Assembly (NCBI GenBank): GCA_016841675.1
Contig: JAENYQ010000034.1
Span: 1 to 34,400 of the forward strand
Source of the DNA: Desulfotomaculum sp.
GTDB lineage: Bacteria; Bacillota; Desulfotomaculia; Desulfotomaculales; Desulfallaceae
Direction of reading: 5' to 3'
DNA: 34,400 nt
The position numbers were made by a program, and so were the translations under genes. The notes under the pieces are model-generated. The model was not told the DNA's origin, ran no database searches, and was given only the letters and a program-made list of their open reading frames with translations. Shown here piece after piece: positions 1 through 34,400 of this stretch. How positions within the stretch are numbered: position 1 is the stretch's first letter; each line of letters begins with the position of its first letter.

Positions 1-45
1 ATTTGCTATGTCCATTTACTTTACAGGTAATCCAAGCTAACTATT

Positions 46-2811
46 TCAGACTTCCACCTTATTTGCCATATCGTCAAGTGTTTCCTGCAACCTGTCAAGC
101 GATTCACCATAGCCGGTCCAGTCCCCTGCCTGAAGCCTTGTCTGGGCCTGGTTATACAAGTCATTAGCTCTTTGAATCAGGTCATTCAATTCGGTTAACG
201 GTGCTTCCCCACCGGGTGATTCCTGCCTATCATCATCTTCCACTCTACCAATATCGTCCTCTGGCACCTGACCGCCAAAAATCTGTTGCAAGGACAGTTC
301 CAGAGTGGGTTCCATAACGATCTTGTCACCGTGCGCCACAATCACCCGGCGCAGTTCCGGCATTTTGCTTGTATCCGCTTGCAGATAAAGGGGCTCTACG
401 TACAGTAGGGAGTCTTTAATTGGGATTACTAGCAGGTTACCCCGGATAACCGAAGTGCCTTGCTGGCTCCATAGATTAATTTGTTGGGAAATATACGTAT
501 CCTGGTCGATACGGGCCTCAATCTGCATCGGGCCGTAAATCAGTTCCTGTTTGGGAAACTCGTAAACCAAAAGTTTTCCGTAATTAGGTTCGTCCGACCT
601 GGCCGCCATCCAGCCAATCATATTTGATTTATTCTTCGGCGTGAAGGGCGAAATCAGAACAAATTCCGAATGGTCATTGTCGGGAAGCTTGGTGATGACG
701 TAATAAGGTTCCATCCCAGTTTCTTCATTACCATACTTTTCAGTGGGTAGGTTCCACTTATCTTCCTGGTTATAAAGCATTTCTACATCGGTCATGTGAT
801 AAGTGGTATATTTTTCAGCCTGAATGTTAAAGAGATCCACGGGATAGCGAATATGTTCCCTTAAATCTGCCGGCATCTGGTCAAGCGATTTGAACACCCC
901 GGGGAAAACCTTTTCGTAAGTTTTAATTACCGGGTCGGTGTTATCCACGATATAAAAATCAACTACGCCGGTATATGCGTTGACTACAACTTTAACCGAG
1001 TTCCTGATGTAGTTGTTGCGACCGCTAAATGCTTCAGAATAAGGGAACATGTCCGAAACAGTATACGCGTCCCACATCCAGTGCAGTGCACCGTCTTTAG
1101 CTACAACGATATAGGGGTCACTGTCATACTTGAGGAAGGGGGCCAGTTTGGGTACCCGCTCCTTAATGTTACGGTAAAACAGCATCTGGCTGTCCGGGGT
1201 CATATCGTTGGCCAATAGCATTTTATAATCCGCCATAACCAAAGCGAACATCAATTTACGGAACATGCCGCCTATATTTACGCCACTTTCCCCTTCATAC
1301 GTTGTGTAGGCGTTTTCATTGCCACCGATGGGGTAATCAAACTCCGGGGCTTTGGTATTGACGATGACGTAATTATCGGTTAGTTCACCGAAGTAAATTT
1401 CCGGTTTGTTAACTTCCACATCCACATTGGACTGCGGTGGGATATTTTTAATAAAAAATTCGGGCTGCCCTTCGGAAGTCATCCGGTTTACCGGGTTCAT
1501 GGTAATACCATAGCCGTGGGTATACTTCAAACGCTGGTTAATCCAGGTTTGAGCAGTTTCGGCAAGCTGGGACTGGTCCATTTCCCTGGCCGACAGCATT
1601 ACCTGCCTGTATTCACCGTTGATAGTGTATCTGTCGATATCAACGTTTTTCAATACGTAATAAGGGCGAATAGCCTGTAACTGGGCATATGTTTCTGTTA
1701 ATGGCCGCCAGTCCCAGAGCCTGATATTATTAATCAACTCCTGGTTCTGTTCAATATCGCCGGCGGTAAGTCGCTGTCCGGCGGGGAATTTATCAATCTC
1801 CACATTGTTCAGGTTATAGGCTATCCGAGTGAATTCAATGGAGTTTTCAATAAACGGAGCTTCCTTGTTGAGTTCGTTGGGTTTGACCACCAGATTTTGA
1901 ATTACTGAGGGGTATACACCGCCCAGGAGGATGGAGGCCAGGAATAGGGCGCCGATACCGTAGATAACCAGCTTAAAACGGCGCAGAAAAAGGTTGACCA
2001 GAATCAGCACAGCAATTAGCAGCGCTATAACCATCAAAACCTTGAAAGCCAGCAGCCGGGCATTAATATCCGTATAACCGGGTCCGGCAACAACACCGTT
2101 GGGGGAATACAACAACATATACTGCTCCAGGCGGTAACCCCAAGCCCGAACCATGAAAAATAAAGCTGCCAGGAAAGACAGGTGTAGTCTGGCCGATAGA
2201 CTGTTAAATACCTTGGCCAGTCCCTGACCGCCGGTTTCGGTAAGAAAGTAAACCAACGCCACCGCCAGCGCGGCCATGACAATAAACAAGGTCATTAATC
2301 TGTAAATGAACTGTTGGAATGGCAGTTCAAACACGTATTTGCCAACATCGTTGTTGAAAATGGGATCGGTGTAACCAAAGGATGTTTGGTGCAGGAATTT
2401 TTGCAGGATCACCCAGTCACCGGTTACCGCCGTACTGGCAAAGAGGCCCAGAAGCAAACTGGCGCCTAGATAGAACACGGTTAAAAGACGGGGTGTAATA
2501 AATTTGTTCAAAGGTGATTGGTGGATAGTGATGATATCTTCGGATTCCGCGTACTGCCGTGAATTCAGACGCTGCAGTACCGCTTTGCGGGTCAGCGTCA
2601 AGTTCGCAAAAACGAAAATAAACGCTGCAATTCCCACCAGAAAACGCAGTCCAATTTCAGAAAGCAGGATGGTTGTGAATACCTGTGTGTAACCCAGAGA
2701 CTGGAACCACAACCAGTCGACATAAAGGTTAGCGCCCCACCTGGTCAGCAATAGCAGGAATACAAGGACGCCAACAATGGCGTAGCTTAACCACTTCAAT
2801 CCTTTTGGCAA
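46..2811 (-). CDS. UPF0182 family integral membrane protein
   Basis: A 921-residue membrane protein of the UPF0182 (COG1615) family, whose function is unknown. The N-terminal third carries about seven hydrophobic segments (for example residues ~8-25, 50-70, 110-130, 170-190, 255-275 and 280-300). A large, presumably extracytoplasmic domain follows. The C-terminus is acidic and helical (Asp/Glu-rich around residues 855-870, then a coiled-coil-like tail). Length and layout match the family. The start is a TTG at 2809-2811, chosen because an AGGAGGAG-type ribosome binding site lies just upstream and the protein opens directly into the first membrane helix. It is the last of a minus-strand run with the small Cys4 protein behind it. 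Family assignment is from recognition of the sequence pattern and is confident; the function is not known. Confidence 0.93.
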   Translation of the reverse strand: MPKGLKWLSYAIVGVLVFLLLLTRWGANLYVDWLWFQSLGYTQVFTTILLSEIGLRFLVGIAAFIFVFANLTLTRKAVLQRLNSRQYAESEDIITIHQSPLNKFITPRLLTVFYLGASLLLGLFASTAVTGDWVILQKFLHQTSFGYTDPIFNNDVGKYVFELPFQQFIYRLMTLFIVMAALAVALVYFLTETGGQGLAKVFNSLSARLHLSFLAALFFMVRAWGYRLEQYMLLYSPNGVVAGPGYTDINARLLAFKVLMVIALLIAVLILVNLFLRRFKLVIYGIGALFLASILLGGVYPSVIQNLVVKPNELNKEAPFIENSIEFTRIAYNLNNVEIDKFPAGQRLTAGDIEQNQELINNIRLWDWRPLTETYAQLQAIRPYYVLKNVDIDRYTINGEYRQVMLSAREMDQSQLAETAQTWINQRLKYTHGYGITMNPVNRMTSEGQPEFFIKNIPPQSNVDVEVNKPEIYFGELTDNYVIVNTKAPEFDYPIGGNENAYTTYEGESGVNIGGMFRKLMFALVMADYKMLLANDMTPDSQMLFYRNIKERVPKLAPFLKYDSDPYIVVAKDGALHWMWDAYTVSDMFPYSEAFSGRNNYIRNSVKVVVNAYTGVVDFYIVDNTDPVIKTYEKVFPGVFKSLDQMPADLREHIRYPVDLFNIQAEKYTTYHMTDVEMLYNQEDKWNLPTEKYGNEETGMEPYYVITKLPDNDHSEFVLISPFTPKNKSNMIGWMAARSDEPNYGKLLVYEFPKQELIYGPMQIEARIDQDTYISQQINLWSQQGTSVIRGNLLVIPIKDSLLYVEPLYLQADTSKMPELRRVIVAHGDKIVMEPTLELSLQQIFGGQVPEDDIGRVEDDDRQESPGGEAPLTELNDLIQRANDLYNQAQTRLQAGDWTGYGESLDRLQETLDDMANKVEV

Positions 2812-2847
2812 GTAATCTCCTCCTGTTAATATATCGGGTATTAAGTG

Positions 2848-3036
2848 TTACATTGGTTTGGCCGCCTTTTTTGAATCATCGGCTTCATACCTGATTTTTG
2901 CCTCGCAAAGCTGGCAAAATGAAGGCACTTTTTGGGGGAGGTCATCGTCGTCGTCCAGTAGAGGGTTTTTATTGTCCCGGGCCATTTGGTCAGGATCAAA
3001 TAACCTACCGCACATGATGCATTTTTTTTCTGCCAT
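2848..3036 (-). CDS. Small Cys4 zinc-finger-like protein (DUF2197/YlaI-like)
   Basis: A 62-residue protein with two CxxC pairs (CIMC near the N-terminus, CQLC about 35 residues later), which suggests one structural zinc site. An acidic DDDDD stretch lies between them. It resembles the small DUF2197/YlaI-type proteins of Firmicutes, but this is a tentative recognition. I chose the ATG at 3034-3036 over the in-frame GTG nine bases upstream because GGAGG sits 8 nt before the ATG and overlaps the GTG. It is codirectional with the UPF0182 gene and separated from it by a short gap. Its role is unknown; a nucleic-acid or protein-binding accessory role is only a guess. Confidence 0.75.
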   Translation of the reverse strand: MAEKKCIMCGRLFDPDQMARDNKNPLLDDDDDLPQKVPSFCQLCEAKIRYEADDSKKAAKPM

Positions 3037-3209
3037 CTTAAACACCTCCGGTGATAATATTCTAAAAAAATATATTCTTCACCGGTAGGAAAATTCCTTC
3101 TTATCCTCAGAACAACATGCACTAATGGCCTTTATTATAGGGTGATTTTGCGCCTTAGCCCATCTAAAGGGCTTTACTAGCAGAATAGATAAAAAAACGC
3201 AATCCTAGG

Positions 3210-4244
3210 TCACTGATTAAAGTGCATTTTTTTAATATCCTCAGCTAGTACCTCGGGCATGATTACCGACCAAGGATCGTCGTGCAGTATCTGCATGTGG
3301 GTTATATCGCTCCCGGCCAGGGGGAAAATGGTGAACCGGCCCACAATTCTTAGGTGTGCGGTAAAGCCTTCGTCTTCCTGGCGCGCTAAATACAGGGCAG
3401 CATTAAACGAGGCAATATTGCCGCTTTCGTAGTATTTAATTACATTTTGCAGTCCTGCCGCCATTTCGCTCAGGTCCTGGTCAGTAATATCATCAATGGT
3501 TTTCCTGCCCGGCATAATACCCAGCACTTCGCCTACATGCCGCGGAGCGAAAGCGCTTAGCCAATGCACCCGCCCGGTTTTTCCGATATACCTTTCGTTA
3601 CTAACCGCCTCTTTTTGCACCAGGTCAGTCCAATAATTACTACTATTATCCCTGGCGTACTTAGCCGAAGCCGTAATCAGCCGGTTATCAAATGTGCATG
3701 GTTCGGGTCCGGCAAGAACTTGCAGATGCGGGTGAATTAAAGAACCGCCGGAGTAAGGCATATAGTTCCAGTTAATTGAGCCGTATCTGGCACCATCCGG
3801 GTCAATCGCAGCGGCGCGCTGCAGGTATGTCAGGCCGGCCCGAAAGCTGTCTACAATTAATTGAGTATCTATTGCATTCATTGGTACGTAATGCCGGTCG
3901 GTCATAATCACCACAGCAGCGTACTTTTCGTACGGATTTAGGTTGGGAACAGTCACTGCGTTGCCAACCCTGATGCGGCCTTCGGGAGCAATCGGCGCCG
4001 GGAACTTGGGGGTAACCTGCTCCATTACCTCCGGGCAAAAAGGACAGAATTTTTGTTTGGATTCTTCAACAAACGGGGTCCAGTCGTGCTGGTGCAGCAT
4101 CAGCTTGCGAAAGGGGAAAATGCGCGAAATCTGGCCGGTCAATGGATCACGGCGGGTTTTGCTAATCACCGTTTGGGGTTCGAAGTTGTTCCGGGGGTCC
4201 AAATAGACCGACTCGTTTTCTGTACGAGAAAATACTATGGTCAT
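3210..4244 (-). CDS. galT: Galactose-1-phosphate uridylyltransferase-like protein (HIT superfamily)
   Basis: A 344-residue nucleotidyltransferase of the GalT type. Family enzymes exchange UMP between UDP-glucose and galactose-1-phosphate or a related sugar phosphate. The active-site HPHLQ motif is visible in the segment GGSLIHPHLQVLAGP. An N-terminal CPFCP pair looks like half of the zinc site seen in GalT proteins. An in-frame extension reaching 4310 is unlikely; the ATG at 4242-4244 has an AGGAGGTG site upstream and begins the normal MTIVFSR-type N-terminus. It lies just downstream of ddl in the same orientation, possibly in one transcript. Substrate cannot be decided from sequence, since many Clostridia carry GalT-like proteins without a Leloir cluster. 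No other galactose gene is near. Confidence 0.85.
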   Translation of the reverse strand: MTIVFSRTENESVYLDPRNNFEPQTVISKTRRDPLTGQISRIFPFRKLMLHQHDWTPFVEESKQKFCPFCPEVMEQVTPKFPAPIAPEGRIRVGNAVTVPNLNPYEKYAAVVIMTDRHYVPMNAIDTQLIVDSFRAGLTYLQRAAAIDPDGARYGSINWNYMPYSGGSLIHPHLQVLAGPEPCTFDNRLITASAKYARDNSSNYWTDLVQKEAVSNERYIGKTGRVHWLSAFAPRHVGEVLGIMPGRKTIDDITDQDLSEMAAGLQNVIKYYESGNIASFNAALYLARQEDEGFTAHLRIVGRFTIFPLAGSDITHMQILHDDPWSVIMPEVLAEDIKKMHFNQ

Positions 4245-4325
4245 TAAAACACAGCACCTCCTAATTATGGCTTGTCCTGCAATAAAAGCGGCCCAATAGG
4301 CTGCTTCCAAGCGCTAACTTCTTTT

Positions 4326-5258
4326 TTAGCCGCCGGCCAACTGGACCAGTTTTTTAACCAGAACTGGAAAAGAAATGCCCGCCGCCCGAGCTGCGTCCGG
4401 AAAAAGGCTGGTTTCTGTCATGCCGGGAATGGTGTTGACCTCCAGCACACAAGGCTGGCCGGCACTGTCTACCATAAAATCAACCCTAGACAAACCGCGA
4501 CAGCCCAAGGCCAGGTAGGTTTGGCGGGCTAGAGCGCTAATTTTGTCCTGTATGGCCATGCTAACCCGGGGTGGAATGATGTGCTCGCTCATACCTACAG
4601 TGTATTTGGCTTCGTAGTCATATACTCCGGTGTTCGAGACGATTTCAATCAGGGGTAAAACTTGCGGGTCTTCGTTGCCCAGCACCGCTGCGGTGATTTC
4701 AATTCCCGGTACCATTTTTTCCACTAGCGCATTGGAGTCATACTTGAAAGCTTCTTCTAACCCGGCCTTAATTCCATCTTTAACATGTACGAATGTTATG
4801 CCAATGGTGGAGCCCTGGGTAGGCGCCTTAATAACCACTGGTAATCCCAATTCAATAATTTTTTGTTCTAGATCAGGCATCGCTGCTTCCTGGTATGTTC
4901 TGCTGCTGACAACGCAGAAATCAGGGTTCGGAATGCCTTCGGCCAGTAATATTTTTTTCGTGGCAATTTTGTTCATGGCAATGGCACTGGCCAGTACATC
5001 AGAGCCGGTATACGGTATATGCAGCATCTCCAGCATTCCCTGGATGGCACCGTCTTCACCATACTTACCGTGTAAAGCTATAAAAGCCAATTCTATGCCA
5101 TGTTGTTTTAAGTTTTCTACTATATTAACGTCCACGTCAATTTTAACTGCGTCGTACCCGTTTTCCAGAAGCGCCTGATGGATTGCTTCGCCTGTGCGCA
5201 GTGACACTTCTCTTTCTGCTGAGCGACCGCCCAGCAATACGCCGATTTTGGGGCTCAT
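4326..5258 (-). CDS. ddl: D-alanine--D-alanine ligase
   Basis: A 310-residue cytoplasmic ATP-grasp ligase that joins two D-alanines for peptidoglycan precursor synthesis. Visible family features are the N-terminal GVLLGGRSAEREVSL loop, GKYGEDGAIQGMLE, the lysine-bearing VVIKAPTQGSTIG segment, EKMVPGIEIT, and the C-terminal metal/substrate site VDFMVDSAGQ followed by LEVNTIPGMTETS. The length is normal for DdlB-type enzymes. The ATG start at 5256-5258 has a GGAGGTGG site at the right distance. It is the first gene of the minus-strand run that continues into the galT-like gene. Nothing is missing from the motifs and I consider the call secure. Confidence 0.96.
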   Translation of the reverse strand: MSPKIGVLLGGRSAEREVSLRTGEAIHQALLENGYDAVKIDVDVNIVENLKQHGIELAFIALHGKYGEDGAIQGMLEMLHIPYTGSDVLASAIAMNKIATKKILLAEGIPNPDFCVVSSRTYQEAAMPDLEQKIIELGLPVVIKAPTQGSTIGITFVHVKDGIKAGLEEAFKYDSNALVEKMVPGIEITAAVLGNEDPQVLPLIEIVSNTGVYDYEAKYTVGMSEHIIPPRVSMAIQDKISALARQTYLALGCRGLSRVDFMVDSAGQPCVLEVNTIPGMTETSLFPDAARAAGISFPVLVKKLVQLAGG

Positions 5259-5542
5259 GTAGCCACCTCCAGCATTATTAACTATTTTTGCACATAAATA
5301 TACCCTTGTTATGCTTAAGGCAGGTTGTAAAATATTAAGTATAAAAGCGCACGAAGGTGGATGATGCTGAAAAAGTCAATTAATATTGGCCAGATGACCG
5401 GATTATCACTTCGTTTCATGCATCATGACAGAACCTAAACTCTTGCAATGTTTTGTTAGTTGTTTCGGTTTTTGCGTGCTCATTTATTATTATATATTCT
5501 TTTAAGTTGGTAAAAATCCTTTGTTATCACCACATATTTCCC
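5259..5542. other. Intergenic region between ddl and tRNA-Trp
   Basis: About 285 bases upstream of both the minus-strand ddl gene and the plus-strand tRNA gene. It is AT-rich with no open frame that looks coding and no clear hairpin terminator. It must hold the ddl promoter, but I cannot point to a convincing -35/-10 pair for it. Confidence 0.5.
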
Positions 5543-5571
5543 TTGACTGAGACTAAATATTAATCTATAAT
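5543..5571 (+). promoter_or_regulatory. Probable sigma-A promoter of tRNA-Trp
   Basis: TTGACT at 5543-5548, a 17-nt spacer and a perfect TATAAT at 5566-5571. The predicted start falls about 20 nt before the mature 5' end of the tRNA. It matches the housekeeping consensus in 11 of 12 positions. Confidence 0.88.
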
Positions 5572-5595
5572 GATTTTTGCTATATTAAATGTCTT

Positions 5596-5670
5596 AGGGG
5601 AGTGGCTCAATGGTAGAGCAACGGTCTCCAAAACCGTAGGTTGCAGGTTCGAGCCCTGTCTCCCCTGCCA
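5596..5670 (+). tRNA. tRNA-Trp (anticodon CCA)
   Basis: A complete 75-nt cloverleaf can be drawn by eye. The acceptor stem is AGGGGAG (5596-5602) with CTCCCCT (5660-5666). The D arm carries GCTC...GAGC. The anticodon stem is ACGGT/ACCGT with loop CTCCAAA, so the anticodon is CCA (5628-5630) for tryptophan. The T stem GCAGG/CCTGT encloses TTCGAGC. G73 and an encoded CCA (5668-5670) end the gene. It has a strong promoter upstream. Its 3' part from 5626 onward is duplicated at 27804-27850, which marks it as the integration target of the mobile element. The gene remains intact after integration. Confidence 0.96.
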
Positions 5671-5672
5671 GA
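5626..5672. repeat. attL core: left copy of the 47-bp integration repeat
   Basis: This segment runs from the anticodon loop through the CCA end of tRNA-Trp plus two bases. It is identical over 47 bp to 27804-27850. The bases on either side differ (T versus A before it, T versus A after it). This is the usual signature of a tyrosine-recombinase element inserted in a tRNA 3' end. Confidence 0.95.
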
Positions 5673-5673
5673 T

Positions 5674-5705
5674 ATACCAAGGCTTTCGGGTCTTGGTATT
5701 TTTTA
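5674..5705 (+). terminator. Element-borne terminator after tRNA-Trp
   Basis: ATACCAAG (5674-5681) pairs with CTTGGTAT (5692-5699), followed by a run of T. It lies immediately beyond the att core, so the element supplies it. The tRNA's original terminator is now at 27853-27890. Confidence 0.8.
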
Positions 5706-5720
5706 TTGCCTATTATGAAA

Positions 5721-5777
5721 GCGACAACTTGGCGACAGTTCATTTTCTGGCGACAGCCTGGCGACACTTTGGCGACA
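5721..5777 (+). promoter_or_regulatory. Left cluster of GGCGACA repeats (probable integrase arm sites)
   Basis: Five direct copies of (G)GCGACA begin at about 5720, 5731, 5749, 5760 and 5771, mostly 11 bp apart, so they lie on nearly the same helix face. Three more copies lie at the other end of the element (27668-27705). Arm-type binding sites inside both att ends are expected for tyrosine integrases. Which protein binds here is inferred. Confidence 0.72.
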
Positions 5778-5787
5778 GCAAACAGGA

Positions 5788-5860
5788 AACCTATATAATA
5801 TACATAATATAAAAGGGTCTGTAATATTACAGACCCTGAGTTATGGTTCCTAAAATTAAG
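5788..5860. repeat. Palindromic repeat, copy A, downstream of the subtilase gene
   Basis: Contains a 24-bp perfect palindrome (5814-5837) centred on TGTAATATTACA. On the minus strand it is followed by TTTTATATT, so it can end transcription of the subtilase gene. The surrounding ~70 bp reappear in diverged form at 7152-7217 on the other side of the subtilase gene, with the shared order AACCTA, TACATAAT, AAAAG, TGTAATATTACAGACC, TGAGT, CTCCTAAA (TTCCTAAA here). Confidence 0.75.
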
Positions 5861-5895
5861 AAAAAAACTCTACTAACAGACGCTGTGTTTTTTAT

Positions 5896-7053
5896 TTATT
5901 CAATCACTTTATAAATAAACAACTCGGGATTTGGTTCACCATATTTCCCAAAATAATGAGTAGCAATTTCAATATTAATAAAACCAGCACCTACTTCATG
6001 GGGTTTATAATTTGCTATTCCAATAGCCATATCCATTAAAATTTGCTTTATTATCAAAGGAAAGGGTTCCCCGAGGGGATATTTAACTATTCTAACATTA
6101 CCAAAATCCTTGTAATTTCCGACAAGTCTTTGTGAAGTAACACGTTCGTCAAATTTCATTGTTTGATCATGAGTATATATTTGAGCAAAACTTCTTGGCA
6201 TGGTGCCTTTATCTTTTTTATATTCATCTAACATATTTAATAAATAATGCATAATTAAACCAACAATACGAGAAACATGTGGTGTAGCTATGCTTGTTCC
6301 CGAAACTACAGTGTAACTAGGCCAATCTTCTTTTTTTACTTTTTCATAAAAGCCAATCCTTTTTTCAGCTTCCAATTGTATCTTATTTTTGGGGGTATCT
6401 GGTGGGTGAGTAGTAATTATATCAATACCTGGAGCAACAACAGTAGGACGATTAAAAATATCTGAAGTACATCCTCTAGAAGAAAAACGAGCAAGTAAGT
6501 TTCCATCTTTGGATGCTGCACCTACACTAAAAACCCATGGAGCTAAAGACCAAGGATTTAGAGTGTTTTCTTTAGGGCCAAAGTTACCTGCAGCAAAAAC
6601 AATTATTTTGTTATTTTCAGCTGCTATTCTTATTGCAATGTTAATTGGTTCTTCTGGATTGTATGGCATAGGGATTAAATCTTCGGAGGGACTTAGGCTT
6701 ATACTAACCACTACCGGTTCATGTGGTAATTTATTAAATAAATCTTCTAATGATTTTATAGTTCTAACATACAACTTATATATACCTTCATCGACGTACC
6801 ATATTGCTGAAATGCATTCAGCCTGAGCAAGTTTTAATAAATTTCTACCAAATATTGTTGCAGCAAATCCACTAATTAAATTTAAAATTGATACATTAAA
6901 ATCATCACCAACAAGACTTAACATTCCTAGTTGCCTAATTAGCTTTAAGGCTTCTTCTTTATTTTCTTTAGCTATAACTATTACTTTCCAATCATAATCA
7001 ATATTTTCAAGTATTTTTTCATGAAAATCATAAGGATTAAATTTTTCCTTCAT
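5896..7053 (-). CDS. Subtilase (S8)-like protein lacking a visible catalytic Asp and His
   Basis: A 385-residue protein with the C-terminal half of a subtilisin fold. The oxyanion-hole segment FAAGN (Asn157) and the nucleophile segment SGTSIATPHV (Ser254) are clear. Residues ~21-90 resemble an I9-type prodomain (ISGFAATI, then ISAIWYVDE). The stretch that should carry the catalytic Asp (DTG) and His (HGT) motifs is absent: the I9-like part runs almost directly into VVVSISLS, which corresponds to the strand after the missing region. There is no signal peptide, so it is probably cytoplasmic. It lies at the left end of the mobile element, is markedly more AT-rich than its neighbours, and is flanked by two copies of a palindromic repeat, which points to a late-acquired cargo gene. 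It may be a pseudo-protease, a regulatory or defence effector, or the product of an internal in-frame deletion. Confidence 0.8.
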   Translation of the reverse strand: MKEKFNPYDFHEKILENIDYDWKVIVIAKENKEEALKLIRQLGMLSLVGDDFNVSILNLISGFAATIFGRNLLKLAQAECISAIWYVDEGIYKLYVRTIKSLEDLFNKLPHEPVVVSISLSPSEDLIPMPYNPEEPINIAIRIAAENNKIIVFAAGNFGPKENTLNPWSLAPWVFSVGAASKDGNLLARFSSRGCTSDIFNRPTVVAPGIDIITTHPPDTPKNKIQLEAEKRIGFYEKVKKEDWPSYTVVSGTSIATPHVSRIVGLIMHYLLNMLDEYKKDKGTMPRSFAQIYTHDQTMKFDERVTSQRLVGNYKDFGNVRIVKYPLGEPFPLIIKQILMDMAIGIANYKPHEVGAGFINIEIATHYFGKYGEPNPELFIYKVIE

Positions 7054-7151
7054 TACATTACCCTTTCCGATTTAGAATTATTTTATCATAATATCCCTTT
7101 TTTTAATTCCCAGCAAAACAATAAACCGCAGATCCAACAGCTTCCCCCCGG

Positions 7152-7217
7152 AACCTAACAGTGTACATAATAAAAGAACCTGTAATATTACAGACCTGAG
7201 TGGTTGCTCCTAAACAA
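7152..7217. repeat. Palindromic repeat, copy B, upstream of the subtilase gene
   Basis: A diverged direct copy of 5788-5860. The central CTGTAATATTACAG palindrome is at 7180-7193. Together the two copies bracket the subtilase gene (5896-7053). Confidence 0.7.
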
Positions 7218-7252
7218 GGCTTTCCGTGGACAAGCCATTGCTGAAAATGGCG

Positions 7253-7299
7253 AAAAATTGGGAGCATAAAAGGGTTGTTGCTCCCCAAAATGCTCCCAA
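7253..7299 (-). terminator. Rho-independent terminator of the DCD-family operon
   Basis: On the minus strand TTGGGAGCA pairs with TGCTCCCAA over 9 bp, followed by TTTTT. The loop contains further GGGAGCA-like copies, so alternative pairings are possible. It closes the transcript that carries the DCD-family and two-TM protein genes. Confidence 0.75.
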
Positions 7300-7311
7300 T
7301 GCTCCTTTAAA

Positions 7312-7404
7312 TTATAAAATGCCGCCTTCGCGGAGCGGCACTGTGTGGCCTTCGTTCACCCTGGTTAAGTGGTAGGCGGGAACTGTCTTGTTAATTGGTA
7401 ACAC
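7312..7404 (-). CDS. Possible 30-residue peptide in the DCD-family operon
   Basis: A short frame starting at GTG 7402-7404 and reading VLPINKTVPAYHLTR, then about 15 further residues to TAA at 7312-7314. It lies between the two-TM protein gene and the operon terminator. A GGAGG lies upstream but only 3 nt before the GTG, which is too close for an ideal site. The residues look protein-like and free of repeats. No family is recognised. Chance cannot be excluded for so short a frame. Confidence 0.3.
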   Translation of the reverse strand: MLPINKTVPAYHLTRVNEGHTVPLREGGIL

Positions 7405-7430
7405 TTTCCTCCAAACATATATAGCAACAT

Positions 7431-7832
7431 TCAATTCCTTGGTGAATGCCACCAAAGCATAAAAGCCAGTAGGGCAACAAAAGTGAGTAAACCAGCAACA
7501 AGCATTTGTTCCTCTGTATAGAAATAAAATGCAAACCCTGATATTAATGTCGCAACAGCGATAACATATTCGCGTATTGCAGGTGCAGGTTTTACAATGG
7601 GTTTACCGATATTTTCATCCCGTACGTGTTTTATAAACTTGTCTAATATATTAGCTGCATTTTGATTTAATAATTTTTCTGCATCTAAATACTTTCTAAA
7701 TGCTTCTATCTCTTGCTCAGTAGGTTGCCGTTCCTGCTCAGATACACACCTATCTATATACTTTTTAACAGACTCATCCAATAATTTCTCTTTAACAATT
7801 GCATATATTGGCTGATCTTTATAGTTCTCCAT
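7431..7832 (-). CDS. Hypothetical protein with two C-terminal membrane helices
   Basis: A 133-residue protein that I do not recognise. Residues 1-85 are charged and helical (DEKLL-type and QEIEAFRKYLDAEK segments). Two hydrophobic helices follow (about 88-106 and 109-127), separated by a short TEEQ turn, so it is probably a tail-anchored hairpin in the membrane. The stop of the DCD-family gene lies just 3 nt before its ATG, so the two are almost certainly co-transcribed and translationally coupled. Small membrane proteins in such positions of temperate phages are sometimes superinfection-exclusion factors; that is only a possibility here. Confidence 0.8.
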   Translation of the reverse strand: MENYKDQPIYAIVKEKLLDESVKKYIDRCVSEQERQPTEQEIEAFRKYLDAEKLLNQNAANILDKFIKHVRDENIGKPIVKPAPAIREYVIAVATLISGFAFYFYTEEQMLVAGLLTFVALLAFMLWWHSPRN

Positions 7833-7835
7833 ATG

Positions 7836-8525
7836 CTACCCGCACACCGATTTTTTTTTATAGTTGTCTACGATTTCATTAGCCGTGCTCTCAATTTGTT
7901 CCTTTAGAAATAACTGCAACCGTCCTAGGTCTTCATCTTCAACGCTGACCGTTTGAGATGTGGTTAAAAAATTTTTTATTTCACGATCTAAATAAAGCTT
8001 GGGAAGTCCAATCCCCTTTTCGCCCTGATATTTTGCATCCTCTTGCTCTGGATATGGCACCATGACCTTACCCGATAATGTGTAGAGTACGAGTTGACAT
8101 ACTCTTACACCAGGGATAAGCGTTACAGGAATGTTACCAAAATTATTAATTGCTAACGGAAGATTACCCTCATAACCAGGGTTTACATAAGATGATGCGT
8201 TTACTGAAATACCCATCCTTGCTAAAGTACTCCTGTTGTATACAACTCCTATAACACCCAATGGTAGCTTAATGTATTCCATAGCAGAACCAAGCACAAA
8301 CTTCCCCGGTTCAAGGATATATCCGTCATTGATTTCAACCTCTTTGTAGCACATTGCTATGTCATTAACAGGATTGATGGGAACATGGGAATCATTGCAA
8401 TAGCTTATTTTATCCCCAAGAGTAAGGTCAATTGATGCGGCATGGATATTGGCATCAAGCAAGGGGTCTAAGCCAAACTCTCCCTCTTCAATCATGCGTT
8501 TGAGTTCTTTATCACTTAGAACCAT
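7836..8525 (-). CDS. dCTP deaminase/dUTPase-family protein with altered active-site residues
   Basis: A 229-residue member of the DCD/dUTPase superfamily, which normally deaminates dCTP or hydrolyses dUTP. Family landmarks are ASIDLTLGD, RSTLARMGI (residues 98-106), NPGYEGNLPLAINNFG (115-130), PGVRVCQLV and the C-terminal EDAKY. Compared from memory with E. coli Dcd, the catalytic Glu of VLEFYNSG is Ala125 and the Asp of IDPGW is Asn115. The enzyme may therefore be inactive or have a changed activity. A ~35-residue helical extension follows the usual C-terminus. The ATG at 8523-8525 has an AAGGGG site. In staphylococcal phages dUTPases also act as signals that derepress satellite islands, so a regulatory role is conceivable but unproven. 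Confidence 0.87.
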   Translation of the reverse strand: MVLSDKELKRMIEEGEFGLDPLLDANIHAASIDLTLGDKISYCNDSHVPINPVNDIAMCYKEVEINDGYILEPGKFVLGSAMEYIKLPLGVIGVVYNRSTLARMGISVNASSYVNPGYEGNLPLAINNFGNIPVTLIPGVRVCQLVLYTLSGKVMVPYPEQEDAKYQGEKGIGLPKLYLDREIKNFLTTSQTVSVEDEDLGRLQLFLKEQIESTANEIVDNYKKKSVCG

Positions 8526-8660
8526 AGCACCAACCCCTTCCCATGGCTTATGATGGTTAATTCTATATTATATTCCATAATCCTTCCTGTGCTGTGGATA
8601 AAATGTGTATAATTTTGTGGGTAATTATTAAACGTATATATCCTACCCAAATAAATACAA

Positions 8661-8692
8661 AACCCCGACCCCGCAGAAGACCGGGGGATTTT
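8661..8692. terminator. GC-rich hairpin, bidirectional terminator
   Basis: CCCCG (8663-8667) pairs with CGGGG in 8682-8686, with T-rich sequence on both sides (ATTTTT on the plus strand, TTTTG on the minus strand). It separates the 141-aa gene from the DCD-family operon. Confidence 0.65.
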
Positions 8693-8783
8693 TATATAAC
8701 CCGTAAACGTCCTACCGCACATACTCCAGCTTCTACCACAAACAAAATCCCGACTATTTGCCCTAGACAAATGCGCCATGGAA

Positions 8784-8809
8784 AAGGCACCACAATTATG
8801 CGGCGCCTT
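8784..8809 (-). terminator. Hairpin terminator downstream of the 141-aa gene
   Basis: On the minus strand AAGGCGCC pairs with GGTGCCTT around a 10-nt loop, followed by TTTTCC. One G-T pair is present. Confidence 0.55.
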
Positions 8810-8881
8810 AGTTGTTTGGCTACTCTTACTAACCAAGTTGTTGCGGTCCGGGTCTCACAAAAATAGCATTGAATATGTAAA

Positions 8882-9307
8882 CTATTTTTCATCATTAGCC
8901 GCACAGTGTTGTTTAGCTTCCTCTAACCCTTTTGCAGTTAAATAGTATAAGCCGTCATCCGTTTTATCGAATCTACCATCCCTTTTAAGGGTATACTTTA
9001 GTGTTGAGTTAGCCACCTCAAAGCTTAGCTCTTCCCCGGCTCGTTTGCGTATATCACCTAGACGCCAATCTCCGCCATAACACATTATAGCTACTAATGC
9101 ATCCCCAATTTGTTGTGTTTTTGTTGGTTGATTATTAGGTTTAACACTTAGCTTTTCCCTGTTAACTTGCTGATTAACATTGGCCAAGGTTTTAGCTGCA
9201 TTAGCAAGAAGTTGTTCTAATGATTTGCGGTAATTACGTTGTTCCTGCTCAAGGCTAATGCTTCTACTGATTTGATCCTTAATAAAAGTTACTGAAATAC
9301 TATCCAT
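8882..9307 (-). CDS. Putative winged-helix-like DNA-binding protein
   Basis: A 141-residue protein of no recognised family. The N-terminal half is helical and charged (an EQEQRNYRKSLEQLL coiled-coil-like stretch). The C-terminal half (residues ~70-130) reads as a compact winged-helix-like fold: LGDIRKRAG, then VANSTLKYTLKRDGRF and the strand-like DDGLYYLTAKGLEEA. The ATG at 9305-9307 is preferred over the GTG nine bases upstream, because GGAG lies 8 nt before the ATG and overlaps the GTG. Its upstream region carries ACATTGT-type motifs shared with the promoter of the RHH gene. A transcriptional role is inferred from fold-like features only. Confidence 0.75.
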   Translation of the reverse strand: MDSISVTFIKDQISRSISLEQEQRNYRKSLEQLLANAAKTLANVNQQVNREKLSVKPNNQPTKTQQIGDALVAIMCYGGDWRLGDIRKRAGEELSFEVANSTLKYTLKRDGRFDKTDDGLYYLTAKGLEEAKQHCAANDEK

Positions 9308-9382
9308 GACAATCACTCCGTTTCAGTACATTAATATCTGCTGTTAATAGTAGCAAAAACGCGGTCAATAAACAACAATATC

Positions 9383-9438
9383 TTGACAACATTGTCTAGT
9401 TTTCGACAAACAATGGTACACTACGTGTAACACATTGT
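9383..9438. promoter_or_regulatory. Regulatory region with ACATTGT motifs
   Basis: ACATTGT at 9389-9395, ACAATGG at 9410-9416 and ACATTGT at 9432-9438. A GTTTTCGACAA string (from 9399) also occurs near the RHH promoter at 10360-10380. The same half-site makes the palindrome in the RHH promoter. The region lies upstream of the 141-aa gene and downstream of the Com-like operon. I suggest it is a second target of the RHH regulator. Confidence 0.5.
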
Positions 9439-9451
9439 ACTACATACATAT

Positions 9452-9475
9452 AAAAAGCCGGACAAATTGTCCGGC
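9452..9475 (-). terminator. Terminator of the Com-like operon
   Basis: GCCGGACAA (9457-9465) pairs with TTGTCCGGC over a very short loop. On the minus strand it is followed by TTTTTA. It ends the three-gene operon 80-aa, 64-aa, Com-like. Confidence 0.85.
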
Positions 9476-9482
9476 CATAGGT

Positions 9483-9617
9483 TTACCCTTGTATTGTTAT
9501 GCCTTCCGTGAATGTATTAACCGTTTTGCACCTTCTGCAAAGTATTTCTAAATTAATTACCCGCTCAAAGGTTGCCAGTTTAGCGCCGCATAATCTGCAC
9601 CGGGCTGTTCTTTTCAA
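9483..9617 (-). CDS. com: Com-like zinc-finger protein (phage Mu Com family)
   Basis: A 44-residue protein. It reads ARCRLCGAKLATFER, then LEILCRRCKTVNTF, matching the small Com zinc-finger family: CxxCG, about 16 residues, then a CxRCKTxN motif. Mu Com binds the mom mRNA and opens its translation start; prophage relatives are widespread and mostly uncharacterised. The start is a TTG at 9615-9617, immediately after the TAG of the upstream gene. The site GGTGGAG overlaps that stop, so translation is probably coupled. A strong terminator follows. No mom-like DNA-modification gene exists in this element, so its RNA target is unknown. Confidence 0.82.
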   Translation of the reverse strand: MKRTARCRLCGAKLATFERVINLEILCRRCKTVNTFTEGITIQG

Positions 9618-9812
9618 CTACTCCACCCCCGGGTTATTATTCGGGCAGTTTGCGCACCGGGTACAGTTTTCATTTTTACCCAGACAGCAGGTGTTTTCTG
9701 TGCAGGTCCTGCCCTCCTGGTTGTGGCACTTGGTGGAGCTTACAAGCCGTATGTTTTTTAGTTGTAACGCCACGGCGCCCTCCGGTAAGTGTTCATATAT
9801 TATTTTAGTCAT
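9618..9812 (-). CDS. Cysteine-rich small hypothetical protein
   Basis: A 64-residue protein with eight cysteines in its second half (for example CTENTCCLG, CTRCANC), which suggests metal binding. I do not recognise a family. Its ATG overlaps the last codon and stop of the 80-aa gene (ATGA-type overlap at 9805-9812). Its TAG abuts the start of the Com-like gene, so it is the middle cistron of a tightly coupled operon. The plus-strand frame over the same bases is a shadow. The operon layout is the best support. Confidence 0.7.
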   Translation of the reverse strand: MTKIIYEHLPEGAVALQLKNIRLVSSTKCHNQEGRTCTENTCCLGKNENCTRCANCPNNNPGVE

Positions 9813-10047
9813 TCTTGGCCGCCGCCTTTATTGAATGATTGCGACCAGCATGAAAAGCCGTTTCCATTACTACAGTTTCAATACCAATGGTGCTAAGATA
9901 AAACTCATCAAGAACATTTCTCAAGTTTTGCGGTAACACTGATTTTAGATGTCTGTAATGTTTACTCAATTCAGCCGAATATTTTTTGTGTTTTTCGTTG
10001 GCCTCAACTGTCGGCAAAATTGCAGCATGAATTTCATAAGTTTTCAT
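9805..10047 (-). CDS. Small hypothetical phage protein
   Basis: An 80-residue soluble protein, helical and basic (KHKKYSAELSKHYRHLK, then NLRNVLDEFYLS). It begins MKTYEIHAA and ends in a Lys/Ala-rich tail. No family is recognised with confidence. The ATG at 10045-10047 has a GGGGGATG-type site. It is the first gene of the operon with the Cys-rich protein and the Com-like protein, and it lies downstream of the RHH gene. It could belong to the RHH transcript unless the hairpin at 10127-10161 ends that transcript. Confidence 0.72.
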   Translation of the reverse strand: MKTYEIHAAILPTVEANEKHKKYSAELSKHYRHLKSVLPQNLRNVLDEFYLSTIGIETVVMETAFHAGRNHSIKAAAKND

Positions 10048-10126
10048 TTAATAACATCCCCCTTTAAATTTTCCCGGGGAGCGGTTATAATAACTCAAAC
10101 CAGCTCTTACCGGGTTGGTAATTAGT

Positions 10127-10161
10127 GCAGGAAGGATCTACTTGGCGGTGGGTCTTCCTGC
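10127..10161. terminator. Hairpin between the RHH gene and the 80-aa gene
   Basis: GCAGGAAG pairs with CTTCCTGC over 8 bp with a 19-nt loop. T-rich sequence follows only on the plus strand (TTTTAATTTTTT), so as a terminator it would stop plus-strand transcripts. For the minus-strand operon it may only be a stabilising or attenuating structure. Confidence 0.5.
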
Positions 10162-10163
10162 TT

Positions 10164-10295
10164 TTAATTTTTTAAGCAGTAAAAATCAATCATTTTTGCT
10201 ATCAATTGAGCAATAGTTAAACCTTCCTCTGCAGCTTTCATCTTAAGCTTCTTATGAGTTTCATCTTGCAAGCTAATGTGTACAATTTTCCCCAT
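10164..10295 (-). CDS. Ribbon-helix-helix (CopG/Arc-like) regulator
   Basis: A 43-residue protein with the layout of a ribbon-helix-helix DNA-binding dimer. A basic beta strand (GKIVHISLQD) is followed by helix A (ETHKKLKMKAAEEG) and helix B (LTIAQLIAKMIDFY). The ATG at 10293-10295 follows GGAGGTG at good spacing. The promoter just upstream overlaps a perfect ACATTGT palindrome, typical of an autoregulated RHH repressor. A second cluster of ACATTGT-type half-sites lies at 9389-9438. No toxin gene of a toxin-antitoxin pair is recognisable next to it, so a phage-type regulator is more likely. Confidence 0.82.
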   Translation of the reverse strand: MGKIVHISLQDETHKKLKMKAAEEGLTIAQLIAKMIDFYCLKN

Positions 10296-10323
10296 TTATT
10301 CACCTCCGCTTACCTTTTGTTAC

Positions 10324-10358
10324 ATTTTATATTACATTGTTTACAATGTCAACAATGT
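10324..10358 (-). promoter_or_regulatory. Promoter and palindromic operator of the RHH gene
   Basis: On the minus strand TTGACA (10347-10352) and TAAAAT (10324-10329) are separated by 17 nt. The palindrome ACATTGTTTACAATGT (10334-10349) lies in the spacer and overlaps the -35. A further AACAATGT lies at 10351-10358. The overlap implies repression by occlusion. Confidence 0.75.
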
Positions 10359-10390
10359 TTTTATTGTTTTCGACAAGTAATAAAATTATT

Positions 10391-10419
10391 TGTAACCTTC
10401 AAAGCGAAGGAAACAAAAA
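10391..10419 (+). repeat. Hairpin-forming direct repeat, copy 1
   Basis: TGTAACCTTC, a five-base loop, then GAAGGAAACAAAA. The CCTTC/GAAGG stem and flanks are the same as at 10817-10845, while the loop differs (AAAGC versus ACCAT). Confidence 0.7.
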
Positions 10420-10816
10420 TTGTGAGGGACACGATGTCACTGGCAACCGGGCCACAGATATGCCCTATTTACCTTTTAGTTGGCAAGTTGGTGGATGAGC
10501 CAAGCTCTTTTTTAAGGCGTTGAGCGGGCTCCTGTGGCTTCACCGGGCGGGGTGGTAAGCTCGGATGTAATAACCGACCTTAACCTAGCGGGCAAGCGAA
10601 ATAGTGGAGATTGCCCGCCGGATTGAGGAAGCACTGGCGGGGCGACGGGGGAGCAATCAATATCAACAGAAAGTGGTTCCGCAAAATTTTGCGGATGCTC
10701 CAAAAGGTGAATCCCGCGATATAGCCGCCCAAGCGGTAGGCATGAACCGGGAAACATACCGTCAGGCTAAGACGGTCATTGAAAGCGGTAACGAGCAAGC
10801 AATAAAAGCCATGGTC

Positions 10817-10845
10817 TGTAACCTTCACCATGAAGGAAACAAAAC
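10817..10845 (+). repeat. Hairpin-forming direct repeat, copy 2
   Basis: Same flanks and CCTTC/GAAGG stem as 10391-10419 with a different loop. This copy encodes the end of the ParB-like remnant and opens the hairpin-rich stretch that follows. Confidence 0.7.
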
Positions 10846-11060
10846 AAGGGGCAAGTAGGAAAAACTCGGTTGTGAGAACCGAGTATATCGAGTTTATGGA
10901 TGAGGCATCCATAAACTTAATTTTAACTTCCGCTAGGAGAGGAACTAAAACAAGGTAGCTTTATTTGTGGGGGACCATTGTGTCTCCCACAAAATTTGAT
11001 ATGTAATTGGATGTTAACCGCTATGTAACAACAGAGCCGGGCTTAATTGCCCGGTTTTTT
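10846..11060 (+). ncRNA. Candidate structured RNA: tandem perfect hairpins ending in a terminator
   Basis: No coding frame is credible in this stretch. It contains in order ACTCGGTT/AACCGAGT (10863-10883, 5-nt loop), GTTTATGGAT/ATCCATAAAC (10892-10916, 5-nt loop), an arm pair TTTGTGGGGGAC/GTCTCCCACAAA with a 6-nt loop and one G-T pair (about 10967-10996), a weak TGTTA/TAACA stem, and a terminator at 11036-11060. Such a run of perfect stems with short loops, closed by a plus-strand terminator, suggests a structured non-coding RNA or a structured 3' UTR. It matches no RNA class that I can name. The hairpins could also be DNA sites for a protein. Confidence 0.45.
11036..11060 (+). terminator. 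Rho-independent terminator
   Basis: CCGGGC (11037-11042), loop TTAATT, GCCCGG (11049-11054), then TTTTTT. It closes the hairpin-rich plus-strand region. Confidence 0.88.
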
Positions 11061-11149
11061 ATTTTATCATTCGACCAGTTTTGACAAATTAATGCCTACC
11101 CCATGCTATACAATTGAACAAATTCTCATAATTAAGGGAGGGTAGGCAA

Positions 11150-11272
11150 ATGAGAAAGAAAAAGTTGGCTGTATTTTTAATTCTCCTCTTATTACTTGTC
11201 GTCGGATGCCAGGCAGGTGCAGGCACTAGCTCATACATAGAACAAAGTAACCTAAAAAGGGGGGATGTTTAA
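11150..11272 (+). CDS. Short lipoprotein
   Basis: A 40-residue product with a classical lipoprotein signal. The basic start MRKKK is followed by the hydrophobic core LAVFLILLLLLVV and the lipobox VVGC, with the acceptor Cys at about residue 20. Only ~20 residues follow the Cys. GGGAGGG precedes the ATG at good spacing. Such short phage-borne lipoproteins can act in superinfection exclusion; alternatively the gene has lost its 3' part. It lies in the plus-strand block with the two-TM protein, opposite to the structural genes. That location is typical of genes expressed from the integrated state. No family is recognised. Confidence 0.72.
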   Translation: MRKKKLAVFLILLLLLVVGCQAGAGTSSYIEQSNLKRGDV

Positions 11273-11474
11273 GCCTCCTTTACTAATTTACCGTGTGCTT
11301 CTGCTTGACATTCACTTTCGGGCTATACCACCATCAGTACGTTCAGCTTTGTAGGGAAAAAAGTACCCCGCTTATTACCCTTGTTGATTGATGTATTATG
11401 GTCTGTAAAAAGTGGAGGCGTTTGATCCTCTGGGTTACAATAGGGAAAACAGTTTAAAATGTAGGGGGGGTTAT
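11273..11474. other. Intergenic stretch between lipoprotein and membrane-protein genes
   Basis: About 200 bases with no convincing frame. TTGACA occurs in it without a -10 at a proper distance. I see no hairpin terminator. Confidence 0.4.
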
Positions 11475-11900
11475 ATGGCAAAGAAGCTTTATATTGCTGT
11501 AGCGGTTTTAATAGTTCTTTGTTTAGCCGGCGTTTTTCGATGGGAAGAGGGCAGGGTTGAAAAGGTTACGAGCGATGGAAATTACACTACAACGCAATAC
11601 CTATACGACCGATGGTTACAACAAGAATGGGTCAAAATAAACGCATGGTATAGCAAAGATGCAAACTATACTCAGACAATGCTACCTTTAGATGCTGGGC
11701 ATATAAACTTAAAAGACCTTTCAACAAAAGCCAGTCAACAAAAAGAATATACGGAAATCAGAAAAAAACTTACTACTTACACAAAAGCCGCAACATGGGC
11801 GTGGGTTGGGCTTATTGCGATAGATGGTATAATAATCTTAGGCATAATTTATATGCTGTTTTTTAGACATTCCAGTAAGCCCGAACACCAGGAAGGTTAA
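11475..11900 (+). CDS. Hypothetical membrane protein with N- and C-terminal helices
   Basis: A 141-residue protein of no recognised family. Residues ~4-20 form a hydrophobic N-terminal anchor (YIAVAVLIVLCLAGVF). A hydrophilic, Tyr/Thr-rich domain of about 85 residues follows (NYTTTQYLYDRWLQQEW). A second helix lies near the C-terminus (WAWVGLIAIDGIIILGIIYMLFF), then a short basic tail. The middle domain is probably outside the membrane. The longer in-frame start at 11412 lacks a ribosome site; the ATG at 11475 has AGGGGGGG. The gene converges on the 1563-aa gene, and a shared hairpin separates them. A role in host-surface change or superinfection exclusion is possible but not shown. Confidence 0.8.
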   Translation: MAKKLYIAVAVLIVLCLAGVFRWEEGRVEKVTSDGNYTTTQYLYDRWLQQEWVKINAWYSKDANYTQTMLPLDAGHINLKDLSTKASQQKEYTEIRKKLTTYTKAATWAWVGLIAIDGIIILGIIYMLFFRHSSKPEHQEG

Positions 11901-11924
11901 ATCTAAAAGCAAAGCAGACAAAGA

Positions 11925-11947
11925 AAAGGGGCCGCAATAGCCCCTTT
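11925..11947. terminator. Bidirectional terminator between convergent genes
   Basis: AAAGGGGC (11925-11932) pairs with GCCCCTTT (11940-11947) around a 7-nt loop, with T-rich sequence after it on the plus strand and TTTTC on the minus strand. It serves both the membrane-protein gene and the 1563-aa gene. Confidence 0.8.
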
Positions 11948-11948
11948 C

Positions 11949-14900
11949 TTATTTTGCACTTTTTAGCGTATCCGCCAGGCCGCCATAAACCTTCTCATAA
12001 TGCTCGATGGCCCGCTTCAAATCCAGTATCTGTTCCCGGTCCAGTGTTTTGATAAACGCCACTTTTTCCTCATCATTCAAGCCGTATAGCGGGTGTTTAG
12101 TTTCCAACGATTGCTGCAGACCCTTGCCGGTACCGCCCAGGGTGATGTATTCGGTCAGATACCGCTTGGTCGCTTCTTTATCCTTGAAATATAGCGCCTG
12201 CTTGAAATTGTACAGGGCGTTGCTCTTAGGTGAAATGAAGGAGCCCGTACTTTGCTTGTTTATCTTCTTTAGGTACCGTTGTTTTTCGTCCAACACATTG
12301 TAATGAGCTGTCAATTCCGGGTCTGCCGTATAAGTAACAAAGTCCCGGAAGGTTTTCTCGTAGGGCTTGGACGGCAACTTCATTACACCTCGATACTCGT
12401 TCTCTAAACCCAGGCTTTGTGCAATATGCAAGCCCCGGTCCCTAATCTGGCCCGGGCTGAAGATGTCCGGGAATATCTTTTTACCGGTAGCTATCTCTGC
12501 CGGTGCCTTGATAAACGGCGTAACACCTTGCACCAGTTTATTAACTGGCCTTCTAGCCATCTCTGCGGCCACTTCTTTGACCGACTTTTTGCCGTTAAGG
12601 ATGTCATGCACCTGGTTAATGGTTCCGGCATCCACACCGAACCAGTCAACGAAGTCCTGTAGGGCACCTAGCCGGCTGAAGTAGAGTATTTTACCATCCT
12701 CGTCCTGCCCAAAGATAATATGCGGCCGGTTGCGTTCTTCCTCAGATAAACCCTTCTCTAATTCCGGGAAACGGGTATTATTCCACAGTGCCAGCATTAC
12801 CCACAGGGCTGATGCCTTTACCGCCAGCATCCCAACCCGGTAGGCTATCATGGGGGACTTGACTGCAACTCCGGTGAGCAGCTTACGGCCAACGGTATGG
12901 GCCAGTTCACCATCCCGGGCGGCGTTGATCATTAACTGCTTGTACCGCCGGAAGTTAACCTCGTTCCAGCTCCAGAAGGGGATCAGGTGCTCTCGTAGTG
13001 CCTGCCCCAAAACGCCCACCTGGTCGTATGCGCCAAGTAGCTCATTGGATAGCTTAAACGCCCGGTCCTTGGTGTCGTCCAGTGACATTACTTCATCCGG
13101 GATGCTAGCCCCGAAGTTTTTAGGCTTGCCCTTGTTGTCCTTCATCTGCTCCAGGTAGTCAAGGTAAGCCGCATAGCGCAAGATAGCTTCCCGAAAGTCT
13201 GTGGATAGCCGGGCCGATTTCCAATACCCCTGCCAGACTTTTAGGGGCATCTCCAGCAGGCTGCCCTTTTTCTCCTGCAACTGAACAAACATCTTTAGCT
13301 TATTGACGTCCCCCAGCTCCTGCGCTTGTAAGAGAGTCTGCATGCCGCCGCGCTCGAACCAGTCCTTCATATCCGGCGTCATACTCTTATCACCAGTAAA
13401 TACCTGGTACAGCTCCTGTATTGCCCGGGGTGTTTTCTTGAACGTGGTTGGGTTGCCGGCAAAGGCCGCGTCAGCGTCGCCGGTAATGTTCCGGAAATTG
13501 TATCTAAACCAGCGCCGCGGGCTAACCAATGTCCAGACTTTCCATTTCCGTTGTAACCACTTGGAAGCCTGGGAAATGGGGCTCTCTGCTGACAGTGTCG
13601 TCAGGTTATCCAGGGTTGCCGCCACCTCCTCCTTTATAACAAACTCTCTAAAGCGTTGCCCTTTGGCCAGTACCTGACGAAGGTCCTTAGCTTTTACACC
13701 CAGTTCTTCCAGGGCACCGGTATAAAGTTTCTCGGCCACTGAAGCAGGCACGCTATCGCTAAAGTAGAACACGTTACCCTCCCGGGGCTGCCAGGTGGTG
13801 TAACCTTCGGGGATATGCTTCTCCCAATCCCTACCGTGCTGTTTTTTCAGCTTTTCCACGATGTTGTAATTCTTGTCGACAGACTTAATGGTTTTGGCTA
13901 CCTCGGTGTTATAGAGCATGTCAGCCATGACCTGGCTTTCTGCCTGCAAGTAATCCGTGTTTATGTCCAGTTCACTACCCTCACGTTGCCTGAGAAAGCC
14001 GCTTTTTGTCGGCGTACTTAACTTTTTACCGGTTCCCAATGCCATGCGCTTTAGGTTAGCAAATTCCAGCACCTGGTGCCGATAATAATCCTCTTTGGTG
14101 AGCTTACTGCTGGCGTCATAGCCGATGTCCTGCATAGCCTTAATGTAGTCGTCCCGGATAGCAGTCCATACCCTTTTACGGGCATCCACGGCCCCGGCCA
14201 CGTCCTGATGCTTATCCAGTTCCTCATTAACCCGCTGCAGGTCCTGTTCCAGCGTTTCCGGGGTATAACCAAAGGGCAACTTGCGGCCGGCTTCGGCTTC
14301 CTGTTTCAAGTCTCTCAGGATTACAGCACGGGTAAATAATTCGTGCTTCGCTGGGTCCTGCTTGACGGTCAAGCCCTGAATAATGCGAAGTGCCCGGTCA
14401 CCGGCCACGTCCCGCTGTTTCTTCAATTTGAGTAGGTCAAAGCGCAGTCGTGAAAACTCACCTGTGCGCGGCAGGTGTTCATATTCCCGGGTGGCAAGGT
14501 TAATTAGCCTGGTTAATCCCTGTTTGGCCCGGTCAATTATGGGTTCTTTGGAAACGCCCCTGGATGCTTGCCAACGTTCTTCAACCTTCGGATCAACGGA
14601 CGCAAGCTTGTCCGCCTGTTTGGCATCCGGACCCCGGCCGGTAATCTTCACCGACATTCCTACATTTGGCTTTACCTCTCCTATTTCCTCGTCAACGGCC
14701 TGGCCGAGTTCGCTTTCCACTTGGGACAATGAATGAACTGACGCCTTAGCTTTTTCCCTGTGGGGTTCAGTCTTGACAACCCTCCGCCCAAGTTTATACT
14801 GACTGCCTTTCTCATTCTTCACTGTCAGCATAGCCCGGTCGGAAGCGTCAACAACGGTTAGTTTTGCATTGCCAGGCCCAATAACGGTGTCGCCAACTTG

Positions 14901-16640
14901 GATGTCGGCCTGCAATGGGGCGGGTGGTTGGGTTTTGGTTTCCGGCTGTACCTGTACCTTTTTAGGGGCCTGCGCCTTTTTATTCACAATGCCCGGCAGT
15001 TTTTCCGGTACCGGCGCTGGGGTTGTCTCACTCATCATAACCACGCTACGGCTATCCTGACGGTTCACGTTCTGCAAAACCGGCTGTTGCCTTACGGCCT
15101 GCTCCACTTCCGCCGCAACTTCGCGGGTTGCTTCCTCGACCACCTGACGACCGGCAGGGTCAGACGCGATATTATCAAGATCCTCGTCAGTAAGCTGATC
15201 GCCGGGGGTGCCTACTTTTTCGCCCACCCGGGCGCGGATCATGTCCGTAACTGTCCCGGCCCCGCCCATGCCAAGACCAAATAGACCACCAACGGCCATA
15301 GATTGCTTCATTGCATCATCGAAGGCAACCGGATCACCCATAGCCTGCCGCTGTATTACTTCCTGGTAACCTTCCTCACCGGCTTCAGTCAATGCACCAG
15401 CACCAACCCTACCGGCACCCATAGCCACTTTACCAGCGGTTGTCGCTGCCTTAAACGGCATCGGGGCGAACGCTGCGGCAAGCTGTACAGCATCCAATCC
15501 GCCAAGAGCCAGGTTCTTCCTGAATACCTCATTGGCCGCCTGTTCCGCTTTGACCGGGTCGCCATCACGGGCTAACATTTCTTCGTATGCGCCACCCGCT
15601 TCTAATGCCGATTCAATAGGCCGGGATAATGCGGCACCACCAACAGCGGAAATAACGGCCTTCTTAAAGGGGCTAAGTGCTGTTTTAGCAACGGCAGCAC
15701 CAGTACCTTTGTAACCTACAAGCATAGCCGGAATAAGCATAGCTGAAATAGGCGCGGCCTGCGCTACTGTGGTAGAGTAAAAATCAGGATCAAGGAATGA
15801 TTTCCAGGTAATCGGTTTATTGTATTGAGTTTCATAGCCCTGGCTTATATTCTTACCAGTTCTTGAAAGTTTTTCACCTAATTCCTCTTTGCCCTGCCAT
15901 TTGGCCGCTGCACCAATCAAGCCTACCCCCATGCCGGTACCAGCACGCATAGAAGCGCCGGTCTGCTCTAAGAAGTTAGGATCAATCGCATTAGGCTGAG
16001 TTGCCCCCTGATACATTTCCCGGCCACCGAGCGCGACACCGGCACCACCGATAACCTTAGCCGGCATGGGAACATTTTTAAGCGCATTTGCCGCTGTACT
16101 GCCTGCAGACTTCAGCCCACCAATGGTGTATTTAGCCGCCTTACCAGCGCCCAGCGCAGCCAATAATGCACCGGCCACGTCACCAGCACCGGCGGCAAAC
16201 TTATCCACTCTATTCTGCGGAGTTAGGGCTTCGGGCACAGCGCCACCGGTAAACGTGCTTAACGCCCCCTGCGAGAATAGTCCGGCAGGCCGGATTAGGT
16301 CGTCTATGGCCCGCATTAACGGAGTAGACCCTGATTTAGTAGCAGGAGTTTGCGCCTGCGGAGTTGGAATAATAGGCCGATGTAACCACGATTTCGAAGG
16401 TTGTGCTACCGGGGCCTGTTGTACCGGGGTAGTCTTTGCCGGGGTTGGTCCGGCTGCAACCATTGGATTCCATGCCTGATTAATAGGGTTCTGCGCTTTA
16501 GCGGCCTTGGTTGCCGCTTGAAGGGCTTTTGCTGACTCGATAATTTTATGTGCTTCTTGCACCTTTTTAATTTGCTGTTCCTGACGGTAATCTTCCTCGC
16601 GCCGATATTGGCCGGTTTTGAAGTCAAAGACGTAACTCAT
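11949..16640 (-). CDS. Large phage polyvalent/internal virion-type protein (LPD38-like C-terminal part)
   Basis: A 1563-residue protein with the look of a phage ejection or internal virion protein. The N-terminal third begins with a charged coiled coil (residues ~10-50), then a Pro/Gln linker, then long Gly/Ala-rich amphipathic stretches, including the EEGYQEVIQRQ segment common in large polyvalent phage proteins. Around residue 580-610 a small SH3/KOW-like module occurs (IQVGDTVIGPGNAKLTVVD). From ~690 it is helical and charged. From about 1040 (SPRRWFRYNFRNITGD) through ~1225 (LIPFWSWNEVNFRRYKQ) it matches what I know as LPD38-type domains. Family members are thought to be packaged and injected with phage DNA. 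It is uninterrupted, which argues against simple decay. It closes the late operon, 18 bp after the 379-aa gene. Confidence 0.8.
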   Translation of the reverse strand: MSYVFDFKTGQYRREEDYRQEQQIKKVQEAHKIIESAKALQAATKAAKAQNPINQAWNPMVAAGPTPAKTTPVQQAPVAQPSKSWLHRPIIPTPQAQTPATKSGSTPLMRAIDDLIRPAGLFSQGALSTFTGGAVPEALTPQNRVDKFAAGAGDVAGALLAALGAGKAAKYTIGGLKSAGSTAANALKNVPMPAKVIGGAGVALGGREMYQGATQPNAIDPNFLEQTGASMRAGTGMGVGLIGAAAKWQGKEELGEKLSRTGKNISQGYETQYNKPITWKSFLDPDFYSTTVAQAAPISAMLIPAMLVGYKGTGAAVAKTALSPFKKAVISAVGGAALSRPIESALEAGGAYEEMLARDGDPVKAEQAANEVFRKNLALGGLDAVQLAAAFAPMPFKAATTAGKVAMGAGRVGAGALTEAGEEGYQEVIQRQAMGDPVAFDDAMKQSMAVGGLFGLGMGGAGTVTDMIRARVGEKVGTPGDQLTDEDLDNIASDPAGRQVVEEATREVAAEVEQAVRQQPVLQNVNRQDSRSVVMMSETTPAPVPEKLPGIVNKKAQAPKKVQVQPETKTQPPAPLQADIQVGDTVIGPGNAKLTVVDASDRAMLTVKNEKGSQYKLGRRVVKTEPHREKAKASVHSLSQVESELGQAVDEEIGEVKPNVGMSVKITGRGPDAKQADKLASVDPKVEERWQASRGVSKEPIIDRAKQGLTRLINLATREYEHLPRTGEFSRLRFDLLKLKKQRDVAGDRALRIIQGLTVKQDPAKHELFTRAVILRDLKQEAEAGRKLPFGYTPETLEQDLQRVNEELDKHQDVAGAVDARKRVWTAIRDDYIKAMQDIGYDASSKLTKEDYYRHQVLEFANLKRMALGTGKKLSTPTKSGFLRQREGSELDINTDYLQAESQVMADMLYNTEVAKTIKSVDKNYNIVEKLKKQHGRDWEKHIPEGYTTWQPREGNVFYFSDSVPASVAEKLYTGALEELGVKAKDLRQVLAKGQRFREFVIKEEVAATLDNLTTLSAESPISQASKWLQRKWKVWTLVSPRRWFRYNFRNITGDADAAFAGNPTTFKKTPRAIQELYQVFTGDKSMTPDMKDWFERGGMQTLLQAQELGDVNKLKMFVQLQEKKGSLLEMPLKVWQGYWKSARLSTDFREAILRYAAYLDYLEQMKDNKGKPKNFGASIPDEVMSLDDTKDRAFKLSNELLGAYDQVGVLGQALREHLIPFWSWNEVNFRRYKQLMINAARDGELAHTVGRKLLTGVAVKSPMIAYRVGMLAVKASALWVMLALWNNTRFPELEKGLSEEERNRPHIIFGQDEDGKILYFSRLGALQDFVDWFGVDAGTINQVHDILNGKKSVKEVAAEMARRPVNKLVQGVTPFIKAPAEIATGKKIFPDIFSPGQIRDRGLHIAQSLGLENEYRGVMKLPSKPYEKTFRDFVTYTADPELTAHYNVLDEKQRYLKKINKQSTGSFISPKSNALYNFKQALYFKDKEATKRYLTEYITLGGTGKGLQQSLETKHPLYGLNDEEKVAFIKTLDREQILDLKRAIEHYEKVYGGLADTLKSAK

Positions 16641-16658
16641 GGGTTACTCCCCCTATTC

Positions 16659-17798
16659 TTACAGATGCGAACGCCAACCTTCATCTGCGGTACCACTTTC
16701 CTGGCCTAAGTTAATACCAAACTGCCGGGCTAATTGTTCTTCCAACGCTTTCAGTTGCGTATGGCTAAGTCCGGTATTGCTCTGCCTCAACCTCTTTAGT
16801 GTTTCATTGAAAGCCGACTTAGCGTCAAATTTGCGAATCGGGGTCATGCCAAGGCTATTGTCGCCTGGTATGGGGGCACCGTTTTCCATTAGATTGGTCA
16901 TATTATTAATAGCTCCCAGTAATGTAGCCGAAAACTTTTCCGATTCAGTTAGTTTCGGAGGACTGCTTGAGCCCCCGCCACTACCCCCGCTGCTGCCCCC
17001 AGTATTAGGGCTATAATAAGGCTTGGCCGTGGCGTAATCTACCTGCTGCTTATCAAGCCCATACCCTAACTCAAACTGCCGCTGTTGCTCTAACTGTGCG
17101 GCGGTAAGGTCATTGTACGGTCGCTCAGCCTCTTTCTCGCGCTGAGATAATTGCATCAATGCCATTATATTGGCAAGCTCGTTTTGTTTGCTGCTTTGGG
17201 CACTATTTATCGCGTTCATAAGCGCACTGGACGTAGCCTGCCAACGCTGTAGGCCGAGTGCCTCCTGTGCCCTGGCCGATTCTTCCGACTGGCCCACCAT
17301 AGCATTAGCCAACTGCGCGATCTGGCTATTCTTGGATGCTTCCATTCTGGCCGCGGTATCGCCCTTATAAGCAGCGGCGGGCATCTGCCCGAAGAATCCC
17401 CGGCGAATAGAATCCTGGTCCACAGCGGCCAGGGTATCTTTAAGGTCCATTTGGAATTGCGGCTCATATAAGCCCCTGGCCCTGCTCTGTGCCTCTTGCG
17501 GAGACAGCGTTGGTTTGGGTTGCAACCACTCTTGGGGCACCCTGGACATAGTTCTGTTCCAAAGTTCGTCTTCGTCAATAGTCCTGCTTTGGGCCGCTTC
17601 GTATGCTTGCTGTAGGCTCGGGGCGGTGCTGGTTGTTCTATCCCCACCCCTGGTGCCACCAATTTGAGAAGGAATATATTGCATCCTGGAATCACCGGCG
17701 GGAATATTTACAACCCTACCGGTAGAGGTGTCTACCTTTACCACATTGCCTTTGTCGTCGCTGGAATACTTAATTTTTCCTTCTTCGTAGAATGCCAT
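16659..17798 (-). CDS. Putative virion-interior protein
   Basis: A 379-residue soluble protein, rich in Gln and Ala and mostly helical. It starts with a short beta-like hook (EGKIKYSSDDKGNVVKVDTSTG), continues through helices (LSPQEAQSRARGLYEPQF, then QLANAMVGQSEESARAQ), has a Gly/Ser/Pro linker near residue 270 and ends in a helical C-terminal part. No enzyme motif is visible. Its position before the 1563-aa gene and its composition fit a phage internal or ejection protein, though the family is not recognised. The GGAGGTG site lies upstream of the ATG at 17798. A strong nested hairpin lies in the leader. Its N-terminal hook is repeated in the 34-aa mini-gene at 18485-18589. Confidence 0.72.
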   Translation of the reverse strand: MAFYEEGKIKYSSDDKGNVVKVDTSTGRVVNIPAGDSRMQYIPSQIGGTRGGDRTTSTAPSLQQAYEAAQSRTIDEDELWNRTMSRVPQEWLQPKPTLSPQEAQSRARGLYEPQFQMDLKDTLAAVDQDSIRRGFFGQMPAAAYKGDTAARMEASKNSQIAQLANAMVGQSEESARAQEALGLQRWQATSSALMNAINSAQSSKQNELANIMALMQLSQREKEAERPYNDLTAAQLEQQRQFELGYGLDKQQVDYATAKPYYSPNTGGSSGGSGGGSSSPPKLTESEKFSATLLGAINNMTNLMENGAPIPGDNSLGMTPIRKFDAKSAFNETLKRLRQSNTGLSHTQLKALEEQLARQFGINLGQESGTADEGWRSHL

Positions 17799-17828
17799 TT
17801 TAAAGGCACCTCCTGTTATTTAATAAAT

Positions 17829-17876
17829 GCGGGGACCCCCTGGCGGTAGGCTCAGTTAGAGCCCACCGATCCCCGC
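17829..17876 (-). promoter_or_regulatory. Nested hairpin in the leader of the 379-aa gene
   Basis: The outer stem GCGGGGA/TCCCCGC (7 bp) encloses an inner stem CGGTGGGCTC/GAGCCTACCG (10 bp with one G-T pair) and a 5-nt loop. No T-run follows, so it is probably not a terminator. It ends about 30 nt before the ATG. It may be an RNA-processing or stability element, or a translational control site. It is absent from the otherwise matching 34-aa mini-gene region. Confidence 0.6.
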
Positions 17877-17890
17877 AAAGGTAACATTGC
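17871..17890. repeat. 20-bp direct repeat, copy 1
   Basis: CCCCGCAAAGGTAACATTGC, identical to 18573-18592. On the minus strand it reads as the start of a frame MLPLRG that ends after 11 codons here but continues into the 34-aa peptide at the other copy. Confidence 0.8.
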
Positions 17891-17914
17891 TACCGATTCC
17901 CGCCCAAAATTTTC

Positions 17915-18100
17915 CTACCTAAGTTTCCAGATATCAACTTGTAAAAATTTTTGACCTTCCACCTCAACTAGTGGACCAGCCACACTAAACCTAACATATG
18001 CCCCTAAACGAAATAACCCCGTCGCTTTTGGCAAAACTTCAACAGGGATAAGGAACGTTGTACCCTTGACATTTTGAATCTCATCTTTCTTAATTTCCAT
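17915..18100 (-). CDS. Small hypothetical protein
   Basis: A 61-residue protein beginning MEIKKDEIQNVKGTTFLIPV, strand-rich with alternating hydrophobics (AYVRFSVAGPLVEVEGQKFLQVDIW), which suggests a small beta barrel or OB/SH3-like fold. No family is recognised. Its ATG lies within the end of the 128-aa gene (11-nt overlap), which indicates translational coupling. It is part of the presumed late transcript leading to the two virion-type genes. Conserved-looking composition and overlap support it as a real gene. Confidence 0.7.
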   Translation of the reverse strand: MEIKKDEIQNVKGTTFLIPVEVLPKATGLFRLGAYVRFSVAGPLVEVEGQKFLQVDIWKLR

Positions 18101-18476
18101 TATTTAAGCTCCCCTTTAACTTGGATAATTGTAACAGCAACATTGATTGCTGGGGTCCTGGCGTGGCATTCTTAACCTTACCAGCAATCACTTTGATTTC
18201 CTTAGCCAGTGCTTTTTGGCTGAATTTACCTTGTTGGATCTTTTCTTCTTGTAGGGCCTTTTCAATAGCAACTGCTAAGTATGGTCGTATTTGACGCAGT
18301 GCTTCTAGTTTACCGGTAAGCCTTTGGGTTGCCCTTCGATGAGCGTTATACCCGCGTAAAAGACCGTCCAAGTCATTGAAATCAGGCTCAAAGCGTTTTT
18401 TACTCAGTATCCTTTCGGTAACTTTAACCTTACCGTCCAACTCGTCAACTAACTTCCTCAAACGAACAGATTCCAT
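18090..18476 (-). CDS. Small helical hypothetical protein
   Basis: A 128-residue basic, helical protein (MESVRLRKLVDELDGKVK, LTGKLEALRQIRPYLAVAIEKALQEEK, QKALAKEIKVIAGKVK), predicted to be mostly coiled coil. No family is recognised. Its ATG at 18476 lies a few bases after the stop of the 34-aa mini-gene, whose GGGGG end can serve as its ribosome site. Its own end overlaps the 61-aa gene. The three genes form a compact, coupled cluster in front of the virion-type genes. A structural or DNA-condensing role is possible but only a guess. Confidence 0.72.
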   Translation of the reverse strand: MESVRLRKLVDELDGKVKVTERILSKKRFEPDFNDLDGLLRGYNAHRRATQRLTGKLEALRQIRPYLAVAIEKALQEEKIQQGKFSQKALAKEIKVIAGKVKNATPGPQQSMLLLQLSKLKGSLNNGN

Positions 18477-18484
18477 TGTTTTAA

Positions 18485-18589
18485 CTAACCCCCTAACTCT
18501 TTATCCCTGGCCAATATGTCTGTATCTACCTTTACCACATTACCTTTATTGTCGCTGGAGTATTTAATGTTCCCCCGCAAAGGTAACAT
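18485..18589 (-). CDS. 34-residue mini-protein sharing the hook of the 379-aa protein
   Basis: The frame starts at ATG 18587-18589 and reads MLPLRGNIKYSSDNKGNVV, then KVDTDILARDKELGG. The core IKYSSDxKGNVVKVDT is the same as residues ~9-24 of the 379-aa protein encoded ~700 bp downstream. Over the 16 shared codons only one residue differs (Asp to Asn), while about five codons differ synonymously, which suggests that both copies have been kept as coding sequence. There is no ideal ribosome site before the ATG. It ends 8 nt before the 128-aa gene. It could be a real peptide or a duplicated fragment. Confidence 0.5.
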   Translation of the reverse strand: MLPLRGNIKYSSDNKGNVVKVDTDILARDKELGG

Positions 18590-18592
18590 TGC
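18573..18592. repeat. 20-bp direct repeat, copy 2
   Basis: Identical to 17871-17890. It contains the start codon region of the 34-aa mini-gene. The two copies are about 700 bp apart and mark the ends of an apparent duplication. Confidence 0.8.
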
Positions 18593-18626
18593 CTTGGTTA
18601 AGCCGCCATTTAAAAGCTTCAAATAT

Positions 18627-19232
18627 TCATAGATTCAAACTTTTTGCTATTGCTCCAAACATGGCTTCTTCTCTTCTTAGCGCCGCAAACCGCAGTTTAT
18701 TGTATGTCTTGTAATGCATTCGCTTTGGTTTAGCTGGAAAAGCATCAAAAGTGCTAGGACTTCCCCCAAGTTTTATCCTGATTTTCTGGCACTTATTTAA
18801 CATCCTGTCATAAATTTTTTCACGTTGGCTTTCATAGGCTAATCCATGACATTTCCGGCAGAGAAAGTGCGCATCACTCAGGTACATCTTTACCGCCCGG
18901 TTGCCACAGCTCGGGCAAACAAAAAACGGTCTCTTACCTCCAAAATGGCATTCCTGGTAATCAAGAGCAACTCTATACTTAACTAATTGTGGGCTTTCAC
19001 CTTGGGGATTTGCAGTATAGGAAAACTCCAAAAATCCGCTATAAACATATACACCTATGCTTGACTTCTGTGTTCCGTCCCGGCCCCACCATGCCCAGGA
19101 AAAAAGGCGGTTAGGTGTTAACAAGCCGTCATTGTGCCAACGCCATACATTAATGGTGCGGCAAGCTTCCACAAGAGACTTTGCGCTTGTTCTATACCAT
19201 CTGCCCGAACCAGGACCGCCGATAGTAATCAC
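18627..19232 (-). CDS. GGPGSG-family zinc-ribbon protein of unknown function
   Basis: A 201-residue protein of a family I recognise by pattern from many bacteria and prophages but that has no established function. It has an N-terminal GGPGSGRW signature, then W-rich strands (FSWAWWGRDG), the CHFGG segment, a zinc ribbon made of CPSCGNRAVKMYL and CRKCHGLAYESQ, a basic helix (RMLNKCQKIRIKLGG) and KPKRMHYKTYNKLR. The start is a GTG at 19230-19232, three codons before the GGPGSG signature with which such proteins usually begin. Its ribosome site is weak. The position directly after the RinA/ArpU-like regulator is where a terminase gene would normally be. A nucleic-acid-binding role is likely but unproven. 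Confidence 0.83.
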   Translation of the reverse strand: MITIGGPGSGRWYRTSAKSLVEACRTINVWRWHNDGLLTPNRLFSWAWWGRDGTQKSSIGVYVYSGFLEFSYTANPQGESPQLVKYRVALDYQECHFGGKRPFFVCPSCGNRAVKMYLSDAHFLCRKCHGLAYESQREKIYDRMLNKCQKIRIKLGGSPSTFDAFPAKPKRMHYKTYNKLRFAALRREEAMFGAIAKSLNL

Positions 19233-19616
19233 CTCACTATTTTTGCCGAAATCTTGTGCGAAAAGTTTGACTTGATTAGCCCTAAAATTCGCTCAAAACG
19301 GCATGAATACTGGCTTTAAGCGAATTCAAATTAACTTGACAATTAGGTCACATTTTTTATGCTTTTTGAATGTGAAACTCCCGTAAATCAGTGAGATTTT
19401 TGCATTATTTAACTCAAAACCTTAGCAATTTCTTTGTAAACTCAACATTTCCTAACACCTTTTTAGGGACTCGCGAAACACCCTTTGCTGATTAACACAA
19501 GTTTTGTCAAGTTAAATTTCCCCATAGCCTTTTGAATTTCCGCTTGAATGTTAGGTTTTATCAGGTTTTCAAGCAAACAGCGGCCTGAATCTCATCTCAA
19601 CATTCATCAACAGAAT
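19233..19616. other. AT-rich gene-free interval at the expected terminase position
   Basis: A 384-base stretch between the RinA/ArpU-like gene and the GGPGSG gene. It holds two inverted repeats: ATTCGCT/AGCGAAT (19287-19324) and TCACATT/AATGTGA (about 19350-19376). Only frames of 20 codons or fewer are present. I find no terminase remnant. It likely contains the late promoter acted on by the upstream regulator. Confidence 0.5.
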
Positions 19617-20024
19617 TTATAAGCCCATTCGCATTGCAAAAAGCGGCAATGTCTCATTCAAAGCCCGATAAACAGTTGATCGGTTTATAAATAGCTCCGT
19701 TTCTACTTTTTCAACTGGAAAGCCATCAATACAATGCAACTCAATTATCCTCCGGCGCTCTTCCGGTAGCATTTTTATTGTGCTTTCAATAACCTTGATG
19801 TAAAAACGTGTTCTAGCATACACTGCATTTATACGTTCTAACCGGGCGGCACCCTCTGCCGTTGGGTCGCCTATTCTCCCGCCGCTAACCGCTTCGCGCT
19901 GCCATGTCGCCGCCGGGTAGCGCCCAATTTCGGCTCGTTGCTGCTCAAGATCAAGGAGTTGTTCTTTGTAGTCCTTATATCTCTCCAGTTCGGCAAGGAC
20001 AAATTTTCGAACATGGGTTTCCAT
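19617..20024 (-). CDS. RinA/ArpU-like late transcriptional regulator
   Basis: A 135-residue protein with the sigma-region-4-like layout of RinA/ArpU family regulators, which switch on late genes in Gram-positive phages. The N-terminal half is helical. The middle carries YIKVIESTIKMLPEERRRIIELH. The C-terminal helix-turn-helix is FPVEKVETELFINRSTVYRALNE. The ATG at 20022-20024 has a GGAGGG site. In complete phages this gene is the last before the terminase and late operon; here a 384-base gap and then the GGPGSG gene follow. The presumed targets are therefore the late-type genes between 19232 and 11949. Confidence 0.8.
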   Translation of the reverse strand: METHVRKFVLAELERYKDYKEQLLDLEQQRAEIGRYPAATWQREAVSGGRIGDPTAEGAARLERINAVYARTRFYIKVIESTIKMLPEERRRIIELHCIDGFPVEKVETELFINRSTVYRALNETLPLFAMRMGL

Positions 20025-20113
20025 AGCATCCCTCCAGGCAGAACTTTATAACATAGTGCTTTTATCCCGTTAAACTAACGCTTCCATAGTTACGTGCAGT
20101 TTTAGTGGTTAAC

Positions 20114-20533
20114 TCATACGGTTTGAATGGATATTTCAACACGGGGCGGATCGCCATACCATTTCCCACTGTTACCATAACTAACTATTTGGCTATCATT
20201 GGCGAATATCATATTTTCAAGGGCATCCTCTACCCCAGCGATATAGTTTTTTAAATCGGGCTTCGATGTCGGACGCAGCTCACCAGAAAGCGCAAGTGAC
20301 CGCTTTTTCTTACTAAAGCTCTTTGGTATCGGGCGGAACACTTTAATCTCCGCCACCAATGCCCCCGTTAATAACTCGTTTGGAACATAGCCTTGCGCCA
20401 CGGCTTTAATATCGCGTTTAAAATCCCGGCTGGGTTTTGGGTCATAGTTAACAATACGTCCTTTAATGAGTGCGCTTCGTGCGCGACCTTGCGCTTTTGG
20501 TTCTCCGTAAACCGCGAAGCTAATCTTGGACAT
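20114..20533 (-). CDS. rusA: RusA-family Holliday junction resolvase
   Basis: A 139-residue RusA-type endonuclease that cuts Holliday junctions formed during phage recombination and replication. The family segment KPDLKNYIAGVEDALENMIFANDSQ shows the conserved acidic residues (Asp in KPD, Asp in VEDAL, Asp in NDSQ). The fold starts with a FAVYGEPKAQGRAR strand. The in-frame start at 20560 is less likely than the ATG at 20531-20533, which has AGAGGTG. It starts 13 nt after the DEAH helicase stop, in the same operon. All key residues are present, so it is probably active. Confidence 0.88.
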   Translation of the reverse strand: MSKISFAVYGEPKAQGRARSALIKGRIVNYDPKPSRDFKRDIKAVAQGYVPNELLTGALVAEIKVFRPIPKSFSKKKRSLALSGELRPTSKPDLKNYIAGVEDALENMIFANDSQIVSYGNSGKWYGDPPRVEISIQTV

Positions 20534-20546
20534 TTTAATCACCTCT

Positions 20547-21905
20547 TTAGCACGCAGCACCTATTTTTCTATATACCTGGTGCCGCTTATATTTTTGCGC
20601 CTTTAGTATTCCGATATTAGTATCCGCGAAGTCGAACACTACAGCGTCACTCTTGCCCGGTGCCGGACGTAAAACACGCCCTACCTCCTGGGTTAGGGCG
20701 TTCTCAGCACGTTTTGGCATAGTCAAAAACACTCTGTTTAAATGCACGATATCTAACCCTTCCCGGGCTAGTTGCGTAGCCAGTAGAATATCCACCTTCT
20801 TATTCTGCACACGGGCCATTATTTCCGTCCTTTTCTTTTTGGCCATTTTCCCGGTTAAAATTTCAATTCGTGCCGCCGGCATGCTCTGTTCTAGCATCTT
20901 TTGCAACAATTCTAAATGCGCCACCCGTTCTGATAGCACTAGGGAGTAATTCCCCTGCCACTCGCGGGTAATGGTATCAACGATAAGAGTATTACGTTCC
21001 TGGTCATTTACAATATCCTCAAGCAAATTTTGATAGTCGTTAGATTTGTATGTACCACTAAAAGCAGTGGGCACCCATACCACCCGGGGGCGCAGCGTTG
21101 AAGTTTCTCCCCTTTGTATGGAATATAAAATTGGACCGCCAGCGGCCTCGATAAAAGGTGTTTTACCATCATCCCGGTTAGGCGTTGCTGATGCCCACAT
21201 TCGGTATAATGCAGGGAACTGATTTACCATCTTAAAAAATTGGTTCGCTGCCATGTGGTGCGCCTCATCAATAAAAATAGTTCCAAATTTATAAACCAGC
21301 TCTGACAAGTCCCGCTTCGCCAGTGTTTGCACAAGGGCCATAGTAAGTTTGTCACCAACGGCAAACTTGCCGCTCCCTATAACGCCTATCTCCGTTGGCA
21401 CAATGTCTAGCACCTGACTAGCACGTTCAATAGCCTGTTCCAATAATTCCTTCGTGTGCGTTACCCATAGGGCCGGTTGATGTACTCTTGCAATAGCTTC
21501 GAGACCGATCATGGTTTTACCAGAACCACAAGGGGCGCTAACTCCCCCGGTACGGAATTTAACCAGTCGTTCCACCGCAGGCTCCTGGTAACTATAAAGG
21601 CCGATCTTACTCCCAAAAGAAACCTGGGGTAGAATCAGCCTTTTATCATCAATGGTGTAATTAACCTGATGTTGCTCCATAATATTCAAAAGTTTGGTGC
21701 CATACCCTCGGGGGCTGGTAAATACCCCGTTGGTTAATTCGTACAGGCAAAAAGAGTCTGGCATGTTTCCTGCCCACCGCCCGGCTTTTTCTGCCTTGGC
21801 TTTTTCAAGGTTAGGAACCGTTAAATCTGATTTGATTTTATCCAGCACTACTTGCGGTATTTCATAGGTGTTAAACCTAATCATGTTATCAACCAGTATT
21901 TTCAA
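20547..21905 (-). CDS. Superfamily 2 DEAH-box helicase
   Basis: A 452-residue SF2 helicase of the UvsW/RecQ-like phage type. Walker A is GSGKT (residues 127-131) within SAPCGSGKTMIGLEA. Walker B is DEAH (213-216). Motif III is SATPNRDDG. Motif VI is QEVGRVLRP. An N-terminal domain of about 100 residues precedes the core. The start is a TTG at 21903-21905, with GGAGG 8 nt upstream. It lies just downstream of the probable origin and upstream of rusA, so it likely remodels forks or junctions during element replication. All motifs are present. Confidence 0.9.
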   Translation of the reverse strand: MKILVDNMIRFNTYEIPQVVLDKIKSDLTVPNLEKAKAEKAGRWAGNMPDSFCLYELTNGVFTSPRGYGTKLLNIMEQHQVNYTIDDKRLILPQVSFGSKIGLYSYQEPAVERLVKFRTGGVSAPCGSGKTMIGLEAIARVHQPALWVTHTKELLEQAIERASQVLDIVPTEIGVIGSGKFAVGDKLTMALVQTLAKRDLSELVYKFGTIFIDEAHHMAANQFFKMVNQFPALYRMWASATPNRDDGKTPFIEAAGGPILYSIQRGETSTLRPRVVWVPTAFSGTYKSNDYQNLLEDIVNDQERNTLIVDTITREWQGNYSLVLSERVAHLELLQKMLEQSMPAARIEILTGKMAKKKRTEIMARVQNKKVDILLATQLAREGLDIVHLNRVFLTMPKRAENALTQEVGRVLRPAPGKSDAVVFDFADTNIGILKAQKYKRHQVYRKIGAAC

Positions 21906-21944
21906 TAATAAATCCTCCGTGCACTAATTTTTTATTACCTATTT

Positions 21945-22171
21945 TGTGACGGACTTTTGTCACATTACTGTCACACCCCTTAGACTTACTCTCCCAAGGC
22001 CTACAGTGTATTTGTGACAGACGTGACAGAAAAAACCGTATATATAATGTTTTTATTTTTATATACATAAATAGTTATTACTTATATCTCTGTCACTCTG
22101 TCACAAATAGGGTTTAGCCTTACAGTCTGTAGTGTGACAGAGTTGTGACAGACTTGTGACAGAGTGACAGA
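21945..22171. other. Probable replication origin: iterons flanking an AT-rich core
   Basis: TGTGACAGA-type iterons occur on both sides of an AT-rich core at about 22031-22088. Left side: TGTGAC (21945), TGTCACA (21958), CTGTCACA (21968), TGTGACAG (22013) and GTGACAGA (22023). Right side: TCTGTCAC (22089), TCTGTCACA (22097), TGTGACAG (22133), TGTGACAGA (22144), TGTGACAGA (22155) and GTGACAGA (22164). Three copies are exactly 11 bp apart. The block lies at the end of the primase/VapE operon, the same layout as the origins of staphylococcal pathogenicity islands, where the Rep helicase binds such iterons. Function is inferred from arrangement. Confidence 0.8.
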
Positions 22172-22172
22172 A

Positions 22173-23501
22173 TTAACGCAAACGCTTGTAAACACGCTGT
22201 AAACCATATTCAGGTATTCTTTTGCGTCCATCAACTTCCCATCCTGACATTTTACGCATTACGTTATTGATTTCCAGTTGTTCTTTACGGCCGTACTTGT
22301 TTTTGTCACCATTTAAAGCATGAATCCATATTTCTATGCCGCAAATAATGTCTGTTGGTTTTTCATTGAGATACTTCTCAATTAATCCAAACCAGGGGTT
22401 TGCTTCGGTATGTTCTTCTTGTGCCGCTGCAGCCATACGCTCTATTTCGGGTGTAAGGTAAAGCACTTCACCGGAATTGTAATATTTCTTAGCCTCGGCC
22501 CAAATCTGATCTCTTTCTTCATTAACTCTCCACGGTTTTAGACTACCTTTTCCCACCTTCACCGGCCAAAAGCGCCTATTGCCGGTTTGGTCCCGTAAAA
22601 AACCATCATTCGCGTTAGTAGTTCCCACAATAACGCATTGTCGAAATTGGTCCTTAGCTCGGCGGCCATACGGTTCACGATATCTATCAAAACTTCTACT
22701 AAGAAAAGATTTAACTTCCTCGACTTCGGTTTTACGCAACCCGGCCAGCTCCGCCACCTCTATAATCCATTTGCCTGGCATTTTCTCCGGGCCGGCCTTA
22801 GATTTCATATCCTCCATCCGCAAATCATCGGTAAACCATTCATCCCCGACCAGTAGACGTAAAAAGGTACTCTTCCCTATTCCCTGAGTCCCTACCAAGA
22901 CCAACATAGTATCAAACTTAATTCCAGGATCATATACTCGGGCCACGGCAGCAACGAGTGTTTTCCGTGTTACAGTTCTTGTGTATTGGTTATCCTCGGC
23001 CCCCAAATAATCAATTAGTAAGGTATCAAGTCTGGGGTGGCCGTCCCATTTCAAACCCGATAAGTATTCCCTAACGGGATGAAACTTTAACCGAGTTGTA
23101 GCAATTTCAAAAGCATCGTCAATTTTACTTCTCCCGTTAAAGTTGAAATTACTTTCTAGATAATATCTTAGTTCTGCATCGTCACTATCAAGCCAAGTCC
23201 CTTTTCCTTTACCCCAAGGTAAAACACCTTTAATATCAAGCTGATTAGAAAACTCATTCAAAGCCACCTTACATTGTAAAAATTCATCGTTTTGCAGTAT
23301 GACTAATGCGTTATTTATTGTTGTGTAAATTTTACCGTCCTTGTTCTTAGTCAAAAATTCTTTCCATAAAGGAACAACATTATTTAACTCTGGCTTGTCC
23401 ATTGGCTTATGTTCTGGTTCTGAATTAAGACTCAAAATACTTTCCAATTCGGGATCTTCATTTATTAATTCTAACAATCTGCTATTATCGGTCTGTACCA
23501 T
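22173..23501 (-). CDS. VapE-family (virulence-associated E) replicative helicase/ATPase
   Basis: A 442-residue protein of the VapE family, an SF3-like ATPase that serves as replication initiator or helicase in phages and phage islands. The Walker A loop is GTQGIGKST (about residues 204-212), followed by the family segments MPGKWIIEVAELAGLRK, DRYREPYGRRA, FRQCVIVGTTNANDGFLRD and GNRRFWPV. The C-terminus is winged-helix-like (KYGRKEQLEINNVMRKMSGWEV). The ATG at 23499-23501 with GGGAGGAG is preferred to the longer frame to 23519. It overlaps the end of the primase-like gene by 31 nt. The iteron array starts just after its stop, so it is the likely iteron-binding initiator. Confidence 0.92.
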   Translation of the reverse strand: MVQTDNSRLLELINEDPELESILSLNSEPEHKPMDKPELNNVVPLWKEFLTKNKDGKIYTTINNALVILQNDEFLQCKVALNEFSNQLDIKGVLPWGKGKGTWLDSDDAELRYYLESNFNFNGRSKIDDAFEIATTRLKFHPVREYLSGLKWDGHPRLDTLLIDYLGAEDNQYTRTVTRKTLVAAVARVYDPGIKFDTMLVLVGTQGIGKSTFLRLLVGDEWFTDDLRMEDMKSKAGPEKMPGKWIIEVAELAGLRKTEVEEVKSFLSRSFDRYREPYGRRAKDQFRQCVIVGTTNANDGFLRDQTGNRRFWPVKVGKGSLKPWRVNEERDQIWAEAKKYYNSGEVLYLTPEIERMAAAAQEEHTEANPWFGLIEKYLNEKPTDIICGIEIWIHALNGDKNKYGRKEQLEINNVMRKMSGWEVDGRKRIPEYGLQRVYKRLR

Positions 23502-24100
23502 GAGTGCTGCTCCTCCCATTCCTTTAGAGCCGCCGCCTTCATCTCAATATCGGGATGTCCCAAACAGTAATCCAGATGTTCCAGTTCATTTAATGGCCCA
23601 AGCCAGTCGGATAATTGATAGTAATACTTATAGCCACCAGCCAGTGTGTTATTAATCGTCCTTATATAGAAACTTACTTCATGCCGCGCCCGGTCAACGG
23701 CGGCGTTGAAAGCACGAATCCTATTGCTATTTTGTTTAATCTTCCGAGACCGCTCTACCGCCCGCTGTTTTTCTTCCTTTGACATTGGCCTGTCCAATTG
23801 TAAACCAAAGTCTCTACCTATAAGCTTGGCTGCCTCAATCAAAGACAAATCAAAATGTTTTGCCACAAGGTCAATTAAATCACCGCTGGCACCGCACCCG
23901 AAACACTTATAACGGTTTGTTGAGCTATAAATGGCCATGCTCGGATCCTGGTCATTATGTAATGGGCATATACCCATGTAGTGCTTCCCTTGCCGGCGTA
24001 ATTCTGTAATGTTGTAGTACTCAACAACATTATCAATACTAACGTTATCTTTTACTTCCTGAAATACATCACCATGTGGTAGTAAACTAGCTATAGACAT
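23471..24100 (-). CDS. CHC2 zinc-finger primase-like protein
   Basis: A 209-residue protein with a DnaG-type N-terminal zinc domain: CPLH (residues ~45-48), then CFGCGASGD about 20 residues later. This CHC2 finger recognises DNA initiation sites in primases. The TOPRIM catalytic domain is absent. The C-terminal half is a basic helical stretch (KEEKQRAVERSRKIKQNSNRI) and an unrecognised domain. It overlaps the VapE gene, so the two probably act together, with the finger giving site recognition or loading. Similar two-gene modules occur in phage satellites. The ATG at 24098-24100 has GGAG upstream. Whether it primes on its own is doubtful. Confidence 0.88.
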   Translation of the reverse strand: MSIASLLPHGDVFQEVKDNVSIDNVVEYYNITELRRQGKHYMGICPLHNDQDPSMAIYSSTNRYKCFGCGASGDLIDLVAKHFDLSLIEAAKLIGRDFGLQLDRPMSKEEKQRAVERSRKIKQNSNRIRAFNAAVDRARHEVSFYIRTINNTLAGGYKYYYQLSDWLGPLNELEHLDYCLGHPDIEMKAAALKEWEEQHSWYRPIIADC

Positions 24101-24205
24101 TCTGCATCAACTCCATGCCGCCCGGTGTGCCGCCGGGCTACTTCATTTGCCCTGTAAATCGTACCAATTACCACCTTCCCGCATTGCCCGATATGTTGCT
24201 GGGCA

Positions 24206-24229
24206 ACAAAAAAACGACCATTGGCCGTT
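24206..24229 (-). terminator. Terminator before the primase operon
   Basis: On the minus strand AACGGCC pairs with GGTCGTT around a 3-nt loop, followed by a T-run. Nearly the same hairpin with the same T-run lies at 24561-24583. Confidence 0.65.
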
Positions 24230-24268
24230 ATCGTTTCAAGCACTTTTTTTAACGAAAAATTATGTTGC

Positions 24269-24287
24269 TGTCGCTTAATTTGTCGCC
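24269..24287 (-). promoter_or_regulatory. Internal pair of GGCGACA-like motifs
   Basis: AGCGACA and GGCGACA on the minus strand, 12 bp apart, between the Xis-like gene and the primase-like gene. They match the repeats at the element ends. They may be a third recombinase site or chance. Confidence 0.35.
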
Positions 24288-24361
24288 AAACTATAAAGAG
24301 CGTTGTTTAAAGCCGCTAATTACTAAGGTTTTTTCCGCTGGTTCTACGGTCTATCACACCG

Positions 24362-24544
24362 TTATACCACATAAAGTCCACCTAACCATTTTTCAACCGC
24401 TTCCAGGTCATAGAGAAATTTTCTAATGCCTGGCAGTTTTAAGTGTGGAATCTGATTCCGACGCCGCATCTCATTAATTGACCAAATACTTAGTTGAGGA
24501 TAACGTTCATGCAACTCCCGATCTGTTAAAAGAGTCCTAACCAT
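24362..24544 (-). CDS. Excisionase-like helix-turn-helix protein
   Basis: A 60-residue MerR/excisionase-type winged helix: LLTDRELHERYPQLSIWSINEMRRRNQIPHLKLPGIRKFLYDLEAVEKWL. The order helix-turn-helix, short wing, then a final helix ending EKWL is typical of the HTH_17 family. Such proteins bend att DNA and push the integrase towards excision, or act as small regulators. AAGGAG precedes the ATG at 24542-24544 at good spacing. It has terminators on both sides, so it may be a single-gene transcript or receive read-through. Its place on the far side of the repressor from the integrase fits lytic-phase expression. Confidence 0.83.
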   Translation of the reverse strand: MVRTLLTDRELHERYPQLSIWSINEMRRRNQIPHLKLPGIRKFLYDLEAVEKWLGGLYVV

Positions 24545-24560
24545 TTAATACACTCCTTCC

Positions 24561-24583
24561 AACAAAAAAACGACCAATGGCCG
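24561..24583 (-). terminator. Terminator after the 67-aa gene
   Basis: CGGCC pairs with GGTCG around ATT on the minus strand, followed by a seven-T run. The ~22 bp are almost the same as the hairpin at 24206-24229, so the unit is repeated. Confidence 0.65.
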
Positions 24584-24584
24584 C

Positions 24585-24788
24585 TTATTTATAAACCCTA
24601 TCTTGTATATTCCTACTGGCATTGAAAGGTGTTAAATCCTTCAACGGTTTCCCATCCCCGCCGATAATGTCGCACCTTGGGCCAATGCCTTTCCAATCAT
24701 TGATTGCTTTCGCGGTTACCTCTTGCCCTTCGGCCTTAAGCATACTTTTTATGCGGTTTATTTCGCTTACTTTCCTGTTTCTAGCCAT
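24585..24788 (-). CDS. Small basic hypothetical protein
   Basis: A 67-residue protein beginning MARNRKVSEINRIKSMLKAEGQEVTAKAINDW. The first half looks like a helical DNA-binding or regulatory segment. The second half contains GIGPRCDIIGGDGKPL. No family is recognised. The ATG at 24786-24788 is favoured because GGAGG lies 6 nt upstream and overlaps the alternative ATG at 24794. A terminator follows at once. It belongs to the early minus-strand genes after the repressor. Confidence 0.68.
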   Translation of the reverse strand: MARNRKVSEINRIKSMLKAEGQEVTAKAINDWKGIGPRCDIIGGDGKPLKDLTPFNASRNIQDRVYK

Positions 24789-24865
24789 AAACATCCTCCG
24801 TTTACCTGAAATAGTTTTCGCTAACGTAGGATTTCTCTGAGGAGCATATTCAATTTGCCATCCTT

Positions 24866-24989
24866 AGATTACCCGCAAAATAATCCGTGCGACTTCTATC
24901 TGAGCTCATCTCATCGCCCAGTACAGGACTTATCGCGCCTGCAACTCCATATACCTTCGATTCGGTCCTTATATGACTTTTTCCACGAC
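24866..24989 (-). other. Protein-like open frame without a start codon, after the XRE gene
   Basis: In the -1 frame relative to the XRE gene the minus strand reads TESKVYGVAGAISPVLGDEM, then SSDRSRTDYFAGNLRMAN, then TGA at 24866-24868 or so. The residues look like real protein. No ATG, GTG or TTG opens the frame except an internal ATG that would leave 19 residues. It could be reached by -1 slippage at the GGAAAAAG near the XRE stop, or it could be a gene that lost its start. Confidence 0.35.
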
Positions 24990-25184
24990 CACCGGCTTTA
25001 AAAGCTCGTCTGCCGGTTTCTTAAACACCTTTTCCAGGCGCTTCCTTATCGGATCTTCGGGAAGAAGCAAATACCGCCCGGATTCGATCATGCTATAATA
25101 ACTTCTTGATATACCCGTCAGTTTAGCTACTTTATCCTGCGGCATTCTCTGAGACATCCGAATTAACTTCATGGCAGTTACCAT
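24969..25184 (-). CDS. XRE-family repressor
   Basis: A 71-residue Cro/C1-type helix-turn-helix protein: LIRMSQRMPQDKVAKLTGISRSYYSMIESGRYLLLPEDPIRKRLEKVF. The turn SQRMPQDKVAKLTGISRSYYSMIESG gives helices 2 and 3. The size is that of a minimal repressor with no cleavage or LexA-type domain. AAGGAG precedes the ATG at 25182-25184. It is divergent from the DUF6076-like and integrase genes, with inverted repeats between them, so it is the likely lysogeny or maintenance switch. How it would be inactivated is not evident from its sequence. Confidence 0.87.
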   Translation of the reverse strand: MVTAMKLIRMSQRMPQDKVAKLTGISRSYYSMIESGRYLLLPEDPIRKRLEKVFKKPADELLKPVVVEKVI

Positions 25185-25215
25185 TTTTCGCGCTCCTTTC
25201 TTTTAACTTGTCTGC

Positions 25216-25256
25216 GTGAGATTTAAACCCGCCAGTGCCTATTTTTAAAACCTCAC
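25216..25256. promoter_or_regulatory. Inverted-repeat operator between XRE and DUF6076-like genes
   Basis: GTGAGATTTAAA (25216-25227) faces TTTAAAACCTCAC (about 25244-25256) as an imperfect inverted repeat in the divergent promoter region. It is a good candidate for the XRE binding site. Confidence 0.5.
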
Positions 25257-25283
25257 ATCTTCAATCAAATTTTAAGCCAACTA

Positions 25284-25336
25284 TTGACATTACGCAACAG
25301 TATGGAGTATATTAAAATAGATAATGCATACTCCAT
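25284..25336 (+). promoter_or_regulatory. Promoter with inverted repeat for the DUF6076-like/integrase operon
   Basis: TTGACA (25284-25289), 18-nt spacer, TATATT (25308-25313). A 9-bp inverted repeat ATGGAGTAT (25302-25310) and ATACTCCAT (25328-25336) covers the -10 and the expected start point. If used, it makes the apparent upstream TTG and ATG codons non-translated. Confidence 0.55.
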
Positions 25337-25376
25337 TTTATTTGAAATTAAAATCCTGTACAGGAGGTACCCAGGG

Positions 25377-26420
25377 TTGGACATTTGTTTTTTTGATAAG
25401 CAAAAAATCTCAGTAACAGTGGATGTATTCGAAAAGGATAATTCAGGGGATGAATATTTGGGCACAGATCACCTAAAGTATTTGCCCTTGGGTACAATGA
25501 CACTTGACTTTATAGAAACAGATTTTAATAATTTCGTTTCTTTTCAGGGATTTATCACAATATGGGGTTTGAGTGGGTTTATTGCGTACTCTGAAAATGC
25601 TAAAAATGTGGTTGGCACCGAAAGGGATTTTAAGGAGGACGAATATACTCGAATTCTTCACGAGATACACGAAGAAGTAAAAGACAAGATTATATCGGCA
25701 CAGGATGAAATAAAGCATGTTGCGTATACATGCCTTGACTATAATGGCCCGGACTGGTCGAGGGGGTTAACATCAAAACAGCGGCATTACATAATGATTG
25801 AAACATGGAATGGAAGCAATTTTGAAACACGTGATTACAATAATAGAGTTACAATTAAGTATTATACGGAGTTAAGTAAGGATTTGCAAAAAAAAGTTTT
25901 CTACAGTGAAAATTCGTTATCTGAAGGCGATTTAGCTAAACTAATTTTAAATGATAACCCGGTTTTTGTAGAGGTTTATGGTAGTGAAGATATTGCATCT
26001 CTTTGTCTAATTGAAATTAAAGAAATGCTTGCCAATGGAACTATGATTAAAAAATGCAAGAACTGTAACAGATACTTTTTGAACAGCGGGAAAAAAGAAT
26101 ACTGTGATAGAACGGTTTTTGTTGATTCTAACGGAACACCCCGGACATGTCAGATGATTGGACCTAAAAAAGCATTCCTTGATAATCCGGCAAAAAAAGT
26201 GTATTCCAAAGCCTATAGAACACTCCACAACAGGCTGAAAAAAGGGGGCAAGTATAGAGTTAACAAGGATGAACTAGATTTTTGGAGAGCTGCGGCCAAG
26301 GCGAAGCTTGAGGAAGTAGAAAAGGGGGAGATAACCCTAGAAGAATTCAGCCAGTGGCTTGCAGATACGATAAAGAGCTTCAGGGAATGGATAAAGGAGG
26401 GGCTACAATGGCAAGCGTAA
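25377..26420 (+). CDS. DUF6076-like protein with Cys cluster
   Basis: A protein of about 347 residues resembling the DUF6076 group, which has no known function. The C-terminal part holds the signature: KKCKNCNRYFLNSGKKEYCDR, then RTCQMIGPKKAF, a probable zinc knuckle, followed by a basic helical segment (KAYRTLHNRLKKGG) and an acidic tail. The N-terminal 200 residues are strand-rich. I prefer the TTG at 25377-25379 because AGGAGG lies 8 nt upstream and a promoter with its -10 near 25310 would begin after the earlier ATG at 25302. The longer starts (25302, 25284) remain possible and would add 25 or 31 residues. It overlaps the integrase start by 13 nt, so the two are one operon. Confidence 0.75.
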   Translation: MDICFFDKQKISVTVDVFEKDNSGDEYLGTDHLKYLPLGTMTLDFIETDFNNFVSFQGFITIWGLSGFIAYSENAKNVVGTERDFKEDEYTRILHEIHEEVKDKIISAQDEIKHVAYTCLDYNGPDWSRGLTSKQRHYIMIETWNGSNFETRDYNNRVTIKYYTELSKDLQKKVFYSENSLSEGDLAKLILNDNPVFVEVYGSEDIASLCLIEIKEMLANGTMIKKCKNCNRYFLNSGKKEYCDRTVFVDSNGTPRTCQMIGPKKAFLDNPAKKVYSKAYRTLHNRLKKGGKYRVNKDELDFWRAAAKAKLEEVEKGEITLEEFSQWLADTIKSFREWIKEGLQWQA

Positions 26421-27646
26421 AGCACCTGGGCGGGAACAAATACAAGGTCACAATATCAGCGGGGATTGATGGAGCGGGGAACCGCAAGCGAATTTATAAA
26501 ACCATAGAAGCAAAATCAGAAGCCGCGGCATTGAAAAAAGCCAACGTACTAGAGGCCGAAGTGGTAAAGGGCGAATATATTGAACCGACACGTTTCACCC
26601 TCGCTGACTATGTGGAGAAATGGAAAAAGGACGCTGAAAGGAAACTGGCCCCTAAGACATACTTCCGCTATTGTGAAATGCTTGAAAGCCGGATTATCCC
26701 AAGTTTAGGTAATATCAAACTGGAAAAACTTAACCCGATACTGATTGAAAACTTTTACAATGAAATGCGTGAACCCCAAAAAAGAGAAGTAACAAAAAAA
26801 GACGGAACTAAAAAAGTAACCACCTATAACCTATCGGAACAAACTATTAAACACCATCACCGGCTTATCAGTGCCATACTCCAAACGGCCTTCAAGAAAG
26901 GGCTTATCAAGGAAAACCCATGCGCCCGGGTTGATGCTCCGAAGGCCAAAAAGAAGGAATTAACCATTTACACCGAAGAACAAATATCTGCACTTATTGA
27001 AGCCCTGGAAGATGCAGAGCTAAAGTTTAAAACCTGCGTACATATTGCTTTAGCTGGCGGGCTTCGCCTGGGGGAAATATTAGGCTTAGAGTGGCCCGAT
27101 GTGGATTATAAAAATCATGCAATTACGATCAGCCGGACAAGTCAATATCTGCCTGGCAAGGGTGTTTTCACGAAAGACCCAAAGAATGAAACTAGCAAAC
27201 GCATTATTTCACTCCCGCCGGCTGTAATAAACTTAATGGCGCAACTAGAAAAGGAACAAACCGACAAAGAGAATGAATTAGCCAATAAGTGGCAAGGAAG
27301 TAATAGACTATTCACAACTGAAACCGGTGGCCCGATGCATACATATACCCCCACTAAATGGCTCAACGCCTTCCTAAAGAAAAAAGGGCTGCCCCCACTT
27401 CCTTTTCATGGCCTGAGACATACAAGTGCCAGTTACCTTATTGCAGCCGGTCAGGACGTTGTAACGGTAGCTAAAAGGCTCGGGCACTCAAATTCAAACA
27501 CAACATTAAGTATATATGCCCATAGCTTCAAAAAGCGGGACGAGGAAGCAGCATCCAAGATGGCCGGGTTATATGCCCCCAAGTTGGAGGAAGTCAAAGA
27601 GGAAATAGTTAAAGAAGAAAAAGTACAACTAAGGCTGGTTAAATAA
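26408..27646 (+). CDS. int: Tyrosine recombinase (integrase) of the element
   Basis: A 412-residue phage-type integrase. The N-terminal AP2-like arm-binding domain (VKHLGGNKYKVTISAGIDGAGNRKR) is followed by a SAM-like core-binding domain (residues ~62-165) and the catalytic domain. Catalytic residues visible are Arg220 (GGLRLGE), the likely Lys near 259, His334-x-x-Arg337 (HGLRH), His360 (LGHSNSN) and Tyr370 (SIYAH). The ATG at 26408-26410 with AAAGGAGG is the start; the longer frame to 26354 lies in the DUF6076-like gene. It lies about 160 bp from attR. All residues are intact, so integration and excision should be possible. It is read outward towards attR. Confidence 0.95.
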   Translation: MASVKHLGGNKYKVTISAGIDGAGNRKRIYKTIEAKSEAAALKKANVLEAEVVKGEYIEPTRFTLADYVEKWKKDAERKLAPKTYFRYCEMLESRIIPSLGNIKLEKLNPILIENFYNEMREPQKREVTKKDGTKKVTTYNLSEQTIKHHHRLISAILQTAFKKGLIKENPCARVDAPKAKKKELTIYTEEQISALIEALEDAELKFKTCVHIALAGGLRLGEILGLEWPDVDYKNHAITISRTSQYLPGKGVFTKDPKNETSKRIISLPPAVINLMAQLEKEQTDKENELANKWQGSNRLFTTETGGPMHTYTPTKWLNAFLKKKGLPPLPFHGLRHTSASYLIAAGQDVVTVAKRLGHSNSNTTLSIYAHSFKKRDEEAASKMAGLYAPKLEEVKEEIVKEEKVQLRLVK

Positions 27647-27667
27647 TTATGGCAAACGGTTTTTTAT

Positions 27668-27705
27668 GGCGACAACCCAGGCGACAGTTTTCAAAAATAG
27701 CGACA
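27668..27705 (+). promoter_or_regulatory. Right cluster of GGCGACA repeats (probable integrase arm sites)
   Basis: GGCGACA at 27668-27674 and 27680-27686, AGCGACA at 27699-27705. They have the same motif and orientation as the five copies near attL. Confidence 0.7.
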
Positions 27706-27803
27706 CATATTCACCACCCGGCACGAATGGTAAAGCAATAAAAACATAGGTATATCAAGGCTTGCAGACTTTTGCAAATGTTCACCAATGCACTTTTAGC
27801 GCA

Positions 27804-27850
27804 CTCCAAAACCGTAGGTTGCAGGTTCGAGCCCTGTCTCCCCTGCCAGA
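27804..27850. repeat. attR core: right copy of the 47-bp integration repeat
   Basis: Identical to 5626-5672. It carries the anticodon-loop to CCA end of tRNA-Trp without the 5' half, so it is not a functional tRNA. Confidence 0.95.
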
Positions 27851-27852
27851 AG

Positions 27853-27890
27853 AAAACAAAGAGTCGCAAGCGTTTGCGACTCTTTGTTTT
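27853..27890 (+). terminator. Original tRNA-Trp terminator, displaced by integration
   Basis: A 17-bp perfect inverted repeat (27853-27869 and 27874-27890) with a 4-nt loop and flanking A and T runs. It begins 3 bp after attR, where it would have served the tRNA before insertion. Confidence 0.85.
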
Positions 27891-28089
27891 TGTTTAAACC
27901 AGGTTGCCAACCGATTTTAGGTGACGGTTGGTGGACACTTTCTTTAAAATCTATAACAATCGGCACTGATTTATGACTGGCCACATATCATCACCAATGT
28001 AATACTTCGCCCGCCATGGTAACAATTACCTCCTTAAATTCATAGTATATTCCGGCACCATAAATACCTTAGCTAAGGAGGCATGTGTA

Positions 28090-28194
28090 ATGGGTTACGG
28101 CGGTGGCGGTTTTGACGGCAGCTTTATTCTATTTTTGATTCTGATTCTGTTGGTTTTTGGTATGGGTATTGGCGGAATTGGCGGAAAATACTAA
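28090..28194 (+). CDS. YjcZ-family small membrane protein
   Basis: A 34-residue peptide with a Gly/Tyr-rich N-terminus (MGYGGGGFDGSF), one hydrophobic helix (ILFLILILLVFGMGIG) and a short GGKY end. This is the pattern of the YjcZ family of tiny sporulation-associated membrane proteins in Firmicutes. GGAGG lies 8 nt before the ATG, and a strong terminator follows 17 nt after the stop, so it is a single-gene transcript. Too short for routine gene callers, but context and family pattern are convincing. Confidence 0.85.
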   Translation: MGYGGGGFDGSFILFLILILLVFGMGIGGIGGKY

Positions 28195-28210
28195 AAGGTA
28201 ACGTTACAAG

Positions 28211-28238
28211 CGCCCCATTGAGGGGCGTTTTGCTTTTT
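28211..28238 (+). terminator. Terminator of the YjcZ-family gene
   Basis: CGCCCC, loop ATTGA, GGGGCG, then TTTTGCTTTTT. Confidence 0.88.
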
Positions 28239-28406
28239 GGATTAGCTTCTTTACATCTATAATATTGCTAGAGAATTGTATAGTTTAGTCATTTTGCATC
28301 ACTTGGCTACATTATGCCCAACAGTTGCTCTATGGCAACAGCCCCAACAACTCTATAATGAAACATGTTTAATAATGCCCTATAATTTTATTAGGAGGTG
28401 GCATTA

Positions 28407-28541
28407 ATGAAGAAGTCTACGGAAGAAATATCAAAAACAATCGGAAGTATATTTATAGTAATGTTTGAAGCCGGGAGTTCATTTAAGATTGACTTGATTC
28501 CTAAGTTAAGCAAATCTGAAATACGCAATATTAAACATTAA
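28407..28541 (+). CDS. 44-residue hypothetical protein
   Basis: A short frame reading MKKSTEEISKTIGSIFIVMF, then EAGSSFKIDLIPKLSKSEIR and a basic end. AGGAGGTG lies at good spacing before the ATG and a clear terminator begins 2 nt after the stop, so the unit has all the marks of a real gene. It may hold an amphipathic or short membrane-associated helix (IGSIFIVMF). No family is recognised and no function can be given. Confidence 0.7.
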   Translation: MKKSTEEISKTIGSIFIVMFEAGSSFKIDLIPKLSKSEIRNIKH

Positions 28542-28542
28542 A

Positions 28543-28569
28543 CCCCGCACAATTGCGGGGTATCTTTTT
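28543..28569 (+). terminator. Terminator of the 44-aa gene
   Basis: CCCCGC, loop ACAATT, GCGGGG, then TATCTTTTT. Confidence 0.85.
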
Positions 28570-28678
28570 GTGCTGCACCACAAAACCGCCGCGTTAGACC
28601 ACACTAGGCTCTTCCTCCAGCAACCCTAAGAAACTCATGAGATAGTTGCACTTAAATTGAGAGACGATTGATAATTTG

Positions 28679-29377
28679 TTAGTAGATGTCAGGTGGAAGA
28701 ATATTGATATTTTTATTGTAATCCCACAGTTCAATCACAATATCCAACCTGTCCCTACCGCTGTTTTTGCCTGCCGCCGTTATGTGTGCTTTTCTAATAA
28801 TCTCATTATTAGGTTCCACCCACACGCGGTAAACAAAGTCGTCGTAGTTTAACTCCATTAAAGGATTTTCCACTATCGGTCGCAGTTCCAGTACGTACAT
28901 TTTTTCCCCTTTAATTTTTTCAGCGTTTAAAGATTTAATTTCGGGAATGTCTCTAAATACGAAACTACCCAGAGGGTTTAACTCGGTGATAAATAATTCC
29001 GAGTCCACCAAACTGTTTTCCGGTAATACAGACCAACTGTCAGACCAGTAACCTTTGATATACGCCTGCCCTTGTGCGTAAATGAACTCTACCGGTGTAT
29101 TTTGCATGGTGCCAACGATATGGACCCCGTCGGGTGCCGCTTTTTTGCCCTCAATGGCTGAAATCACCCGGTCGCTCATTTTAACTTGCACACTAAAACA
29201 AAAGGATTGACTGCTTAGCGTGTTAACTAGGGCCGCGTGGAACACCTGCTCTGGGTTCTGCACAGACCGGGTGCGAAAAGATTCGGTAGCTCGGAGCGCC
29301 ACAAATAACAGCACCAAAATGACGGCCGCAATTAAAATGTTTTTTTGATTTAAAATCAACCACCTTGTATTGTTCAT
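28679..29377 (-). CDS. Membrane-anchored extracytoplasmic protein
   Basis: A 232-residue protein with one N-terminal membrane helix (residues ~13-30, ILIAAVILVLLFVAL) and an extracytoplasmic domain of ~195 residues. The domain is beta-rich, with strands such as FCFSVQVKM, VHIVGTMQNTPVEFIYAQGQAYIKGYW and MYVLELRP. That layout resembles LolA/LppX-like or DUF4412-like folds, but no family is assigned. There is no lipobox. GAAGGGGG precedes the ATG. It is divergent from the DUF1015 gene. A role in envelope or spore biology is possible but unsupported. Confidence 0.78.
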   Translation of the reverse strand: MNNTRWLILNQKNILIAAVILVLLFVALRATESFRTRSVQNPEQVFHAALVNTLSSQSFCFSVQVKMSDRVISAIEGKKAAPDGVHIVGTMQNTPVEFIYAQGQAYIKGYWSDSWSVLPENSLVDSELFITELNPLGSFVFRDIPEIKSLNAEKIKGEKMYVLELRPIVENPLMELNYDDFVYRVWVEPNNEIIRKAHITAAGKNSGRDRLDIVIELWDYNKNINILPPDIY

Positions 29378-29517
29378 GCTATCGCCCCCTTCAAAATAAA
29401 TTTATACTTGGTAGCAGGGGCAAATATACCAATTAGCGGCCAGCCTGTTTTTTAAATGGCTGCTGTGGTAAAATATGAAGGTGAAAAAAACGATACATAA
29501 TGCAGGAGGAAAAATAA

Positions 29518-30819
29518 ATGGCCGGGATTATACCCATTTGCGGCTTGCGCTACGATGAAAGAAAGGCCGGGGACATTAGAAATCTGGTAACACCACCATA
29601 CGATGTTATAGACCGGGAGGCACAAGAAGGGTATTATAACCGCAGCCCCTTCAATATTATCAGACTGGAATACGGTAAACAAAACTCGACAGATAACGAA
29701 AAAGAAAACCGTTACTCCCGCGCAGCCGATTATTTCAGCCGCTGGCAAAATGAAAGCGTCCTTTGTCAGGAGGAAGAACCGGCTATTTACCTGTACCGCC
29801 AGCGGTTTACCATATCCGAGCAGGAACTGGAGCGCACCGGGATTATTTGCGGTGTAAGGCTGGAACCGTATGAAAATGGCGTGGTGCTCCCCCACGAGGA
29901 GACCATGCCGGGACACAAGGCCGACCGTTTGGCTTTGATGCGGGCCTGCGGAGCTAATTTTAGCCCAATTTTCGGGTTATACAGTGACCAGGAAAGAACC
30001 ATTGACCGCTTGCTAGACCAAGTAACCGGCGCCAGGGACCCCGAAATTAAATTTGTTGATGAATGGGGACAGGGTCACCGCCTTTGGGTGGTAAAGGAAC
30101 CGGATGTACTGCGGCAGGTGCGGGAACTTATGGAACCACGGCGCATCTTTATCGCCGATGGCCACCACCGTTATGAAACGGCGCTCAATTATGCTCGGGA
30201 AAATGCCGCCGCCGGCAATATTATGATGACTTTGATAAACCTTTATGATCCAGGACTAATTGTGTTGCCCACGCATCGGCTAATTGTATCTTCAAAGGTG
30301 GAACCTGAGAAGCTGCCGGGAGCACTGCAGCAAGACTTCCTGGTGGAGAGGGTAACAGATCGTAATATAAATAGGATGCAGGCGTATATGGCTGAGAAGG
30401 CCGGTTTGGACAGAGCCGGCGGGAACAAGAACGGTTGGGTTTTCGGCCTTTATACCGGGGCCGGCAACTTTTATGTGTTGCAGTTGAAGGACGAAAAAAT
30501 AATAAAACAAAAAATGCCGGCTGAATGTTCACCGGCCTGGTGTCGGTTGGACGTTTCGGTGCTGCAGAAGTTAGTTCTTGATAATGTTATGGGCATAGGC
30601 CGGGAAGCCCTGGCCGGCGGCGAGGCTGTTCAGTACACCAGGGATGCTGGGGAGGCTATCCAGGCGGTGGAACAGGGCAGGTGCAAGGCATCATTCCTGA
30701 TGAACCCCACCGGCATAGCCGAAGTAACGACGGTAGCCGAAAACGGGGAAAAGATGCCCCAAAAATCCACTTTCTTTTACCCAAAACTAATAACCGGGCT
30801 GGTGCTCAACAAGTTTTGA
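29518..30819 (+). CDS. DUF1015 family protein
   Basis: A 433-residue soluble protein of the DUF1015 (COG4198) family. Landmarks are the N-terminal LVTPPYDVIDREAQEGYYNRSPFNIIRLE, the GVVLPHEETMPGHKADRL segment, and the probable active-site motif IADGHHRYETALNY. Length and order of motifs match the family. In other bacteria relatives are found near D-3-phosphoglycerate dehydrogenase and have been linked to serine-type metabolism, but the reaction is not settled. AGGAGG precedes the ATG at 29518. It lies alone on the plus strand, divergent from the membrane-anchored protein. Confidence 0.92.
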   Translation: MAGIIPICGLRYDERKAGDIRNLVTPPYDVIDREAQEGYYNRSPFNIIRLEYGKQNSTDNEKENRYSRAADYFSRWQNESVLCQEEEPAIYLYRQRFTISEQELERTGIICGVRLEPYENGVVLPHEETMPGHKADRLALMRACGANFSPIFGLYSDQERTIDRLLDQVTGARDPEIKFVDEWGQGHRLWVVKEPDVLRQVRELMEPRRIFIADGHHRYETALNYARENAAAGNIMMTLINLYDPGLIVLPTHRLIVSSKVEPEKLPGALQQDFLVERVTDRNINRMQAYMAEKAGLDRAGGNKNGWVFGLYTGAGNFYVLQLKDEKIIKQKMPAECSPAWCRLDVSVLQKLVLDNVMGIGREALAGGEAVQYTRDAGEAIQAVEQGRCKASFLMNPTGIAEVTTVAENGEKMPQKSTFFYPKLITGLVLNKF

Positions 30820-30881
30820 GATTGTACCTAGCCAGGCTTTTTCTCCATCATTTGTTAGCTGGCGAGCAGATACTTAATTAA

Positions 30882-30966
30882 GTACATTCACAAATTGTGT
30901 ACATTCACAAATTGTGTACATTCATAAGTTGGGGACATTCACAAATTGGGGACATTCCTCCGCAGG
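30882..30966 (+). repeat. 17-bp tandem repeat array with palindromic end
   Basis: Five consecutive 17-bp units of the type GTACATTCACAAATTGT, drifting to GGACATTCACAAATTGG and GGACATTCCTCCGCAGG. The last units form GGGGACA with TGTCCCC at about 30970-30978, a REP-like inverted repeat. It resembles REP/MITE relics found between genes in Clostridia; no transposase is present. Confidence 0.65.
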
Positions 30967-30978
30967 ATGTGTGTCCCC

Positions 30979-31484
30979 AATCCTTATTAGGAGGTGTGTC
31001 CTCTTTCTATAAAAAGGAGTTGCGTGTACCCTTTCCCGCCCCCCACTGGTCAGCCTTTCAAGGTGCTATACACTAATTAATTTCCCGCCCCATGATGATA
31101 TTTTCGCACGGTATTCCTATCCTACGCATTCGCTTAAGAAAGAAATCCGGCCTGCATTACTAAGGCCGGATGGACTGGCTGGCAATTTGTTTCACCATTA
31201 GGGTACAGGTCGGAAATGATCACAAAATACCCGCCCGGCGTTTCTTGCGCGACCACCTCCAAGTTTGGCAGTGATTTTTAAAGCGTTGCATTTCATATTA
31301 CTATTAAATCGGCAATCTTCAATGAAACAATTCATTCTTTTCATGAAGGACACCCCGCCTCGGCAATATAAATATATTGTTAATCGTTAATATTTCACCG
31401 GGTTGTTATCTTATACTGAAAAAGCTCTGCCAATTAATAATTGCAGTTTATTTACTTTTCTTTATCGGGAGGATGAATAATGTA
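30979..31484. other. Intergenic region with minus-strand hairpin and possible gene fragment
   Basis: No complete gene. A hairpin ATCCGGCC/GGCCGGAT (31145-31171), with T-rich sequence after it on the minus strand, looks like a terminator. Before it on the minus strand a frame reads ETPGGYFVIISDLYPNGETN, with no proper start, possibly the end of a decayed gene. Confidence 0.4.
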
Positions 31485-32201
31485 ATGAACATAAATCTTA
31501 TTCCCGTGGCATCAGCGGCCGGTACCGAGGCGATGAGCGGTGCCACCGCCGTTGTTTTTGATGTTTTAAGGGCCTCCAGCACCATTGTGACAGCACTGTC
31601 GTCCGGTTACCGGATGGTTTATCCAGTTGTTAACGTTGAAGAAGCCGTGCAGATAGCCCGGGAACGGGGATTTTGCCTGGCCGGTGAGCGGGGTGGACAG
31701 AAAATTCCAGGTTTTCCGATGGGCAATTCACCGCTTGAATTTTCCACTGGTCCGGTTGCCGGAGCAGATATCTTGGTGCTGACCACATCCAATGGAACCG
31801 CCGCCATTCGCAAGGCCTCTACCGCTGAGAAGGTATTGATCGGGTCAATTATCAACGCCCGGGCCGTTGCTCGAACGGCCATAAGTGAAGGACGGGATAT
31901 TGCACTGATTTGCGCCGGCTCAGACGGATTATATGCACTGGAAGATATATTGGGTGCCGGTTTTGTGTTGATGGAAATTGTCGCCACAGCTAACTCCGTA
32001 CCGGCAATGGATGACCAGGCACTGACGGCACTGTGTTTGGCCCGTTATTATCAACAAGACCCGCTGGCTGGTTTAATGGAGGCAAACCACGGCAAAAAAC
32101 TGTTGGGATTAGGCTTGAAAAGCGATCTGCGCTGGTGTTCCAGGCTTAATTTATATGATACAGTCCCAATCTTTGCTGGCAATTATATCAAGGGTAGTTA
32201 A
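31485..32201 (+). CDS. comB: ComB-like 2-phosphosulfolactate phosphatase
   Basis: A 238-residue protein of the ComB family, which removes phosphate from 2-phosphosulfolactate in coenzyme M or sulfolactate metabolism. Landmarks are AVVFDVLRASSTIVTAL, LAGERGGQKIPGFPMGNSPLEF, LTTSNGTAAI and ICAGSDGLYALEDILGAGF. The long upstream in-frame extension to 31377 lacks support; the ATG at 31485-31487 follows GGGAGG. Other coenzyme M genes are not in the window, and many Clostridia carry ComB alone, so the physiological substrate is uncertain. Confidence 0.88.
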   Translation: MNINLIPVASAAGTEAMSGATAVVFDVLRASSTIVTALSSGYRMVYPVVNVEEAVQIARERGFCLAGERGGQKIPGFPMGNSPLEFSTGPVAGADILVLTTSNGTAAIRKASTAEKVLIGSIINARAVARTAISEGRDIALICAGSDGLYALEDILGAGFVLMEIVATANSVPAMDDQALTALCLARYYQQDPLAGLMEANHGKKLLGLGLKSDLRWCSRLNLYDTVPIFAGNYIKGS

Positions 32202-32290
32202 ATGTGGCGGATTTAATCCCTAAACATTTTGTTGCGAATATCTTTTAAAAAGGATATTCTGGTGGAAAATAATGTTTGGGAGGTGTCACC

Positions 32291-34219
32291 ATGCCAAAAA
32301 ATATCAGAGAGGTCTTGGAAAGCATTCCTCCGTTCAATTATTTACCATCTGATGTGCTAGATACATTGGAATTAAAACTGAATTTAAAAACCTTTTCCCC
32401 GGGCATCTACGTAATTAGACAGTCCCAAGACAGCTTAAACACGTTATTTCTAATTGTCAGGGGTTCGGCGGAGATTGTTGCTGTCAACGACAAGGGCGAT
32501 GAAGCGGTCATCGGGTACAGGGGCGTAGAAGAATTTTTTGGTGAAACGGGTTTGATCGACGAGCAGTATCCGGCGTCGGTCAGGGTTAAGGAAGAGTTAA
32601 CCTGTATCCTGATTCCAGGTGAAGTAATCGAACATTTAATTGGCAAACACAGCGATTTTGCGAGCTATCTCACCGAATTGCTGGTGGTGCGCATGCGTTC
32701 ACTGTATGACAGTATAATTCATGAGCAAATATTTGATTCATCAGCACAATTAGAGACGCCGCTTTTTCGCAAGCGGATCAGTGCTATAATGTCATCCCCG
32801 GTAATTACCTGCACGACTGATCACTTGATTACTGATGTAGCTAGAATAATGGAACAGAACAATATCAGTGCCGTGGTGGTAACCAGTGGTGATAGTAACC
32901 CGGTAGGGCTGATTACAATGGCCAACCTGGTGCATCGGGTGCTAGCGCGGTCTGTCACTGATTACCTGGCCATAACCGCCGGACAAATCATGAGTCGAAA
33001 TGTGGTCAGTATTGCAGCTGATTCTTTTTATGTCGATGCCCTAATGGCTGCATCAAGGAACCAGGTTAAGCACTTGGTTGTAACCAGCCGCGGTAGGCTG
33101 GTGGGAATGGTTACCCTGGCCGATTTGATTAAGACCAGGGCTGCCGGCAATCTTAAGCTAATCCATGACATCGAATCCCAACCGGATATTGACGGGCTGG
33201 CCAGGATCGGTACTGAAATCGACACCTTATTAAATGCGCTAGTGGCCGAGAGGGCGCCGGTGCCGGAAATACTCATGATCCTTAATGAGTTTCACGAACG
33301 GCTGACCCGTAAGGTGGTCCAGCTCTGTGAATTGGACATGGTTAACCGGGGGTACCCAGTTGCGCCGGTGGAATACTGTTGGGTGAACACGGGCAGTGCA
33401 GGTCGGGAGGAACAGACGATCCGAACCGACCAGGACAACTTTATCATCTTTAAGGATCATGCAACCGAAAGTGCGGACAGTATCCGGGAGTATTTTCTTA
33501 AACTAGCTCTACTGATTAACGAGGGTCTGGACCGCTGCGGATTTGTCAAGTGTCCGGGTAATGTTATGGCTTCCAATCCTCAGTGGTGTAAATCATTGGG
33601 GGAATGGGAGCAAGTGGTTGAACATTGGGTTGAATCAGTAGGCGGCGACCCCAATGCTCTGCGGCAGATCACTATCATGATGGATTTTAAACCGGTATAC
33701 GGGGAGAAAAAACTGGCCGATACGCTGTGGAAAAAAGTAATTACTTTTTACGGCCAATCGCCGGCCATATCGCATTATTTAACCCAGGATGATCTCAGCA
33801 CCAAAGTGCCCAAAACTATTTGGGGCGGTTTTGCCACTGAAAAATCGGGGCCGCATAAGGATCAGATTAATCTTAAAAACTTGGCTTGCGTTCACATGGT
33901 AAACTGCACCAGGATATTTGCTCTGAAAAACGGGATTACCGAAACCAATACTTTTAAAAGGCTATCCGAGCTTAGAAAAAAGGGTGGTTTAAAGTCTGAC
34001 GAAGCCGACTTCATCGAAACGGCTTACGAAACACTGTTGATGTTTCGGATCCGTGAGAACCTGAAGAAAGTTAACCGGGGTGAAAAAGCAGATAACTACA
34101 TTAACCCGTCCCATTTAACCAGGCAAGAGCGAGAAATATTAAAGGATGCTTTTACAGCCGTTGCCCGGTTACAAAAGTTAACCAGTACAAGTTTTACCCT
34201 CTTTTGGCTGATTAGGTAA
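32291..34219 (+). CDS. cNMP-binding/CBS/DUF294 nucleotidyltransferase-like signalling protein
   Basis: A 642-residue three-part cytoplasmic protein. Residues ~10-135 form a cyclic-nucleotide-binding domain (FFGETGLIDEQYPASVRV). Residues ~155-285 hold two CBS repeats (IMSSPVITCTTDHLITDVARIMEQNNISAVVV and IMSRNVVSIAADSFYVDALM), which usually bind adenosyl ligands. From about 330 comes a DUF294-type nucleotidyltransferase-like domain, with GSAGREEQTIRTDQDN near residue 367, and a C-terminal helical domain. This fusion is well known in bacteria, with a presumed role in nucleotide-sensing regulation; the target is unknown. GGGAGGTG precedes the ATG at 32291. Confidence 0.92.
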   Translation: MPKNIREVLESIPPFNYLPSDVLDTLELKLNLKTFSPGIYVIRQSQDSLNTLFLIVRGSAEIVAVNDKGDEAVIGYRGVEEFFGETGLIDEQYPASVRVKEELTCILIPGEVIEHLIGKHSDFASYLTELLVVRMRSLYDSIIHEQIFDSSAQLETPLFRKRISAIMSSPVITCTTDHLITDVARIMEQNNISAVVVTSGDSNPVGLITMANLVHRVLARSVTDYLAITAGQIMSRNVVSIAADSFYVDALMAASRNQVKHLVVTSRGRLVGMVTLADLIKTRAAGNLKLIHDIESQPDIDGLARIGTEIDTLLNALVAERAPVPEILMILNEFHERLTRKVVQLCELDMVNRGYPVAPVEYCWVNTGSAGREEQTIRTDQDNFIIFKDHATESADSIREYFLKLALLINEGLDRCGFVKCPGNVMASNPQWCKSLGEWEQVVEHWVESVGGDPNALRQITIMMDFKPVYGEKKLADTLWKKVITFYGQSPAISHYLTQDDLSTKVPKTIWGGFATEKSGPHKDQINLKNLACVHMVNCTRIFALKNGITETNTFKRLSELRKKGGLKSDEADFIETAYETLLMFRIRENLKKVNRGEKADNYINPSHLTRQEREILKDAFTAVARLQKLTSTSFTLFWLIR

Positions 34220-34235
34220 TACTCTTTATTAAGCT

Positions 34236-34296
34236 TGTCATCCTGAGCGCAGCGAAGGATCTGGCTTTAAGATTCTTCGCTGCGCTCAGAATGACA
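34236..34296. repeat. Intergenic palindromic repeat
   Basis: TGTCATCCTGAGCGCAGCGA extends to a ~22-bp arm (34236-34257) that is inverted at 34275-34296 with one mismatch. It is a widespread dispersed palindrome of bacterial genomes (the CTGAGCGCAGCGAAGGAT type). It may also end transcription of the DUF294 gene, though without a T-run. A partial further copy (ATGACAGG) follows. Confidence 0.75.
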
Positions 34297-34400
34297 GGAT
34301 CCTTCTTGATATTCATAGCAATGACAGGCTTAATGGCAAGGTTCGTCACTTCTTTTATTCATAGCAATTTTTCACGCGCGCCCGCACCACGATAAACGAA

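Follow-up and report, generated by a model that had tools for sequence, protein, structure and literature searches.

The closest described relatives of the protein considered here are the dCTP deaminases (Dcd) and bifunctional dCTP deaminase-dUTPases of E. coli, M. tuberculosis (2qxx) and B. halodurans (4xjc), together with laboratory mutants of Dcd in which the catalytic Glu was replaced by Ala (E138A/E145A). Such mutants have been crystallised with dCTP (1xs4), dTTP (2j4q) and an alpha,beta-imido nucleotide (2hxd), and the titles of these PDB entries show that loss of the Glu does not abolish nucleotide binding in Dcd. A protein of the dUTPase superfamily can also serve as a signal between mobile elements: according to PMC5593958, this is the case for staphylococcal phage Dut and SaPI Stl, where Dut usually needs its normal activity and binds the repressor. 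Panoptes is presented as an immune system in PMC12657218. For a dCTP-deaminase pseudoenzyme, or a Dcd-like protein with a membrane partner in defence, our literature search found no description, which is no proof of absence from print since most subscription papers lay outside the search; the passages searched in PMC10733785 gave no details of active-site residues.

The window, meaning the whole 34,400-nt stretch of a Desulfotomaculum sp. contig (JAENYQ010000034.1) that was analysed, carries a gene for a DCD-family protein, P0001, in which the residues normally responsible for catalysis are replaced. The gene and its relevant parts are:

7836 to 8525, minus strand: P0001, a catalytically degenerate DCD-family protein of 229 aa with an ATG start (profile and structure searches)
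8217 to 8234, minus strand: R98-S-T-L-A-R103, a kept motif corresponding to RSSLAR of E. coli (alignments)
8181 to 8183, minus strand: codon of Asn115, in the place of the conserved Asp of the D-P-G motif (sequence and profile alignments)
8151 to 8153, minus strand: codon of Ala125, in the place of the catalytic Glu, E. coli Glu138 (pairs with the Ala of PDB 1xs4, E138A)
8028 to 8033, minus strand: K165-Y166, the kept, conserved C-terminal KY motif (alignments)
7842 to 7937, minus strand: C-terminal helix, residues 197-228, beyond the canonical Dcd fold (alignments and AlphaFold2 model)

The preliminary description of this DNA had assigned P0001 to the DCD/dUTPase family and had placed Asn115 and Ala125 at the conserved Asp and the catalytic Glu, and both assignments were borne out. 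P0001 scored well above the cut-offs of Pfam DCD (E 8e-36, 123.9 bits against 27) and NCBIfam dCTP_deam (144 bits against 92.8). A phmmer search of PDB sequences aligned it to Dcd of M. tuberculosis, B. halodurans and E. coli, with Asn115 paired to the Asp of an I-D-P-G motif. Ala125 occupies the place of the catalytic Glu because it pairs with the Ala of 1xs4, whose title reads 'E138A mutant enzyme in complex with dCTP'. These residue assignments come from sequence and profile alignments that agree with one another. The AlphaFold2 model, built on the family alignment (pLDDT 80.3), shows the Dcd fold followed by the long C-terminal helix 197-228. The nearest PDB structures to this model are dCTP deaminases (Foldseek, E down to 5e-17), and VIA-align superposed it on Dcd structures with Z of 22-24 over 175-184 residues at an rmsd of 2.2-2.6. 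P0001 thus has Ala125 where an active dCTP deaminase has its catalytic Glu, and Asn115 where an active dUTPase or bifunctional Dcd-Dut has the conserved Asp of D-P-G / I-D-S-D. Judged by these replacements, P0001 is presumably inactive as an enzyme. A separate dUTPase-like gene with the Asp is present in the host.

Relatives of P0001 were collected in several steps. Its best match among named phages was a Helicobacter trogontum prophage protein annotated as dCTP deaminase, with Asn and Ile at the two sites; a protein of the Alkalihalophilus pseudofirmus plasmid pBpOF4-01 also has Asn and Ile, with the same C-terminal extension and a two-helix membrane gene downstream. Viral contigs yielded no relative when P0001 alone was the query and yielded just the Helicobacter locus with a two-row alignment of P0001 and the Helicobacter prophage protein; the family became visible only once the pBpOF4-01 copy joined the query. 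With the Helicobacter and plasmid proteins added, 17 loci came from the genome collection, of which L022 proved to be an ordinary Dcd, and 10 came from the viral collection, the Helicobacter prophage among them once more. A sample of 398 genomes from the class of G500, a carrier of the operon, held the pseudoenzyme in 6 genomes, two of which were already known; G865 and G892 from this sample are newly found carriers of the type seen in the window. Matches at E <= 1e-10 in the window's own class were confined to 1 of 113 genomes, its own, and a phylum sample gave matches at E <= 1e-15 in 20 of 398 genomes, with the pseudo-DCD family present in the window's genome only. A viral scan with the window-type alignment found two loci, L075 and L076, both with Asp and Glu. 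Among named phages, the best matches to the L021 pseudoenzyme were Dcd-like proteins of halophages, two unannotated gut phages and one Pseudomonas phage.

After removal of duplicates the family comprised 18 members, 15 of a main group and 3 of the window type. Left out were copies and refetches (L001 and L034 of the window; L010, L026-L029, L055, L058, L061, L065-L070, L077-L079, L081-L084), the broken copies L031, L032 and L033, Helicobacter L003 with its copies L009, L030 and L064 (Asn for the Asp, Ile for the Glu), gut phage L008 (Asn and Gly, respectively) and L080 (G616, 107.9 bits). L024 was counted even though its DCD gene is without its first part. Two of the family's genes are on record as 'dcd, dCTP deaminase'.

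The residue pattern of P0001 proved to be that of the family. The column of the catalytic Glu holds A, V, I or L in 18/18 members, and a search of this column for another acidic residue found none in any of them; the column of the conserved Asp holds Asn in 17 and Thr in one. The motif N-P-G-Y-x-G is conserved across the family, and alignments show that the C-terminal extension is common to it. The Glu was retained in all 20 Dcd-like loci (19 genomes) of the 398-genome phylum sample, a control that matches the family profile at 60 to 134 bits and, because of this span, represents the superfamily and not one orthologous group. The losses go beyond chance, as they are common to the whole family and absent from all 20 control loci. 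Among the canonical rows of the same alignment the Glu is present in 19/19 and the Asp in just 14/19, so the Asp position is not diagnostic by itself. The preliminary description had also stated that the substrate-binding motifs are kept, which is correct for P0001 and the window-type proteins (R98-S-T-L-A-R103 and K165-Y166) and has to be limited to that subgroup, because R-S-S-x-x-R is altered in 15 of the 18. In E. coli Dcd, R-S-S-x-x-R is the phosphate-binding motif. The 3 window-type proteins retain its Ser and second Arg, the 15 main-group proteins have other residues there, and because of this loss the main-group ligand may not be a dNTP.

In the tree, the pseudoenzyme side was split from the 19 canonical rows with support of 98/99. 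The viral proteins L075 and L076 still have Asp and Glu and yet group with the pseudoenzymes, and for this reason the tree does not demonstrate a single loss of the Glu; nor does it resolve whether the window-type, Helicobacter, gut-phage and L075/L076 rows belong to a single clade. When held out, P0001 scored 167 bits against the profile of the family and 165 bits against that of the canonical proteins. Against a profile of L072 and L073 it reached 171 bits, the first score after those two rows themselves, and was followed by main-group rows at 155 to 120 bits among the best 14 rows.

Other DCD-like genes were met in these searches. Those of a Shinella plasmid (L011, 5953-6594) and a Bradyrhizobium plasmid (L012, 4995-5609) have Gln at the Asp place and keep the Glu; both overlap a gene whose product has an H-E-x-x-H stretch, and the Shinella gene is close to multiubiquitin and ThiF genes. 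A Rhizobium etli plasmid (L013, 4496-5525) carries two DCD-like genes that overlap; neither has Glu at the catalytic place in our alignment, possibly another case of catalytic loss.

Directly downstream of P0001 lies a gene for a small putative membrane protein, P0002:

7431 to 7832, minus strand: P0002, 133 aa, with three soluble and then two membrane helices predicted (structure model); starts 3 nt past the DCD stop
7524 to 7583, minus strand: first predicted membrane helix of P0002, residues 84-103 (model; below a simple hydropathy threshold)
7446 to 7514, minus strand: second predicted membrane helix of P0002, residues 107-129 (model and hydropathy)

The coupling to a small membrane protein gene that had been read from the window was therefore confirmed by the 3-nt spacing and the two C-terminal membrane helices predicted, and P0001 combines the two features by which we recognise the pseudo-DCD/2TM family, namely a Glu column without an acidic residue and, directly downstream, a small membrane gene. 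The P0002 model (pLDDT 82.5, pTM 0.49) has three helices and then two of membrane length. A gene directly adjoins the pseudoenzyme gene downstream in 18/18 members, with a gap of -23 to +12 nt and a product of 114-149 aa of the same plan. A simple hydropathy scan of the nine sequences of alignment A6 marked two membrane stretches in five and one in four, P0002 included. The Helicobacter member, which also is without the Glu, had no such membrane gene that we could find. A profile of the main-group partner matched 4 of the 398 genomes of the G500 class, all among the 6 pseudoenzyme carriers, and none of the 398 had this partner without the pseudoenzyme; the two window-type genomes fell below its threshold. 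With P0002 held out, its score to the main-group profile was weak (10.3 bits, the best of 200 shuffles being 6.8), and it scored 18.6 bits against a partner profile of L072/L073; it was the best ORF of the window against both. Because held-out homology is weak and the partner is fast-evolving, the assignment of P0002 draws on its position, size and architecture no less than on its sequence.

Most main-group partners share a V-N-x-E-x-W loop between the membrane helices (alignment A10), with Thr for Asn in the window type. Nothing credible in the PDB matched the membrane-protein profile (best E 0.025), Foldseek with the membrane-protein model returned nothing at E <= 0.001, and named phages held no match to the L021 membrane protein. 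Neither P0001 nor P0002 matched a PADLOC-DB 2.0 model at E <= 0.01, and the pseudoenzyme relatives that were tried had no PADLOC match either; of the partners, that of L021 (8686-9039) alone gave one, a weak match of its C-terminal part to CorA (E 0.0032), and a CorA-like pore in the partner would be a guess. In L061 (8549-10562), two transposase-like ORFs interrupt the membrane gene and the DCD-like gene stays open. A DUF1653 gene comes next after the pair in 9 of the 18 members and is absent from the window. In the literature covered, one paper mentions DUF1653.

The pair in the window sits within an integrated element, which is delimited by the following features:

5626 to 5672, plus strand: left 47-bp attachment-site repeat, overlapping the 3' part of tRNA-Trp (5596-5670) (repeat search)
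26354 to 27646, plus strand: integrase of the element, at the end opposite the DCD/membrane pair (family match)
27804 to 27850, plus strand: right 47-bp attachment-site repeat, identical to the left (repeat search)

Positions 5626-27850 thus form a 22.2-kb element integrated in tRNA-Trp and bounded by identical 47-bp repeats, and the end opposite the integrase, near which the pair lies, is a usual place for cargo. Besides the integrase, its genes include excisionase-like, repressor-like, primase, VapE-like helicase, second helicase and RusA-like genes. The element may be a phage remnant or satellite, because none of its proteins scanned against PHROGs matched terminase, portal, capsid or tail families. 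A subtilase-family peptidase gene (5896-7053, minus strand; Pfam 9e-21, PADLOC 'subtilase' 1e-7) adjoins the left attachment site and is flanked by near-identical 27-nt repeats with a palindrome (5809-5835 and 7170-7196). A fifth of the element is taken up by a gene for a 1563-aa protein (11949-16640, minus strand) with no Pfam or NCBIfam match and a weak PHROG match.

Elsewhere, the pair is carried by prophages, a plasmid and gene islands of Bacillota, and this recurrence suggests a sensor and membrane-effector system that has not been described. Five records of the Halalkalibacter group are about 99% identical over about 5-9 kb around the operon, and the A. pseudofirmus plasmid has the same stretch in pieces, which points to horizontal transfer. 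The pseudoenzyme is under purifying selection, with dN/dS of 0.10 for L057/L062 (dN 0.06, dS 0.59) and 0.06 for L072/L073 (dN 0.12, dS 1.9, near saturation). For P0001 itself, no orthologue close enough for such an estimate was found.

We tentatively favour, at a little under even probability, a reading of P0001 and P0002 as a nucleotide-binding or regulatory pseudoenzyme that controls a membrane effector, probably in an anti-phage or inter-phage capacity. A defence or inter-phage role, favoured by mobile carriage, sporadic occurrence and neighbours, is to our judgement almost as probable as not. The narrower proposal, that this is an undescribed anti-phage or inter-phage system in which the dCTP-deaminase pseudoenzyme is a receptor for phage-altered pyrimidine nucleotides (e.g. 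dUTP, modified dCTP/dTTP) and acts as the gate of a two-helix membrane effector, DUF1653 being a third component in some cases, is possible but doubtful. In the reading that we favour, P0001 and P0002 form one operon, in which a DCD-fold pseudoenzyme, presumably without deamination or nucleotide hydrolysis, is joined with a putative small membrane effector of two helices. In the most likely mechanism the pseudoenzyme, which like its relatives is presumably trimeric, would bind a pyrimidine deoxynucleotide or a phage product via the retained phosphate-binding residues, and its C-terminal helix would dock on the soluble helices of P0002. If the ligand changed while a phage was infecting the cell, through shifted dNTP pools, dUTP or modified dCTP or dTTP, the membrane protein might then be freed or assembled, and would perturb the membrane and halt the infecting or competing phage. 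Nucleotide binding by P0001 is plausible, favoured for the window type by the kept phosphate motif and the nucleotide-bound Glu-to-Ala Dcd entries; contact between P0001 and P0002, an effect on the membrane and an anti-phage role are putative. Several observations speak against this reading: neither window protein nor the pseudoenzymes tried matched a PADLOC model, the defence neighbours come from loci picked by hand, the main group has lost part of the phosphate-binding motif, the Helicobacter member has no such membrane gene, the held-out homology of P0002 is weak, and in L024 and L032 a broken pseudoenzyme gene stands beside an intact membrane gene.

The strongest alternative is that the pair belongs to prophage biology and not to immunity, with an antiholin- or holin-like membrane protein that modulates lysis, or one that modulates lysogeny, and a pseudoenzyme that reports nucleotide state and so sets the timing of lysis. 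In prophages L017, L018, L056, L057, L060 and L061 the operon adjoins holin or endolysin genes, and two short membrane helices would suit a small lysis protein. However, the operon is without lysis neighbours on pBpOF4-01, in the Halalkalibacter group and in three further loci: L021 has it flanked by a groEL-like gene and, about 1 kb off, Avs2, with a specificity-subunit-like fragment between; in L019 an HNH gene that resembles type IV restriction enzymes is about 1.5 kb off and an integrase-like gene is in the region (read by eye); and in L023 an rlmH-like gene (read by eye) precedes it. In prophage L020 it is near an integrase, with an amidase further on. These loci were chosen by hand, and the proximity to defence genes is given without a background rate. 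Nor was a lysis gene recognised among the scanned proteins of the window's element, and we consider this alternative unlikely.

Two small, translationally coupled genes on mobile elements would also fit a toxin-antitoxin pair, with the membrane protein as toxin and the DCD-like protein as an antitoxin that acts by binding and has no part in sensing. The partner does evolve faster than the pseudoenzyme in the same pair of loci (L057/L062; dN 0.16, dS 0.40, against a pseudoenzyme dN of 0.06). A strict antitoxin should, however, forbid what is seen in two loci: in L032 the DCD-like gene is frameshifted, possibly an error of the draft assembly, and in L024 it lacks its first part, and the membrane gene is intact in both. 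A toxin-antitoxin pair is accordingly quite improbable.

We regard it as more improbable still that the protein is an enzyme with a rebuilt active site, using another acidic residue for catalysis or acting on another substrate. Acidic positions specific to the family do exist: position 64 (18/18 members), Glu97 adjoining Arg98 (14/15 of the main group) and position 169 near the C-terminal KY motif (3/3 window-type proteins). Against this, the catalytic column is without an acidic residue throughout, and P0001 has Asn at 97. Ordinary decay of a former Dcd beside an unrelated neighbour would account for the broken copies L031, L032 and L033 and the lost catalytic residues, but is very improbable, being largely contradicted by the family-wide N-P-G-Y-x-G, the low dN/dS and the constant operon structure.

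If the pseudoenzymes are indeed receptors that control a membrane effector, they would represent a metabolic enzyme that has become a sensor connected to the membrane. This would be a testable example of how an enzyme evolves into a sensor, with possible intermediates, as the phosphate-binding motif is kept in the window type and lost in the main group. The pair would then be a candidate defence module on prophages, a plasmid and islands of Bacillota, and would give a context for DUF1653.

Compared with known systems, P0001 is like Dcd and the bifunctional dCTP deaminase-dUTPases in its fold (residues 1-180), in R-S-T-x-x-R and in KY, and differs from Dcd in that Glu and Asp are replaced, an extra C-terminal helix is present and, across the family, a membrane gene always comes next. 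It has the same Glu-to-Ala change as the E138A/E145A laboratory mutants; those were engineered, whereas the change in P0001 is natural and joined with Asp-to-Asn, and loss of the catalytic Glu is family-wide. The preliminary description had proposed an inactive sensor or regulator in parallel with dUTPase signalling between phages and islands. The sensor or regulator part agrees with the degenerate DCD fold, the coupled membrane gene, the purifying selection and the mobile carriage; the parallel with staphylococcal Dut and Stl was not upheld, as the pseudo-DCD is without catalytic residues and its conserved partner is a membrane protein, not a repressor. Panoptes is reportedly an immune system with a nucleotide-gated membrane effector. 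The logic proposed here would be similar, in that a nucleotide ligand controls a membrane effector; unlike Panoptes, the pseudo-DCD operon has no nucleotide-synthesising enzyme that we could see, and its presumed sensor is a pseudoenzyme of the DCD family.
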